NCBI GenBank assembly: GCA_900319795.1
Contig: ONPU01000005.1
Location: 41,438-105,437 of the forward strand
Length of the DNA: 64,000 bases
From: an uncultured Eubacteriales bacterium
GTDB taxonomy: Bacteria; Bacillota; Clostridia; Lachnospirales; Lachnospiraceae
Direction of reading: 5' to 3'
Shown here: one piece after another, positions 1-64,000 of the stretch
How the letters are laid out: each line of letters begins with the position of its first letter
Numbering within the stretch: position 1 is the stretch's first letter
Translations under genes and position numbers: made by a program
Notes under the pieces: model-generated
What the model saw: the letters and a program-made list of their open reading frames with translations, nothing else
Database searches by the model: none
Told to the model about the DNA's origin: nothing

Positions 1-1314
1 TCGGGTCTTGTGGGCGTCGCCTACATACTGGACGAACCGAGCATCGGTCTGCACCAAAGGGATAATGACAAGCTTCTTGCCACGCTGAAGAATCTCCGGG
101 ATCTCGGAAACTCGGTCATCGTCGTCGAACATGACGAAGATACGATCAGGGCAGCCGACCATGTTCTGGATATCGGGCCGGGAGCGGGAGAACACGGAGG
201 CACACTTGTCGCCCAAGGAACCGCCGAGGATTTGATGAAATGTCCGGAGTCGATTACGGGGCAGTACCTGAGCGGAAAAATGAAGATTCCCGTTCCGGCC
301 GTGCGCCGCGCTCCTTCGGGATGGCTGAAAGTAAGGGGAGCATCGGTCAACAATCTGAAAAAACTGGATGTGGATATTCCGACGGGGGTTTTCACCTGTG
401 TGACCGGCGTATCCGGGTCGGGAAAGAGCTCCCTCATCAATGAAGTTCTTTACAAACGGCTTGCGAGGGATCTGAACCGCGCGTACGAAAAACCCGGTAA
501 GCACAGGGAGATTTACGGGATCGACAAACTGGACAAGGTCATCAATATCGACCAGAGCCCGATCGGGCGGACGCCCCGCTCCAATCCGGCCACGTATACC
601 GGCGTGTTTGATCTGATCCGCGATTTGTTTGCCTCTACGCAGGACGCCAAAATGCGCGGATACAAGAAAGGACGTTTTTCATTTAACGTGAAGGGCGGCC
701 GCTGCGAAGCCTGCCAGGGAGACGGCATCATCAAGATCGAGATGCACTTTCTGCCGGATGTGTACGTGCCTTGTGAAGTATGCCACGGAAAGCGCTACAA
801 CCGCGAGACTCTGGATGTACGCTATAAGGGGAAGAGCATCTACGATGTTCTCGATATGACGGTGGAAGAAGCCCTGGAATTTTTTTCACACGTACCGAGG
901 ATCCGTGACAAGATTCAGACGCTCTATGACGTCGGACTGGGATATATTCGGCTCGGGCAGCCGTCTACGCAGCTGTCCGGAGGAGAGGCTCAGCGTATCA
1001 AACTCGCCTCGGAACTGTCACGCCGCGCTACCGGGAAGACGGTCTATATTCTGGACGAGCCGACAACGGGGCTTCATTTCGCGGACGTGCACAAGCTGAT
1101 TGAGATTATCAGGAGGCTCACGGATCAGGGGAATACGCTGATCGTGATTGAACACAATCTGGACGTCATCAAGACCGCGGACTATATCATCGATCTCGGA
1201 CCGGAAGGCGGAGACGGCGGAGGCAGGCTGATCGCCTGCGGGACGCCTGAGGAGGTCGCGGCAGTGGAAGAGTCCTATACCGGACAGTACCTGAAGCGGT
1301 ATCTGGTCCAGTAG
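1..1314 (+). CDS. uvrA: UvrABC excinuclease subunit A, 3' part
   Basis: ATPase damage sensor of nucleotide excision repair; with UvrB it finds bulky lesions. The reading frame is open from the first base, so the gene starts left of the window. Visible here are the Walker B region of the first ABC domain ([12 protein letters not shown]), the Walker A of the second ABC domain (GVSGSGKSS, about residue 134 of this fragment), a CxxC...CxxC zinc module (CEAC and CEVC), the LSGGEAQR signature and a second Walker B (LDEPTTGLH). The C-terminus is complete. About 437 codons remain of a protein usually near 940. The next gene, era, is 85 bp downstream on the same strand. Confidence 0.97.
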
Positions 1315-1342
1315 GTTTTCGCTGCGCGGAAGCCGTCTAAAG

Positions 1343-1378
1343 TGTTTATACAATGATCTCAGGAAAACTTTTGGCAAG
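1343..1378 (+). repeat. Short segment shared with the upstream region of the sensor kinase
   Basis: The 16 bases from 1343 recur exactly at 8146-8161. Similarity continues for about 20 further bases, both copies ending in GGCAAG (1378 and 8182). Both lie in intergenic DNA. Here the segment falls between uvrA and era; at the other site it forms half of a perfect palindrome. Role unknown; a shared regulator site is one possibility. Confidence 0.4.
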
Positions 1379-1399
1379 CGTTACAAAGAAGAGGTAGAT

Positions 1400-2287
1400 A
1401 TGAATACAGGATATGTGGCGGTGATCGGCAGGCCGAATGTCGGAAAATCAACGCTTATGAACCATCTGATCGGGCAGAAGATCGCGATTACATCCGATCG
1501 TCCGCAGACGACACGGCAGCGGATTCAGACCGTCTATACGGATGAAAGAGGCCAGATCATCTTTCTGGACACTCCGGGATTTATAAGAAAAACCCGCAAT
1601 AAGCTGGGTGAATACATGCTGGAGACTTCTCTCGGCGTGCTGGGAGACGCGGATGTCATCTGCTGGCTGGTAGAGCCTTCCTCCCATATCGGAGAAGGGG
1701 ACAGAGAGATCGCGGAGGCGCTCGCGAAGGTGAAAAAGCCGATCCTCCTTTTGATTAATAAGACGGACACGGTACAGTATACTCAGCTGCTCGGCATCAT
1801 AGACAGCTGGAAGGACGTGCTCCATTTTGCGGAAATCCTGCCTGTGTCCGGTCTCAAAGGAGACGGCCTTAAGGAATTGACGGACGTGATTTTCCGCTAT
1901 CTTCCGGAAGGACCTCTTCTTTTCGATGAAGAGACGCTGACGGATCAGCCTGTCAGGGATATCGCCGCCGAGATTATTCGTGAAAAAGCTCTGAGAATGC
2001 TGAAAAATGAAGTCCCTCACGGGATCGCCGTAACGATCGAGCGCTTCCATGAAAGAGAGGACGGCCTGACAGAGATCGAAGCTTCCGTGATCTGTGAAAA
2101 GGACAGCCATAAGGGCATTATCATCGGCAAAGGCGGTCAGATGCTGAAAAAGATCGGAAGTGCCGCCCGCAGGGACATTGAGGAGCTGACGGGCGGAAAG
2201 GTGTTCCTGAAGCTGTTTGTGAAGGTGAGAAAAGACTGGCGGGATCAGGAACTGATGCTGAAGAATTTCGGATATCACCAGAAGTGA
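1400..2287 (+). CDS. era: GTPase Era
   Basis: Essential GTPase that binds the 3' end of 16S rRNA and helps mature the 30S subunit. The 295-residue product has the usual family length. The G1 loop (GRPNVGKST) is at the N-terminus, followed by G3 (DTPG) and G4 (NKTD), and a C-terminal KH RNA-binding domain with the GKGGQMLKKIG loop. The ATG follows a purine-rich stretch (aagaggt). It is followed by a hairpin and then recO, an order common in Clostridia. Confidence 0.97.
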   Translation: MNTGYVAVIGRPNVGKSTLMNHLIGQKIAITSDRPQTTRQRIQTVYTDERGQIIFLDTPGFIRKTRNKLGEYMLETSLGVLGDADVICWLVEPSSHIGEGDREIAEALAKVKKPILLLINKTDTVQYTQLLGIIDSWKDVLHFAEILPVSGLKGDGLKELTDVIFRYLPEGPLLFDEETLTDQPVRDIAAEIIREKALRMLKNEVPHGIAVTIERFHEREDGLTEIEASVICEKDSHKGIIIGKGGQMLKKIGSAARRDIEELTGGKVFLKLFVKVRKDWRDQELMLKNFGYHQK

Positions 2288-2291
2288 CCAT

Positions 2292-2324
2292 GTGCACCAA
2301 AGGTGCCTGACCCCTTTGGTGCAC
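2292..2324. repeat. Perfect 12-bp inverted repeat between era and recO
   Basis: GTGCACCAAAGG (2292-2303) is the exact reverse complement of 2313-2324, with a 9-nt loop. No T-run follows, so it is not a normal intrinsic terminator. It starts five bases after the era stop and ends 16 bases before the recO start. It resembles the REP-like palindromes found between Firmicute genes, but only one copy was noticed in this window. Confidence 0.6.
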
Positions 2325-2340
2325 TGAGAGTGAATGGAAG

Positions 2341-2997
2341 ATGCGGGATACAGTCACACTGCGCGGAGTTGTCATAAGGACGCAGCCAATCGGAGAATAT
2401 GATAAAAGACTGGTGATTCTGACGCGTGAACGCGGAAAAATCACCGCTTTCGCGCGCGGTGTAAGAAGAGCGAAAAGTCCTCTCATCGCGGCAGTGAATC
2501 CTTTTGTATTTGCTGAGTTCGCTCTTTACGAGGGCAGGGACAGCTATACACTGGCCGGCGCGGAAGTAAAGGAGTATTTCTCGGATCTGGCCAGGATGAT
2601 GCCGGCTGTATTCTACGGGTATTATGTACTTGAGATGGCAGAGTACTTCGGACAGGAAGGGCTGGAGGCCTTTGATACGGTGGACCTCATCTATGTGACG
2701 CTGAAAGCATTGATGAAAGGCAGTCTTGACCCGGATCTTATTCGGAGTATTTATGAGATTCGGAGCTTTGCGATCAACGGGGTGTACGCGGTCCCGGAGC
2801 AGAATGAAATCGGAGATGATCACATATGGAAAGCGTTCTGGTGGGCAGCGGCAGCTCCCTTTAAGAAACTCTATTCCTTTGCGTCTGATCCACAGATAGA
2901 GAAAGCAATGATCGCGGAAGCTGAGCGTGTCAGAGAGAGAAATGTAGACCGGCGATTCAAGACACTCGATATGATCGAGGGGATGTGCTCCGAATAA
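2341..2997 (+). CDS. recO: DNA repair protein RecO, short form lacking the zinc-binding loop
   Basis: RecO loads RecA onto SSB-coated gaps together with RecR. The N-terminal OB-fold is clear (residues 1-80: LRGVVIRTQPIGEYDKRLVI, then GKITAFARGVRRAKS). The helical C-terminal part ends with the conserved DRRFKTLDMIE. At 218 residues it is about 30 shorter than usual. The CxxC...CxxC cluster normally found in the middle of the C-terminal domain is absent: after INGVYAV the sequence passes directly into the helix PFKKLYSF. The frame is intact. Family assignment is firm; whether the protein lost zinc or is partly impaired is unknown. Confidence 0.88.
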   Translation: MRDTVTLRGVVIRTQPIGEYDKRLVILTRERGKITAFARGVRRAKSPLIAAVNPFVFAEFALYEGRDSYTLAGAEVKEYFSDLARMMPAVFYGYYVLEMAEYFGQEGLEAFDTVDLIYVTLKALMKGSLDPDLIRSIYEIRSFAINGVYAVPEQNEIGDDHIWKAFWWAAAAPFKKLYSFASDPQIEKAMIAEAERVRERNVDRRFKTLDMIEGMCSE

Positions 2998-3040
2998 ACC
3001 GGTTGAGAACCGAATTCAACTGTTGGTTTCCGGAAATGAG

Positions 3041-3069
3041 TTGCCACAGTTGTTCAATTGGCATATACT
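3041..3069 (+). promoter_or_regulatory. Predicted sigma-A promoter of desulfoferrodoxin
   Basis: TTGCCA (3041-3046), a 17-bp spacer and TATACT (3064-3069), 26 bp before the start codon. Two 7-bp arms, CAACTGT (3017-3023) and ACAGTTG (3046-3052), flank and overlap the -35, which could be an operator. Confidence 0.6.
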
Positions 3070-3094
3070 TAAAGAAAAAAAGGAGGCTTTAAAG

Positions 3095-3469
3095 ATGAGA
3101 GTATTTAAATGTTCAAAATGCGGAAACATGCTTTTTGCCGTTATTCATCATTGCGACGGAGTGACCTGCTGCGGTGAAAAAATGGAGATCCTTGAAGCCG
3201 GAGTGACGGATGGAGCGCTTGAAAAACATGTTCCTGCCGTTAGCGTTGACGGGAAGAACATTGCCGTTACCGTGGGAGAAGTAGAACATCCGATGCTGGA
3301 AGCCCATTATATTCAGTGGATCGCGCTTGAGACAAAGAAGGGCATTGCGGTTCGCAGACTCGAGGCTGGTCAGGAACCGAAGGCTGCATTTACCGTGGCG
3401 GATGATGATGAAGCCGTGGCTGTGTATGAATACTGCAATCTGCATGGTCTGTGGAAGAAAGAACTGTAA
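3095..3469 (+). CDS. dfx: Desulfoferrodoxin (superoxide reductase, two-iron class)
   Basis: Reduces superoxide to hydrogen peroxide without making oxygen; typical of anaerobes. The 124-residue product has an N-terminal desulforedoxin rubredoxin-like iron site (CSKC at residues 6-9, then a CC pair). The catalytic Fe(His)4Cys domain follows, with ligands in EKHVP, EHPM, EAHYIQW and YEYCNLHGLW. An in-frame extension to 3023 exists, but the ATG at 3095 has the strong AAGGAGG site and matches family N-termini. It has its own predicted promoter and sits between recO and a secreted protein. Confidence 0.95.
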   Translation: MRVFKCSKCGNMLFAVIHHCDGVTCCGEKMEILEAGVTDGALEKHVPAVSVDGKNIAVTVGEVEHPMLEAHYIQWIALETKKGIAVRRLEAGQEPKAAFTVADDDEAVAVYEYCNLHGLWKKEL

Positions 3470-3494
3470 ATTGAACACTGAGAAAGGGTTTCGT

Positions 3495-4703
3495 ATGAGG
3501 AGAGGTTTCATCTTTTTACTTACTGCAATACTTGCCATGCTTGTCTTTGCGATTCCGGTATCGGCGGACGAGACCTGCAAGGCTGAGGAATACCTGGAAA
3601 CGTATTTCAATATTACAATTCCCGAAGAATACACACTGGAAACTGCCAATGAGGTGCTCACGTCCTTAGGCGCGGAACCGATCGAGGGAGAGGAGTTCTC
3701 GGAAGAAGCAGTTGTGAAAGCGGGTTTGAAACTGGCAGGTCTTGACGAACTTGCGCAGACCTATATCAATGAAGAGGCTCCGGAAAAGGCGGCAGAGGTT
3801 CTTAAAGAATACGATATTACGTGCGCGGAAGAGTTTGCGCCGTACGTAGCGTGCGCGCAGGATCTCGGACTCCTCGAAGGTGATGACATTACGGATTTTC
3901 TGTACCACTGTGTTGAGCTTGGCGGGAAGGGCCGTCACTATATCGGGCGTGTTTCGGATAGTGAGATTCTCAGCAAGGTCAATTCTGATTTGAACAGCTT
4001 CAGCATCTTCAGCGAAGAAGAACTGAACGATCTTGGTACATCGATCGTTCTGGACGGTGCCGCGACAGGATATAATCTGAAATATTCCGGCTACGACGCT
4101 CATTTTCTCGATAAGTATACGCTCAAATACGGGCACAGTGATATCAGACATGCAGTCCAGCTGATCGGCCTTCTTCGAAGTGAGAAGATGGATGCCTATA
4201 TCCAGATTGAGCCGAAGGTATCTGTTTATGAGTATATGATGGACTGGGGCGATCCGGGGGACCCGACACCCACCTATGAAGTCCGCGAGGTCGATGAGAA
4301 CCGTTATCTGTGCTATGCGGTCGAATACGATCTGGAGATCGAATTTGATACGACAGAAGAGAAAGAAGCATTCCACGGGATCATTGAACGCTATGCCAAG
4401 AAATATGACGACCGTGTGGATGAGGACGGCAATATCACGAAAAAGCTTCTTGCCGAGTCGTGGTGGCAGCCGCTTTACAGTTCCTACACACCGATGGAGA
4501 ATGAAGAGTTCGGAGAGCTGACGGAAAATGTCATATACGACGCGGACGGAAATTATTCGATTCATTCGTTCACACTTCCCGAGGATGCGGAAAAAATAGC
4601 GGAAGAGACCGGGAAAATAGCTCCGGACCTGAAAGTCGGAACAGCCACGATCTATGTCAACCCCGCGTTTATGCGCTATATTAAAAATGAAGACCATCAG
4701 TAA
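3495..4703 (+). CDS. Exported protein of unknown function
   Basis: A 402-residue protein with a signal peptide (MRRGFIFLL, hydrophobic core, VSADE cleavage region). I do not recognise the family. The mature part is acidic, without obvious repeats or membrane segments. A stretch near residues 210-240 (GHSDIRHAVQLIGLLRSE, then DAYIQIE) recalls the core helix and strand of transglutaminase-like folds, but the catalytic Cys is not where it would be expected; this is only an impression. The ATG at 3495 follows GAGAAAGGG. An in-frame upstream extension overlaps dfx and would bury the signal peptide. A terminator follows directly. Confidence 0.75.
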   Translation: MRRGFIFLLTAILAMLVFAIPVSADETCKAEEYLETYFNITIPEEYTLETANEVLTSLGAEPIEGEEFSEEAVVKAGLKLAGLDELAQTYINEEAPEKAAEVLKEYDITCAEEFAPYVACAQDLGLLEGDDITDFLYHCVELGGKGRHYIGRVSDSEILSKVNSDLNSFSIFSEEELNDLGTSIVLDGAATGYNLKYSGYDAHFLDKYTLKYGHSDIRHAVQLIGLLRSEKMDAYIQIEPKVSVYEYMMDWGDPGDPTPTYEVREVDENRYLCYAVEYDLEIEFDTTEEKEAFHGIIERYAKKYDDRVDEDGNITKKLLAESWWQPLYSSYTPMENEEFGELTENVIYDADGNYSIHSFTLPEDAEKIAEETGKIAPDLKVGTATIYVNPAFMRYIKNEDHQ

Positions 4704-4705
4704 GA

Positions 4706-4738
4706 CAAAAAAGATCCCCGAATCAGGGGATCTTTTTT
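4706..4738. terminator. Bidirectional intrinsic terminator
   Basis: Stem AAGATCCCC / GGGGATCTT with loop GAATCA, an A-run before and a T-run after. It separates the convergent secreted-protein gene and the SGNH hydrolase gene and should work for both. Confidence 0.9.
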
Positions 4739-4764
4739 GACGTCTGAATGACAGGATGATTGCA

Positions 4765-5418
4765 TTAAAGAGCAATAAGGAAATTGCGCAGCAGGCGATA
4801 GATACGCGCGTGGCCGTCATCGTTCGGATGGAGGCCGTCGACTGTGTAGCGGTACATCAGTCCTTCCTCCGCAGGCTGAATGCCGCTTAGCGTATAGAGA
4901 TCCAGAACCGGAAGCGCGTAGTAGGCGGCGACTTCGCGGATGATCCGGACATAGTCACCGAGACAGCCGACATTGCGCACACCTAATCCGTTAACGTTCT
5001 GGTGTTCCATCGCATAATGGATTGGCGTCATAATAACGATTTCCGCCTCCGGGTACCGCGCCAGCAGCTTCTGATACAGACAGTGCAGAGCACCGTAAAA
5101 TGTATCTTCGGTCCGGTCTGTCATCCGTCCCAAAGGAGCGTCCCCGTGCCCGTAATCGTTGGTCCCTCCAAAAACCACAATCACGTCGGCATCGGGATCC
5201 ATGTCGCCGACTCTGCCCGGGAAGTTCAGATCCCATCTCGGTTCGGGAGAAGGGACGCGCTGTCTGGCAATTCTCGTGCCGCCGATTCCATATCCGCGCG
5301 CGATGACTCCGTCATTGTCCGCGAGCAGCTTCCAGTAGACGCGGTCAATCGATGAAGCACCGTATCCTTCGGTAATGCTGTCTCCGAGAAAGTTGATTTT
5401 TGTTCCTCTCAGTTCCAT
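4765..5418 (-). CDS. SGNH/GDSL-family hydrolase
   Basis: Esterase-type serine hydrolase, 217 residues. Block I is GDSITEG (Ser14), the GTND block III is near residue 87, and DGLHPND near residue 200 supplies the catalytic Asp and His. No signal peptide, so probably cytoplasmic. Substrate unknown; related enzymes act on acetyl esters of sugars or on lysophospholipids. The ATG is preceded by GAAAGGAC. It is transcribed alone, divergent from degV and convergent with the secreted-protein gene. Confidence 0.9.
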   Translation of the reverse strand: MELRGTKINFLGDSITEGYGASSIDRVYWKLLADNDGVIARGYGIGGTRIARQRVPSPEPRWDLNFPGRVGDMDPDADVIVVFGGTNDYGHGDAPLGRMTDRTEDTFYGALHCLYQKLLARYPEAEIVIMTPIHYAMEHQNVNGLGVRNVGCLGDYVRIIREVAAYYALPVLDLYTLSGIQPAEEGLMYRYTVDGLHPNDDGHARIYRLLRNFLIAL

Positions 5419-5443
5419 AACTGTCCTTTCTTTTTAAACGACA

Positions 5444-5481
5444 CGAACTGTTAAAATGCTTTTTGTGTGTGCCGAACTGTT
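5444..5481. repeat. Direct repeat upstream of the SGNH hydrolase
   Basis: CGAACTGTT occurs at 5444-5452 and 5473-5481, 29 bp apart, between the predicted promoter and the start codon of the hydrolase. Could be a regulator site; no known consensus recognised. Confidence 0.35.
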
Positions 5482-5491
5482 TTCCATCTTA

Positions 5492-5521
5492 TTTTTACAA
5501 TCTTCCAAATATGAATGTCAA
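5492..5521 (-). promoter_or_regulatory. Predicted promoter of the SGNH hydrolase
   Basis: On the minus strand, consensus TTGACA (5521-5516), an 18-bp spacer and TAAAAA (5497-5492). About 75 bp upstream of the ATG. Confidence 0.5.
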
Positions 5522-5553
5522 TGATGAATGATCGATACGGTTTTAAAAACCAG

Positions 5554-5582
5554 ATGACAAGGGGAACGGAACTTGCTATAAT
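5554..5582 (+). promoter_or_regulatory. Predicted sigma-A promoter of degV
   Basis: ATGACA (5554-5559), 17-bp spacer, TATAAT (5577-5582) with an extended -10 TG. Transcription would start near 5589, leaving an 80-nt leader. Confidence 0.75.
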
Positions 5583-5669
5583 GGGTTCGAAAAATACTTT
5601 GCTCTTTAATGATTTGAGAGTGATCAGTGCGATGATGCAATCATTTTGCAATAAAGACTGAAAGGTTTA

Positions 5670-6560
5670 ATGATGGACGATTATATTATCAGTTGTTGTT
5701 CCACAGTTGATTCGGACAAGCAGTGGGCTGAGGAAAAAGGTGTTGCGGTAGCACATTTTCATCTTTATCTGGGAGACGATGAATATCTGGACGATTTCTA
5801 TCAGTCGATTACTCCGAACGAGCTGTTCTCCAGAATGCTGGCCGGAGAGATGTCCAGAACATCTCAGGTGAATACGGAAGAATACTGCGAACTGTGGGAA
5901 CCGTATCTGAAAGAGGGGAAGAATATCCTGCACCTTACGCTTTCAAGCGGAATATCCGGTACAGTCAATTCCGCGCTGACTGCCGCGGATCTTTTGAAGG
6001 ACCGTTATCCGGAGCGGACTGTCCGGGTGATCGATTCGCTTTGCGCGTCCGGAGGTTATGCCCTTTTGGTAGATAAAGCCGCGGAGCTCAGGGACAGCGG
6101 CATGGGCTTTCAGGAACTGGGAGACTGGGTGGAAGAGCATAAGCTGAATGTCCTGCATCTTGTCGGTACAACCGATCTGACATTTTTTATCCGCGGAGGA
6201 CGTATTTCCAAAACGGCGGGATTTTTCGGAAAAGCTTTAAATATCTGCCCGTATATTGAAGTCGACCAGAACGGAAAACTGGCAGTTCTCGGAAAAGTCC
6301 GCACAAAAAACAAGGTTTTTAAAAAGATCCTGGAAAATATGGAGGAACGTGCAGAAGACGGACTGAATTACAGCGGAAAGGCCTACATCGGCCATTCCGA
6401 GCGTCCGGAAGATGCCATACTGTTAAAGAAGATGGTAGCAGAGACGTTCCCTCATCTTGCCGAAGAACCCCGGATCTATCCGATCGGGGCGACGATCGGG
6501 TGCCATACAGGCCCCGGGACACTGACTCTGTTCTGCTTCGGGAAGAAGAGAGACTTCTGA
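5670..6560 (+). CDS. DegV-family fatty-acid-binding protein
   Basis: DegV/FakB-type proteins bind a fatty acid and present it to the kinase FakA. The 296-residue product has the family marks: an early Ser/Thr pocket (CCSTVDSD), TSQV, LSSGISGT, FIRGGRISK and the C-terminal IGATIGCHTGPGTL. Two adjacent ATGs could start it (5670 or 5673). No fakA gene is nearby. Its stop codon touches the stop of the convergent kinase gene with no intervening base. Confidence 0.92.
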   Translation: MMDDYIISCCSTVDSDKQWAEEKGVAVAHFHLYLGDDEYLDDFYQSITPNELFSRMLAGEMSRTSQVNTEEYCELWEPYLKEGKNILHLTLSSGISGTVNSALTAADLLKDRYPERTVRVIDSLCASGGYALLVDKAAELRDSGMGFQELGDWVEEHKLNVLHLVGTTDLTFFIRGGRISKTAGFFGKALNICPYIEVDQNGKLAVLGKVRTKNKVFKKILENMEERAEDGLNYSGKAYIGHSERPEDAILLKKMVAETFPHLAEEPRIYPIGATIGCHTGPGTLTLFCFGKKRDF

Positions 6561-8087
6561 TTACGCGCTCTCTTCTCCGCAAAGTTCCAGTTCGAACCAG
6601 AATGCGACGCCCTGCTCCAGATTGACGGCGCCGCATTTTTGATTATGTCCTTCCATAATCGCGCGGACGATGGACAGTCCGATACCGGACCCTCCGTATT
6701 CTCTGGTTCTGGCTTTATCCACTTTGTAGAATTTTTCAAACACGTGCGGAAGATCCGCTTCCGGGATCGGCTGTCCGGTATTGAATACCGTCACACGCAC
6801 GTGTTTCTTATCGATCATATCGAAGCTGATCTCGATGATCTTTTCGCCGTCGATATGGTGTACGGCGTTGCTCAGATAATTGGTCAGCACTTCCTCAATC
6901 TTGAATTCATCTCCCCAGACCGGAAGAGGCGCGTCATAGTTGAATTGGACGTTTGCTTCCGCTTCTTCGATCATAATCTGCATGCCGCTGATGACCCCCT
7001 TCGTCAGGACGGTGAGATCAAAACGTTCCAGCTGAACCGGGTCATTTCCGAATTCAAGCTGATTCAGCGTAAGCAGTTTTCGAACCATCATGTTCATTTT
7101 TTCCGCTTCGTCAATGATCACTTCCGTATAGAAATCCCTGCTTTCGGGATCGTCCGCTACCTCGCGAAGGCCTTCCGCGTAGCCCTGAATCAGGGCGATC
7201 GGGGTTTTCAGCTCATGCGATACGTTGTTCAGGAACTCCTTGCGGATTTCATCCACGCGGCTCTTTCGTTCATTGTCTTTCAGAAGCTCCGTATTGGCGG
7301 ACTTCAATTCGGAAATGGACTTTTCCAGAGCGTCGCTCATCTTGTTGAAGTTCCGGCCGAGCTCGCCGATTTCATTTTGCTCATTGCCGCTGTACCGCGC
7401 GTTGAAGTCCTGCGCGGCCATGCGTTTTGACAGAATGCTCAGTTCTGTGATCGGTTTCGTGTAGCGATTGGCTGCAATCCAGATGAGGATTGCGGAGATC
7501 AGAAGGACGATGATGCCGATGATCATCAGGAACCGAAGCGTGATGCGGGCTACGGATTTCATACTCTGCAGAGGGGTCTGGAGGTAGCACCAATAGCCGT
7601 TGTCCAGCATCCCCCAAAGTTCGAGGTAATTGGTCCGGATTTTCTGCTCAGCGCTCTCCTGGATCATGTAGGTTTCATGCTGTTCCACGATCCGAATATC
7701 ATCGGTGAAAAATCCGGAATAGAAACCGAAGAGGCGGACAATCGCATTCTCCGGATTTCTGCTGGTAGAGGAGATCAGCTGGAAATCCGAGTCGCAAAGG
7801 GTAATATTGATGTTTTGCTGCTCGGAAAAGTGCGCGATTTCATCTTCCAGATCGTCATATTCCGCCGAGGTCTGGTCCAGGCTGTTCCAGATCGTTTTCA
7901 GCTGGATGGTTTTCTGGAATTTGTAAAATGGCTCGAGGCCGAATATGGCGGCCAGGCCGATTGCGAGGAGCGCAAACAGGATCATTGCGCTTAGGATCAG
8001 GGAGAGTTCGGTGCGCATCGAATAGCGGTGGCGCGATCTTCCCGAATAATGCTTTCTTTTATTTTTGACAGTAGTTTTTCCGGCCAT
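6561..8087 (-). CDS. Orphan membrane sensor histidine kinase
   Basis: About 508 residues. Order: a basic N-terminal tail, TM1 (about 28-50), an extracytoplasmic sensor region of about 130 residues with no recognised fold, TM2 (about 183-206), HAMP, HisKA with the phospho-acceptor in NVSHELKTP (His291), then HATPase_c with an N-box (SNAVHH) and GGSGIGLS. No response regulator gene is adjacent, which is unusual because such kinases are normally co-transcribed with one. The ATG at 8087 is preferred because GAGAAG lies about 8 nt upstream; a GTG three codons earlier (8096) is possible. The upstream gene on the same strand is the acyl-CoA-synthetase-like ligase, 184 bp away. Confidence 0.93.
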   Translation of the reverse strand: MAGKTTVKNKRKHYSGRSRHRYSMRTELSLILSAMILFALLAIGLAAIFGLEPFYKFQKTIQLKTIWNSLDQTSAEYDDLEDEIAHFSEQQNINITLCDSDFQLISSTSRNPENAIVRLFGFYSGFFTDDIRIVEQHETYMIQESAEQKIRTNYLELWGMLDNGYWCYLQTPLQSMKSVARITLRFLMIIGIIVLLISAILIWIAANRYTKPITELSILSKRMAAQDFNARYSGNEQNEIGELGRNFNKMSDALEKSISELKSANTELLKDNERKSRVDEIRKEFLNNVSHELKTPIALIQGYAEGLREVADDPESRDFYTEVIIDEAEKMNMMVRKLLTLNQLEFGNDPVQLERFDLTVLTKGVISGMQIMIEEAEANVQFNYDAPLPVWGDEFKIEEVLTNYLSNAVHHIDGEKIIEISFDMIDKKHVRVTVFNTGQPIPEADLPHVFEKFYKVDKARTREYGGSGIGLSIVRAIMEGHNQKCGAVNLEQGVAFWFELELCGEESA

Positions 8088-8139
8088 GGTGAACACTTCT
8101 CTGCTATTAGGTATTGCTGAGCCGATAGTTTTACTACGA

Positions 8140-8161
8140 GATCATTGTTTATACAATGATC
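8140..8161. promoter_or_regulatory. Palindromic operator-like site upstream of the sensor kinase
   Basis: GATCATTGT (8140-8148), a TTAT spacer and ACAATGATC (8153-8161): a perfect 9-bp dyad, 53 bp from the kinase start. The right half and the bases to its right match 1343-1378 upstream of era. Likely a repressor or activator site; the protein is unknown. Confidence 0.45.
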
Positions 8162-8271
8162 CACGAAAGTACTTCCGGCAAGATCTGCTATATAATACAG
8201 AATTTTACAGAGAAAAAACTATCACAGATCGGAAAGTGATTCAAGAATTCGCCGGAAAAGTCACACATTGT

Positions 8272-9657
8272 TCATAACGCGTCGGGACCTTCCTTCATTC
8301 TGTTTTCCAGGATCCATCTCTGGACTTTTCCCGTCGCTGTACGCGGAAGAGGCCTCTTTGTGAAATAGATGCCTCTTAACTGCTGCCCCCTGGGATAATC
8401 GGCCATAACTTTTTTCAGGGCTTCGAGAATTGCCGGCCGTTCTTCCGACTGTCCCCTTATGATCAATACGGGCACCTGTGAATACTCGATCACCGCGTAT
8501 TCCCGGTCCGGCAGAACCGTCTGAAGCTTCATTTCATATTCGGGCAGGAAGATCTTGGTCCCGTCCGCCAGAAGCAGGATTTCCTTTTTCCGTCCTGTAA
8601 TATAAAGCTTTCCTTCTTCGTCCAGGCGGCCGAGATCTCCTGTAATGAGAATATCCCCGATGAGGGCGGCGGCGGTATCTTCGGGCCTTTTATAGTAGCC
8701 GGTCATCATAAGGTCTCCGGCTTCTATCAGGATCTCCCCGTCGTCGGAAAGGGAAATCGTCACATCCGGACAGGTTCTCATGGCATTCGGATCGCCTTCC
8801 GTACTTAAAGCAACCCCGGAACTGGTTTCGGTGAGTCCGTAACCGTAAGCGATTCTGATCCCCATCGCGGAAACCGAATCGAACAATTCCCTGGGGCAGC
8901 TGCCGGCTCCGATGAGGATCAGCCTCAGCTCTTCGTTCAGAACATTGAATTTCATGAGAAATGAAAGAAGGAGAGGAACGGCTGAAATCACTGTCGGACG
9001 GAAATAGGAAAGATCCTCCAGCGAGTGACGCGGTCCTCTGCCAAGCGCGACGCGTGCGCCGCACTGAAGTCCCCAGAGCATTCCGCAGACGAAACCGAAT
9101 ACATGATTCATCGGAAGCAGGTTGAGAAGGGTATCCGATTCGTCAAGAGGCAGAAGCGTGCTGCCATTCCACGCACTGGCCATGAGGCTTTGATCCGTGA
9201 GGATCACGGCTTTGACCTGTGATGTGGTTCCTGAGGTGAAGAAGAGGATCTGGTGAGGTTTAGCCTCGGAAATACCGGGGCTTGCATCTGTCCGGAGGAA
9301 GGGACGGAGTTCTTCGGCAAGTTCTGCATCTCCGAGCAGCATTTCCGCGTCGGTTTCCTCAAGCTGAAGTTCAAGGAGGGAGGCGGGAGCATGTTCGTCC
9401 AAAAGAACAGTCTGCATGCCTGAAAGCACAGAGGCGAAAATTGCCACTACAGACGGATAGGATCCGTCGCAGATGAACGCCGCGCACTTTTTTCCCATCA
9501 GTTTAAAATCTGCTGCCCTGTGCAGGACGTCTGAATAGAAATGGCTGACAGTGGAAGAGTGGATGCTTCCGTCTTTTTCGTACACAAAAAGAACCGCATC
9601 GGGACGAGTTTTGTTGGATTCTTCGAGAAAGTGTTCAAAACCGGTATATTTGATCAT
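8272..9657 (-). CDS. AMP-dependent acyl-CoA synthetase-like ligase
   Basis: ANL-superfamily enzyme that adenylates a carboxylic acid. It has the P-loop FFTSGTTSQVK (near residue 148), the A5-type motif YGYGLTETSSG, the hinge motif GDLGRLDEEGKLYITGRKKE and a C-terminal LPRTATGKVQR with the catalytic Lys. At 461 residues it is shorter than typical long-chain ligases (500-560), mostly in the N-terminal part. The acyl substrate cannot be read from the sequence. ATG at 9657 follows GAAAGGG. It is divergent from hisH. Confidence 0.88.
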   Translation of the reverse strand: MIKYTGFEHFLEESNKTRPDAVLFVYEKDGSIHSSTVSHFYSDVLHRAADFKLMGKKCAAFICDGSYPSVVAIFASVLSGMQTVLLDEHAPASLLELQLEETDAEMLLGDAELAEELRPFLRTDASPGISEAKPHQILFFTSGTTSQVKAVILTDQSLMASAWNGSTLLPLDESDTLLNLLPMNHVFGFVCGMLWGLQCGARVALGRGPRHSLEDLSYFRPTVISAVPLLLSFLMKFNVLNEELRLILIGAGSCPRELFDSVSAMGIRIAYGYGLTETSSGVALSTEGDPNAMRTCPDVTISLSDDGEILIEAGDLMMTGYYKRPEDTAAALIGDILITGDLGRLDEEGKLYITGRKKEILLLADGTKIFLPEYEMKLQTVLPDREYAVIEYSQVPVLIIRGQSEERPAILEALKKVMADYPRGQQLRGIYFTKRPLPRTATGKVQRWILENRMKEGPDAL

Positions 9658-9684
9658 CGTGACCCTTTCGGTGAAAGTATATTA

Positions 9685-9723
9685 TTTACATCTGGAAAAG
9701 AAGCGTCAGATGTGAGATGTAAA
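9685..9723. promoter_or_regulatory. Inverted repeat in the ligase leader
   Basis: TTTACATCT (9685-9693) pairs with AGATGTAAA (9715-9723). An inner ACATCTG / CAGATGT pairing (9688-9694 with 9707-9713) overlaps it, giving two alternative stems just upstream of the acyl-CoA-synthetase-like gene. Possible operator or leader hairpin. Confidence 0.4.
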
Positions 9724-9788
9724 GTGTAATCACTAACTGAATCATATCATTTTTCACAACGATTGTCCAAGAATGAGGCGACATATTA

Positions 9789-9814
9789 TACAAATTTAGC
9801 AATTATTATTTGTA
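9789..9814. promoter_or_regulatory. Inverted repeat in the ligase/hisH divergent region
   Basis: TACAAAT (9789-9795) and ATTTGTA (9808-9814), AT-rich, in the middle of the 223-bp divergent region. Candidate operator; no consensus recognised. Confidence 0.35.
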
Positions 9815-9845
9815 TGTGACCGAATAATGACCGGGAAATCATGGC

Positions 9846-9874
9846 TTGTAAGGCTTTTTTGTCCATGCTAGAAT
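9846..9874 (+). promoter_or_regulatory. Predicted sigma-A promoter of hisH, leaderless geometry
   Basis: TTGTAA (9846-9851), exactly 17 bp, TAGAAT (9869-9874). The hisH ATG is at 9881, about where transcription should begin, and no Shine-Dalgarno sequence precedes it. Confidence 0.65.
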
Positions 9875-9880
9875 AAAACC

Positions 9881-10486
9881 ATGATTGCGATAATTGACTA
9901 TGATGCGGGTAATATTAAAAGTGTAGAAAAAGCATTTCAGTTTCTCGGGAAGGAAGCTGTCATTACGCGTGATCCGAAAACCATACTGAAAGCGGATCGT
10001 GTTGTGCTGCCGGGAGTGGGAAACTTCGGAGATGCCATGGGCAATCTCGAAAAATACGGTCTTGTGCCGGTGATCGGGGAAGTCGTGGAGCAGAAGATTC
10101 CGTTCCTTGGAATCTGTGTGGGCATGCAGCTTCTGTTTGAGGGCAGTGAGGAGAGCCCCGGAGTAAAGGGTCTGGGACTTTTAAGAGGCAGCTGCCGTCG
10201 CTTTGAGGACAAACCGGGAATGAAGGTGCCTCAGATCGGATGGAATTCCATTTTTCCGATGAACGGCGGAGATCTGTTTAAGGAGATCCCGAGCGGCTCG
10301 TATGTCTATTTTGTTCATTCCTATCACGTGGTTGTGGAGAACCTGAACGCGGTGAAGGCTGTGAGTGAGTACAGCACCATATTTCATGCTTCCGTACAAA
10401 AGGGAAATATATATGCGACACAGTTCCATCCGGAAAAATCCGGAGATGTGGGACTGTCCATACTCAGGAATTTTCTGAAAATCTGA
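9881..10486 (+). CDS. hisH: Imidazole glycerol phosphate synthase, glutaminase subunit
   Basis: Class I glutamine amidotransferase that feeds ammonia to HisF in histidine biosynthesis. At 201 residues it has the usual length. The nucleophile elbow is GICVGMQLLFEG, and the partner His/Glu lie in QFHPEKSGD near the C-terminus. No ribosome-binding site precedes the ATG, and the predicted -10 box ends only 6 bases before it, so the mRNA may be leaderless. hisF follows 35 bp downstream. The other his genes are not in the window except a distant hisC-type gene. Confidence 0.96.
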   Translation: MIAIIDYDAGNIKSVEKAFQFLGKEAVITRDPKTILKADRVVLPGVGNFGDAMGNLEKYGLVPVIGEVVEQKIPFLGICVGMQLLFEGSEESPGVKGLGLLRGSCRRFEDKPGMKVPQIGWNSIFPMNGGDLFKEIPSGSYVYFVHSYHVVVENLNAVKAVSEYSTIFHASVQKGNIYATQFHPEKSGDVGLSILRNFLKI

Positions 10487-10521
10487 AGGAACAGACCTTT
10501 TAAGAATACGGGTAAACGAAT

Positions 10522-11283
10522 ATGCTTACTAAAAGAATTATTCCCTGTCTGGACGTGAAGGACGGACGGGTTGTCAAAGGTGTGAATTTTGTAAATCTCA
10601 TCGATGCCGGTGATCCTGTGGAAGTGGCAAAAGCATACAATTCCGAGGGAGCTGATGAGCTTGTATTCCTCGATATTACGGCTTCCAGCGACCAGAGGAA
10701 GACTGTGACAGAGCTTGTCAGACGTGTGGCGGAGCAGATCTTTATCCCATTTACCGTCGGAGGCGGAATACGCACGGTTGAGGATATGCGGGCTATACTG
10801 CGTGAAGGCGCTGATAAGGTATCCGTAAATACTGCCGCTGTAATCAATCCGGAAATCATCAGGGAAGGTGCAGCCAAGTTCGGAAATCAGTGTATAGTAA
10901 TAGCAATTGATGCGAAGTCCCGTGAAGACGGATCGGGCTGGAATGTCTATGTGAAAGGCGGCCGTGAGGATACGGGACTTGATGCTGTGGAATGGGCGAA
11001 AAAGGCAGTCTCGCTGGGAGCGGGAGAAATCCTTCTTACGTCCATGGACGGAGACGGAACGAAAGCCGGCTATGACCTTAAACTGACCAGAGCCATCTCC
11101 GATGCTGTCAATGTACCGGTCATCGCTTCGGGAGGTGCCGGCAGCTGCCGGGATTTTTATGACGCTCTGACTTGCGGAGGAGCGGATGCGGCTTTGGCTG
11201 CTTCTCTTTTTCACTATAAGGAACTGACCATATCCGAAGTGAAGGCCTATCTGGAAGAGCACGGCGTCGAGGTCCGCTATTAG
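10522..11283 (+). CDS. hisF: Imidazole glycerol phosphate synthase, cyclase subunit
   Basis: (beta/alpha)8 barrel that joins the HisH-derived ammonia to PRFAR, giving IGP and AICAR. The 253-residue sequence shows [15 protein letters not shown] with the catalytic Asp11, the second catalytic Asp in VIAIDAKS, both phosphate-binding halves (VGGGIR and ASGGAGS) and [15 protein letters not shown]. Co-directional with hisH. Confidence 0.97.
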
Positions 11284-11296
11284 AGGGGAATCTGTT

Positions 11297-13141
11297 TTGA
11301 GCTGTAAACACCGAACCATCAATATTCTGCTTTGCGGTTTATTGATGGTGTGTTTTTTTATACTGATTTCTTTTGAACAGCCTGTCAGTGCGGCTGTGTC
11401 TTTAAAGCGGGTTTCATTTCCCAAGACGAAATCTGTATATTCAGGAACTTCCGCGACATTTAAAGTAAAGGCATCCGGCGTAAAATCTTCCAAAATCTGT
11501 TGGAAAAGCAGTAATTCCAAAGTTGTCAAACTGACGAGGAAGAAGGGGAAGAGCTGCCGTGTGAAATTCCTGAAGGGCGGGAATGCGACTGTCAGCTGCT
11601 ATATAAAAGGCAGGAAGAAAAAAACGCTGATTCGATGCCGGGTCAAAGTCACTGTCTGCAAAACAAAGCTGAAAAGTGCCGGTTTTGACAAAAAGACCGT
11701 TCATCTTTATATCGGGGATATCTATCGGAATAAATTAGCTCTGAATCCGAAAAATGCCGTTGTAAAGGATCAGGTTCGTTTTTCCTCTTCGAAGAAATCC
11801 GTAGCCTCGGTCGGCGTGGATGGAACGGTATATGCAAAAAATGCCGGCACAGCCGTCATTCGGGCAAAGGCAATCGATGGTTCCGGCATTTCGAAGAAAT
11901 ACAAGGTTGTTGTTCACAGGATTTCATTTCCGTCCGAGTCGAAGACGATCTATCTCAATGAGCAGTATAAATGTACTCTCAACGGAAAAACGGGAGCTGC
12001 TTCGGCTTCCGGAATCCGCTGGTCTTCTTCAAATGAGTCTGTTGCAGCAGTCAGTTCAGGCGGTAAAGTAACTGGTAAAAAACTTGGGAAGGCTATAATT
12101 ACTGCGAGAGTAGACAATGCCAAAGGCCAGAGTGCTTCCTTTACGGTGAATGTTCACTACCGGATCAAAAAGGACAGCACGCATTTCATAGCGCACAGAG
12201 GACTTAGCGCAAATGCGCCCGAAAATACCATACGCGCATTTGAACTGGCCGGCAAAGCCGGATTCTGGGGTGCGGAAACAGACATAAGGAGGACTAAGGA
12301 CGGGCACTTTGTCCTTTTGCATGATGCTACATTTCAGCGGGTATGCGGGAATCCGGGAAGACCCGAAGAGATGACTCTTGAGGAGATTAAAAAACTCCGG
12401 ATCATCTCCGGCAATAATCTTGATAAATATGCCAACGATCCGAAGGCCACAAGGATCGCAACTTTAGAAGAGTACCTTGGCGTCTGCAAAAAATACGGCA
12501 TGGTACCTGTGATTGAGATCAAAAAGAAATATGATCACAAGATGGCGGAGAGGCAGATTCCGGTGACACCGACTCCTGAAATCACTCCAACACCTGAGAT
12601 TACCCCAACACCTGAGATCACTCCAACACCTGAGATCATTCCTTCGCCTGAGATTACTCCTTCTCCCGAAATTACTCCGACTCCGGAAGATTCCGGAGAT
12701 CCTGAACCTGAACCCGATCCGCAGCCGGAACCTAATCCTCCGGGACCATCCTATATCACGGAACTGTATGATCCGGAAGCGGAGGAGATGCAGGATCTTT
12801 ATCGTATTACGGCGTCTAAAATGGGTGAAAATGAATGTGTCTTTATAGATTTTGACTATAAAACCCTGATCAAACTGAAAAATGAGATCCCGAAAAAGGA
12901 GTGGCCGAGATATACGTTCCAGTATCTTTCGACACAGTTCAGCAGTTCTCAATGGGCTGTATGTTCCGCAAACGGATTTGACTTAAGTCTCAATTACCGG
13001 AAGCATTCACCGGAGCTTGCTGCGGCACTCAGAAAACAGGGAGCCGCTGTAGGCTTTTGGACTGTCAACAAAAAACTATCCGTTGAACAGATACTGTTCA
13101 ACGGAATAGATTACATCACTACGGATATGAAATACTGGTAA
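11297..13141 (+). CDS. Exported Ig-like/glycerophosphodiesterase protein with an interrupted barrel
   Basis: A 614-residue secreted protein. The TTG start has GAGGGG six bases upstream. A signal peptide (about 1-32) is followed by three Big_2-like Ig domains (about 33-120, 121-205, 206-290). A GDPD barrel follows, with HRG (His300-Arg301), Glu327/Asp329 (ETD) and LLHD; this family hydrolyses glycerophosphodiesters. After VIEIKKKYD the barrel is interrupted at about residues 420-480 by a Thr/Pro/Glu-rich tract of seven 6-residue units plus a PEPEPDPQPEPNP tail. It resumes with ENECVFIDFDYK and ends GFWTVNK...GIDYITTDMKYW. No sorting signal or wall anchor seen. It follows hisF by 13 bp but is functionally unrelated. 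Confidence 0.88.
   Translation: MSCKHRTINILLCGLLMVCFFILISFEQPVSAAVSLKRVSFPKTKSVYSGTSATFKVKASGVKSSKICWKSSNSKVVKLTRKKGKSCRVKFLKGGNATVSCYIKGRKKKTLIRCRVKVTVCKTKLKSAGFDKKTVHLYIGDIYRNKLALNPKNAVVKDQVRFSSSKKSVASVGVDGTVYAKNAGTAVIRAKAIDGSGISKKYKVVVHRISFPSESKTIYLNEQYKCTLNGKTGAASASGIRWSSSNESVAAVSSGGKVTGKKLGKAIITARVDNAKGQSASFTVNVHYRIKKDSTHFIAHRGLSANAPENTIRAFELAGKAGFWGAETDIRRTKDGHFVLLHDATFQRVCGNPGRPEEMTLEEIKKLRIISGNNLDKYANDPKATRIATLEEYLGVCKKYGMVPVIEIKKKYDHKMAERQIPVTPTPEITPTPEITPTPEITPTPEIIPSPEITPSPEITPTPEDSGDPEPEPDPQPEPNPPGPSYITELYDPEAEEMQDLYRITASKMGENECVFIDFDYKTLIKLKNEIPKKEWPRYTFQYLSTQFSSSQWAVCSANGFDLSLNYRKHSPELAAALRKQGAAVGFWTVNKKLSVEQILFNGIDYITTDMKYW
12566..12691 (+). repeat. 18-bp coding repeat (TPTPEI units) inside the GDPD domain
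   Basis: Seven in-frame 18-bp units: four TPTPEI, then IPSPEI, TPSPEI and TPTPED. The first four are nearly identical in DNA, so the tract could expand or contract by slippage without shifting the frame. Confidence 0.9.
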
Positions 13142-13145
13142 AGGA

Positions 13146-14351
13146 TCAGATGGATTCGTAGTAGATCTGCGCGAGGCCGCCATGAGAGGTCTCGCGATAT
13201 TTTTCGTTCATATCCTTTCCGGTCTGATACATGGTCTCTACCACTTCGTCAAAGGAGATCTTCCTTGTCGTAAAGAGGAAGCGGGAGAGATTGACGGAAC
13301 TGATCGCGCGCATTGCCGCTACAGCATTCCGTTCGATGCAGGGGATCTGAACGAGGCCGTTGACCGGGTCGCAGGTAAGGCCCAGATTGTGCTCCATGGC
13401 GATTTCGGCGGCGTATTCAATCTGGTCCGTATTCATTCCGTATAAAGAGGCCAGGGCCGCAGCCGTCATGGAACATGCGCTTCCGATTTCAGCCTGACAG
13501 CCGCATTCCGCGCCGGAGATGCTGGCATTCGTCCGGATCACGTTGCCAATCAGGGCAGCTACAGCAAGCGCGTCCAGAATTTCCTCTTCGGGAAAACCCC
13601 GGTCATAGCGCATATAATAGAGAACGGACGGAAGGACACCGCAGCTGCCGCAGGTCGGGGCCGTGACCACGATGTGCTCATCGGCGTTTTCTTCGCTGAC
13701 CGCATACGCATATGCCGCGATGACCCGGTTCATCGTGACGTCGGCGCTCTCGTTGTAACATCTCTTTTCGTAGAGCATTTTCGCTTTTCTCGCCACACCG
13801 AGTCCGCCGGGCAGAATTCCTTCGGCACTGAGGCCCCGCCGGATGGAGTCTTCCATGGCATCCCAGACCCCTTTCAGTTTATTTCTCAAAAGAGGATCTT
13901 CTCTGCGATAGATAAACTGGGAAAGACTGATGCCTCTTTCCCGGCAGATATGCGCGATCTCGGAAAAATTCCGCTGGGGATAGACCTCATGGTCTTCGTG
14001 GGACGCTTCGTTTTCTATACGGATCGAACCTCCGCCGATACTGAAAATGCGGCAGCTGCCTTGAGGACTGTCATCCTTAAAGGCTTCGAAGAGCATTGTA
14101 TTGGGATGCGGAAGCTGATCTTCATCGATTTCTCTGTTGAATACAATTTCAGCCTCGGGAAGAGCGGAACGAATGGCTTTGCCGGTTCCGTGTCCTTCAC
14201 CGGTGTACGCGAGCGAGCCATACAAAGTGACGCGATAGCGATCAGCGTCGGGAAAGCGCGCTCCGAACAGTTTTGCCGCGCGATAAGGGCCTACGGTGTG
14301 GGAACTGGATGGTCCGTTACCGATTTTATAAACGGATATAATACTTTTCAT
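13146..14351 (-). CDS. sdaA: L-serine ammonia-lyase, iron-sulfur dependent, single chain
   Basis: Deaminates L-serine to pyruvate and ammonia. Both parts are fused: an N-terminal beta-like domain (GNGPSSSHTVGPYRA, YGSLAYTGEGHGT) and a C-terminal catalytic domain with APTCGSCG, SGAECGCQAEIGSACS (Fe-S ligands) and DPVNGLVQIPC. About 401 residues, a little shorter than E. coli SdaA (454). The ATG at 14351 is chosen because GGAGAG lies 5 bases upstream and the protein then begins MKSIISVYKIG, as in the family; an ATG four codons earlier is possible. It ends 4 bp after the convergent GDPD gene. Confidence 0.94.
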   Translation of the reverse strand: MKSIISVYKIGNGPSSSHTVGPYRAAKLFGARFPDADRYRVTLYGSLAYTGEGHGTGKAIRSALPEAEIVFNREIDEDQLPHPNTMLFEAFKDDSPQGSCRIFSIGGGSIRIENEASHEDHEVYPQRNFSEIAHICRERGISLSQFIYRREDPLLRNKLKGVWDAMEDSIRRGLSAEGILPGGLGVARKAKMLYEKRCYNESADVTMNRVIAAYAYAVSEENADEHIVVTAPTCGSCGVLPSVLYYMRYDRGFPEEEILDALAVAALIGNVIRTNASISGAECGCQAEIGSACSMTAAALASLYGMNTDQIEYAAEIAMEHNLGLTCDPVNGLVQIPCIERNAVAAMRAISSVNLSRFLFTTRKISFDEVVETMYQTGKDMNEKYRETSHGGLAQIYYESI

Positions 14352-14485
14352 ACCACTCTCCATTCTTCCGTCTTCAGACTTTGGCCGGGACGGCGTTCAT
14401 TACGGGTCTATAAGGATCCTATATTGTAAATATACCACGTTTTCATGGAAAAGCGAATGGTTGGGGCGGTCAGGGACGCAAAGCA

Positions 14486-14514
14486 TTGCAGGCATCTTTT
14501 GCGCGTGCTAAAAT
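14486..14514 (+). promoter_or_regulatory. Predicted sigma-A promoter of ung
   Basis: TTGCAG (14486-14491), 17-bp spacer, TAAAAT (14509-14514) with a TG-extended -10. It lies inside an in-frame upstream extension of ung and supports the downstream start. Confidence 0.65.
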
Positions 14515-14540
14515 GGCTAAATGGAATAGGAGAGAGCATT

Positions 14541-15209
14541 ATGGCTATAAATGGAGCATGGGAGGCGGCTCTGAAAAATGAGTTCAGAAAGCCCTATTAT
14601 GCGAAGCTGTACAAAACGGTTCTTGAAGAATATCGGACACGGACCATTTACCCGCCGTCCGGAGAAATCTTTACGGCTTTTGATCTGACCCCGCTGGAAA
14701 AGGTGAAGGCCGTGATACTCGGACAGGATCCGTACCACGAAGCGGGCCAGGCCATGGGGCTGTCTTTCTCCGTGCACAAGGGAGTGGCGGTTCCGCCTTC
14801 TTTGGAAAATATTTACAAAGAACTGCACGACGATCTCGGGTGCCCGGTTCCGGCGCACGGCGATTTAAGCAAATGGGCACGCGAAGGAGTGCTTCTGTTA
14901 AATACGGTCCTGACCGTCCGCGCGCATCAGGCCAATTCGCACAGGATGATCGGCTGGGAAGAATTTACGGACGCGGTGATCCGGATCCTTGCTCTGGAAG
15001 ACCGTCCCATGGTCTTTATTCTGTGGGGCAGCGCGGCTCAAAGGAAAGCTTCCTTTATTACCAATCCGAAACATATGATTATTACATCACCTCACCCGTC
15101 GCCGCTTTCGGCCTACCGCGGTTTTTTCGGAAGCAGGCCGTTCTCAAGATGCAACGCGTATCTGGAACAGCAGGGAATTGAGGGGATTGACTGGAACATC
15201 GACAACTGA
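14541..15209 (+). CDS. ung: Uracil-DNA glycosylase, family 1
   Basis: Removes uracil from DNA. 222 residues, normal for the family. Motifs: GQDPYH with the catalytic Asp, LLLNTVLTVR, WGSAAQ, and HPSPLSAYRGFFGSRPFS with the DNA-intercalation loop. The ATG at 14541 has AGGAGAGA before it; a longer frame from 14445 would place the predicted promoter inside the gene. Confidence 0.96.
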   Translation: MAINGAWEAALKNEFRKPYYAKLYKTVLEEYRTRTIYPPSGEIFTAFDLTPLEKVKAVILGQDPYHEAGQAMGLSFSVHKGVAVPPSLENIYKELHDDLGCPVPAHGDLSKWAREGVLLLNTVLTVRAHQANSHRMIGWEEFTDAVIRILALEDRPMVFILWGSAAQRKASFITNPKHMIITSPHPSPLSAYRGFFGSRPFSRCNAYLEQQGIEGIDWNIDN

Positions 15210-15267
15210 CGGCGCCGGACGTCATAGACGTTAAGCGCAGAACAGCATAAGGAGTTGGAAAATCTAT

Positions 15268-16905
15268 ATGGCAGAGTCTAAACGAGGAGCAGTGGCCAGA
15301 CAGGCGGCGTTCCTGATGGTGGCACAGATGACGTCGAGTGTGATCGGACTTCTTTACAGAAGCCCGCTTCACGTTCTGATGGGGGATGTCGGAGACGGCT
15401 ATTACCAGTTCGCTTTCGAATGGTATACGATCATCCTGCTGATTGCCTCCTACAGTATTCCGAGCGGTGTCTCCAAAGTGATGGCCGAAAGACTGGCCGT
15501 CAAACGCTACAGGGACGCGTTCAAAGTGTTTAAAGCTGCTTTGATCTATGTTCTCATCGCGGGTTTTATCGGCGCGTCACTTGCCTTCTTCGGGGCTCCG
15601 TTTCTTCTGACCAAAGCGCCGGATGCCGTGACCGCGCTTCGCGTGCTCGCGCCGACGATCTTCTTAAGCGGCTTTCTGGGTGTTTTCAGAGGCTTCTTCC
15701 AGGCGCACAATACCATGAAACCGACAGCTGTTTCGCAGATCGCGGAGCAGTTTATGAATGCCGTCTTTTCCGTTTTGATGGCATATTTCCTTACTCGTCC
15801 GTTCGTCGGAAATGAAGGACTGATGGGAAAATTCGGTGCTGCCGGAGGTACGATCGGAACCGGTGTCGGCGTTCTGACGGGCCTTGCGGTCATGCTGTTT
15901 ACATGGAACATCAACCGCGGCCTGATTATTAAAAGGGTGAAAAATGATACGCATACAGAGGAGGAGAGTTATCGGGAAGTCTTTTCCGTCATTTTCAGAA
16001 TGTGCACCCCGATTATCCTCGCCACCTGCGTCTACAATATGACGTCGGTCGTGGACCAGGTCATCTTCACCAATATCATGTCCTCGAAGGGCGTTACCGC
16101 GGAAGGAATAAGCCGTCTTTACGGTCTCTTCGGCTACAGAGTGAAGCCGATCATCAATATTCCGATCGCACTTGCGTCCGCCACTTCCACGGCGCTGATT
16201 CCTGCTGTCGCCACTTCGATTGCCGCAGGGGAGCAGAAGGATGCCGTCATGAAGATTGACGAGTGCGTGAAGCTGACCATGTTCATCGCGATTCCGTCGG
16301 CTGTCGGCATCGCCGTATTGTCTTACCCGGTGATCTATGCCCTTTATCCCGGAGGAAACGTGGAGGGCGCGGCGATCCTTCTTTCGCTCGGAGCGGTTTC
16401 CGTGATCTTTTACAGCCTTTCGACAGTGACGAACGGCGTTCTGCAGGGACTCGGACGTCCTTCGCTTCCGGTGAAGCACGCCGCGATCGCGCTTGCTGTC
16501 AACGCGGCAGTGGCGGCCGTTTCCGTATTTATGGGACTGCACGTTTACGGAATCCTGCTCGCGACGGTTCTGTATTCTCTGACGGTGATGGTCCTGAACG
16601 CGATATCCGTTCGGAAATTCGCCGGCTACAGTCATTCCCTGAAGCAGTTCCTGCCCGCCGTGAAATCATCCCTTGTGATGGGTCTTGCGGTAGCTGTCAT
16701 TTACTGGGCGCCGAAGCTTCTTCTGCCGACCGTTTTCGGCAGATATATCACGAGCGCGATCCTGATGGTCATAGCCGTTTTTGCCGGCATCCTTGTATAT
16801 TTTATCGTCTATGGGAAAGTTTCGGATTTAACGGACGACGAGCTGAGGAGAATGCCGATGGGCACAAGACTTCTGACTCTTCTTCGGAAACTTCATATCA
16901 GGTAA
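15268..16905 (+). CDS. SpoVB/MurJ-type polysaccharide or lipid II flippase
   Basis: A 545-residue integral membrane protein of the MOP exporter superfamily with about 14 hydrophobic segments. The N-terminal region (AFLMVAQMTSSVIGLLYR) and FRGFFQAHNTMKPTAVSQIAEQ resemble the polysaccharide-synthesis/SpoVB group, which includes Firmicute lipid II flippases and the sporulation protein SpoVB. The cargo cannot be decided from sequence alone. It follows ung by 58 bp and precedes queH by 4 bp. Confidence 0.88.
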   Translation: MAESKRGAVARQAAFLMVAQMTSSVIGLLYRSPLHVLMGDVGDGYYQFAFEWYTIILLIASYSIPSGVSKVMAERLAVKRYRDAFKVFKAALIYVLIAGFIGASLAFFGAPFLLTKAPDAVTALRVLAPTIFLSGFLGVFRGFFQAHNTMKPTAVSQIAEQFMNAVFSVLMAYFLTRPFVGNEGLMGKFGAAGGTIGTGVGVLTGLAVMLFTWNINRGLIIKRVKNDTHTEEESYREVFSVIFRMCTPIILATCVYNMTSVVDQVIFTNIMSSKGVTAEGISRLYGLFGYRVKPIINIPIALASATSTALIPAVATSIAAGEQKDAVMKIDECVKLTMFIAIPSAVGIAVLSYPVIYALYPGGNVEGAAILLSLGAVSVIFYSLSTVTNGVLQGLGRPSLPVKHAAIALAVNAAVAAVSVFMGLHVYGILLATVLYSLTVMVLNAISVRKFAGYSHSLKQFLPAVKSSLVMGLAVAVIYWAPKLLLPTVFGRYITSAILMVIAVFAGILVYFIVYGKVSDLTDDELRRMPMGTRLLTLLRKLHIR

Positions 16906-16909
16906 GCGA

Positions 16910-17545
16910 ATGGGCGAAGTAAAAAGAAATTATCAAAGAGAACTGGATACGATCATTGCAGGCCTTAAGGAACGGGGCGAGGTGCCCCGTCTCTTTCTGC
17001 ACAGCTGCTGCGCTCCGTGCTCTTCCTATGTGCTGGAGTATCTGGCAAATTATTTCTCGATCACCGATTTCTTCTATAATCCGAACATTACGGACGAGAA
17101 AGAATACAGGAAGCGCAGTGAAGAATTGAGAAATCTGATTTCCCGGCAGCCGCATCTTCACCCCGTGGAATTTGTCGAAGGACGCTACGACCCGAAGGAA
17201 TTCTATGAAGCCGCCCGCGGCCTGGAGGACTGCAGGGAGGGAGGGGAGCGCTGCATGAAGTGCTTCAGACTCCGGCTCTTTGAGAGCGCGAAACATGCCG
17301 CCGAAGGACACTATGATTTCTTTACGACGACACTGACGATTTCCCCTTTGAAAAACGCCAGGGAACTGAACGAAATCGGAGAAGAGGCGGCGGCGGAATA
17401 CGGCGTCCGTTTTCTGCCTTCAGACTTTAAAAAGAAGGGCGGATATCAGCGGTCCATTGAACTTTCAAGGGAATATGACCTCTACAGGCAGAATTACTGC
17501 GGCTGTGTATTTTCCCGCCGGGACAGAGAAAACACTGAAAAATAA
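16910..17545 (+). CDS. queH: Epoxyqueuosine reductase QueH
   Basis: Last step of tRNA queuosine synthesis: reduces epoxyqueuosine to queuosine in the anticodon wobble position. The 211-residue product has HSCCAPCSSYVLEYL, FFYNPNI, a paired Cys motif RCMKC, and the C-terminal YCGCVFS. These are the cysteine ligands for the Fe-S cluster and nearby metal. No other queuosine gene is adjacent. Only a weak ribosome-binding site precedes the ATG, suggesting translational coupling to the flippase gene. Confidence 0.92.
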   Translation: MGEVKRNYQRELDTIIAGLKERGEVPRLFLHSCCAPCSSYVLEYLANYFSITDFFYNPNITDEKEYRKRSEELRNLISRQPHLHPVEFVEGRYDPKEFYEAARGLEDCREGGERCMKCFRLRLFESAKHAAEGHYDFFTTTLTISPLKNARELNEIGEEAAAEYGVRFLPSDFKKKGGYQRSIELSREYDLYRQNYCGCVFSRRDRENTEK

Positions 17546-17560
17546 GCGGATTTTCAAGGC

Positions 17561-17611
17561 CAGAGCTTAGGAAAGTGACAGGAAAGTTCACATTGAAAAG
17601 CTCTGCTTTTT
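17561..17611 (+). terminator. Intrinsic terminator after queH
   Basis: CAGAGCTT (17561-17568) pairs with AAGCTCTG (17598-17605), followed by CTTTTT. The 29-nt interior can itself form a small GTGA/TCAC stem. Confidence 0.65.
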
Positions 17612-17693
17612 ATTGCCAAAATAAGGTACTTGGATGTAAGATGGAATCCATTCAACTTTATTGATGTAAAACGGATGAAGGAAGGAACAGACC

Positions 17694-19121
17694 ATGGCGC
17701 AGCTCTGGGGAGGAAGATTTACCAAAGAAACGGATGCTCTTGTTTACAGCTTCAATGAATCCTTAAGCTTTGACAAGCGCTTTTTCGAACAGGATGTCCG
17801 GGGGTCGATGGCCCATGCGGCGATGCTGATGCAGCAGGGAATCGTGACGGAGGAAGAAGGAAACCGGATCATTGAAGGGCTGGAATGGATTCTGGCTGCC
17901 GTTGATAAGGGAGACCTGGCCATCGAGGGAGAATACGAAGACATTCACAGTTTCGTAGAGGCGAAACTGATCGAAAAGATCGGAGACGCCGGAAAGAAGC
18001 TGCATACCGGAAGATCCAGAAATGACCAGGTGGCTCTGGACATGCGTCTCTACGTAAGGGATGAGATCGACGAAATGACATCCCGGCTGGCGGCGCTTCT
18101 TAAGACCATTTTCAATATCATGGAAAGGGAAACGAAGACCTATATGCCGGGCTTCACACATCTTCAGAAGGCGCAGCCGGTGACCCTTTCGCATCACTTC
18201 GGAGCTTATTTTGAAATGCTGAAGCGGGACCGCGAGCGTTTCCTTTCGGTCAGGGAGAGGATGAACGTCTGCCCGCTCGGAAGCGGGGCGCTGGCAGGAA
18301 CCACATACCCGCTCGACCGGGAGTTTACGGCCATGCTCCTCGACTTTGACGGTCCGTGCGCCAACTCCATGGACGGCGTATCCGACCGCGACTATCTGAT
18401 CGAAACACTGAACTCCTGCGCGGTCACGATGATGCATCTGAGCCGCCTTTCCGAAGAGCTGATCATCTGGAATACGAATGAATACAGATTTATCGAGCTC
18501 GATGACACCTACGCGACCGGAAGCAGCATCATGCCTCAGAAGAAGAACCCCGATATCGCGGAACTGATCCGTGGCAAAACAGGGCGTGTCTACGGAGCGC
18601 TTATGCAGCTTCTGACGACGATGAAAGGCCTTCCGCTGGCATATAACAAGGACATGCAGGAAGACAAGGAACTGAGCTTCGATGCCATCGATACGACCAA
18701 AGGCTGCCTTGTTCTGATGAACGGCATGCTCGGCGCGGTGACATTCCACGCGGAGAGAATGGCGCAGAGCGCGACAGGCGGGTTTACCAACGCGACCGAC
18801 GCGGCGGACTATCTGGTGAGAAAAGGCGTTCCGTTCAGAGATGCCCACGGTATCATCGGACAGCTTGTGATCCGCGCGATTGAACTCGGGATCAGTCTGG
18901 ACGAAATGCCTCTTTCCGAGTACAGGAAGGTTTCAGATGTCTTTGACGAGGATCTCTATGAGGCGATCTCACTGAAGACCTGCGTCGAGAAACGCGGAAC
19001 TCTGGGAGCTCCGGGAGCGATGGAAGAGGAACTTGCGGCGAGCCGCGCGTATCTGGAAGAGATCGGAGCATTTGACGAAGAGGATGTCAGTGACGGAACA
19101 GAGCACTGGTTCGAACACTGA
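17694..19121 (+). CDS. argH: Argininosuccinate lyase
   Basis: Splits argininosuccinate into arginine and fumarate. 475 residues, typical length. It starts AQLWGGRFTKETD and carries the fumarase/aspartase-superfamily signature GSSIMPQKKNPD (about residues 276-287) with the flexible catalytic Ser loop, HTGRSRNDQ and the catalytic His in FTHLQKAQP. argG is not adjacent. ATG preceded by GAAGGAA. Followed by asd in the same direction. Confidence 0.97.
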   Translation: MAQLWGGRFTKETDALVYSFNESLSFDKRFFEQDVRGSMAHAAMLMQQGIVTEEEGNRIIEGLEWILAAVDKGDLAIEGEYEDIHSFVEAKLIEKIGDAGKKLHTGRSRNDQVALDMRLYVRDEIDEMTSRLAALLKTIFNIMERETKTYMPGFTHLQKAQPVTLSHHFGAYFEMLKRDRERFLSVRERMNVCPLGSGALAGTTYPLDREFTAMLLDFDGPCANSMDGVSDRDYLIETLNSCAVTMMHLSRLSEELIIWNTNEYRFIELDDTYATGSSIMPQKKNPDIAELIRGKTGRVYGALMQLLTTMKGLPLAYNKDMQEDKELSFDAIDTTKGCLVLMNGMLGAVTFHAERMAQSATGGFTNATDAADYLVRKGVPFRDAHGIIGQLVIRAIELGISLDEMPLSEYRKVSDVFDEDLYEAISLKTCVEKRGTLGAPGAMEEELAASRAYLEEIGAFDEEDVSDGTEHWFEH

Positions 19122-19162
19122 GAGACTATAGTGAGAAGTTTTATAAAAAAGGAGAGCGGATT

Positions 19163-20251
19163 ATGAGTGAGAAATTGAGAGTGGGGATTTTAGGAGCAAC
19201 CGGTATGGTCGGACAGAGATTTATCACGATTCTGAAGGACCATCCCTGGTTTGAGGTTACGACGCTTGCCGCGTCCGCTTCAAGTGCCGGGAAAACCTAT
19301 GAGGAGACCGTAAAGGGAAGATGGAAGATGGATGAGCCCGTTCCGGAAGCCGTAAAGGATATCGTCGTGAAAAATGTCAGCGACATTGAGGAAATTGCCT
19401 CTGAGGTGGATTTTGTTTTCTCGGCTGTCAATATGTCGAAGGACGAAATCCGCGCGATCGAGGAAGAGTACGCGAAAGCGGAAATTCCCGTAGTATCCAA
19501 TAACAGCGCCCACAGATGGACGGCAGACGTACCGATGGTCATCCCGGAGATCAATCCGGAACATTTCGAAGTCATTGAATCGCAGAAGAAGAGACTCGGA
19601 ACTGAAAGAGGCTTCATCGCGGTAAAACCCAACTGCTCCATCCAGTCCTATACGCCGGCGCTGGCGGCCTGGAAAGAGTTTGAACCCACGGAAGTGGTCG
19701 TCAGCACCTATCAGGCCATTTCCGGAGCCGGAAAGACCTTCGCGGACTGGCCGGAGATGGACGGCAACATCATTCCGTATATCAGCGGCGAAGAGGAGAA
19801 ATCCGAGCAGGAACCGATGAAGGTGTTCGGCCATATTGAAGACGGAAAGATCGTAAAAGCGGAAGGCGATCTGCGCATCACTTCCCAGTGCATCCGTGTT
19901 CCGGTACTGAACGGCCATACCGCGACGGTATTTGTCAATTTCAAGAAAAAGCCCACGAAAGAGATGCTTGTAGAAAAACTGCGCGCATTTTCCGGAAAGC
20001 CGCAGGAGCTTTCCCTGCCTCACGCGCCGGAACATTTTATTCAGTATCTCGAGGAGGACAACCGTCCCCAGGTCCGTCTGGACGTGGATTATGAAGGCGG
20101 AATGGGCGTCTCGATCGGCCGTCTTCGCGAAGACAGCATTTTTGACTGGAAATTCGTGGGCCTTTCCCACAATACGCTCAGAGGAGCGGCCGGAGGAGCC
20201 GTGGAGTGCGCGGAGCTTCTGAAAGCGCTCGGATACATCACGAAAAAATAA
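19163..20251 (+). CDS. asd: Aspartate-semialdehyde dehydrogenase, archaeal/fungal type
   Basis: Converts aspartyl phosphate to aspartate semialdehyde on the lysine/DAP, threonine and methionine pathway. 362 residues. NADP-binding [10 protein letters not shown], the nucleophile in KPNCSIQ (Cys158), [10 protein letters not shown] and RVPVLNGHT with the catalytic His. The sequence is of the archaeal/fungal branch rather than the usual bacterial one, as found in many Clostridia. SD AAGGAG. Confidence 0.95.
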
Positions 20252-20267
20252 GAAGGGAGTGCATTAT

Positions 20268-22370
20268 TTGTCCAAAGAACTGTTCATCGCGGAAAAGCCG
20301 TCCGTAGCCAGAGAGTTCGCGAAAACTCTGGGCGTTGCGGGAGGACGTCATGACGGGTATATGGAGACGGAGCAGTATATTGTGACCTGGTGTTTCGGTC
20401 ATCTTGTAACGATGAGCTATCCCGAAGCCTATGATCCGTCCCTGAAGAGATGGAGTCTTGAGACTCTGCCGTTTCTTCCTGAGGAATTTCGCTATGAAGT
20501 GATCGGAGACGTCTCGAAACAGTTCGGGATCGTGAGCGCGCTCCTTGCAAGGGAGGATGTGGGACGCATCTATGTCTGCACGGACTCCGGGCGGGAGGGG
20601 GAATATATCTACAGACTTGTGGAAATGATGTCCCCCGCTTCCGTTAAGAACAAAGACCGCAGGCGGGTCTGGATCGATTCTTTTACCGAAGAGGAGATCA
20701 AAAGGGGCATTCGTGACGCGAAGCCCCTGAGCGCCTATGACCATCTTTCGGACTCGGCCTTCCTCAGGGCAAAAGAGGATTATCTGATGGGAATCAATTT
20801 CTCCCGTGTTCTGTCTTTGAAATACGCGGGAGGAATCGCGGATTACAGAGGCGGCAAATATGCGGCGGTAGCCGTAGGAAGGGTTATGACCTGTGTCCTC
20901 GGCATGGTTGTGAGACGGGAACGGGAAATCCGGACCTTTGTGAAGCAGCCGTTTTACCGTGTGAACGGGTATTTCGGAGGAATTGAAGCGGAGTGGAAAG
21001 CGGTAGAGGGAAGCCCCTATGCGGGGTCCCCTCTGCTCTACAAAGACAATGGTTTCAAGAACAGGGAGGATGCCGAAAAGCTGATTGCCGGAATCTTCGA
21101 TACTCCGGCTCTTCACGCGGATCCGGACGACTTTTACCGGTCATCGGATAACGGCGCGGAAGGACTTCAGGCGAGTGTGGAATCCACAAACCGACGTACC
21201 GAGAAGAAAAATCCGCCACTCCTTTACAATCTGGCTGAGCTGCAGAATGACTGTTCCCGTATGTTCCGCATTTCGCCGGATGAAACTCTGAAGGTGGCTC
21301 AGGAACTCTACGAGAAAAAAATGACCACTTATCCGAGGACGGATGCCCGCGTTCTGTCAACGGCGGTCGCGAAAGAGATTTCCAGAAATCTGAAAGGGCT
21401 TATGTCCTATGAACCGATGTCCGCCTTTGCGGGCGAAGTTCTTCAGGGAGACGCCTGGAAGAAGATCGGAAAAAGCCGCTATACCAATGATAAGGCGATC
21501 ACGGATCACTACGCGATTATTCCGACGGGCGCTGCCACCGGCGCTGCGGCATCTCTTTCGGATCTGTCCCGAAAAGTCTACGAACAGATCTGCAGGCGTT
21601 TTCTGGCGATTTTTTATCCGCCGGCCGTCTATGAAAAAACGCAGGTGGAACTCAAATGCCGTGACGAACATTTCTTCGTCAATACTAGAGTCCTGAAGGA
21701 CGAGGGATACCTGAAAGTGCTGGGACGCCCGAAATCCACACAGGGAAAAGGCAGTGAGGAAGCGAACGGACAGGAAGAAGAGCAGGAGGCGATGACGCCC
21801 GATCTTGAAAAAAAGCTGTCCGGCCTGAAAAAGGGAATGCTCCTTCGTGCGGACGGTTTCCGGATCCGTCAGGGAGAGACGAAACCCCCTGCCCGCTATA
21901 ATTCCGGATCGCTGATTCTGGCCATGGAAAATGCCGGACAGCTGATCGAGGACGAGGACCTCAGGGAACAGATCAAAGGGGCCGGAATCGGCACTTCCGC
22001 GACACGCGCGGAAATATTGGCGAAGCTCGTGAAAATAGGATATCTGAACCTGAATAAAAAGACACAGATCATCTCTCCTGAAATGCTCGGTGAAATGGTG
22101 TATGATGTGGTGGATCATTCGATTCGTTCCCTTTTAAATGCCGAACTCACAGCCAGCTGGGAAAAGGGGCTGACCGGCGTAGCGGACGGGACCATCTCTA
22201 CCGATGAATATATGGAGAAGCTGGAAGGATTTATTACAAGAAGGGTCAATGTGGTGAAGGGCCTTTCGAACCAGAGTGAAATGCGCCGTTTTTATGACGC
22301 GGCAGCGCCATTTTACAAAAAGAAATCCGGAAAAGGCAGCACGTCGGGGCGCATGAGAAGTAAGAAATGA
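20268..22370 (+). CDS. topB: DNA topoisomerase III
   Basis: Type IA topoisomerase that relaxes or decatenates DNA. About 700 residues. N-terminal TOPRIM (LFIAEKPSVAREFAK; TDSGREGEYIYRL), catalytic Tyr355 in TTYPRTDAR, and GIGTSATRAEIL. It ends soon after the core with a Lys-rich tail and lacks C-terminal zinc fingers. The TTG at 20268 is preferred: AAGGGAG lies about 8 bases upstream, whereas the in-frame GTG at 20259 overlaps that site. Confidence 0.95.
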   Translation: MSKELFIAEKPSVAREFAKTLGVAGGRHDGYMETEQYIVTWCFGHLVTMSYPEAYDPSLKRWSLETLPFLPEEFRYEVIGDVSKQFGIVSALLAREDVGRIYVCTDSGREGEYIYRLVEMMSPASVKNKDRRRVWIDSFTEEEIKRGIRDAKPLSAYDHLSDSAFLRAKEDYLMGINFSRVLSLKYAGGIADYRGGKYAAVAVGRVMTCVLGMVVRREREIRTFVKQPFYRVNGYFGGIEAEWKAVEGSPYAGSPLLYKDNGFKNREDAEKLIAGIFDTPALHADPDDFYRSSDNGAEGLQASVESTNRRTEKKNPPLLYNLAELQNDCSRMFRISPDETLKVAQELYEKKMTTYPRTDARVLSTAVAKEISRNLKGLMSYEPMSAFAGEVLQGDAWKKIGKSRYTNDKAITDHYAIIPTGAATGAAASLSDLSRKVYEQICRRFLAIFYPPAVYEKTQVELKCRDEHFFVNTRVLKDEGYLKVLGRPKSTQGKGSEEANGQEEEQEAMTPDLEKKLSGLKKGMLLRADGFRIRQGETKPPARYNSGSLILAMENAGQLIEDEDLREQIKGAGIGTSATRAEILAKLVKIGYLNLNKKTQIISPEMLGEMVYDVVDHSIRSLLNAELTASWEKGLTGVADGTISTDEYMEKLEGFITRRVNVVKGLSNQSEMRRFYDAAAPFYKKKSGKGSTSGRMRSKK

Positions 22371-22408
22371 AACGGTGTCAAGGAACCGTTTTGAGAAAGG
22401 AGAAATTT

Positions 22409-23080
22409 ATGGCACAGACAGAACAGGTGAAAATTGAGGAATTGTTTACACTGGAGGAATCTCTTGCCGGAGACTATATGAAAGGTTTTACATATCCGTG
22501 GGAGGTTCTCGCAGGAATTCACGATCTGATTTTACAGATCGGTCCGACACTGCCTGAAGATCTCTACGATCATCCTTCCGAAGACGTATGGATTGCCAAA
22601 AGCGCGAAAGTATTCGATACCGCTTATATCGGCGGCGCGTGCATTATCGGCGAACGTACGCAGGTGCGTCAGGCCGCGTTTATAAGAGGCGACGCTCTCA
22701 TCGGCAACGACTGCGTAGTCGGCAACTCCGCCGAACTGAAGAATGTCATTATCTTCAATAACTGCGAAGTTCCTCATTATAACTATGTAGGCGATTCGAT
22801 TCTGGGATTCCACGCCCATATGGGCGCCGGCTCCATCACGTCCAATATCAAGGCGGACAGAACCAATATTGTCATCAAAGGCGACAGCTGCTATGAGACC
22901 GGAAGACGGAAGATCGGCGCGATTCTGGGTGACTGGGTGGAAGTCGGCTGCAATGCTGTTCTGAATCCCGGCACGATCGTCGGAAAGAATTCCATGATCT
23001 ACCCGACAAGCTGTGTCAGGGGAGTCGTCAAATCGGAAACCATTTTCAAGAATACGGGTGAACAGATTGCTAAGAAATGA
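22409..23080 (+). CDS. Left-handed beta-helix (hexapeptide) nucleotidyl/acyl-transferase-like protein
   Basis: 223 residues. A short N-terminal helical part (DLILQIGPTLPED) is followed by hexapeptide turns from about residue 55 to 200 (for example AYIGGACIIGERTQVRQA, DALIGNDCVVGN, VPHYNYVGDSILG, MGAGSITSNIKAD). Close in pattern to the acyltransferase half of GlmU-type enzymes but without the uridylyltransferase half. The sugar and acyl donor are unknown. SD AGAAAGGAG. The TraX-like gene overlaps its end. Confidence 0.82.
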   Translation: MAQTEQVKIEELFTLEESLAGDYMKGFTYPWEVLAGIHDLILQIGPTLPEDLYDHPSEDVWIAKSAKVFDTAYIGGACIIGERTQVRQAAFIRGDALIGNDCVVGNSAELKNVIIFNNCEVPHYNYVGDSILGFHAHMGAGSITSNIKADRTNIVIKGDSCYETGRRKIGAILGDWVEVGCNAVLNPGTIVGKNSMIYPTSCVRGVVKSETIFKNTGEQIAKK

Positions 23081-23864
23081 AGTTTCAAAGGGCAGGGGTT
23101 TAAGCGGCGCGGTTCTGAAAATGATCGCCGTAATCACAATGACGATCGACCATGTCGGAAAAGGGATCGTGCAGCAGAAAATCCTTAAGAATCCGGAGAT
23201 CGTGTCGGGACTGATATCCCGGGACGATCTCCGAAGACTGTATGATCTGATGCGGGATATCGGCAGAATCGCGTTTCCGATCTACTGCTTTCTTCTTGTA
23301 GAAGGGTTTCTCCATACGCGCTCACGGGCAAAATACTGTATCCGTCTGTTCCTGTTTGCCCTGATTTCGGAAATCCCGTTCAATCTGGGGCTGTACGGAA
23401 CGTTGTGGTACAAGGGTCACAATAATGTGTTTTTTGAACTCTGGGCGGGACTCATCGCGGTCTGGATCTGGGACACGATCGACAGGATGCGGTACGGCAA
23501 TTACGAAGGGCCAAAGGTTCTTCGGAAAGCAGGCGAAATCGTGCGGAGATTTCCGTCCGAGTCAGTCTTTCTCCAGGTCGGATTAGTATCCGGAATCGCT
23601 TATCTGGCATATTTGCTGAAATTTGATTACCGGCACAGAGGAATCGCGCTGATTCTTCTTCTCTATCTGCTCCGCTTTGACCGGAAGGTCCAGGTTCTCG
23701 GAGGGGCGCTCTTTATGTCCGTCTGGGAGCTCCCGGCGGTCCTTTCTTTCTTCCCGCTGATCTACCTGTACAACGGGAAAAGAGGATTCCAGATGAAATA
23801 TTTCTTCTATCTTTACTATCCGCTGCATCTTATGGTGATTTACGTTCTGTCAGGGATGCTGTAA
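23067..23864 (+). CDS. TraX-like membrane protein
   Basis: About 265 residues with several hydrophobic segments. The N-terminal GLSGAVLKMIAVITMTIDHVG and the later FRLFLFALISEIPFNLG-like region match the TraX family, named after the F-pilin acetylase but common in Firmicutes without conjugation genes. The start is uncertain. TTG at 23067 has GGGTGA just upstream and overlaps the previous gene by 14 bp; GTG at 23058 is another option. No conjugation genes are present, so a role in cell-envelope acylation is only an inference. Confidence 0.8.
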   Translation: MLRNEVSKGRGLSGAVLKMIAVITMTIDHVGKGIVQQKILKNPEIVSGLISRDDLRRLYDLMRDIGRIAFPIYCFLLVEGFLHTRSRAKYCIRLFLFALISEIPFNLGLYGTLWYKGHNNVFFELWAGLIAVWIWDTIDRMRYGNYEGPKVLRKAGEIVRRFPSESVFLQVGLVSGIAYLAYLLKFDYRHRGIALILLLYLLRFDRKVQVLGGALFMSVWELPAVLSFFPLIYLYNGKRGFQMKYFFYLYYPLHLMVIYVLSGML

Positions 23865-23904
23865 AGACGGAGGATATAAAATTTTAAAATTAGGTGAAAC
23901 TGTT

Positions 23905-25704
23905 ATGACATCAAAGGAAACAATCAGAAAACGACTTGAAATGCTGCGCGCCCTCATGGCAAAAGAGGGAATCCGCCTGACGCTGATGAAATCTACGGAT
24001 CCTCATGCTTCCGAATACATCTGCGATCACTTCAAAGTGACGGAGTATTTCTCGGGCTGCACAAGCGATAACGTGGTCCTTATTACGGACGCGGTCAACG
24101 CGTATCTGTGGACGGACGGACGCTATTTTATTTCCGCCGCGAATGAGCTTATGGACACCGGAATCACGCTGATGCGAATGGGCATGAAAGGCGTTCCGAC
24201 GGTGGAGGCATTTTTAAAGAAAGAACTGCAGCCGGGAGATGTTCTGGCACTTGACGGCAGAAATATGGACGCTTCTTCCGGAGCCAAATACCGCGCGGCG
24301 GCAGAAAAAGCCGGCGCGGAAGTGATCAGTAATTTTGACGCTGCCGAAGAACTGTGGGTCGGAAGACCTGAAAAGCCGCAGAACCCGGTCTGGATTCTGC
24401 CGGAGGAACTGGCAGGAGAGTCGGCTGATTCGAGGCTGGCCAGGATCAGACGCCGGATGGAAGAAGAGGGAGCGAAGCATCATATAGTCTCCTCGCTCGA
24501 TGACATTGCCTGGATTCTCAATATCCGCGGATCCGACATTGCCTGCTGCCCGGTTTGCCTGGCCTATCTGCTGATCGGGGCCGAAACGGCGGATCTCTTC
24601 ATTCAGAAAGGGGAAGTGGATCAGGAGACAGCGGAGTATTTCAGACAGATCAAAGTCAAGACCCACGAGTATGAAGAAGTATTTTCCTATCTGGAAAACT
24701 ATCATTTTGAGGGAGCGGTCTTAGTTGACAGCGGCCATTCGAGCTACGAGATGATGCGCCTCATTTCCGAAAAGGCCGAAGTACTGGATCTTCCGAATCC
24801 GTCTCTCGCGATGAAAGCGCGTAAAAACAAAACCGAAGTTGAGAACAGCCGGCATTATTACCTCCTGGATTCCGCGGCGGTTACGCGTTTTATTTACAGA
24901 ATGAAGAACAAGGTCGGGCATGAGGCTGTTACCGAGTATACCGCGGCCTGCGAGATGGACCGCTTAAGGAGCGAAATACCGGGTTTTCTCGATCTGTCCT
25001 TCGGGACGATTTCCGCGTATAACGCCAACGCCGCGATGGCGCACTATCAGGCATCCGAAGAGAATGCCGCTACAGTGGGCAATGAGGGATTTCTGCTTGT
25101 GGATTCCGGCGGCCAGTACAAAGGAGCCACAACGGATGTCACACGTACGATAGCCGTCGGCCCTTTGAGCGCGGAAATGAAAAGAGACTATACGCTTACG
25201 GCGGCGGCGAATCTGAGGCTGATGTACAGCCGCTTCAAGAAAGGCACGACGGGAAGCCAGCTGGATCTGATCGCGCGGAGCCCCCTGTATGAATACGGCA
25301 TTGATTACGATCACGGGACCGGGCATGGCATCGGCTATATTCTGAACGTGCATGAAGGGCCCCAAAGGATCGGAAAATATACCGGCAATGCCAAGGAATC
25401 TCCGATGGAAGCAGGGATGATCACGTCAGATGAACCGGGAGTCTACAGGGAAAATCTGTACGGGATCCGGATTGAAAGCATTCTGCTCTGCGTCGAAGAC
25501 TGTGAGACGGAATTCGGCGAGTTCCTCAGGTTTGATCCGCTGACATACGTTCCGCTTGAAAGAGACGCGATCGATATCCGCTATCTGACCGCGGAAGACC
25601 GGATCCTTCTCAATCACTATCACGAGGAGGTCAGGGCAAAACTGTCCGGCTTCTTTACAGGCGAAGAACGGAAGTGGCTGATTGAGGCAACAGAGGAGAT
25701 CTGA
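23905..25704 (+). CDS. pepP: Xaa-Pro aminopeptidase (M24B), long form
   Basis: Cleaves the N-terminal residue before proline. 599 residues: two creatinase-type N-terminal domains and a C-terminal pita-bread domain. Metal ligands are visible in order: Asp (LLVDSGGQY), Asp (TTDVTRTI), His (HGIGYILNVHEGP), Glu (TSDEPGVY), Glu (GIRIES). This long, three-domain form is shared with eukaryotic cytosolic aminopeptidase P and many Clostridia. Probably cytoplasmic. Confidence 0.94.
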   Translation: MTSKETIRKRLEMLRALMAKEGIRLTLMKSTDPHASEYICDHFKVTEYFSGCTSDNVVLITDAVNAYLWTDGRYFISAANELMDTGITLMRMGMKGVPTVEAFLKKELQPGDVLALDGRNMDASSGAKYRAAAEKAGAEVISNFDAAEELWVGRPEKPQNPVWILPEELAGESADSRLARIRRRMEEEGAKHHIVSSLDDIAWILNIRGSDIACCPVCLAYLLIGAETADLFIQKGEVDQETAEYFRQIKVKTHEYEEVFSYLENYHFEGAVLVDSGHSSYEMMRLISEKAEVLDLPNPSLAMKARKNKTEVENSRHYYLLDSAAVTRFIYRMKNKVGHEAVTEYTAACEMDRLRSEIPGFLDLSFGTISAYNANAAMAHYQASEENAATVGNEGFLLVDSGGQYKGATTDVTRTIAVGPLSAEMKRDYTLTAAANLRLMYSRFKKGTTGSQLDLIARSPLYEYGIDYDHGTGHGIGYILNVHEGPQRIGKYTGNAKESPMEAGMITSDEPGVYRENLYGIRIESILLCVEDCETEFGEFLRFDPLTYVPLERDAIDIRYLTAEDRILLNHYHEEVRAKLSGFFTGEERKWLIEATEEI

Positions 25705-25841
25705 GTGGTTGCATTTTCGTTCTTTTTATGGTAAAAATGAGGATGGAATTTTATAAAAGGGCCTTATGCCCTTAAAAGGCGTACGGTTCATCATATAAAA
25801 TGATACAGTATCAACAGTTTAAGGAAAAGAGGGTACAAAAC

Positions 25842-27455
25842 ATGGCAAATATCGATTTGACAAAGTACGGAATCACCGGAGTTAAGGAAATCATCCACAA
25901 TCCTTCTTACGAATTTCTTTTTGAAGAGGAAATGAAGCCGGAGCTTACGGGCTATGATAAGGGCCAGCTCACGGAACTTGACGCCGTCAACGTGATGACC
26001 GGTATTTTCACAGGCCGTTCTCCCAAAGACAAGTACATCGTCATGGATGAGAACTCCAAAGATACTGTCTGGTGGACAACCGACGAGTATAAGAACGACA
26101 ACCATCCGATGTCCGAAGATGTCTGGGCACATGTAAAGGATCTGGCCATCAAGGAACTCTCTGACAAGAGACTGTTTGTTGTGGACTGCTTCTGCGGCGC
26201 CAACAAGGATACCCGTATGGCAGTTCGTTTTATCCTCGAAGTTGCGTGGCAGGCTCATTTCGTCACGAACATGTTCATCGTTCCGACAGCGGAAGAGCTG
26301 GAAACTTTTGAACCGGACTTCGTATGCTTCAACGCTTCCAAGGCCAAATGCGACAACTATAAGGAACTCGGCCTGAATTCCGAAACAGTCGCCGCTTTCA
26401 ACATTACGTCCCGCGAACAGGTGATCCTGAATACCTGGTACGGCGGCGAAATGAAGAAGGGCCTGTTCTCCATGATGAACTACTATCTGCCGCTGAAGGG
26501 CATTGCCGCGATGCACTGCTCCGCGAACACAGATATGGAAGGCAAGAATACCGCGATCTTCTTCGGTCTGTCCGGCACAGGCAAGACCACTCTGTCCACT
26601 GATCCGAAGAGACTTCTCATCGGCGACGACGAGCACGGCTGGGACGACAACGGCGTGTTCAACTTCGAAGGCGGCTGCTACGCGAAGGTCATCAACCTTG
26701 ACAAGGAATCCGAACCGGATATCTATAACGCGATCAAGCGCAACGCTCTTCTTGAAAATGTTACCGTAGACGAAAACGGCAAGATCGATTTCGCGGATAA
26801 GAGCGTCACTGAGAACACACGTGTTTCCTATCCGATCGAGCATATCGACAAGATCGTGAAGAAGGTCAGCCCGATCTCTTCCGGTCCGGCCGCTGAAAAC
26901 GTCATTTTCCTTTCTGCTGACGCGTTTGGTGTTCTTCCGCCGGTCTCCATCCTGACTCCGGAACAGACACAGTATTATTTCCTTTCCGGATTTACGGCAA
27001 AGCTCGCCGGAACGGAACGCGGCATCACAGAACCGACACCGACCTTCTCCGCTTGCTTCGGCCAGGCATTCCTGGAACTGCATCCGACGAAATACGGCGA
27101 AGAGCTCGTAAAGAGAATGAAGCAGAGCGGCGCTAAGGCTTATCTTGTCAATACCGGCTGGAACGGCACAGGCAAGCGTATCTCCATTAAGGATACCCGC
27201 GGCATTATCGACGCGATCCTCGACGGTGAAGTACTGAAGGCTCCGACAAAGAACATTCCGTATTTCAACTTCGAAGTACCGACGGAACTTCCGGGCGTTG
27301 ATCCGGCGATCCTTGATCCGCGTGATACCTATGCCGACGCTTCCGAATGGGATGAGAAGGCCAAGGATCTCGCTTCCCGCTTCATCAAGAACTTCAAGAA
27401 ATATGAGAACAACGAAGCCGGCAAGGCTCTTGTATCCGCCGGTCCTCAGCTGTAA
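25842..27455 (+). CDS. pckA: Phosphoenolpyruvate carboxykinase (ATP)
   Basis: Interconverts oxaloacetate and PEP with ATP/ADP; in fermenters it often runs toward oxaloacetate. 537 residues. P-loop GLSGTGKTT (about 242-250), metal site GDDEHGWDD, substrate loop [11 protein letters not shown] near residue 50. The ATG at 25842 follows GAGGGT; an in-frame ATG at 25800 lacks a site and adds a non-family extension. It stands alone, closed by a strong terminator. Confidence 0.97.
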
Positions 27456-27471
27456 TCAGATTTTGATTATG

Positions 27472-27503
27472 CTGCTGCACTTCAAAGGTGCAGCAGTTTT
27501 TTT
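27472..27503 (+). terminator. Intrinsic terminator after pckA
   Basis: CTGCTGCAC / GTGCAGCAG, 9 bp, loop TTCAAAG, followed by seven T. Confidence 0.95.
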
Positions 27504-27679
27504 ATGCGAAAAATATCGTGAAATTTTTTTACAGGCGGAATGCGATATAAAAATGAAAACTATCCTGAAAGTAAACAGAAACCGCTTAAGAATTTACTAT
27601 AAAAATGGTGAAAAATTAAGCTATAGACTGAATATTTAAGGAGAAGAGTCATTAAAAGGTTTAAAATTCAAAATTGTTC

Positions 27680-27708
27680 TTGAATTTACAGATTCTTTTA
27701 TTTATAAT
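27680..27708 (+). promoter_or_regulatory. Predicted sigma-A promoter of the araC-xdhC operon
   Basis: TTGAAT (27680-27685), 17-bp spacer, TATAAT (27703-27708). Transcription would start near 27715. The DNA between the pckA terminator and this promoter (27504-27679) is AT-rich and I see no gene in it beyond a 28-codon frame without a ribosome-binding site. Confidence 0.75.
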
Positions 27709-27711
27709 GAA

Positions 27712-27813
27712 TCTCACAGCGGACTGTGAGAAAATAGGGGAAAAGGGAAGTCCCGCAGCCGTTGCATAAAGAAACCACATATGATCAAGGAAAGGCATCA
27801 AAGGAGGGGACGC
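27712..27813 (+). ncRNA. Structured 5' leader of the araC-type gene
   Basis: The predicted transcript begins inside a perfect hairpin, TCTCACAG - CGGA - CTGTGAGA (27712-27731), followed by a purine-rich stretch, GGGAAGTCCCGC and the AAGGAGGGG ribosome-binding site. I could not match it to a known riboswitch. The 5' hairpin may stabilise the message or bind a regulator. Confidence 0.35.
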
Positions 27814-28431
27814 ATGGTTGCGATCAATTTAATCGTAATGGATGATGACAGTGAATTGTATGATGAGTTTTGCAAGAGGATGAATTCCGGGGGGATAGGG
27901 GATTCACAAGTCGACGGAATAGCTGTGGAGCAGGTCTTTAATCTGGTCAATGACTATGCGGTGAAGCTGGTCAGTAAGGAACAGGAAAAAGATGAGATCG
28001 AAGACCTGAAGGGCGCGAAGGCAGACAATCCTCGCCTCGGCCACCTTGAATTCGACACTCCGGAGGCAGCTGTTTCTTATGTACGGACCTATATCAGACA
28101 GCACCTTGATGATGATCTGGATGCCACGTCGCTCGCGGAGATGGTCGGGCTTCATCCAAGCTACTTAAGCGGGATGTTCAGCAGAATGGAAGGAATCACC
28201 CTTCATCAGTACGTTTTGAAGAATCGTGTGGATAAAGCGGCCTATCTTCTGGAAACCGAACTGACACCGATCGGGGACATTGCGGAACGAGTCGGGTTCA
28301 GATCCATTTCCCATTTTATAAAAGCATTCAAGAAGCGGTACTTCCTGACGCCGAAACAATACAGAAAAGAGAAGATGGAAGCCTTGCGCGTACGCAGAAA
28401 AGCAAAGGAACGGAGGAATCATGATTTTTGA
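27814..28431 (+). CDS. AraC-family transcriptional regulator
   Basis: 205 residues. The C-terminal 100 residues hold the two AraC helix-turn-helix units (TSLAEMVGLHPSYLSGMF and IGDIAERVGFRSISHFIKAF, then TPKQYRKEK). The N-terminal 100 residues are short and acidic without a clear sugar-binding cupin or receiver domain. ATG at 27814 has AAGGAGG seven bases upstream; an in-frame ATG at 27781 does not. Its end overlaps the start of the XdhC-like gene by 11 bp, so it probably controls or serves that gene. Confidence 0.88.
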   Translation: MVAINLIVMDDDSELYDEFCKRMNSGGIGDSQVDGIAVEQVFNLVNDYAVKLVSKEQEKDEIEDLKGAKADNPRLGHLEFDTPEAAVSYVRTYIRQHLDDDLDATSLAEMVGLHPSYLSGMFSRMEGITLHQYVLKNRVDKAAYLLETELTPIGDIAERVGFRSISHFIKAFKKRYFLTPKQYRKEKMEALRVRRKAKERRNHDF

Positions 28432-29476
28432 TCTTTTGTTAAAGGAAACATGGAAAAAGCCGGTTCTTGTGACGGTGATCAGCGGAGAGGGAGCCGGATC
28501 GCGGGCAATCTGTGAAAACGGAACAATTGTTTATAAGGATGAACAGTTTCCTCCCTTAAGCGAACAGGTAACGGATCTTCTGCGGACGAAAAAAAGAGTG
28601 GTTTTGAATGACCGGATTCTGTTTGCCGTTCCGATGAGCCGGAAACCGGAACTTGTCATCTGCGGATGCGGTCACGTCGGATGCGCTCTGGCCCGCCTCG
28701 GAAAGATGGTCGGCCTTCATGTTACCGCCCTGGATGACAGAAAGTCCTTTGTGCTGAGGGCGGAATCCGAGGGAGCGGACAGATGCCTGTGCGGAGACTT
28801 TTCCGAACTCATCTCTTCTCTGGACCGTTCCGGGAAGATGCTGTTCGCCGTGATGACAAGGGGCCATCAGTATGATAAGGAATGCCTGAAAGCGATTCTT
28901 ACGGACTCATATCTCTACTGCGGGCTTTTAAGCAGTAGGAAACGAGCCGGGACCATGAAAAAATCTCTGCGGGAAGAGGGGATCGCGGAAGAGGCAGTCT
29001 CGGAAATCTATGCCCCGATCGGTCTTAAGATCGGAGCCGAGTCTCCGGAGGAAATAGCGGTATCCGTTATGGCCGAGATGATTTCGGTTCTTCACCGGGA
29101 CGAGGAATTTGAAATTGATGAACAGTATGTGGAAGCTCTTCACGCTCCGAAAAAGTATATTACAGCGGAGATTACCGACAGAGTAGGATCCGCGCCCCGG
29201 CAGAGCGCGACGAGAATGCTGATCTATGAGGACGGCACCGCATACGGTACTATCGGAGGAGGCTGTATGGAAGCGCAGGTGATCCGTAAAGCGCATGCCC
29301 TGCTCGGATCGGGGGAACATACCGCGCTTCTGAAAGTCGATCTTCGGGGAAATACAGATGATGCCGCCGATGCGATGGCATGCGGCGGCATGGTTGAAGT
29401 CTTTCTGGATGACAGTCTCTCCCGCAGTCAGCGAGGAGCCCAGATGGCGATGGCGTCACAGCCTTCCGGTTCATAA
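28421..29476 (+). CDS. XdhC/CoxI-family protein with rearranged domains
   Basis: XdhC/CoxI proteins mature and insert the molybdenum cofactor of xanthine dehydrogenase-type hydroxylases. Here (351 residues) the order is a weak CoxI-like N-terminal segment (1-70), a Rossmann domain (LVICGCGHVGCALARLG, about residue 85), then a well-conserved CoxI domain near 245-320 (GSAPRQSATRMLI, GTIGGGCMEAQVI, MACGGMVEVF). The conserved CoxI domain is normally N-terminal. No molybdenum hydroxylase lies in the window. The last ~20 residues after MACGGMVEVFLDD are not family-like and run into the antisense of the next gene, overlapping it by 49 bp. Confidence 0.87.
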   Translation: MIFDLLLKETWKKPVLVTVISGEGAGSRAICENGTIVYKDEQFPPLSEQVTDLLRTKKRVVLNDRILFAVPMSRKPELVICGCGHVGCALARLGKMVGLHVTALDDRKSFVLRAESEGADRCLCGDFSELISSLDRSGKMLFAVMTRGHQYDKECLKAILTDSYLYCGLLSSRKRAGTMKKSLREEGIAEEAVSEIYAPIGLKIGAESPEEIAVSVMAEMISVLHRDEEFEIDEQYVEALHAPKKYITAEITDRVGSAPRQSATRMLIYEDGTAYGTIGGGCMEAQVIRKAHALLGSGEHTALLKVDLRGNTDDAADAMACGGMVEVFLDDSLSRSQRGAQMAMASQPSGS

Positions 29477-29955
29477 ACCTCAATGGTGGTAAGAATCCAC
29501 GACGCGAGTTTTCTGTAAAACTGTGTGGCGACTCCGATATGTTCCTGAACGGCCTGTTCCTTTACATAGGAAGGGGCATCGTCATATTTTTCGTCATATT
29601 CTTCCTTGCTGACAAGAAGATCAATGGAGAAAAGTTTTCTGTAGGATTTCAGCCTCGGATTGAGATAGTCGTCTTCGAGAAGTCTGGCGACCTTGCGAAG
29701 CTGCTTTGCCATCTTCTGAGCATTCTCAAATGGCATCGGGTTCAGTTCGTCGTTCCAGTGAAACTCGCCGGGATAGTACTTCTTGATAAACGGATAGACG
29801 AGCTTCCTCGTATGAAGGTAACTGACGGACAGCTCTCCGTCATAAAGCCAGTCGGCGTCGGCATTCATGATGGCCGGACTTACGGGCGCAAAATGAAAGC
29901 GAAGCTTTTTATGATAACCGTTTCTCATCCTGATCTGGTATTGTTCTTCAGCCAT
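29428..29955 (-). CDS. Conserved-looking hypothetical protein
   Basis: 175 residues, not recognised. Begins MAEEQYQIRMRNGYHKKLRF, is rich in Tyr, Lys and Arg, has no signal peptide or membrane segment, and ends AIWAPR. ATG at 29955 has AAGGAGCG six bases upstream; an upstream in-frame ATG at 30030 lacks such a site. It overlaps tail-to-tail with the XdhC-like gene. A TG-extended -10 (TGCTATGAT, minus strand, 29997-29989) lies about 35 bp upstream of the start. Confidence 0.72.
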   Translation of the reverse strand: MAEEQYQIRMRNGYHKKLRFHFAPVSPAIMNADADWLYDGELSVSYLHTRKLVYPFIKKYYPGEFHWNDELNPMPFENAQKMAKQLRKVARLLEDDYLNPRLKSYRKLFSIDLLVSKEEYDEKYDDAPSYVKEQAVQEHIGVATQFYRKLASWILTTIEVYEPEGCDAIAIWAPR

Positions 29956-29988
29956 GGATCGCTCCTTATCACCGTATGAATTGATTGT

Positions 29989-29997
29989 ATCATAGCA
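29989..29997 (-). promoter_or_regulatory. Extended -10 element upstream of the hypothetical gene
   Basis: TGCTATGAT on the minus strand. No good -35, as is common for extended -10 promoters. The remainder of the 396-bp divergent region to 30351 holds one terminator-like hairpin (30042-30077), a small CCGCT/AGCGG hairpin near 30090 and no gene I can support. Confidence 0.4.
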
Positions 29998-30041
29998 CAG
30001 ATGCGATTTATTTGAAAGATTGATTGACATTCCGCAGACAT

Positions 30042-30077
30042 AAAAAAGCGGCTCCTTGCGGAGACGCTTTTTTTAAA
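30042..30077. terminator. Terminator-like hairpin in a divergent promoter region
   Basis: AAAAAAGCG / CGCTTTTTT with inner CTCC / GGAG, loop TTGC and an A-run/T-run on either side. It lies upstream of both flanking genes, so it ends no annotated gene. It could close an unseen small RNA or block readthrough. Confidence 0.65.
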
Positions 30078-30351
30078 AGGAAGGAGTTACCGCTAATAAA
30101 AGCGGAATATGAAAAAGAAAAAGGTTTAAGATTATCACTTGCTTCATCAACAATTTAAGGATATCCGAGAATTATGTGCAGAGATTTATTGAATTGTAAA
30201 CGAATCATGAACTTTCAACGATAAAATGTAACGAACGCTCGCAAGAGGAATCTTTTTGTGATATAACGATATAGATTGTGAATCATCTCCTGTGAAACAC
30301 CGGATTTTGATGTCGATCAGACCCTAAGGCAATAATGAGGAGGGAAAGAGA

Positions 30352-31566
30352 GTGCGTTCTTTTACGAAATCTTCGAAACTGGATCACGTGCTTTATGACG
30401 TTCGCGGACCTGTTGTGGAGGAAGCAGACCGGATGATAGCCCAGGGAATGGGCGTTCTGAAACTCAATATCGGCAATCCGGCTCCCTTCGGATTCAACGC
30501 TCCCGAAGAAGTCATCTACGATATGGCGCTCAATCTGAGAGAAAGCCAGGGATACTCGGATTCCAAGGGGATCTGGTCCGCCCGGAAGGCGATCATGCAG
30601 TATTCGCAGATCAGAAAGCTTCCGAATGTCGAGATGCAGGATATCTATACCGGAAACGGCGTCTCGGAACTGATCAACCTGAGCATGCAGGCGCTTCTGG
30701 ACGACGGTGACGAAATCCTGATTCCGGCTCCAGACTATCCCCTTTGGACAGCCTGCGCGACGCTGGCGGGAGGCAAGGCCGTTCACTATCTCTGTGACGA
30801 ACAGGCCGAATGGAACCCGGATCTTGATGATATCGAAAAAAAGATTACGGACCGTACGAAAGCGATTGTCATTATCAATCCGAACAATCCGACGGGAGCG
30901 GTCTATCCGAAGGACCTCCTTCTCCGCATCGTGGAAATCGCCAGGCAGCATCAGCTGATCATCTTTGCCGACGAGATCTATGACCGTCTGCTTATGGACG
31001 GATATACCCATACATCGATCGCGTCTCTGGCACCGGATCTTTTCTGTGTCACATTTTCCGGACTTTCGAAATCCCATATGATCGCGGGATTCAGAATCGG
31101 CTGGATGGTCCTTTCGGGCAACAAAGCGATCGCGAGGGATTATATCGAGGGCATCCGAATGCTGAGCTCCATGCGTCTTTGCTCCAACGTCCCGGCTCAG
31201 TCGATCGTACAGACGGCACTTTGGGGAAATCAGAGCGTCGAGACGTACGTGGTTCCCGAAGGGCGCGTCACAAAGCAGCGCGACTTCGTAATCGACGCGT
31301 TAAACAGCATGCCGGGAGTCAGTGTGGTAAAGCCGAAGGCCGCATTCTACTGTTTCCCGAAGCTGGACCCGGATTATTTTCATATTAAAAATGATATGAC
31401 CTTCGCCTATGACCTGCTCCGCGATAAGCACGTGCTTGTCGTGCAGGGCACGGGCTTCAACTGGCCGGAACAGGATCATTTCAGGATCGTCTATCTGCCG
31501 ATGCTTCCGACTTTGAAGGAGGCGATGGAAAAAATCGGCGACTTCCTGACCTATTATCACCAGTAA
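30352..31566 (+). CDS. alaA: Class I aminotransferase, AlaA-like
   Basis: 404 residues. PLP-dependent fold type I: NPNNPTG near residue 183, DEIYDRLL, the PLP Lys in FSGLSKSHMIAGFRIGWM, and a C-terminal FRIVYLP with the carboxylate-binding Arg. The N-terminus RGPVVEEA and the long body match glutamate-pyruvate transaminases of the AlaA group. The GTG start follows GAGGAGGGA. Next to gdhA, which makes the glutamate it would use; together they could store ammonium as alanine. Confidence 0.88.
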   Translation: MRSFTKSSKLDHVLYDVRGPVVEEADRMIAQGMGVLKLNIGNPAPFGFNAPEEVIYDMALNLRESQGYSDSKGIWSARKAIMQYSQIRKLPNVEMQDIYTGNGVSELINLSMQALLDDGDEILIPAPDYPLWTACATLAGGKAVHYLCDEQAEWNPDLDDIEKKITDRTKAIVIINPNNPTGAVYPKDLLLRIVEIARQHQLIIFADEIYDRLLMDGYTHTSIASLAPDLFCVTFSGLSKSHMIAGFRIGWMVLSGNKAIARDYIEGIRMLSSMRLCSNVPAQSIVQTALWGNQSVETYVVPEGRVTKQRDFVIDALNSMPGVSVVKPKAAFYCFPKLDPDYFHIKNDMTFAYDLLRDKHVLVVQGTGFNWPEQDHFRIVYLPMLPTLKEAMEKIGDFLTYYHQ

Positions 31567-31596
31567 AAACGGGTTCTTTATCACGTTAACGCTTTA

Positions 31597-31616
31597 TTGT
31601 ATTAAATAAAATACAA
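31597..31616. promoter_or_regulatory. Inverted repeat upstream of gdhA
   Basis: TTGTATT (31597-31603) and AATACAA (31610-31616), about 20 bp upstream of the predicted gdhA -35. Candidate operator. Confidence 0.4.
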
Positions 31617-31634
31617 TTTATGACGATCTGATTA

Positions 31635-31663
31635 TTGTTTTGAAAAAAAACAGGTGCTATTAT
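31635..31663 (+). promoter_or_regulatory. Predicted promoter of gdhA
   Basis: TTGTTT (31635-31640), 17-bp spacer, TATTAT (31658-31663) with TG-extended -10. The roughly 95-nt leader downstream contains arms GCATCTG / CAGATGC. Confidence 0.5.
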
Positions 31664-31754
31664 GTTACTTGATTTTTTTAGAGACGACAGGAGCATCTGC
31701 TTTGAAGACGATGACATCAGATGCGCTTTAGAGGTCGGATCAGCAAAGATGTAA

Positions 31755-33101
<1,347 letters not shown>

Positions 33102-33135
33102 TATCCCGCTGTATTTAACAAAATAAGTACGAAAG

Positions 33136-33166
33136 AACTGCAGTCTGAGAAGGACTGCAGTTTTTT
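33136..33166 (+). terminator. Intrinsic terminator after gdhA
   Basis: AACTGCAGTC pairs with GACTGCAGTT, a 7-nt loop, then a T-run. Confidence 0.95.
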
Positions 33167-33227
33167 AAAAACGAAAAAAGGAAAATCCTTTTTTGTGCGG
33201 AACTATGAAACTATAGGGGGATTTTGT

Positions 33228-34238
33228 ATGTCGCTGCGAGAAGAACTTGAGAAAAGGGAATATCGGATTCTTCATCCCGCGGCATCGCATGCGGCGGAAT
33301 CAGCAGGCAGGAAGACCGGGGAAGAGGAATGCGACATCCGGACCTGTTATATGCGGGACCGGGACAGAATCGTCCACTGCAAGGCCTTCCGAAGACTGAA
33401 AGACAAAACCCAGGTCTTTCTCTCTCCGAAAGGGGATCATTACCGGACGAGGTTGATGCATACGCTGGAGGTGTCACAGACATCCCGTACCATAGCCCGC
33501 TGCCTCTCGCTCAATGAGGACCTTGTTGAAGCGATCGCGCTCGGACATGATCTCGGACATACTCCTTTCGGCCATGCGGGAGAACGGGCTCTGAACGGAA
33601 AGAATCCGGAGGGGTTCCGCCATTTCGAGCAGAGCATCCGTGTCGTCCAGGTACTTGAAAAAAACGGGCAGGGACTGAATCTGACCATGGAGGTTCTGGA
33701 CGGCATCCTGAACCACGGAACCCAAAGGCATCCCGGCACGCTGGAAGGGCAGGCCGTAAGGCTGTGCGACAAGATTTCGTACATCCATCATGATATGGAT
33801 GACGCCGAACGGGCCATGATTCTCAAGGAGGAGGACCTTCCGATGAATTTGCGCAGAACGCTCGGCATGTCGACGAGGAGCAGACTCAATACATTTATCC
33901 ATGATATTGTCAGAAGCTCTGCTGACCGGAACGAGATCCGGATGTCCGCGGAAATCGGAGAGGCGATGATGGATCTCCGCAGGTTTCTCTTTGAGAACCT
34001 GTATTCCAATCCCCGTGCCAAAAGCGAAGAAAAAAAGGCGATCGAGATGATCGGACAGCTCTATGATTACTATATGAAGCATCCGGAAGAGATGCCGTCG
34101 GAATATCTTCGGATTGCCGGAAATGAGAGAGAGCATCTGCCTACCGCTGTCTGTGATTATATATCGGGAATGACGGATCAGTACTCGAAGCTCGTCTATG
34201 AAAAACTGTTTATTCCCAAATCCTGGAGTGTCAACTGA
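33228..34238 (+). CDS. dgt: dGTPase-like HD-domain triphosphohydrolase
   Basis: Hydrolyses dNTPs to deoxynucleoside and triphosphate. 336 residues, the short clostridial form. HD motif HTLEVSQ...ALGHDLGHTPFGHAGE supplies the metal ligands; DKISYIHHDMDDA follows. ATG at 33228 has GGGGG seven bases upstream, whereas the in-frame GTG at 33195 does not. First gene of the block leading to dnaG and rpoD, as in many Firmicutes. Confidence 0.93.
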   Translation: MSLREELEKREYRILHPAASHAAESAGRKTGEEECDIRTCYMRDRDRIVHCKAFRRLKDKTQVFLSPKGDHYRTRLMHTLEVSQTSRTIARCLSLNEDLVEAIALGHDLGHTPFGHAGERALNGKNPEGFRHFEQSIRVVQVLEKNGQGLNLTMEVLDGILNHGTQRHPGTLEGQAVRLCDKISYIHHDMDDAERAMILKEEDLPMNLRRTLGMSTRSRLNTFIHDIVRSSADRNEIRMSAEIGEAMMDLRRFLFENLYSNPRAKSEEKKAIEMIGQLYDYYMKHPEEMPSEYLRIAGNEREHLPTAVCDYISGMTDQYSKLVYEKLFIPKSWSVN

Positions 34239-34240
34239 AT

Positions 34241-36025
34241 ATGAAATATACGGATGATTTGATTGAGGAAGTGATCCGTAGGAACGACCTCGTGGAGCTG
34301 ATCGGAGAGAGCGTCCGGCTGAAGAGGAGCGGGAGCAATTATACAGGCCTTTGCCCCTTTCACAGTGAGAAAACGCCCTCCTTCCATGTCAGCGGGGCAA
34401 AACAGCTGTACTATTGCTTTGGCTGTCACGCCGGAGGCAACGCGATTACTTTCATGATGGACTATCACAATTACACATTTCCGGAGGCCTTGGATTATCT
34501 TGCGCAAAGGGCGGGTGTCGATCTTCCGAAGGAAGAGCTGTCCAAGGCTCAGAAGGAGGCTTCGGAACGGAGGACGACACTGCTTTCCCTATATAAAAAA
34601 GCGGCTTCCTTCTACTATTACCGTCTCGGGACCGATGTCGGCGTGAACGGAAGGAATTATCTGAAACGGCGAGGGCTTTCGGACGAGACGATCAAGAAGT
34701 TCGGACTGGGATATGCGGACCGTTTCGGCAATTCCCTGTACAGATATGTACGAAGCAAGGGTTTTGAGGACGACGAGCTCCTCAAGGAAAGCGGACTTTT
34801 CCGCTTTGATGAGAAAGAGGGCGTCTCGGACAGCTTCTGGAACAGGGTCATGTTCCCGATCCAGGATCCGAGGGGACGCGTGATCGGCTTCGGCGGAAGA
34901 GTTCTCGGCGACGGCAAGCCGAAGTACCTGAACTCTCCGGAAACGGAAATCTTCAACAAGCGCCGAAACCTCTATGCACTGAATTACGCGCGTTCCAGCA
35001 GAAGGCCCTATTTGATCCTGAGCGAAGGGTATATGGATGTCATCAGCATGCATCAGGCCGGCTTCGACAACGCGGTTGCTTCCCTCGGGACAGCACTTAC
35101 GCGGGAGCAGGCAATGCTGATGAAACGGTTTACCGATGAAGTCCGGCTTCTCTATGACAGTGACGGCGCCGGTACGGCAGCCGCTCAAAGGGCAATACCG
35201 ATCCTCAGGGATGCAGGGCTTTCGGTAAAGGTGACGGACCTTCGGCCTTACAAGGATCCGGATGAACTGTTGAACAGCGAAGGGGCCGAGGCGCTGGAAG
35301 AACGGCTTGAAGCGGCTCTGAACGGATTTCTGTTTGAAACGGACCAGCTCTCGCTCTCCTATAAGAGGGGAGATCCCGGTGAATGGACCGCGTTTCAGCA
35401 TGAATGCGCCAAAAGGCTCCTTACGGTCTTTCCGGAAGAGCTGGAACGGGACAATTACCTGCAGGCCGTTTGCGGCAGATACGGTTTTCCGCCGGAGAGC
35501 ATGGAAAAGCTCATCGCGGGACTGGCCAGAAGCGGCATCGCCTATCAGGAAAAGAGGGAGACGCCGGTAAGGCCCGCGCTGAAGGAGAAAGGAAAAGCCC
35601 AAAAAGCGGATGGCTCCATGACGGAGGAACTGTTCCTCAAATTCCTCGCGGCATATCCGGGATCGGCGGCTCTGACGAAAGGGCTTGTAGAGCCGGAAGA
35701 TTTTCAGGACCCGCTCCTTCGGAAGATTTATGAATATTTTCTGTCAGGCGAACAGGAAGGAGAAGCCCGTTTGATCGCGTCATTTCCCGAAGCCGAAGAC
35801 GAAAGGAGGGCGGCCGGGATTCTTCAGGGAGCCGGAATGCTCTATGATGAAAATGAAAGAGGACGCGCATTTACGGACATCATCCTGAAAATGCTGAAGC
35901 ATTCAAATGACAGCCTGCTGAAAGACTCCGACATATCCGACATCGCGGTCTTTCAGAAATATATTGAGAAAAAACGAAAGATAGAGGAAATTGAACGCGG
36001 AAGGATCTTTGACCCGGTCGTGTGA
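34241..36025 (+). CDS. dnaG: DNA primase
   Basis: Makes RNA primers for replication. 594 residues. CHC2 zinc ribbon (Cys38, His41, Cys59, Cys62), RNA-polymerase domain with TOPRIM ([23 protein letters not shown]), and a helical C-terminal domain that binds DnaB helicase. Starts two bases after the dgt stop, so probably translationally coupled. Confidence 0.97.
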
Positions 36026-36044
36026 AAAGAAAGGAAAGAGTGTA

Positions 36045-37181
36045 ATGGATCAGGAAACAGTAGTATTTTCGGAACAACTGAGTGCTCTCCTCAGGGCCGC
36101 GAAGGACAACAAGAATACGGTTACCTATGAGGAAATCGAAGAGTACTTCAAGGAGCTGACTCTGAAAGAGCAGGACATCGAGAAGATCATGGAGTTCCTC
36201 GAAGTGAACGGCGTGGATGTCCTGAAGACGGCTGACAGCAAGGAAGACGACGATGTTCTGATGCTCAGCGACGAAGACGAAGCCGGTGAGGAAGACGAAG
36301 AGATTGACTTAAGGAACATTGATCTCAGCGTTCCGGAGGGAATCTCGCTTGAGGATCCGGTGAGAATGTATCTGAAGGAGATCGGAAAGGTTCCGCTCCT
36401 GACTGCGGAGGAGGAGATTGAACTCTCCAAGCAGATGGAAGAGGGCGGAGAGATCGGCAAGGAAGCGAGAAAACGCCTTGCCGAAGCGAACCTGCGGCTT
36501 GTAGTTTCGATCGCGAAACGCTATGTAGGACGCGGAATGCTGTTCCTCGATCTTATTCAGGAAGGAAATCTCGGCCTCATCAAAGCGGTCGAGAAATACG
36601 ACTATACAAAGGGATTCAAATTCTCCACCTACGCGACCTGGTGGATCCGTCAGGCCATCACAAGGGCGATCGCCGATCAGGCCAGGACCATCCGTATTCC
36701 GGTTCATATGGTGGAAACCATTAACAGGCTGATCCGTATTCAGAGACAGCTGCTCCAGGATCTCGGCCGTGAACCAACCCCGGAAGAAATTGCAGACGCC
36801 ATGGATATTCCTGTGGAAAAAGTACGGGAAATCCAGAAAGTGTCCCAGGAACCGGTTTCTCTGGAGACCCCGATCGGTGAAGAGGAAGACAGCCACCTCG
36901 GGGACTTCATTCAGGATGAAAACGTACAGGTGCCCGCGGAAGCGGCTGCCTATACACTCCTTCGGGAACAGCTGGACGAAGTTCTGGAAACTCTGACGGA
37001 CAGGGAGCGTCAGGTTCTGCGCCTGCGTTTCGGACTGGACGACGGAAGGGCCAGGACCCTCGAGGAAGTCGGCAGGGAATTCCATGTCACCAGAGAGAGA
37101 ATCCGCCAGATTGAAGCAAAAGCCCTTCGGAAACTGCGTCAGCCTTCCCGCAGCAGAAAGCTCCGGGACTATCTGGACTGA
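36045..37181 (+). CDS. rpoD: Primary RNA polymerase sigma factor (sigma-A/70)
   Basis: Housekeeping sigma factor. 378 residues: a short acidic region 1.1, region 1.2 ([11 protein letters not shown]), region 2 ([10 protein letters not shown], the -10 contact), region 3 and region 4 with the [27 protein letters not shown] at 36045 follows AAGGAAAG. The strong -10/-35 boxes elsewhere in the window fit this factor. Its stop overlaps the trmK start. Confidence 0.97.
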
Positions 37182-37912
37182 TGAAGCTGAGTATTCGCCT
37201 TCGCGCGGCAGCCGATATGGTTCCGTCAGATTCGTTTCTGCTCGATATCGGCTGCGATCACGCGTGGCTTCCGATCGTTCTGGTTCAGGAGGGCAATGTG
37301 AGGTCTGCTTTGGCCTCCGATGTGAGGATTGGCCCTTTGAGCGCTGCTTCTCACAATATCCGTACAGCCGGTCTTGAAGGAAGGATCGGAACTGTGCTTG
37401 CGGACGGCATTTCCCGAAACTGGAAGGAACTGCTTCCGGGATATCGTTCAGACGGGGCTGATAAATCTGTTGCCTGTACCATTCTCGGAATGGGCGGCAG
37501 GATGATCGCTTCCATCTGCTCAAACACCTTCGAAGAGGAAGGGGCCTATGGAGAGGGCATTACGGATCTGATCGTATCTCCGCAGAGGGATGAAGATCTC
37601 TGCCGCAGGACGCTGGTCCGCTGCGGATTCGACATCATCGACGAGACGTATGTGGAAGAAGAAGGAAAAGGATATCCGATCATTCACGCGGTGCCGGGAA
37701 ACGGAAAAACCTGTTTGTCTGACGAAGAAGCTTATTACGGACCGGTACTGACCCGGAGGATGCCGGATCTTTACCGGATCCGGCTGGAAAAGAGAAGGGA
37801 GCTGCTTCTTTCAATCAGAAACCGGCTGCCTGCTCACCTGGACCAAAGAAGAACGGAAATAGAAAGAGAATTGGCCGCTGTCGAAAATGTTCTTAAGGGA
37901 GGAACGAAATGA
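37181..37912 (+). CDS. trmK: tRNA (adenine(22)-N1)-methyltransferase
   Basis: Methylates A22 of tRNAs. 243 residues; SAM-binding LLDIGCDHAWLPI near residue 21, and CTILGMGGRMIASI. It follows rpoD by an ATGA overlap, the usual Firmicute position. Confidence 0.93.
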   Translation: MKLSIRLRAAADMVPSDSFLLDIGCDHAWLPIVLVQEGNVRSALASDVRIGPLSAASHNIRTAGLEGRIGTVLADGISRNWKELLPGYRSDGADKSVACTILGMGGRMIASICSNTFEEEGAYGEGITDLIVSPQRDEDLCRRTLVRCGFDIIDETYVEEEGKGYPIIHAVPGNGKTCLSDEEAYYGPVLTRRMPDLYRIRLEKRRELLLSIRNRLPAHLDQRRTEIERELAAVENVLKGGTK

Positions 37913-39561
37913 AAGTAACGGTAAACGGAAATCCCGTAACATGTGACGCCATGACGGTCAGGCAGCTTCTGGACCTGACCTGCCCGTATGAATTCCCTTA
38001 TGAAAGACCTCTGCTTGCCTATGTGGACGGAAGACTGTCCGAACTGGGGCATCAGGTCGCGGAAGGCATGACGATCCGCTCGCTTACTATCACGGATAAG
38101 GCGGGCTATGAAACATACCGGAGAAGCGCGGTCATGCTTCTTCTTGCCGCGTTCAGGAGATTGTACGGAAACACGGTCTCGGATACGGTTCTGCATTTCG
38201 CGGTCGGAAGCGGTTTTTATTTTACATTCGGAAAGGATGTGGTTCCGGACAGCAAGTTCGCGGAAAGCCTGAAAGCGGAGATGGTGAAAATGAGAGACGA
38301 AGCCATTCCGTTTGAAAAGAAAACCGTGCCGACCTATGAAGCCAGAAAGATTTTCGAAGCTCTTCATATGCCGGATAAGGCGAGGCTGTTTAAAACACGT
38401 ATGACCTCGAGAGTCAATATCTACACGCTTGACGGATTCGAGGACTATTATTACGGGTACATGGTTCCCGATACTTCATTGCTGTGGGATTTTGACCTGA
38501 TTCCTTTGAGGGACGGGATCGCGCTGAATCTGCCGGAACGGGCAGTGCCCTGCACGATTCCGGAATTTGAAATGTCCGGCAAGCTGATGGACATCCAGCT
38601 GGAAGGGGAGGAATGGGCCGAAAGGCAGGGGATTTCCACCGTTCCGGATCTGAATGAAAAAATTATATACGACAAGGCATCGGAAGCGATCCTCATCTCG
38701 GAGGCGATGCAGGAAGGCAGAATCGCGGAGATCGCCGCGAAAATCCGGGACTCAGCCGGAGTCAAATTCGTCATGATCGCGGGTCCTTCCTCTTCCGGAA
38801 AGACGACATTTTCTCAGAGGCTTTCCACACAGCTTTCCGCCTGCGGACTGATTCCGCACTATATCGGGACGGACAACTATTTTATAAACAGAGACGATAT
38901 GCCGGTCGGACCCGACGGGAAACGGGATTTTGAAGGACTTGATGCCGTGGATGTCGCTCTGTTCAATAAGGATATGGAAACCCTTTTGAATGGCGGCAGG
39001 GTCGAGCTTCCGTATTTCGACTTCGTGGAAGGAAAACGGGGCTACAGAGGGGATTTTCTGGAATTGAAGGATGGGGAGCTCCTTGTCATAGAGGGGATTC
39101 ACAGTCTGAACGAAGAATTGAGCACTTCGCTTCCAAAGGAGAGTAAATTTAAAATCTATATCAGTGCCCTGACACAGCTCAATATCGACAGACATAACCG
39201 TGTCCCCGCCTCCGACGGACGGCTGCTTCGAAGAATCGTCAGGGACCATCGTACGAGAGGAGCGTGTGCTTCTTCCACGATTGCCATGTGGGATTCCGTA
39301 AGGGCGGGTGAGACAAAGAATATTTTCCCGTATCAGGAATCGGCAGATGCCGTTTTCAATTCGGCGCTTCCCTATGAAATTGCCGTTCTGAAAACCTATG
39401 CCCAGCCCTTGCTGCTCCAGGTGGAGGAAGATGATCCCTCCTATCAGGAAGCGAAAAGGCTGCTGAAGTTCCTGGATTATTTTATCGCCATACCGTCGGA
39501 AGGCGTTCCCGGAAACTCTCTGTTAAGGGAGTTTATCGGAGGGGGATGCTACCATCTGTGA
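37909..39561 (+). CDS. Uridine kinase-like protein with TGS/ThrRS-type N-terminus
   Basis: 550 residues. An N-terminal TGS-like domain (1-65) and a second part resembling the editing-associated domain of threonyl-tRNA synthetase lead into a C-terminal nucleoside-kinase domain with P-loop GPSSSGKTT (292-300), GTDNYFINRDD and VIEGIHSLN. The nucleotide substrate is unproven. This fusion is common in Clostridia, often annotated nucleoside kinase. Overlaps trmK by 4 bp. Confidence 0.88.
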   Translation: MKVTVNGNPVTCDAMTVRQLLDLTCPYEFPYERPLLAYVDGRLSELGHQVAEGMTIRSLTITDKAGYETYRRSAVMLLLAAFRRLYGNTVSDTVLHFAVGSGFYFTFGKDVVPDSKFAESLKAEMVKMRDEAIPFEKKTVPTYEARKIFEALHMPDKARLFKTRMTSRVNIYTLDGFEDYYYGYMVPDTSLLWDFDLIPLRDGIALNLPERAVPCTIPEFEMSGKLMDIQLEGEEWAERQGISTVPDLNEKIIYDKASEAILISEAMQEGRIAEIAAKIRDSAGVKFVMIAGPSSSGKTTFSQRLSTQLSACGLIPHYIGTDNYFINRDDMPVGPDGKRDFEGLDAVDVALFNKDMETLLNGGRVELPYFDFVEGKRGYRGDFLELKDGELLVIEGIHSLNEELSTSLPKESKFKIYISALTQLNIDRHNRVPASDGRLLRRIVRDHRTRGACASSTIAMWDSVRAGETKNIFPYQESADAVFNSALPYEIAVLKTYAQPLLLQVEEDDPSYQEAKRLLKFLDYFIAIPSEGVPGNSLLREFIGGGCYHL

Positions 39562-39591
39562 TAAGGAAGTCATTTTTTCGGGGGAGGAGTT

Positions 39592-40788
39592 ATGGACAGG
39601 CAGATCTGGATCACGGGTACAGCAGGGGGATCGAAGAGACTGCTGACCAGGCAGGCGAATGCGGTGCTGAAACACGCCGATGTGCTGATCGCGGATGAAC
39701 ATGTGCTGAAGGCCGCGGACGCGTACGGAGTTCCGAGAAAGGCAAAGCGCATTACGCTGAAAATGGAAAAGCTGAGGGGAATCCTGGACGAATGCATTGA
39801 ACGCAATATTGTAATCTTTCTGCCTCTGGATCCTGGAGATGATCCAAGGACGGACGCGATTTTGAAGATCACATCTATGATGCGTCCGGCTTTGCTTCCC
39901 GGGGTAGGGATCCGTTCCCTCATTACGGCGCGCACGGGGATCGGTCTTTCGGACGCCTGTACCGTAAAGCTCGAAGAACATACAAATCTGGTACAGCTCA
40001 TTTCCGCGCATGAAAAGCTGATTCTTTTCGGAAAAGGGCTCGGCCCCTTTGAGAAGGAACTGAAAGAGGCGGGCCTTCCGGAGACGGATGTATACATGAT
40101 CGAGCATCCGGGCGGAGATGACGAACGACTGAGGAAGGGAACACTTTCGGATCCGTCCCTCATGATGAATGATTCGGACAGCCTGATTCTGCTGGTCAGA
40201 AAGGCAAAACTGAAAAAACCGGCATTTAAGGGGGAACTTGAGGAAGCGTTCGGGAATAACGAGCTTCTTATGACAGAAGAAGTGAGATCGGTACTGATGA
40301 CGCTCCTTGCTCCGGGCCTTCAGGAAACGGTCTATATCATCGGTGCCGGAATCGGCGATACGGCTGCGCTCGCGGCTCTGGAAGCCGGTGACGGACATGT
40401 ATACGCGTTCGAAAAATCCGAATATGCCAATGCCCTTTCGGAAGATGTGATCCGCAGACTCGGAATCCGCAATCTGACTCTGGTCGGAGGAGAAGCGCCA
40501 TTGAGCTTCGGTCACCTTCCGCAGCCGGATGCCGCGCTGATTATAGGCTGCCCGGGCATCCATCACGAGCTTATTCAGATCCTGGAGTCCCGGAATCCCG
40601 GAATCAGGATCGTAATCGCGACGAAGACAATCGAATCAGCCGCAAGGGATCTGGATCTTTTCGAAGCCAGGGGAATGAAAACAAGTATGCGGCTCCTCAC
40701 CGTCGGCGAAACAGCCGGTGGAAGAGCCGCACATAAGCTTCGTCCCCAAGAATCCTGGTTTATATTGAAAGCGGAGTATCAGGCCTGA
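39592..40788 (+). CDS. Stand-alone CbiE-CbiT-like (CobL-type) fusion protein
   Basis: 398 residues. The N-terminal half (about 1-190) resembles the tetrapyrrole methylase CbiE: LLTRQANAVLKHADVLIAD, and PGVGIRSLITARTGIGLSDA corresponding to the GISS-xx-AARxGxPW region, but the GxGPG motif is replaced by GTAGG. The C-terminal half resembles the CbiT decarboxylase/methylase: MTEEVRSVLMTLLAPG, VYIIGAGIGDTAALAALE (GAG at 251), VYAFEKSE and GEAPLSF. In cobalamin synthesis this pair methylates C5/C15 and decarboxylates precorrin-6/7. No other cobalamin genes are here and the key motifs are degraded, so a different role is possible. Confidence 0.7.
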   Translation: MDRQIWITGTAGGSKRLLTRQANAVLKHADVLIADEHVLKAADAYGVPRKAKRITLKMEKLRGILDECIERNIVIFLPLDPGDDPRTDAILKITSMMRPALLPGVGIRSLITARTGIGLSDACTVKLEEHTNLVQLISAHEKLILFGKGLGPFEKELKEAGLPETDVYMIEHPGGDDERLRKGTLSDPSLMMNDSDSLILLVRKAKLKKPAFKGELEEAFGNNELLMTEEVRSVLMTLLAPGLQETVYIIGAGIGDTAALAALEAGDGHVYAFEKSEYANALSEDVIRRLGIRNLTLVGGEAPLSFGHLPQPDAALIIGCPGIHHELIQILESRNPGIRIVIATKTIESAARDLDLFEARGMKTSMRLLTVGETAGGRAAHKLRPQESWFILKAEYQA

Positions 40789-40801
40789 ATATCAGGCCTG
40801 A
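40779..40801. repeat. Tandem palindromes covering both convergent stop codons
   Basis: TCAGGCCTGA, itself a perfect palindrome, occurs at 40779-40788 and 40792-40801. The first holds the stop of the CbiE-CbiT-like gene, the second the stop of the lipoprotein gene on the other strand, so both genes end CAG GCC TGA. It may act as a bidirectional terminator though no T-run follows. Confidence 0.6.
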
Positions 40802-41880
40802 TTGTCTTGGATGACCTGCATCGCGACCGTAGCGTCCGCGGAGTAATAGAACTGTGACTCCGGAATGCCTGCCGCGAGGGCATCGTCGACTGACGTATAG
40901 CCGTAATTGCCAAGCAGAGTTTTGAGAGCATTCTGATAGTATTCGCTGTCACGCGTGATGTTCTCTTTTGCCAGAATTGCCTGTGAAACCATGCAATATT
41001 TGACATTGCTTAAGATCATTTCGTTGAGTGTTTCCTCGGTCATACCGAACAGAGCGGCGATTTCAGCCAGCTTTTCATCCGGAGAGTCAGTCTTGCCGGA
41101 TTCTTCTTCAGAAGCGGACGCGTCTTCTGTATCTGCAGTTTCTTCGCTGTCGGCTGTATCTTCTGTGTCAGCAGTCTCTTCGCTGTCAGCTGTATCTTCT
41201 GCATCAGCATTTTCTTCGCCTTCTTCATCGTCCTGATTGTCCACATAAGAGCCGTACTGATCGATGTAAGACTGCTTCCAGGTATCGATGAGGCTCTGCG
41301 GATATTTGAGAACTTCGGACGTACTGACAAGCTCGGCGAAAGCGCTGTCTACGGACTGATAGGCGACGGAATTGACGGTAACTTCAAAGAGAGCCTTCTT
41401 TCCAGCCAGATTTTCCTGACCGTAATCTTCCGGGAAGGTGACGTTGACATCGACCTGATCTCCGGCCTTATGCCCGATGAGCTGTTCTTCAAAGTTGTCG
41501 ATAAAGGATCCGGAACCGATCACCAGGTCATATCCTTCGGCGGTGCCACCGTCAAAATAATCTCCGTCAATGGAGCCGGCAAAGTCGATATTGGCAGTCA
41601 TTCCGTTTTCGATGACCGTGTCCGGACCGGCGTCCAGCTTGATGCCCTTGTATTCTCCGAGCTTGATGAATTCATCCACATTGTCAGCGGTCATTTCGTC
41701 ACTGCTTGTGTTTGCTTCGTCAGCCGGGAAACCCTGCACTTCGGAAGCGGATTCCTCGGTGGATTCGGTCGTCTCGGATTCGGTCTCCTCCTTGGCCGGG
41801 GCAGTGGCATTGCTGCCGCATGCGGCAGTTGTAAATACCATCAATGAGGCCAGAAGAACGGCCATGATCTTTCTTTTCAT
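40792..41880 (-). CDS. FKBP-type peptidyl-prolyl isomerase lipoprotein resembling trigger factor
   Basis: 362 residues. Lipoprotein signal peptide with lipobox near Cys20 (FTTAAC), a Thr/Ser/Glu-rich linker, then an FKBP domain (about 85-170: [54 protein letters not shown]) very like that of the cytoplasmic trigger factor in this same window. The C-terminal part recalls the trigger-factor/SurA helical arm but is interrupted by an acidic repeat (41123-41220). Probably an extracytoplasmic folding factor anchored to the membrane. Last base of its stop is 4 bp from the convergent neighbour. Confidence 0.88.
41123..41220 (-). repeat. 36-bp acidic coding repeat in the isomerase lipoprotein
   Basis: Two adjacent 36-bp units (41123-41158 and 41159-41194, 32 of 36 identical) and a partial third encode [12 protein letters not shown]-type segments. 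In frame, so length change would not break the gene. Confidence 0.85.
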
Positions 41881-41981
41881 AATTTACCCTCCGAAAAGTT
41901 ACTTTCATTGCACGTTCGATTGTACGCCCAAGGGGAAATGAAGGCAAGTGAAGTCTTTGTGAATTGGGAAATGGAATATGT

Positions 41982-42010
41982 TTGACGATTCCAGAAGGAA
42001 AGGATACAAT
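41982..42010 (+). promoter_or_regulatory. Predicted sigma-A promoter of the M20 peptidase
   Basis: TTGACG (41982-41987), 17-bp spacer, TACAAT (42005-42010). About 67 bp before the start codon. Confidence 0.75.
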
Positions 42011-42077
42011 ACTCTATTAGGGAATCCGCAAGGGTTTTATATTTTGTTGCCATTGAATAGGTAGATACGGTGTTTTT

Positions 42078-43433
42078 ATGGTATTGACGGAAGAAAACGG
42101 CCGCGGCCGCCTTCAAAAGGAGAAGATCCTGGAGCATTTCCGGGAAATGATCCGCATCCCGACTGTTTCCTTCGCAAAGAGGGAAGATACGGACCGGGAG
42201 GCGTTTCAGCGGTTCCGAAAGCTGATCTATGATCTGTATCCGGCGCTGTGTTCGACAGCCGAAGTAAAAGAGATCGGGGATTTCGGTCTGCTTTTCCGTA
42301 TTCCCGGACAGTCGGACAAGCACCCTTCCGTATTAATGGCACATATGGATGTGGTCCCGGCTGACCCGTCGCTCTGGGATGCCGATCCCTTCGGAGCCGA
42401 AGTGATCGACGGAAGGATTTACGGGCGCGGAACGCTTGACACAAAATCGACCCTGTGGGGCATTCTGGAAGCGGCTGAACTAAGAGCGGCAAAAGGTCTT
42501 GTTCCGGCCAATGACATTTACCTGTCATTCGGAGGAGAAGAGGAGACCTGCGGACCGTGCTGTCAGGAGATTGTTTCTTACCTTAAAGAAAAAGGGGTTC
42601 GCCCTCAGTTTGTACTCGATGAGGGCGGAAGCGTGATTCCGGAAGGCCTTCCGGGAGTTCATGGAGAGGCGGCCGTGATCGGGATCGCGGAGAAGGGAAC
42701 GGCCAATTATCTGCTGGAACTGCGCGATAAAAAAGGCGGTCACGCGTCAGTGCCCCCGAGGCATACTGTTGTGGGAAGACTGTCCAAAGCCGCGGTCAAT
42801 ATCGAGAACCATCCTTTTCCGGCCAGACTCAGCACTCCTGTGAAAATGATGTTCAAAGAGCTGAAAAATGAAGCGCCTCTATACGCGAAGGCAGTCTTTG
42901 CAAGACCGGAGCTTTTTGAAAAGGCAATCGTGTTCGGATCCCGTATTCTGGGGCCCACGGTAAACGCGATGGTGAGAACGACCGTGGCCGTGACTTTTTC
43001 GGAAAGCAGGTCCGAGTTTAACGTTCTGCCTCAGGAAGCGTCTCTGGGAGTCAACGTGAGGCTTCTGGAGGGGGACACCGTTGAAAGCGCCGCTAAGAGA
43101 CTGAAGGCGACGGCGGGCGACCCGGATATCGAAGTCCGCTTTGTAAGGGGAACGAATCCTTCGGCTGTCGCTCCTGTTGACACAGACGAATACAGGATGC
43201 TGAAGGAAGTGATCTCTGAAGTCTGGAAGGGCGTGATCTGCGCGCCGTATCAGATGAACGGAGGGACGGACGCCCGGTTTTATTCGGAACTGACAGAGGA
43301 AATATACCGCTTTTCTCCTATGATCATGAGCAAAGAGGAGAGAGCGAGCGTGCATGGTGTCAATGAGTCGATCGCGATTGACAACCTGATGCGTATACCG
43401 GTTTTTTACCTGAAACTGATGGATCGGATTTGA
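42078..43433 (+). CDS. M20-family metallopeptidase (dipeptidase-like)
   Basis: 451 residues. Two-zinc peptidase: metal ligands in MAHMDVVP (His), GRGTLDTKS (bridging Asp), GGEEET (catalytic Glu plus ligand) and a C-terminal GVNESI-type His (SVHGVNE). A dimerisation domain lies between. No signal peptide, so cytoplasmic. Probable role: hydrolysis of di- or tripeptides. Confidence 0.9.
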   Translation: MVLTEENGRGRLQKEKILEHFREMIRIPTVSFAKREDTDREAFQRFRKLIYDLYPALCSTAEVKEIGDFGLLFRIPGQSDKHPSVLMAHMDVVPADPSLWDADPFGAEVIDGRIYGRGTLDTKSTLWGILEAAELRAAKGLVPANDIYLSFGGEEETCGPCCQEIVSYLKEKGVRPQFVLDEGGSVIPEGLPGVHGEAAVIGIAEKGTANYLLELRDKKGGHASVPPRHTVVGRLSKAAVNIENHPFPARLSTPVKMMFKELKNEAPLYAKAVFARPELFEKAIVFGSRILGPTVNAMVRTTVAVTFSESRSEFNVLPQEASLGVNVRLLEGDTVESAAKRLKATAGDPDIEVRFVRGTNPSAVAPVDTDEYRMLKEVISEVWKGVICAPYQMNGGTDARFYSELTEEIYRFSPMIMSKEERASVHGVNESIAIDNLMRIPVFYLKLMDRI

Positions 43434-43458
43434 GCAGCAATAGCTGCGGAAACAGAAT

Positions 43459-44970
43459 ATGAAGTCCTCCAAAAAAAGACAACTGAAGATCACAACTGCA
43501 CAAAGAACAGCTGCGGTAAAGAAACAGAGAGCCATCATAGGAGGCGCTTGCGCGTTTATTCTCCTTTATCTGTGTATCGCGGCATTTTTTGCGGGACATT
43601 TTTTTCCGAAGACGACGGTAAACGGAACCGCGGTAGGCGGGATGAGCAGGAACGCGGCAGCGAAAGCCCTTCAGGAGGCCGCGGATCATTATACACTCAC
43701 CATGGAGGGGCCGGAAGGAAAGACGGAAGTGCTGGACGATCCGGAACTCAATGTGGTCATTATGGACAGTTCGGCTCTGAAAACCCTGCTCTTTTCTCAA
43801 AATGCCCTGCTTTGGCCGGCCGGCCTTTTCGGCATGAAAACATATGACTGCGGTCTGACCGCTTCCTATAATGAGATCGCGCTTGCCTCGGATCTGGCCG
43901 GAATCGGATTGCTGAATACCGATTCAATGCGCGAACCTCAGGATGCCTGGCTGGAAAAAGACGAAAACGGCAATGCGCGGATTGTTCCGGAGGACGAGGG
44001 AAATACTCTGGATGTCGGTAAGGCCAAGGCGCAGATCCGGGCAGCAGTGGCAGGCGCCCTCACTCATGTGGACCTTACGGAAAGCCAGGTGATGCCTTCG
44101 GTCCGGGCCGGTGACGAGACGCTTGTGAATCGTCTCAATCAATGGAATCAGTATATGAAAGCCGCAGGGCTTACTTACCGGATTATTACACGGGAAGAGG
44201 TCATTGACAGAAAAACCCTGGCGAGCTTTCTTATTGATGACGGAGAGTCGATCAGTATTTCCAGAGATGAAGTCATAGGACTTATGGCCGTCTGGAGAGA
44301 ACGCTATAACACTTATAATACTTCTTTCCGCTTCGTTACATTCAGGAAAAAGGAGATCTCGATCGCGCCTTACGGTGATTACGGCTACGAGCTCAATGAC
44401 GAGGACATGGCCGAGGATATCATAAAGAAAATCGAGAACGGAGATCACGGCACCTATGATGCTCTCTGGTATCACGAGGCGCCTTATAAGGAAAATAACG
44501 GTCTCGGCGATAGCTATGTGGAGATCAGCATCGATGAGCAGCGCCTCTGGGTCTGGAAAGACGGACAGGTGGTGGTGGACACGGATGTCGTGACCGGCTG
44601 GCCGGTTCACGGGAGCACGACCTATCACGGATGCTATGCCATCAAGAGCAAAAACCGCAATGTCACGCTGGGCGAACAGGACGTTCAGGGATATGCCAAT
44701 CCGGTGGACTACTGGATTCCTTTCAACGGCGGAGAAGGCATGCACGACGCTCCGTGGAGAGAGTATTTCGGCGGAAAAATCTGGATTGAAAACGGATCCC
44801 ACGGCTGTGTCAACGTGCCGGCGGAAGTGATGGGAGACGTTTTCAACAATGTGGAAGTCGGCGAGGCGGTTGTTATTTACGGAAAAGATTATAACGAAGA
44901 AGTAAATGACATCAATAACAAAGAGCCTACCTATGATTACTATTATGATGTCTATTACGGTGAAGAATAA
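43459..44970 (+). CDS. L,D-transpeptidase with PG-binding domains
   Basis: 503 residues. A cytoplasmic tail rich in Lys/Arg, one membrane anchor (about 26-48), two PG_binding_4-like regions (VNGTAVGGMSRNAAAKAL near 54; a second around 180-300), and a C-terminal YkuD catalytic domain with HGSTTYHG and SHGCVN (Cys450). Forms 3-3 or protein crosslinks in peptidoglycan, acting outside the cell. Confidence 0.93.
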   Translation: MKSSKKRQLKITTAQRTAAVKKQRAIIGGACAFILLYLCIAAFFAGHFFPKTTVNGTAVGGMSRNAAAKALQEAADHYTLTMEGPEGKTEVLDDPELNVVIMDSSALKTLLFSQNALLWPAGLFGMKTYDCGLTASYNEIALASDLAGIGLLNTDSMREPQDAWLEKDENGNARIVPEDEGNTLDVGKAKAQIRAAVAGALTHVDLTESQVMPSVRAGDETLVNRLNQWNQYMKAAGLTYRIITREEVIDRKTLASFLIDDGESISISRDEVIGLMAVWRERYNTYNTSFRFVTFRKKEISIAPYGDYGYELNDEDMAEDIIKKIENGDHGTYDALWYHEAPYKENNGLGDSYVEISIDEQRLWVWKDGQVVVDTDVVTGWPVHGSTTYHGCYAIKSKNRNVTLGEQDVQGYANPVDYWIPFNGGEGMHDAPWREYFGGKIWIENGSHGCVNVPAEVMGDVFNNVEVGEAVVIYGKDYNEEVNDINNKEPTYDYYYDVYYGEE

Positions 44971-45001
44971 GACACATATGTCATGTGAACAGGAATAAAA
45001 A

Positions 45002-45619
45002 ATGGGTAAGATTAAAGAAATCCTGAAGATAACGGACAATCCTTTTCTGAATTACTATGAACTGCATACCGTTACAAAAGACGGGACCGATAAGAAGTAT
45101 TTCATGGCAAGCCGCGCCCGCGATGTGGACGGTCTTGAGATCAGCCGCGGGAAGACAAAAGCGGACGGTGTCGCCATGTATGTACTGACCGGGCCGGAAA
45201 AGGACAGGGTCCTCCTCATCCGCCAGTTCCGCTGGCCGATCGGAGGCTATGTCTATGAATTTCCCGCCGGTCTTGTCGAAGAGGGAGAGGATTACTCCGA
45301 GGCGGCAATCAGGGAAGTATATGAAGAAACAGGGCTTCATCTGACTCCGGTTCATACGGATCCGATGTTTTCACGCCCTTATTATATGACTGACGGCATG
45401 ACGGATGAAGCCTGCGCGCTGGTTTACGGCTATGCCGAAGGCGACATCCGGGATCAGCATCTTGAAGAAACCGAGGAAATCGAAGTGGTACTCGCGGACC
45501 GTGCGGAGGTTCGCAGAATCCTGAAGGAGGAGCGCGTCGCCGTCAACGCGGCGCTTCACCTGATGCATTTTCTGCACGATCGTGAGCCGTTTGCGTTCCT
45601 TAATGATGAGAAAAATTGA
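45002..45619 (+). CDS. Nudix hydrolase, ADP-ribose pyrophosphatase type
   Basis: 205 residues. Nudix box GLVEEGEDYSEAAIREVYEE near residue 88, preceded by VLLIRQFRWPIGGYVYEFPA as in ADP-ribose pyrophosphatases. Substrate inferred only. Confidence 0.88.
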   Translation: MGKIKEILKITDNPFLNYYELHTVTKDGTDKKYFMASRARDVDGLEISRGKTKADGVAMYVLTGPEKDRVLLIRQFRWPIGGYVYEFPAGLVEEGEDYSEAAIREVYEETGLHLTPVHTDPMFSRPYYMTDGMTDEACALVYGYAEGDIRDQHLEETEEIEVVLADRAEVRRILKEERVAVNAALHLMHFLHDREPFAFLNDEKN

Positions 45620-45634
45620 AAGTGAGGAAGAAAC

Positions 45635-46858
45635 ATGGGAATTTATGAAGAACTGCAGGCAAGAGGACTGATTGCCCAGGTCACGGATGAAGCACGCGTG
45701 CGGGAACTGGTCAATACCGGAAAAGCGGTCTTTTATATCGGATTCGACCCGACTGCCGACTCTCTTCACGTCGGACATTTCATGGCCCTTTGCCTTATGA
45801 AGAGGCTTCAGATGGCCGGCAATAAACCGATCGCGCTCCTTGGCGGCGGAACCGGCCTCATCGGAGATCCGTCCGGAAAGACGGATATGCGTAAGATGCT
45901 GACGAAAGAACAGATTCAGCACAATATTGACTGCTTCAAGGTTCAGATGAGCCGCTTTATCGACTTCTCCGACGGGAAAGCGCTGATGGTCAATAACGCG
46001 GACTGGCTGACCAAGCTCAATTATATCGAGCTTTTAAGGGAAGCGGGACCGCATTTTACCGTAAACAGGATGCTTGCCGCGGAATGCTATAAGCAGAGAT
46101 GGGAAAAGGGCCTTACATTTATCGAATTCAACTATATGATCATGCAGGCCTATGACTTCTATAAGCTGTACACGGACTATGGCTGCAATCTTCAGTTCGG
46201 CGGCGACGACCAGTGGAGCAATATGCTCGCCGGTACGGAACTGATCAGAAGGAAGATCGGCGGTGACGCCGATGCCATGACACAGGTTCTCCTGCTGAAT
46301 TCCGCGGGCCAGAAGATGGGCAAGACCGTGAGCGGAGCCGTGTGGCTGGATCCCGAAAAGACCAGTCCCTACGAGTTCTATCAGTACTGGAGAAATGTGG
46401 ACGACGCGGACGTCCTTCGTTGCATCCGTCTTCTGACATTCCTTCCGCTCGATGAGATCGACGCGATGGAAAAATGGGAAGGCAGCGAGCTGAATAAGGC
46501 CAAGGAAATTCTCGCGTACGAACTGACGAAACTGGTCCACGGCGAAGAAGAGGCCGAAAAAGCGCAGGCTGCGGCTAAGGCTCTCTTTAACGGCGGCCCG
46601 GCAGCGGAAATTCCGACGCTCCTCCTGAAAGACGATGACTTTGAAAATGATGAAATCGGAATCATTCCGCTTCTCGTAAAGGCAGGCTTCGCTCTGTCCA
46701 ACGGTGACGCGCGCCGCGCAATCACGAAGGACGGCAGCATCAAAGTAGACGGCCGGAAGATTACCGATCCGTTTGAAAAATTCAACAAGTCCGTTCTTGC
46801 CAAAGGAGAGGTCATCCTCAGCAAGGGCAAGAAGAACCATAAGAAAATCCAGCTGTAA
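45635..46858 (+). CDS. tyrS: Tyrosyl-tRNA synthetase
   Basis: 407 residues. Class I signature HVGHFMALCLM (HIGH-like), GGDDQWSNMLAG, KMGKTVSGAVW (KMSKS-like) and a C-terminal S4 domain (DGRKITDPF). It begins 15 bp after the Nudix gene with no room for a T-box leader. SD AGTGAGGAAG. Confidence 0.97.
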   Translation: MGIYEELQARGLIAQVTDEARVRELVNTGKAVFYIGFDPTADSLHVGHFMALCLMKRLQMAGNKPIALLGGGTGLIGDPSGKTDMRKMLTKEQIQHNIDCFKVQMSRFIDFSDGKALMVNNADWLTKLNYIELLREAGPHFTVNRMLAAECYKQRWEKGLTFIEFNYMIMQAYDFYKLYTDYGCNLQFGGDDQWSNMLAGTELIRRKIGGDADAMTQVLLLNSAGQKMGKTVSGAVWLDPEKTSPYEFYQYWRNVDDADVLRCIRLLTFLPLDEIDAMEKWEGSELNKAKEILAYELTKLVHGEEEAEKAQAAAKALFNGGPAAEIPTLLLKDDDFENDEIGIIPLLVKAGFALSNGDARRAITKDGSIKVDGRKITDPFEKFNKSVLAKGEVILSKGKKNHKKIQL

Positions 46859-46873
46859 AGAAGGAGCGGTTTT

Positions 46874-48064
46874 ATGATTTCCGATAAAATGAAATCGATG
46901 GTGGCAAACAGCTCGGTAATCAGAGCGATGTTTGAAGAGGGAAAAAAGATGGCGGTCCAGTACGGCGCCGACCATGTCTTTGACTTTTCATTGGGAAATC
47001 CCAATGTTCCGGCTCCTTCCTGCGTAAAAGAAGCCATTCTGGATATTATCGAACATGAAGATTCTCTTCACGTACACGGATACATGAGCAATTCGGGCTA
47101 CGAAGAAGTAAGACAGACTCTTGCCGAACACCTGAACACGCTGTACGGCAAGTCCTATTCCGCTGAGAATCTTCTCATGACGGTCGGTGCCGCGGGAGGA
47201 CTGAATGTCATTTTCAAAGCCCTTCTGAACCCGGGAGATGAAGTGATTACGGTCTCTCCCTATTTCGTGGAATACCGTTCCTACGCGGGCAATTTCGGGG
47301 CCGCACTGATTGAATCTCCGACAGATCCGGACACCTTTTATCCGGATATCGAGGATCTGGAACGAAGAATTACCGAACGGACCAAAATTCTGATCCTCAA
47401 TTCTCCGAACAACCCGACGGGCGTAGTCTATCCGGAAAGTGTTATCCGTGCGATCGGCGAAATGCTCAGCAAAAAGGAGAAAGAGATCGGACATCCGATC
47501 TTTATCGTCTCCGACGAACCGTACAGGGAGATCGCTTTCGACGGCATCGAAGTGCCGTGGATTCCGGATTTCTACAGGAATACGGTTGTCGGATCCTCTT
47601 ACAGCAAATCTCTGTCCCTTCCGGGCGAGCGTATCGGCTACCTGGTGATTCCTTCGGAGGCGGAAGACTTTGAGAACCTCGTGGCCGCGTGCAATGTGGC
47701 GAACCGTATTCTCGGCTTTGTTAACGCGCCCTCACTGATGCAGCTTGTTGTTGCCCGCTGCGCGGACGCGAAAACGGACGTCGAGTTCTATGACAGAAAC
47801 CGGAAGCTTCTGTACAAATCGCTGAAAGACTTCGGCTACACCTTCACAAAACCGGACGGGGCATTTTACTTCTGGGTGAAGTCCCCCGTGGAAGATGAAC
47901 GCGAGTTTGTGGAATATCTGAAGAACAACGAACAGATTCTGGTCGTTCCGGGCAGATCTTTCGGCTGCGCGGGCTGGGTACGGATCGCTTACTGCGTATC
48001 TCATGAGACGATTCAGAATTCGCTGCCGGGATTTGAAAGAACCGCGCAGCATTACGGTTTATAA
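46874..48064 (+). CDS. Class I aminotransferase (aspartate-type)
   Basis: 396 residues. FSLGNPNVPAP, NSPNNPTGVVYP, SDEPYREIAFDG, the PLP Lys in SSYSKSLSLPGERIGY and a C-terminal GWVRIAYC. Sits between tyrS and a hisC-type gene. The amino donor/acceptor pair is not readable from sequence; aspartate or aromatic substrates are likely. Confidence 0.88.
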   Translation: MISDKMKSMVANSSVIRAMFEEGKKMAVQYGADHVFDFSLGNPNVPAPSCVKEAILDIIEHEDSLHVHGYMSNSGYEEVRQTLAEHLNTLYGKSYSAENLLMTVGAAGGLNVIFKALLNPGDEVITVSPYFVEYRSYAGNFGAALIESPTDPDTFYPDIEDLERRITERTKILILNSPNNPTGVVYPESVIRAIGEMLSKKEKEIGHPIFIVSDEPYREIAFDGIEVPWIPDFYRNTVVGSSYSKSLSLPGERIGYLVIPSEAEDFENLVAACNVANRILGFVNAPSLMQLVVARCADAKTDVEFYDRNRKLLYKSLKDFGYTFTKPDGAFYFWVKSPVEDEREFVEYLKNNEQILVVPGRSFGCAGWVRIAYCVSHETIQNSLPGFERTAQHYGL

Positions 48065-48090
48065 AATACCGTCCCGATTGAGGAACACTG

Positions 48091-49167
48091 ATGTCAGATA
48101 AGCAAAAGAAACAAAACTGGCGGGAATATGTACGCCGGATCGATCCCTATGTGCCGGGAGAACAGCCGAAGGAACGAAACATCGTAAAACTCAACACGAA
48201 TGAGAACCCCTATCCTCCGTCCAAGCGGGTAGAGGCGGTTCTTCGCGGCCTTGATCCGGCTTCTTTAAGACTCTATCCGGATCCGGATGCGTCCGTGCTC
48301 ATTTCGGCTATCGCAAAGCACTCAGGCGTTGATGAGGATGAGGTATTTGCAGGCGTCGGCTCAGACGATGTGCTCGCCATGGCATTTATGACATTTTTCA
48401 ACTCCCGTGAACCGCTGCTGTTTCCGGATATTTCCTACAGCTTTTACGAAGTCTGGGCGGACCTGTTCCAGGTGCCGTTTGAAAAGGTGCCTCTTGATGA
48501 GGCATTCAGAATCAGGACGTCTGACTATAAAAGAGCCAACGGAGGAATCATTTTCCCGAATCCGAACGCGCCGACAGGCATTCTGCTTTCCATACGGGAG
48601 ATCAGGGAGATTCTGGACGCGAACCGCGACAGTGTCGTCATCGTGGATGAAGCCTATATTGATTTCGGAGGGGAATCCGCGGTTCCGCTGATCAGGGAGT
48701 ATGACAATCTTCTGGTCGTGCAGACATTTTCCAAATCGAGAAGCGGGGCGGGACTTCGGATCGGATACGCGGTCGGTTCCCGTGAACTGATCCGCCATAT
48801 GCGGGATGTCAAATTCAGCTATAATTCCTATACACTGAACCCGCTGCAGATTATGGGCGGAGCCGCGATGATTGAAGACGAGGAGCATTTCCGGAAATGC
48901 CGGGACAGAATTATCGCCACAAGGGAGCGGTCGGCCGTAAGGCTGAAGGAGATGGGATTTTCGGTACTGCCTTCCGCGGCGAATTTCCTGTTTGCTTCAC
49001 ACCCGTCTTTGGGCGGGGAGGAACTGTTCCGGTTCCTCAAAGAGCATGGAATCTACGTACGTCACTGGAATAAAGCGCGAATTGAGAACTATCTGAGAAT
49101 TACGATCGGAACGGAAGAGGAGATGGAACAGCTCTTCCGGGTGCTCGCGCTGATGATCAAAGAATGA
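48091..49167 (+). CDS. hisC: Histidinol-phosphate aminotransferase family protein
   Basis: 358 residues. KLNTNENPYPPS, LRLYPDPDA, IIFPNPNAPTG, VIVDEAYIDF, the PLP Lys in TFSKSRSGAGLRIGY and YLRITIGT are HisC marks. It lies far from hisHF, beside another aminotransferase and tyrS, so aromatic amino acid transamination is an alternative. Confidence 0.85.
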   Translation: MSDKQKKQNWREYVRRIDPYVPGEQPKERNIVKLNTNENPYPPSKRVEAVLRGLDPASLRLYPDPDASVLISAIAKHSGVDEDEVFAGVGSDDVLAMAFMTFFNSREPLLFPDISYSFYEVWADLFQVPFEKVPLDEAFRIRTSDYKRANGGIIFPNPNAPTGILLSIREIREILDANRDSVVIVDEAYIDFGGESAVPLIREYDNLLVVQTFSKSRSGAGLRIGYAVGSRELIRHMRDVKFSYNSYTLNPLQIMGGAAMIEDEEHFRKCRDRIIATRERSAVRLKEMGFSVLPSAANFLFASHPSLGGEELFRFLKEHGIYVRHWNKARIENYLRITIGTEEEMEQLFRVLALMIKE

Positions 49168-49183
49168 ACCGGGAGTATAGAAA

Positions 49184-49669
49184 ATGCAGACTGTAACAGA
49201 ATGGTTTCTGTCACATCCGGGGTTCCCGCCCCAGCTGGCAGTAACGCTTATATCCATGTTGCCGATCCTGGAACTGAGGGCCGGAATTCCGCTTGCGAGA
49301 ATGGCAAAGCTGCCTTTGGAACAGGCGATCTTTTTCTCGGTTCTGGGAAATGTGATCCCGATTCCGTTTATCCTCCTATTCATCGAAAAGATTTTCAACT
49401 GGATGAGGCCCATGCGCTTTTTCGGCAAGATTGTCAGGGCGATTGAAAAACGGGCAATGAACAAATCGGAAAGCATCAAGACCGCCGAATTCTGGGGAAT
49501 CGTGTTTTTTGTAGGGATTCCTCTGCCGGGAACCGGAGGCTGGACAGGCGCGCTGATCGCCTCAATGCTGAAAGTGGAACTGAAAAAAGCCGCTGCCGCC
49601 ATTGCTTTGGGAATCGCGATCGCGGCAACGATCATGAGTTTCATCTCATACGGTGTATTTCATATGTGA
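49184..49669 (+). CDS. COG2426-type small membrane protein
   Basis: 161 residues, four or so hydrophobic segments, with LPILELRAGIPLA and FVGIPLPGTGGWTGALIASM, which mark the putative small multidrug export/COG2426 family. Transport activity is unproven. Its stop is just before uppS. Confidence 0.85.
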   Translation: MQTVTEWFLSHPGFPPQLAVTLISMLPILELRAGIPLARMAKLPLEQAIFFSVLGNVIPIPFILLFIEKIFNWMRPMRFFGKIVRAIEKRAMNKSESIKTAEFWGIVFFVGIPLPGTGGWTGALIASMLKVELKKAAAAIALGIAIAATIMSFISYGVFHM

Positions 49670-49676
49670 GGGGATT

Positions 49677-50381
49677 ATGGCAGGAAGAAAACCGCAGCAT
49701 ATCGGCGTCATCATGGACGGGAACAGACGATGGGCGAAGCAGCACATGTTTTCGTCTGTCATGCGCGGACACGAAAAGGGTGTGGATACCTTCATCGATC
49801 TGTGCGAATGGTGTGAGAACGCGGAAATCCCGTATCTCACCGTCTATGCTTTTTCAACGGAAAACTGGAAACGGGCCCAGGAAGAGGTAAGGGATCTGTT
49901 TTCGCTGATGCGCCGTTTCTTCAGAGACGAGATCCATCGCTGTGTCGAAATGGGCGTAAGCGTTCATGTCGTCGGAAGCATGGATCGTTTTTCGGAGGAA
50001 GATCTGAAAGTCATCCGCGATGCCGAAGAGATTACCAAAGACGGAAAAAAGCTCTATCTGCAGATCGCGCTGAGCTACGGAGGACGCGACGAGATTGTCC
50101 GTGCCGCGAAGGCCTGGGCGGCTGACGTCGTATCCGGAAATAAAGATTGTTCTTCTCTTACGGAAGAGGAATTTGAATCCTATCTCTATACAGCCGGTGT
50201 GCCGGATATTGATCTTGTAATCCGGACCGGAGGGGATGTGAGGCTTTCGAATTTCTTCCCGTGGCAGACCACTTACGCGGATCTGTGGTTTACGGATGTG
50301 CTGTGGCCTGATTTTTCAGAGAAGACTCTTTCTGAAGCTCTCTCATGGTACGAACATGTAAAAATCAACAAGGGACGCTGA
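49677..50381 (+). CDS. uppS: Isoprenyl (undecaprenyl) diphosphate synthase
   Basis: Cis-prenyltransferase that makes the C55 lipid carrier for wall synthesis. 234 residues. HIGVIMDGNRRWAK (catalytic Asp14), YAFSTENWKR, LSYGGRDEIVRA, and DLVIRTGGDVRLSNF. ATG at 49677 has GAGGGGA before it. The usual partners cdsA and dxr do not follow; a polyprenyl synthase does. It may be the only copy or a second one. Confidence 0.92.
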   Translation: MAGRKPQHIGVIMDGNRRWAKQHMFSSVMRGHEKGVDTFIDLCEWCENAEIPYLTVYAFSTENWKRAQEEVRDLFSLMRRFFRDEIHRCVEMGVSVHVVGSMDRFSEEDLKVIRDAEEITKDGKKLYLQIALSYGGRDEIVRAAKAWAADVVSGNKDCSSLTEEEFESYLYTAGVPDIDLVIRTGGDVRLSNFFPWQTTYADLWFTDVLWPDFSEKTLSEALSWYEHVKINKGR

Positions 50382-50403
50382 TACGTTTCCGGAAAGGGTG
50401 CGC

Positions 50404-51543
50404 ATGGGTAAGGAAGGTAAGACAGCATTCGGGCAGTTTTTCTCGGAAAGCAGGAAGGAAATCGGAAGGGAGATCGCCCAAAGAAACAGAAAACTGAAAA
50501 AGGACTCCAATCTGTTCCTCAAAACGGCCAGGGAAGATCTGGCGGAACTCAACGAAGGCGGAAAGCTGCTTCGGGGTACGCTGGTGAGACTCGGTTACAG
50601 AACGGCCCTTCACATGAAAGGCGAGGACGCGTCAGATCTTTGTTACAGCAATGCTCTGTCCGCCGCGTTTGAAATGTTTCAGACCGGAGTTCTGATTCAT
50701 GACGATATCATTGACAATGCCGCGACCAGACGCGGACGCTATACGATCCAGCGCCGCTATGAACAGAGAATGGCTGTCCGCGGGACCAGGATGCTTACGG
50801 AGGCGGATGATATCAAAGACGTCGCGCGTTCCGCGGCGATCTGCATCGGAGATTACGGCATCTATGAAGCGAACAGGATTCTGGCGGAAGCATATGCCGA
50901 AGATCCTTCCGCGGCAAAACTGATTGCCTATTTTGACGAAGTGGTCCTCAATACGATCCGCGGGGAACTTCTTGACGTGATCCTCCCGTATGAACTGCAG
51001 GAAGTCTCTTACGATATGAAAGAAGGACAGCGTCTTCTCGAGGAGTCCATCCGGGATATCTATCATCTGAAGACCGCCTGCTATTCGCTGATCGGCCCGC
51101 TGCATCTGGGAATGATGCTCGGCGGCGCGGATGAGTCTTCGATGAGAATGATGGACCGTTTCGCGGACGACGTCGGAATCGCGTATCAGATCATGGATGA
51201 CCTGCTCGGAATCTATGCGGATTCAGAGGTACTGGGAAAGGACGTGGGTTCGGATATCGCCGAATTCAAACAGACGATTCTCTATATGTATGTCCGTACC
51301 AAGAAGCCCGAATATGCCGAAGACCTCCTCCGCTATTACGGAAGAAAGCATATCGACGGGGAAACCCTGTCGGAAGTCCGCAGGATTTTCAGGGAGAGCG
51401 GGGCATATGATTACGCGCAGGACGCGATGAGAAGCTGCTTTTTGAGAGCCGAAAAAAGAATCGGCCGCATGTCGTTCCTCACCGCGGAGGACAAATACAT
51501 TTTCAGGGATTTTCTGTTGTGGTGTCAGGGACGGAAATACTGA
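50404..51543 (+). CDS. Polyprenyl diphosphate synthase, IdsA-like
   Basis: Trans-prenyltransferase, 379 residues. First Asp-rich motif HDDIIDNAATRRG and GELLDVI are clear. The second motif is QIMDDLLGIYAD, with Gly in place of the third Asp of DDxxD, the pattern of actinobacterial IdsA-type GGPP synthases. It likely supplies an allylic diphosphate to UppS or another prenyl pathway; product length cannot be read. Start ATG 50404, SD GGAAAGGG. Confidence 0.87.
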   Translation: MGKEGKTAFGQFFSESRKEIGREIAQRNRKLKKDSNLFLKTAREDLAELNEGGKLLRGTLVRLGYRTALHMKGEDASDLCYSNALSAAFEMFQTGVLIHDDIIDNAATRRGRYTIQRRYEQRMAVRGTRMLTEADDIKDVARSAAICIGDYGIYEANRILAEAYAEDPSAAKLIAYFDEVVLNTIRGELLDVILPYELQEVSYDMKEGQRLLEESIRDIYHLKTACYSLIGPLHLGMMLGGADESSMRMMDRFADDVGIAYQIMDDLLGIYADSEVLGKDVGSDIAEFKQTILYMYVRTKKPEYAEDLLRYYGRKHIDGETLSEVRRIFRESGAYDYAQDAMRSCFLRAEKRIGRMSFLTAEDKYIFRDFLLWCQGRKY

Positions 51544-51553
51544 GGAGGAGTCT

Positions 51554-52447
51554 ATGCATTTTACAAAGATGCACGGAATCGGAAATGATTATATTTACGT
51601 GGATACACGGCACGGAAGGCCGGCGGATCCGGGAACATGTGCCCGCCTTTTGAGCGACAGGCATTTCGGAATCGGGTCGGACGGCCTCATCCTCATCAAT
51701 CCGTCCGGGAAGGCGGATTTTGAGATGGAAATGTACAATGCCGACGGAAGCCGCGGAAAGATGTGCGGCAACGGCATTCGCTGTGTCGGAAAATATGTGT
51801 ACGACCACGGACTGACCGATCGCACGACGATCACCGTGGACACTCTGGCCGGGGTCAGAACGCTGACGATGAAAAAAGGCAGTGACGGAAAGATCGCGTC
51901 CGTGAGAGTGGATATGGGTCAGCCGTCTCTTGACCCGGGAGACCTTCCGATGGATCTTTCCGTACTGGGGCCTTATGAGGAGAATCGCGCCGGGTCCCTT
52001 GCGGATACAGGGACGGTTCTCAATTATCCGCTGGAAGTGAACGGCAGGACATTTCATATCACCTGCGTTTCCATGGGGAATCCTCACTGTGTCATTTTTA
52101 TGGAAGAGGATATCGGATCGCTTCGGATTGAAGAGGTCGGAACACTTTTCGAAAACAATCCGCTGTTTCCCGAAGGCGTGAATACGGAATTCGTCAATTG
52201 CCTCTCGAAGGACAGGATCCGGATGCGGGTCTGGGAGCGCGGTTCCGGCGAGACGCTGGCCTGCGGAACGGGCGCGTGCGCCGCGGCCTATGCCGCCATG
52301 TGCCTCGGATTTACAGAGCATTTTACAACAGTGGAACTTCTCGGGGGAACCTTAGGCATTTCCCTTGACGGGGAAAGCGGCCATCTGTATATGGAAGGGC
52401 CGGCTGAGGAAGTCTTTACCGGTGATGTTCCCGTCGAGATGACTTGA
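51554..52447 (+). CDS. dapF: Diaminopimelate epimerase
   Basis: Interconverts LL- and meso-diaminopimelate for lysine and peptidoglycan. 297 residues. The two catalytic Cys are in MCGNGIRC and ACGTGACA, with FTKMHGIGNDYIYVD at the start and the ERGSGETLACG segment. SD GAGGAGG. Upstream of dapL, giving two consecutive DAP-pathway genes. Confidence 0.96.
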   Translation: MHFTKMHGIGNDYIYVDTRHGRPADPGTCARLLSDRHFGIGSDGLILINPSGKADFEMEMYNADGSRGKMCGNGIRCVGKYVYDHGLTDRTTITVDTLAGVRTLTMKKGSDGKIASVRVDMGQPSLDPGDLPMDLSVLGPYEENRAGSLADTGTVLNYPLEVNGRTFHITCVSMGNPHCVIFMEEDIGSLRIEEVGTLFENNPLFPEGVNTEFVNCLSKDRIRMRVWERGSGETLACGTGACAAAYAAMCLGFTEHFTTVELLGGTLGISLDGESGHLYMEGPAEEVFTGDVPVEMT

Positions 52448-52489
52448 AGAAACCAGGCAAATCATCGATTTTGAGTAAGGAGGAAAACA

Positions 52490-53704
52490 ATGTTCAGAGT
52501 CAATGAGAACTATCTGAAACTGCCCGGCAGCTATCTGTTTTCTACAATCGCTAAGAAAGTAGCGGCTTATTCCGAAGAGCATCCCGACAGCGGGATCATT
52601 CGTCTCGGAATCGGTGACGTGACGCAGCCGCTGACGGAGCCCGTTATAAAAGCGCTTCACGAAGCGGTGGATGAAATGGCATCCGCGGAGACCTTTCACG
52701 GGTATGCTCCGGATCTCGGCTATGCCTTCCTCAGGGATACAATCGCGAAAGAGGATTTCGCGGCCAGAGGATGTGATATCAAAGCTGATGAGATCTTCGT
52801 ATCCGACGGCGCCAAATGCGATTCCGGCAATATTCAGGAACTGTTCGCGCCGGATACGAAAATCGCTGTCTGTGATCCTGTTTATCCCGTATATGTGGAT
52901 TCCAACGTTATGGCCGGCCGTACGGGAGACTATGATCCCGAAACCGGACGCTGGTCTTCCGTGATCTATATGCCGTGTACGGAGAGCAACGGATTTGTGG
53001 CCGATCTTCCGGAAGAGATTCCGGACGTGATCTATCTGTGCTTCCCCAACAATCCGACAGGCGCGGCCATTACAAAGACCCGTCTTCAGGAGTGGGTGGA
53101 CTTCGCGGTTAAAAACGGCTGCCTGATTATTTACGACGCGGCTTATGAGGCCTACATTTCCGAAGAAGACGTACCGCATTCGATCTATGAGTGCGAAGGC
53201 GCCAAAAACTGTGCCATAGAGATCAGGAGCTTTTCCAAAAATGCCGGCTTTACCGGAGTCAGACTGGGATATACGGTCGTTCCGAAGGAGCTTGTTTTCG
53301 GAAATGCTTCCCTCCACGATATGTGGGCGAGAAGACACGGCACAAAATACAACGGTGCGCCTTATATTATTCAGAAAGCAGGCGTGGCCTGCTATACGGA
53401 AGAGGGCAAGGCGTCCATCCGCGGGCTGGTCTCTTATTATATGAAAAACGCGAAGACGATTTACGACGGCCTGAAGGATATGGGATATACGGTATACGGC
53501 GGCGTCAACTCTCCTTACATCTGGCTGAAGACGACCGACGGCATGAGCTCCTGGGAGTTCTTCGACTACCTGCTTTCGAGAGCCGGCGTTGTCGGAACAC
53601 CCGGCAGCGGATTCGGACCGAGCGGTGAAGGGTACTTCAGAATAACCGCTTTCGGCAGCTATGAGAACACTCTGAAAGCGCTGGATAGAATCCGCAGCAT
53701 CTGA
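52490..53704 (+). CDS. dapL: LL-diaminopimelate aminotransferase
   Basis: Makes LL-DAP from tetrahydrodipicolinate in one step. 404 residues, PLP fold type I. Starts RVNENYLKLPGSYLF, with LGIGDVTQPL, FPNNPTGA, and the PLP Lys in SFSKNAGFTGVRLGYT. With dapF it covers the short DapL route; asd at 19.2 kb supplies the precursor. SD TAAGGAGGA. Confidence 0.95.
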   Translation: MFRVNENYLKLPGSYLFSTIAKKVAAYSEEHPDSGIIRLGIGDVTQPLTEPVIKALHEAVDEMASAETFHGYAPDLGYAFLRDTIAKEDFAARGCDIKADEIFVSDGAKCDSGNIQELFAPDTKIAVCDPVYPVYVDSNVMAGRTGDYDPETGRWSSVIYMPCTESNGFVADLPEEIPDVIYLCFPNNPTGAAITKTRLQEWVDFAVKNGCLIIYDAAYEAYISEEDVPHSIYECEGAKNCAIEIRSFSKNAGFTGVRLGYTVVPKELVFGNASLHDMWARRHGTKYNGAPYIIQKAGVACYTEEGKASIRGLVSYYMKNAKTIYDGLKDMGYTVYGGVNSPYIWLKTTDGMSSWEFFDYLLSRAGVVGTPGSGFGPSGEGYFRITAFGSYENTLKALDRIRSI

Positions 53705-53718
53705 AAAGGAGAGATAAG

Positions 53719-54279
53719 ATGAGCAAAGTATATGTGTTCCTCGCTGAAGGATTTGAAGAAGTAGAGGCTCTGACACCTGTAGATCTTCTGAGAAGGGCCG
53801 GCATCGATACACAGACGGTCTCAATCGGAAACTCCCTTACGGTTACCGGAAGAAGCGATATCACGGTAAAAGCGGATCTTCTCTTTGAAGAGGCGGATCC
53901 TGACAGCGCGGATATGCTGGTTCTTCCGGGAGGAATGCCCGGTACCCGTTACCTCATGGCGCATAAAGGCCTTGAGAACGCCCTGAAGAAAGCTGCCGCC
54001 TCCGGACGTTATACAGCCGCGATCTGCGCCGCGCCTTCGGTTCTTGCCGCTCACGGCATTCTGAACGGCAAAAAGGCGACTTCTTATCCGGGCTTTGAAG
54101 AAAAACTGACAGAAGGGGGAGCGTCCCCGACGGATGCGGAAGAAGTTGTGACGGACGGAACGGTGATCACAAGCCGCGGCGCGGGAACAGCGATTCCTTT
54201 CGCGCTGAAACTGATTGAGGTACTGAAGGGAAAAGAGTGTGCCGCGGAAATCGGAAACAGCATCATCTTTGGAAAATAA
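53719..54279 (+). CDS. DJ-1/PfpI-family protein (YajL-like)
   Basis: 186 residues. FLAEGFEEVEALTPVDLLRRAG at the N-terminus, LPGGMPGT, and the conserved Cys103 in AAICAAPSVL. Relatives have glyoxalase, deglycase or chaperone activity; which applies is unknown. It follows dapL by 14 bp. Confidence 0.9.
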   Translation: MSKVYVFLAEGFEEVEALTPVDLLRRAGIDTQTVSIGNSLTVTGRSDITVKADLLFEEADPDSADMLVLPGGMPGTRYLMAHKGLENALKKAAASGRYTAAICAAPSVLAAHGILNGKKATSYPGFEEKLTEGGASPTDAEEVVTDGTVITSRGAGTAIPFALKLIEVLKGKECAAEIGNSIIFGK

Positions 54280-54398
54280 TACTGTTCAGAGAGAAATTGC
54301 TGTGATATACTCTCATAATGTCTTATTCAACGAACAGACAATGAAAAGCACCTTTTCATAAAAATAAGAAGTAAGAAAGAGACTGATCAGGAGGAACT

Positions 54399-55682
54399 AT
54401 GAGCGTTAAAATTGAAAAGCTGGAACACAATATGGCAAAACTGACAATCGAGGTGGCGGCAGCAGAATTCGTCTCCGCGATTAAGCAGGCCTATAACAAC
54501 AACAAAGGGAAGATTTCCGTTCCCGGATTCAGAAAAGGAAAGGTGCCGCAGCAGCTGATCGAAAGAATGTACGGCGAAGGCGTATTCTATGAAGAAGCTG
54601 CCAATATTCTGATCAACAAGACCTATCCGAAGGAATCGGCTGACGTGGAAATCGAGATCGTCTCGAATCCGGAAATCGACGTCGAGCAGATCGAAAGAGG
54701 AAAGGACTTCATCTATACGGCCGTTGTCGCCGTTCGTCCGGAAGTCATTCTCGGAGCCTATAAGGGCATCGAAGTAAAGAAGCAGGATGTGCTTGTGACG
54801 GATGAAGACGTTGAGAAGGAACTGAAAAAAGAGCAGGAAAAGAATGCCAGATTCGTGGATGTGGAACGTCCGGCCGAAAACGGCGACAACGTGCTTCTGG
54901 ACTATGCGGGAACAGTCGACGGTGTTGCTTTCGACGGCGGCTCTGCCGAAAACCAGACTCTGACCCTCGGTTCCGGCCAGTTTATCCCGGGCTTTGAAGA
55001 ACAGCTCGTCGGATTAAGTGTCGGCGATGAGAAGGATGTCAATGTCACATTCCCGGAACAGTATCATGCGGAAGAGCTGGCAGGAAAAGACGCCATTTTC
55101 CATTGCAAGATCAAGAAGATCCAGGCGAAGGAACTTCCGGAACTGGACGACGATTTCGCGGCGGATGTTTCCGAGTTTGACACTCTGGACGAATATAAGG
55201 AAGACCTGAGAAAGAAGCTTGTCGAACGCCGTGAAGCGGCTGCGAAGCAGGCCAGAGAAAACGAAGCTCTTGACAAGCTGATCGAAGCATCCGTGATGGA
55301 TATCCCGGATCCGATGGTTGACCGTACGGTTGACAATATGTACAATGACGCCGCCCGTCAGATGCAGAGCCAGGGCATCAGCATGGATATGTATCTGCAG
55401 TATATGGGCCAGACGGAAGAATCCTACAAAGAGCAGATCCGTCCGCAGGCGCTGAAGCAGATCCAGAGCAGACTGGTGCTTGAAGAAGTGGCGAAGTCTG
55501 AAGATATTGAAATCAGCGACGAGAAGGTCGATGCCGAAATCGAAAAGATGGCAAAGAGCTACGGAATGGAAGCGGACCGTCTGAAAGAGTACATGGGCGA
55601 GGCCGAAAGAGAAAATATGAAGAAGGATATGGCTGTTCAGGAAGCCATCACTCTTATCGAAGAGAACACGAAGGAGGTCTGA
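54399..55682 (+). CDS. tig: Trigger factor
   Basis: Ribosome-bound chaperone and prolyl isomerase. 427 residues: N-terminal ribosome-binding domain with [16 protein letters not shown] domain ([29 protein letters not shown]), and a long helical C-terminal domain. SD GGAGG. Its TGA overlaps the clpP start. Confidence 0.97.
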
Positions 55683-56272
55683 TGATCAGGAATGCACTTG
55701 TTCCCTATGTGATTGAACAGACAGCACAGGGAGAACGCAGTTATGATATCTATTCGAGACTGCTGAAGGAACGGATTATTTTCCTCGGGGAAGAAGTCAA
55801 TGACGTAACAGCTTCTTTAGTGGTCGCGCAGCTGCTTTTCCTGGAATCCGAAGATCCGGGAAAGGATATCAGCCTTTATATCAACAGTCCCGGCGGTTCG
55901 GTGACTGCAGGCATGGCGATTTACGATACCATGCAGTATATCAAATGTGATGTCTCGACAATCTGTATCGGGATGGCTGCCAGCATGGGAGCGTTCCTTC
56001 TGGCCGGCGGCGCGAAAGGGAAAAGACAGGCTCTTCCCAACGCGGAAATCATGATCCATCAGCCTTCCGGCGGTACATCCGGAAAGGCCAGCGACATGCT
56101 GATCGACGCGGATCATATTCTGAAGACCCGTAAAAAGCTCAATGAGCTGCTGGCTCAAAATACAGGAAAGGATCTTCAGGAGATCGAAAGAGATACAGAC
56201 AGGGATCACTGGCTTACAGCCGAAGACGCTGTCGCATATGGTATTATCGACAGTGTGGTTGTAAATCGATAA
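55682..56272 (+). CDS. clpP: ATP-dependent Clp protease proteolytic subunit
   Basis: 196 residues. Catalytic triad Ser101 (GMAASMGAF), His126 (MIHQPSGG), Asp171 ([10 protein letters not shown]). Starts [14 protein letters not shown], with a short cleavable N-terminus. Works with ClpX, next downstream. Translationally coupled to tig. Confidence 0.97.
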
Positions 56273-56286
56273 GAAACAGACTGTTT

Positions 56287-56343
56287 ATCCCGTGCCTTTA
56301 TGAAGACACGGGATTTCTTAGTGCCGGACGGTCTTGTCCGGCA
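56287..56343 (+). promoter_or_regulatory. Two hairpins between clpP and clpX
   Basis: ATCCCGTG / CACGGGAT (56287-56294 with 56307-56314), followed by TTCTTA, could be a weak terminator. TGCCGGAC / GTCCGGCA (56322-56329 with 56336-56343, 6-nt loop) abuts the clpX ribosome-binding site. Together they could set clpX output below clpP. Confidence 0.55.
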
Positions 56344-56357
56344 AATGAGGAGTTTTC

Positions 56358-57695
56358 ATGGCAAAAAACGCTAACAGCCGCTACAAATGCAGTTTCTGCG
56401 GAAGAAGCGCGGATCAGGTACGGAAGCTGTTTTCGGGAGATAACGGCACCTATATCTGTGACCAGTGCGTTTCCATCTGCTCGAATATTCTCGAAGAAGA
56501 GGAACTCGAGCGCAGGATGATTTCCGATGACAACGAGTTTGACATTCATCTTGAAACTCCGGCCAAAATCCGTGCCTTTCTCGATGAATACGTGATCGGT
56601 CAGGAAGAAGCCAAGAAAGTTCTTGCCGTGTCCGTATACAATCACTACAAAAAACTGCTGCATTCGGAAGACGACGGAGTCGAACTCTCAAAGTCCAACA
56701 TTATGATGCTCGGTCCTTCCGGTTCGGGAAAAACTCTGCTTGCCCAGACTCTGGCCCGTATGCTGAACGTTCCGTTCGCGATCGCGGACGCGACAACGGT
56801 TACGGAAGCCGGTTACGTGGGTGAGGATGTGGAAAATATTCTGCTCAAGCTCATCCAGGCGGCAGACTTTGATATTGCCCGCGCGGAACACGGTATCATC
56901 TATATCGATGAGATCGATAAGATCGGCAGAAAATCCGAAAATGCCTCCATCACAAGAGATGTCTCCGGCGAAGGCGTTCAGCAGGCGCTGCTGAAGATCG
57001 TGGAAGGTACGATTGCCTCCGTTCCTCCTCAGGGCGGACGCAAACATCCGCAGCAGGAGATGATCCAGATCGATACATCCCAGATCCTGTTCATCTGCGG
57101 CGGAGCATTTGTCGGAATGGATAAGATCATTGAGAGACGTCTGGATACAAGGTCGATCGGATTCGGAGCGGAAATCAAAAAAACGGAAGAAGAGCGAAAC
57201 GCGTCTGAAATTCTGAAGGCGGTCATGCCGCAGGATTTCATCAAATTCGGTCTGATACCGGAGCTGATCGGCAGAATTCCGGTAGTGGTTTCCCTGGATG
57301 AACTCGATGAGGAAGCGCTCGTCCGGATTCTGAAGGAACCCAGAAATTCACTGGTCAAGCAGTATACCAAACTCTTTAAAATGGACGGCGTCACCCTGAC
57401 TGTCACGGATGAAGCGTTACACGCGATGGCTCGTGAGGCGATGGAGCGAAAGACGGGAGCCCGCGGCCTCCGGGCCATTATGGAAAAGACGGTCATGGAC
57501 GTCATGTACGAGATTCCGTCTGATCCGTCCGTTACGGAATGCGTCATTCGCGCGGAGCATGTGGGCGGAGCGGAGAAGCCGGAACTGATCAGGGACAAGG
57601 GCGGCAGGAAGACCGAACCCCGGAAAGCCCCTGTAAAGAGAGAGAAAAATGAAGGGACAGAGGCCGTACGAAGAGCGGGAAGGCGGAAAGCCTGA
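56358..57695 (+). CDS. clpX: ATP-dependent Clp protease ATP-binding subunit ClpX
   Basis: AAA+ unfoldase that feeds ClpP. 445 residues. N-terminal zinc finger (KCSFCGRS and YICDQC), Walker [13 protein letters not shown], Walker [14 protein letters not shown], pore loop GYVGED and a Lys/Arg/Glu-rich tail. The lon gene that commonly sits between clpX and engB in Clostridia is absent. Confidence 0.97.
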
Positions 57696-57696
57696 G

Positions 57697-58317
57697 ATGA
57701 GTGAGAACAAGATTCGAAGCGTCGAGCTTGAAAAGGTGTGCGGCATTACCAGTGCTCTTCCTGTGAATCCGGTTTTCGAGGTGGCATTTGCCGGAAAATC
57801 GAATGTGGGAAAGAGTTCACTGATCAATGCCCTCATTCAGCGCAAATCGCTCGCAAGAACATCCTCTTCTCCGGGGAAAACCCAGACGATCAACTATTAC
57901 AGAGTCAATAAGGATGAGGCACGCGAAGAATTCGCTCCTGATTCCTATCTGGTGGATCTCCCGGGATACGGGTATGCTTCGGCGTCTGAAGAAGTGAAGG
58001 CGCAGTGGGGCAGGATGATTGAGCGGTATCTTGAAAAAAGCGCCATGCTGAAAGCGGTATTTCTTCTTGTGGACATGCGGCACAAACCTTCTTCAAATGA
58101 CCGTCTGATGTACGAATGGATTCTGAAGAAGGGGATGACTCCCGTGATCATCGCCACAAAGAAAGACAAGATCAAAGTCTCGGGAAGAGACCGGGCACTT
58201 AAGGATATACGGGAGGGGCTCGGCCTCAAGGGAAATGCCGAGATCATCGCATTTTCCTCGGTAACAAAGGAAGGCCGCGAAGAAATCTGGGAGAAAATCA
58301 GAGAATGCCGATTATAA
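57697..58317 (+). CDS. engB: Ribosome-biogenesis GTPase EngB/YsxC
   Basis: Acts in late assembly of the 50S subunit. 206 residues. G1 GKSNVGKSSLIN, G2/G3 around SSPGKTQTINYY and VDLPGYGYA, G4 TKKDK. ATG at 57697 lies one base after the clpX stop; a longer frame inside clpX is unlikely. Overlaps ecfA1 by 13 bp. Confidence 0.95.
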   Translation: MSENKIRSVELEKVCGITSALPVNPVFEVAFAGKSNVGKSSLINALIQRKSLARTSSSPGKTQTINYYRVNKDEAREEFAPDSYLVDLPGYGYASASEEVKAQWGRMIERYLEKSAMLKAVFLLVDMRHKPSSNDRLMYEWILKKGMTPVIIATKKDKIKVSGRDRALKDIREGLGLKGNAEIIAFSSVTKEGREEIWEKIRECRL

Positions 58318-59195
58318 AAGCCAGATCGCTGGGATACGACTATCTGCGTATAGCCGGTGATACGGAAACAAATGAAACCGTGAATGCTGTTCATGACGTC
58401 GACATCGATATCATGAAAGGGGATTTTGTCGCGATTCTCGGCCACAACGGGAGCGGCAAATCCACGCTTGCGCGGCATATGAATGCCCTGCTTCTTCCGA
58501 CAAGAGGCACGATCTGGGTAGACGGGATCAATACCGGTGAAGAGAAGGAAATCTGGAAGGTCAGGCAGAAAGCCGGAATGGTGTTCCAGAATCCGGACAA
58601 CCAGATTATCGGGTCCATCGTGGAAGAAGATGTCGGATTCGGACCGGAGAATCTCGGGCTTCCGACTGAGAAGATCTGGAAGCGCGTCGAGCATGCTCTT
58701 GAAAAAACGGGAATGGCGGCGTTCCGGGAACGCTCACCGATGCGCCTTTCCGGAGGACAGAAGCAGCGTGTCGCCATAGCGGGTGTCGTGGCGATGAGAC
58801 CGGAGTGCATCATTCTGGACGAGCCGACGGCCATGCTGGATCCCCAGGGCCGCATGGAAGTTCTTTCAGCAGTGCGTGATCTTCAGAAGCAGGAAGGAAT
58901 TACAGTCATTCTGATTACGCACTATATGGAGGAAGCGGCACTGGCGGATAAAATCTACGTGATGGATCAGGGTGAAATCGTCATGAGCGGAACGCCGCGG
59001 GAGGTGTTCTCCCGGGCCGAAGAACTGAGAAAACTGCGTCTTACCGTGCCGCAGGTGACGGAACTATCCGAAAGACTTAAGAAGGCCGGCGTCGATCTGC
59101 CGGACGGAATCCTTGAGATCAGCGAACTTGTAGAAGCTCTTCTTGCTTTTGCTTCCAAAAATAACAAAGGTAATCAGATACCGGAGGAAGTATGA
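58305..59195 (+). CDS. ecfA1: ECF transporter ATPase EcfA1
   Basis: One of two ATPases of the energy-coupling module that powers several vitamin-binding S components. 296 residues. Walker A GHNGSGKSTLARH, Q-loop FQNPDNQI, signature LSGGQKQR, Walker B IILDEPTAMLDPQGR. It forms a heterodimer with EcfA2, next gene (4-bp overlap). No S component is present, so this is a shared module. Confidence 0.95.
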   Translation: MPIIKARSLGYDYLRIAGDTETNETVNAVHDVDIDIMKGDFVAILGHNGSGKSTLARHMNALLLPTRGTIWVDGINTGEEKEIWKVRQKAGMVFQNPDNQIIGSIVEEDVGFGPENLGLPTEKIWKRVEHALEKTGMAAFRERSPMRLSGGQKQRVAIAGVVAMRPECIILDEPTAMLDPQGRMEVLSAVRDLQKQEGITVILITHYMEEAALADKIYVMDQGEIVMSGTPREVFSRAEELRKLRLTVPQVTELSERLKKAGVDLPDGILEISELVEALLAFASKNNKGNQIPEEV

Positions 59196-60061
59196 ATACG
59201 GATCAGGTGCTTCTGGAACTGAAAAATGTGAATTACAAATACGGAAGCGGGACGGCTTTTGAGGTGCATGCCTTAAAGGATGTCAATCTCAGAATCGGAA
59301 AAGGAGAATTCATAGGGATCATCGGACATACCGGGAGCGGGAAGTCCACTTTGATCCAGCATATGAATGCGCTGGTAAAGCCTACGTCCGGCCAGGTTCT
59401 GTATAAGGGAGAAGACGTCTGGGAAGAGAAGTATGACCGGAGGCTTTTAAGGACGCACGTAGGCCTGGTGTTCCAATATCCGGAGAACCAGTTATTTGAA
59501 ACCGATGTTCTGAAAGACGTGATGTTCGGACCGCTCAACAAAGGTCTTACGCCGGAGGAAGCGAAGGAAAGAGCCCTTACCGCTCTTTCGGAGGCGGGCG
59601 TTCCCGAAAAGTATTATGAGTCTTCTCCGTTCGAGCTCTCCGGAGGGCAGAAACGACGGGTGGCGATAGCGGGTGTTCTGGCTATGGATCCGGACGTGCT
59701 GATTCTCGACGAGCCTACGGCGGGACTTGATCCTGCCGGGAGGGATGAGATCCTCTATGAAATCGGAAAACTCCAGAGAGAACGCGGAATCACCGTCATT
59801 CTGGTATCCCACAGCATGGAGGACGTCGCGGAACATGCCGGACGCCTTCTCCTTGTGCATGACGGACAGATTGTAAAGGACGGTATGCCGAGGGATGTTT
59901 TCGGGGATTTCAAGGAGCTTGAGTCAATGGGACTTGCTGCTCCGCAGGTAACGTACATTATGCATGAGCTGAAGGAGAAGGGCATGGCTGTCGATACAAA
60001 CGCCGTGACCGTAACGGAAGCCGCGGAAAGCATTCTGAAGGCGCTCGGTATGAAAGGATGA
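59192..60061 (+). CDS. ecfA2: ECF transporter ATPase EcfA2
   Basis: 289 residues. Walker A GHTGSGKSTLIQH, FQYPENQLF, signature LSGGQKRR and Walker B LILDEPTAGLDPAGR. Second ATPase of the ECF module, partner of EcfA1. Confidence 0.95.
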   Translation: MNTDQVLLELKNVNYKYGSGTAFEVHALKDVNLRIGKGEFIGIIGHTGSGKSTLIQHMNALVKPTSGQVLYKGEDVWEEKYDRRLLRTHVGLVFQYPENQLFETDVLKDVMFGPLNKGLTPEEAKERALTALSEAGVPEKYYESSPFELSGGQKRRVAIAGVLAMDPDVLILDEPTAGLDPAGRDEILYEIGKLQRERGITVILVSHSMEDVAEHAGRLLLVHDGQIVKDGMPRDVFGDFKELESMGLAAPQVTYIMHELKEKGMAVDTNAVTVTEAAESILKALGMKG

Positions 60062-60072
60062 AGTGACTTCGT

Positions 60073-60873
60073 ATGAGAGATATGGCACTCGGACAGTATT
60101 ATCCGTCAGATTCCATACTGCATGTTCTGGATCCGAGAGTGAAGTTTATCGGCACTCTGGTCTATATCTGCGCTCTTTTCGTAGTCGACGGACCTTTCGG
60201 CTACGCGTTTTGCGCTGCCTTTCTGTTCATGATGATTGTTCTTTCCCGTGTTCCTTTTCGTCTGATACTGAAAAGCCTTCAGCCGATCATTTTCATCATG
60301 ATCATCACAATGCTCTTCAATGTCTTTCTGACTCCAGGGGAAGTTCTGTGGAAATGGAGCATTTTCAAGATCACAAGGGAAGGAATCGTCCTGGCGGTAC
60401 GTATGGGAATCCGGCTGATGCTCCTGGTCAGCGGCTCGTCCATCATGACCCTGACCACTACACCGAACGCGCTTACGGACGGTATGGAAAACCTCTTCGG
60501 TTTTCTGACTTATATAAAAGTTCCCGTTCATGAAATCGCGATGATGATGAGCATCGCCCTTCGTTTCATACCGATCCTCATGGAAGAGACCGATAAGATC
60601 CGCATGGCGCAGATTGCCAGAGGCGCGGATTTCGAGGGCGGAAATTTCCTGAAAAGAATGAGAAATATGATCCCTCTGCTCGTTCCTCTGTTTGTTTCCG
60701 CGTTCCGCAGGGCAAATGACCTCGCCCTGGCCATGGAAGCAAGATGCTATCACGGAGGAGAGGGAAGGACGCAGATGAAACCTCTGCACTATCAGAAACA
60801 CGATTTTATCGCCTATCTGGTGATTCTCGGATTTCTTGCCGTCTGTATTCTTCTCGGAGTAAAGAGACTATGA
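60073..60873 (+). CDS. ecfT: ECF transporter transmembrane component EcfT
   Basis: 266 residues, five or more membrane segments. Cytoplasmic coupling-helix motifs AQIARGADFEGG and ALAMEARCYHGGEGR (the conserved Ala-Arg-Gly signatures) link to the ATPases. Start ATG 60073 follows the ecfA2 stop by 11 bp. Confidence 0.94.
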   Translation: MRDMALGQYYPSDSILHVLDPRVKFIGTLVYICALFVVDGPFGYAFCAAFLFMMIVLSRVPFRLILKSLQPIIFIMIITMLFNVFLTPGEVLWKWSIFKITREGIVLAVRMGIRLMLLVSGSSIMTLTTTPNALTDGMENLFGFLTYIKVPVHEIAMMMSIALRFIPILMEETDKIRMAQIARGADFEGGNFLKRMRNMIPLLVPLFVSAFRRANDLALAMEARCYHGGEGRTQMKPLHYQKHDFIAYLVILGFLAVCILLGVKRL

Positions 60874-61637
60874 GATTTCTTATACGCATCGCCTATGACG
60901 GAACTGCCTACAATGGGTTTCAGTGCCAGAAGAACGGAGTGGCGGTACAGGATCTGATTAACAGGGCCCTCACGGATCTTTTCGGGCAGCCGATCAAAAC
61001 CATCGGCGCGAGCCGTACCGACACGGGGGTTCACGCGAGGGACAATGCAGCGGTTTTCGATGCGGAGACGAGGATCGATCCGTCTAAAATCGCATTTGCC
61101 TTAAATGCCAGACTCCCCGAAGATATCCGGATCATGTCTTCCGAACGGGTGCCGGACGATTTTCATCCGCGGTATCAGGAGACGATCAAAACGTACAGCT
61201 ACCACATTTTCAACAGCATCCACCCGGATCCGCTTCTCAGAAATACGGAATTTCACTATTACTATCCTCTGGATGCTGATAAAATGAGGGAAGCGGCTTC
61301 GTACCTTTTAGGGGAGCATGATTTCGCTTCCTTTTGCGGAGCCGGGAATTCCACGAAAACAACCGTAAGAACAATTTACAACGCGGATGTTTATCAGGAT
61401 GGAAAAAGGATCACACTGGTGATCCGCGGAAACGGGTTTCTCTATCATATGGTGAGGATCATTGCCGGCACTCTGATCGAAATCGGAAACGGGAAATATC
61501 CTCCTTCGAAAATGCGGGAGATTCTGGACGCGCGATCGCGGGATGCTGCCGGTCCTACTGCGGTATCCAGAGGCCTTATTCTCGAGGAGATTCGCTATCC
61601 CGAATATGAAACAATGCAAAAAGGAGAAGACGAATGA
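60870..61637 (+). CDS. truA: tRNA pseudouridine(38-40) synthase
   Basis: 255 residues. IAYDGTAYNGFQCQ, catalytic Asp in ASRTDTGVHARDN, and RGNGFLYHMVRIIAGTLIEIG. ATG at 60870 overlaps the ecfT stop (ATGA). The frame is open further upstream but only within ecfT. Confidence 0.96.
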   Translation: MRFLIRIAYDGTAYNGFQCQKNGVAVQDLINRALTDLFGQPIKTIGASRTDTGVHARDNAAVFDAETRIDPSKIAFALNARLPEDIRIMSSERVPDDFHPRYQETIKTYSYHIFNSIHPDPLLRNTEFHYYYPLDADKMREAASYLLGEHDFASFCGAGNSTKTTVRTIYNADVYQDGKRITLVIRGNGFLYHMVRIIAGTLIEIGNGKYPPSKMREILDARSRDAAGPTAVSRGLILEEIRYPEYETMQKGEDE

Positions 61638-62500
61638 GAAAAAAGATGGCTGTGGCTTTTATCACCTGCGTTTTCCTGAGTGTCCTCGTTGCCTCTTTTC
61701 CGGTAATGGCAGCGAATAAAGGCAGAACGACATATGCCGGCATTGACTACAGCGCTGTTTACAGCTATTCCTATTATCTGAAAAAACATCCGAAGCTGAA
61801 GAAAAAATACGGGAACAATGATAAGGCCGTGCTGAAATACTATATCAAACACGGATATCCCAAACAGGAGAAGGCAAGAAAAAAGGTGGCAAAAAACGCA
61901 TTTGACTCCATTGCGCAGCAAAGATTCGCAAAAGCGCTCAAGAAGACGAAGACAGCTGAAAAGACGGACCAGATCATTCTGGTAGTCGACCATCAGTTAT
62001 CGCTTTGGAATAAAAAGGCGGACGGAACATGGAAGAGGGCTCTGAAGACCTATTGCGGATACGGAAGAAACGGCTTTTCTTCCGACAGACATGAGGGGGA
62101 CGGCACGACTCCCGTCGGGTCATTTCCGATCCTGTTTTCATTTGGCAGCGCCGATGATCCGGGCGCCAAAATGGAATGGAGAGATATTACACCTTATTCC
62201 TATTGGTCAGGAGAGAAAAGAACTTATAACACATGGGTTGAGAGCCGGTCTTACATGGCAGGAGAGCATCTGATGGACTACTATCAGTATGCTTACGCGA
62301 TGGCTCTCGGATTTAACTCCGATCCGGTGGTCTATAAAAAGGGCTCGGCCATTTTCCTGCACTGCAAAAGCTATGACCGCTGGCATACGGCGGGATGCGT
62401 CAGTGTGAAAAAGTCGGTCATGAAGAAGCTGGTCAGGAAGTGTCATGAAGGCGCTTATATCCTGATTGTTCCCAAAGAAAATAAAATTGCAAAATACTGA
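61634..62500 (+). CDS. Exported L,D-transpeptidase-like protein with N-terminal surface repeat
   Basis: 288 residues. Signal peptide (cleavage after VMAAN). Residues about 40-80 (YSYYLKKHPKLKKKYG...VLKYYIKHGY) recall short Tyr-rich repeats of clostridial cell-surface proteins. The C-terminal half is YkuD-like: GTTPVGSF and the catalytic Cys255 in HTAGCVSVKK. It is the second L,D-transpeptidase in the window and overlaps truA by 4 bp. Its stop codon lies inside the inverted repeat of the rplM promoter. Confidence 0.88.
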   Translation: MRKKMAVAFITCVFLSVLVASFPVMAANKGRTTYAGIDYSAVYSYSYYLKKHPKLKKKYGNNDKAVLKYYIKHGYPKQEKARKKVAKNAFDSIAQQRFAKALKKTKTAEKTDQIILVVDHQLSLWNKKADGTWKRALKTYCGYGRNGFSSDRHEGDGTTPVGSFPILFSFGSADDPGAKMEWRDITPYSYWSGEKRTYNTWVESRSYMAGEHLMDYYQYAYAMALGFNSDPVVYKKGSAIFLHCKSYDRWHTAGCVSVKKSVMKKLVRKCHEGAYILIVPKENKIAKY

Positions 62501-62540
62501 GATTTTAGTGTTGACACAGGCTTCAAAATCTCAGTATAAT
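62497..62540 (+). promoter_or_regulatory. Consensus rplM promoter embedded in a 10-bp inverted repeat
   Basis: Perfect TTGACA (62511-62516), an 18-bp spacer and perfect TATAAT (62535-62540). CTGAGATTTT (62497-62506) and AAAATCTCAG (62525-62534) flank the -35, the right arm ending at the base before the -10. The left arm contains the stop of the preceding gene. Confidence 0.85.
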
Positions 62541-62547
62541 AAGCGGG

Positions 62548-62723
62548 TGCGGCAATCCCGGCCGTACAGGTTTTGGTTGTCATGAAGATGACCGGCCATT
62601 TGTGATGTATGGAATCGACCATGCCCCGGTGCGATCTGTACATTGGCATCGACGCTTCTAGTGGAAAAGCGGTACATGCCGGATGACACCTATGATACTT
62701 GATTTTTTCAGGAGGAAAGATCC
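62548..62723 (+). ncRNA. Structured rplM leader, probable L13 autoregulatory region
   Basis: About 180 nt of untranslated leader. GGCCG (62560-62564) can pair with CGGCC (62593-62597) and, stacked on it, GTCAT (62579-62583) with ATGAC (62588-62592), loop GAAG. Ribosomal protein L13 leaders regulate this operon in Firmicutes; assignment here is by position and foldability, not by a matched consensus. Confidence 0.5.
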
Positions 62724-63155
62724 ATGAATACATTTATGGCGAAGGCGGAAGACGTCGAGCGCAAGTGGTATGTGATCGACGCAGACGGCCTTACACTCGG
62801 ACGTCTGGCTACCGAAACGGCCAGAATCCTCAGAGGAAAGAATAAGCCGATCTTCACGCCCCATACAGATACAGGCGACTATGTGATTATTGTCAATGCG
62901 GATAAGATTCAGGTTACCGGAAAGAAGCTTGACCAGAAGATCTATTTCCGTCATTCCGAATATGTCGGCGGTGCCAAGTACACAAAGATGCGCGACATGC
63001 TGGCAAAGAAACCGGTATTCGTAGTCGAGCACGCTGTCCGCGGCATGGTTCCGAAAGGTGCTCTCGGCGACCAGATGTTCAAGAAACTTCATGTTTATGC
63101 AGGTCCGGAACATCCGCACGCAGCTCAGAAGCCTGAAGTTCTGAAGCTGAACTAA
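62724..63155 (+). CDS. rplM: Ribosomal protein uL13
   Basis: 143 residues of normal length. [20 protein letters not shown], the conserved [15 protein letters not shown] and the [12 protein letters not shown] region. SD AGGAGG. Confidence 0.97.
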
Positions 63156-63173
63156 TGATAGGAGGGTACTAAG

Positions 63174-63566
63174 TTGGCAAGCGAAAAGTTTTATGGAACC
63201 GGTAGAAGAAAAAGCTCTGTCGCAAGAGTTTACCTTTCTCACGGCACAGGCAAGATCACGATCAACAAACGCGACATCGACGATTACTTCGGCGTTGAAA
63301 CTCTGAAGATGATCGTTCGTCAGCCGTTTGGTGTCACAAATACAAACGACAAGTATGATATCAATGTTTTCGTACATGGCGGCGGCTACACAGGCCAGGC
63401 GGGCGCGATCCGTCACGGACTCAGCCGTGCTCTGTGCAAGGCAGATGCAGAATATCGTCCGGCACTGAAGGCCGCCGGCTATCTTACGAGAGATCCGAGA
63501 ATGAAGGAACGTAAGAAGTACGGTCTGAAAGGTGCGAGACGTGCGCCGCAGTTCAGCAAGCGCTGA
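63174..63566 (+). CDS. rpsI: Ribosomal protein uS9
   Basis: 130 residues. [29 protein letters not shown] and the C-terminal [18 protein letters not shown] tail that reaches the P-site. TTG start after AGGAGGGTA. Confidence 0.97.
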
Positions 63567-63590
63567 TCGAGACCAAGAGATCATCGAAAA

Positions 63591-63625
63591 AGCCCGGAAA
63601 TACGCCATTTCCGGGCTCTTTCTTT
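63591..63625 (+). terminator. Intrinsic terminator after rpsI
   Basis: AGCCCGGAAAT / ATTTCCGGGCT (63591-63601 with 63607-63617), loop ACGCC, followed by CTTTCTTT. Confidence 0.95.
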
Positions 63626-63667
63626 ACCCAAATCTTTTTGATTCCTTTTCGAGACTTTTGAAGAAAA

Positions 63668-64000
63668 TTAGCCTAAAATCGCTTTCAGATCCTCTTCCGG
63701 AGTGCTGATCGGTGCAATGTTGTAGTTTTCTACAAGGTAGCTCAGCACATTCGGAGAGATAAATGCATAAATGCCGGGAGCGAGGGACCGAGCTTGATAT
63801 TCTTTATACCAAGGTATAAGAGTGTCAGCAGGATACATACCGCTTTCTGCTCGTACCAGGAAAGGATCATGGAAAGCGGGAGCTCATTGACACCGCAGCC
63901 AAACGCATCTGCAAGTGCGACTGCAACACGGATCGCGCTGTACGCGTCGTTGCACTGACCCATATCCATGATGCGGGGCAGTCCGCCGATCGTACCAATA
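63668..64000 (-). pseudogene. hcp: Hybrid cluster protein (hydroxylamine reductase), 3' end, frameshifted
   Basis: Hcp acts in nitric-oxide/hydroxylamine defence and carries an Fe-S-O hybrid cluster. The gene runs off the right edge. The visible C-terminal part reads [32 protein letters not shown] and [14 protein letters not shown], typical of Hcp. Then GCATTTAT is duplicated in tandem (plus-strand copies 63759-63766 and 63767-63774), shifting the frame and stopping at 63742. Removing one copy restores ISPNVL, NYNIAPIS and TPEEDLKAILG with a stop at 63668. It may be a recent inactivation, a slipped repeat or an assembly error. Confidence 0.8.

Follow-up and report, generated by a model that had tools for sequence, protein, structure and literature searches.

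Near one end of a 64-kb stretch of DNA (the window), the gene hcp carries a short tandem duplication that disrupts its reading frame. The question was whether this reflects a genuine mutation of the sampled strain, a reversible switch of the protein's C-terminal end, or an error of assembly. Positions are window coordinates unless a contig or locus is named, and hcp reads on the minus strand.

The duplication and the reading frame of hcp

Direct reading of the sequence showed that GCATTTAT is present twice, back to back, on the minus strand at 63759-63774, with the first copy in reading order at 63774-63767 and the second at 63766-63759. Tandem Repeats Finder returned the same interval (period 8, 2.0 copies, 100% match), in agreement with the preliminary description of this locus. 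With both copies in place, the zero frame of hcp (63742-63999, open at the contig end) terminates at a premature TGA at 63744-63742, 8 codons past the motif LPAF. The expected tail, about 30 residues, is preserved in a different frame (63668-63766, minus strand), which ends with a TAA at 63670-63668. Both the early stop and the readable tail had been described before and were recovered as described. A tblastn search with an intact relative likewise placed residues 431-508 in one frame and residues 500-536 in another. Two exact period-8 tandems were observed in the 64 kb, where 15 first-order Markov resamples contained 1.13 on average; the bare repeat is thus within chance, but the breaking of a conserved frame is not.

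The last ~136 bases before the early stop were scanned and contained no X XXY YYZ heptamer. Translational rescue is therefore not indicated, and programmed -1 frameshifting was dismissed.

By its profile matches, the gene encodes hybrid cluster protein, also called hydroxylamine reductase or prismane. The 85-residue fragment matched PF03063 with an E value of 5.6e-34 and 118.1 bits (cut-off 27). The last 79 residues ahead of the break matched NF003658 (E 2.8e-44, 151.7 bits) and TIGR01703 (E 5e-41, 140.8 bits), the whole-protein cut-offs of 367 and 360.8, respectively, being missed because the query is a fragment. Type VI secretion Hcp was discarded, since the profiles that matched belong to hybrid cluster protein. 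Like the known proteins (8cnr, 1gn9, 1e2u), the window copy has the conserved LGPSLPAF and WYEQKAV; it differs from them in that 8 residues take the place of the last 30 and in that the 5' part is absent, as the contig ends. The glutamate of WYEQK aligned to position 490 of 8cnr (alignment and position count), so that the hybrid cluster keeps this glutamate ligand (Glu490 in 8cnr numbering), while the C-terminal domain falls short of full length. A hybrid cluster protein study (PMC10210160) names glutamate 490 and gives nitric oxide reduction as the function to which recent work points.

A convergent open reading frame at 63174-63566 on the plus strand is rpsI-like by its sequence. Between the stop codons of the two genes, an inverted repeat found by eye (63591-63617) could serve as a shared two-way terminator. 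The stretch 63174-63700 had DNA matches in 32 of the 42 genomes of the genus, its own genome included.

The 3' end of hcp in related genomes

Relatives were collected from four search sets. Of 61 genomes, 25 matched; of 42 genomes of the genus, a set that overlaps with the 61, 14 did. Among 397 genomes of the family, 102 matched, and 25 places, including the window's own, were used as loci from this set. Named genomes contributed the 80 top-ranked of 583 confirmed stretches. The named-genome sample is skewed towards intact genes because the ranking goes by similarity. The comparison comprised one genome per species, so that the species of the window was represented by this genome alone.

Seven loci contain the exact doubled 8-mer, and every one of them is the same place of this genome; no second carrier appeared among the matches taken as loci. 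The stop 8 residues past LPAF was likewise confined to the window (1/133 distinct hcp 3' regions). As none of the 132 others ends there, the possibility that relatives naturally stop early was dismissed. In 132 of 139 locus rows from outside the window's own place, a tail of 29-35 residues follows LPAF. When lesions were scored by this tail length and by gaps of at least 10 residues, 130 of the 133 distinct regions had a tail without lesion, a figure that includes one region cut by a contig end and some 5'-truncated remnants with a normal tail.

The other two lesioned regions belong to close alleles. At the DNA level, the nearest relative lies on a 7.7-kb contig of another bin (G020:C92, locus L127); it has a single copy of the 8-mer, but carries a 63-bp in-frame deletion that takes out the stretch containing the residue that aligns with Glu490 of 8cnr. 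The next-ranked allele (G035:C62) has a 19-bp frame-shifting deletion. Outside the indels, the coding part in the window and that of G020:C92 are one base apart ahead of the duplication and one base apart behind it. Because the tail from the duplication to the stop is only one base off the closest single-copy allele, the suggestion in the preliminary description that the change is recent is supported.

Of eight close alleles of the genus that are not remnants (G000, the genome of the window; G035:C62, C140 and C122; G020:C92 and C3; G008; G026), 3 thus have an indel within the last ~250 bases. Not counted among the eight were three 5'-truncated remnants (G011, G033, G035:C65; 99.3-99.8% alike over 2.6 kb) and seven rows of more distant copies with 54-58% identity (G016, G027, G019, G013, G009, G006, G018), the frame break in G018 being a run of Ns. 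For control genes, pieces on one contig were found in 4 of 38 genomes with a match for pckA (G013, G023, G026, G032) and in 3 of 37 for gdhA (G013, G026, G061); these counts may include N gaps, leave out rows with only 'stops inside' and, for gdhA in G026, rest on a distant paralogue. Comparison of hcp alleles with control genomes gave p = 0.052 by Fisher's test, the units being alleles on one side and genomes on the other. The clustering of lesions at the 3' end of hcp is weak evidence and only suggestive, because control genes of the genus are also fairly often broken; in view of the p value and of the unlike units, we do not claim a hot spot or recurrent decay of hcp. A broader scenario, in which indels recur at the 3' end of hcp in the genus, within an operon shared across species, and thereby inactivate a nitrosative-stress enzyme again and again, with transfer supplying the replacement, strikes us as quite improbable.

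A 2.6-kb stretch common to three genomes of the genus (L025, L026, L034; 99.3-99.8% alike) contains an 87-residue C-terminal remnant of hcp. In genome RUG12857 (L076, CACZQT010000009.1, locus positions 2273-2599), hcp is reduced to its last 109 residues; unrelated sequence precedes them within one open frame, and a frame that we take, by its look, to encode a Crp-type regulator comes after.

The contig end and the missing part of the operon

Window base 64000 is the final base of its contig (G000:C13, 105437 bases), 226 bases away from the duplication, and hcp is represented by its last 333 bases only. Neither the 5' part of the gene nor any other Prismane match was found in the bin (23 contigs, 82% complete). 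In G020:C92, hcp has neighbouring frames that resemble a ferredoxin and a Crp-type regulator, and which we assume to form an hcp-ferredoxin-crp operon with it. The two ends of this operon matched two contig ends of the window's genome: C13 ends in the 3' part of hcp, and C11 ends at base 352940 (L141) in the 3' end of the crp-like gene, each ~99% identical to G020:C92 outside indels. The bin yielded no match to the 2.65 kb in between. Because their ends match both ends of the operon, C13 and C11 are probably chromosomal neighbours.

The same match at both ends, together with the missing middle, points to an assembly ambiguity: an operon shared by two populations is a place where a short-read assembly could break. 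C11 stops exactly 99 identical bases beyond its last difference from G020:C92, as would fit a contig built from short reads in a de Bruijn graph with k near 100; the corresponding 111 bases of C13 do not fit exactly.

Past both stop codons, the flanks of the G020:C92 operon had no match in this genome, and the rpsI stretch is merely ~75% alike between this genome and G020. A near-identical operon in two bins with such different rpsI DNA hints at recent sharing of the operon within the genus, by transfer, or at misbinning of the 7.7-kb contig. In the remainder of that contig, only positions 106-571 of L127 matched this genome, with 91% identity, at C4 (L142, G000:C4:48-512); the adjoining frame is presumably ParB-like. 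G020 also has a second hcp operon (L128, G020:C3:56000-66000), which adjoins rpsI in reversed order relative to the window: the crp-like gene is the direct neighbour of rpsI, and hcp is the more distant one.

Origin of the duplication

We consider it rather probable that the duplication is a genuine, recent loss-of-function mutation in hcp of the sampled strain. An 8-bp tandem duplication would have arisen recently in that strain and shifted the frame, so that 8 unrelated residues take the place of the last 30 of the C-terminal domain; the resulting enzyme would most likely be unstable or inactive, and the duplication would have no role as a switch. The host operon, hcp-ferredoxin-crp, seems to be common to different species of the genus and not intact in every lineage. 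This reading is supported by the two exact copies, by the restriction of the doubled 8-mer and of the early stop to this genome among the loci examined, by the single base of difference from G020:C92 on either side of the duplication, and by the other 3' lesions (63-bp and 19-bp deletions) in two close alleles. The lack of any other gene in the window that the codon-usage tiling reads as split, and the fit of the C11 end to a k near 100, also speak for it. In its single-copy relatives, preserved downstream frame and single carrier, the locus is like other pseudogenes caused by a short-tandem-duplication frameshift, although here we infer the presence of the duplication in living cells. On the other side stand the single carrier itself, the 226 bases that separate the site from the contig end, and the fact that the terminal gene is the only one in the window that looks split, as read from a codon-usage tiling without a homology check of every neighbour pair.

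An assembly or consensus error is the most serious competitor, though a distinctly less probable one. Wrong overlap, scaffolding or gap filling would have created the second copy where unique sequence gives way to an operon of which two populations have near-identical versions. The contig ends at base 64000 and at C11:352940, their ~99% match to G020:C92 and the missing 2.65 kb would all be expected from such an error, and faults do occur in hcp, since the N run in G018 is flanked on both sides by the same short sequence (by eye). In contrast, there are no Ns at the window site, and the rest of the window has no gene that the tiling reads as split. Moreover, an exact 8-bp tandem is shorter than the usual k-mers, and in a de Bruijn graph with k near 100, a path through the 16 bp would require reads that carry the tandem. 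A frameshift next to an assembly break needs a read check before it is called a switch. Taken alone, a common enzyme gene that is broken in a single copy where its contig stops carries little weight.

The preliminary description had also proposed that the duplication might switch the tail on and off by slippage, and this part found no positive support. Tandem units are able to slip, the frame of the tail is preserved, and, as in simple-sequence phase-variable genes, the units are coding and have a length that three does not divide. Here, however, there are just two copies, and no other locus examined has the exact doubled unit. The absence of a lesion in 130 of 133 distinct tails and of an X XXY YYZ heptamer before the stop also argues against a toggle of the C-terminal tail by gain or loss of one unit. 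To our knowledge, Hcp, a metabolic enzyme, lies outside the usual class of contingency genes. We regard phase variation as improbable. A literature search by title (hybrid cluster protein, indel errors in metagenome-assembled genomes, phase variation by tandem duplication) yielded no such case among the matches listed.

Least probable of all is a transposon scar, in which an element has gone and left both copies of its target site: several insertion-sequence families duplicate 8 bp, and by eye there was no microhomology at the junction, but clean excision that leaves both copies is unusual in bacteria. The families searched were ISL3 and IS256. No ISL3 transposase was found in the genome, which led us to set aside a target duplication of this type, as we did for the IS256 type, for which the genome has a single transposase fragment (G000:C2:12302-12553, a 120-aa frame) with a partial match to profile positions 26-109 of 379.

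Elsewhere in the window, tandem repeats of 18 and 36 bp lie at 12575-12678 and 41123-41219, respectively, inside coding-looking frames.
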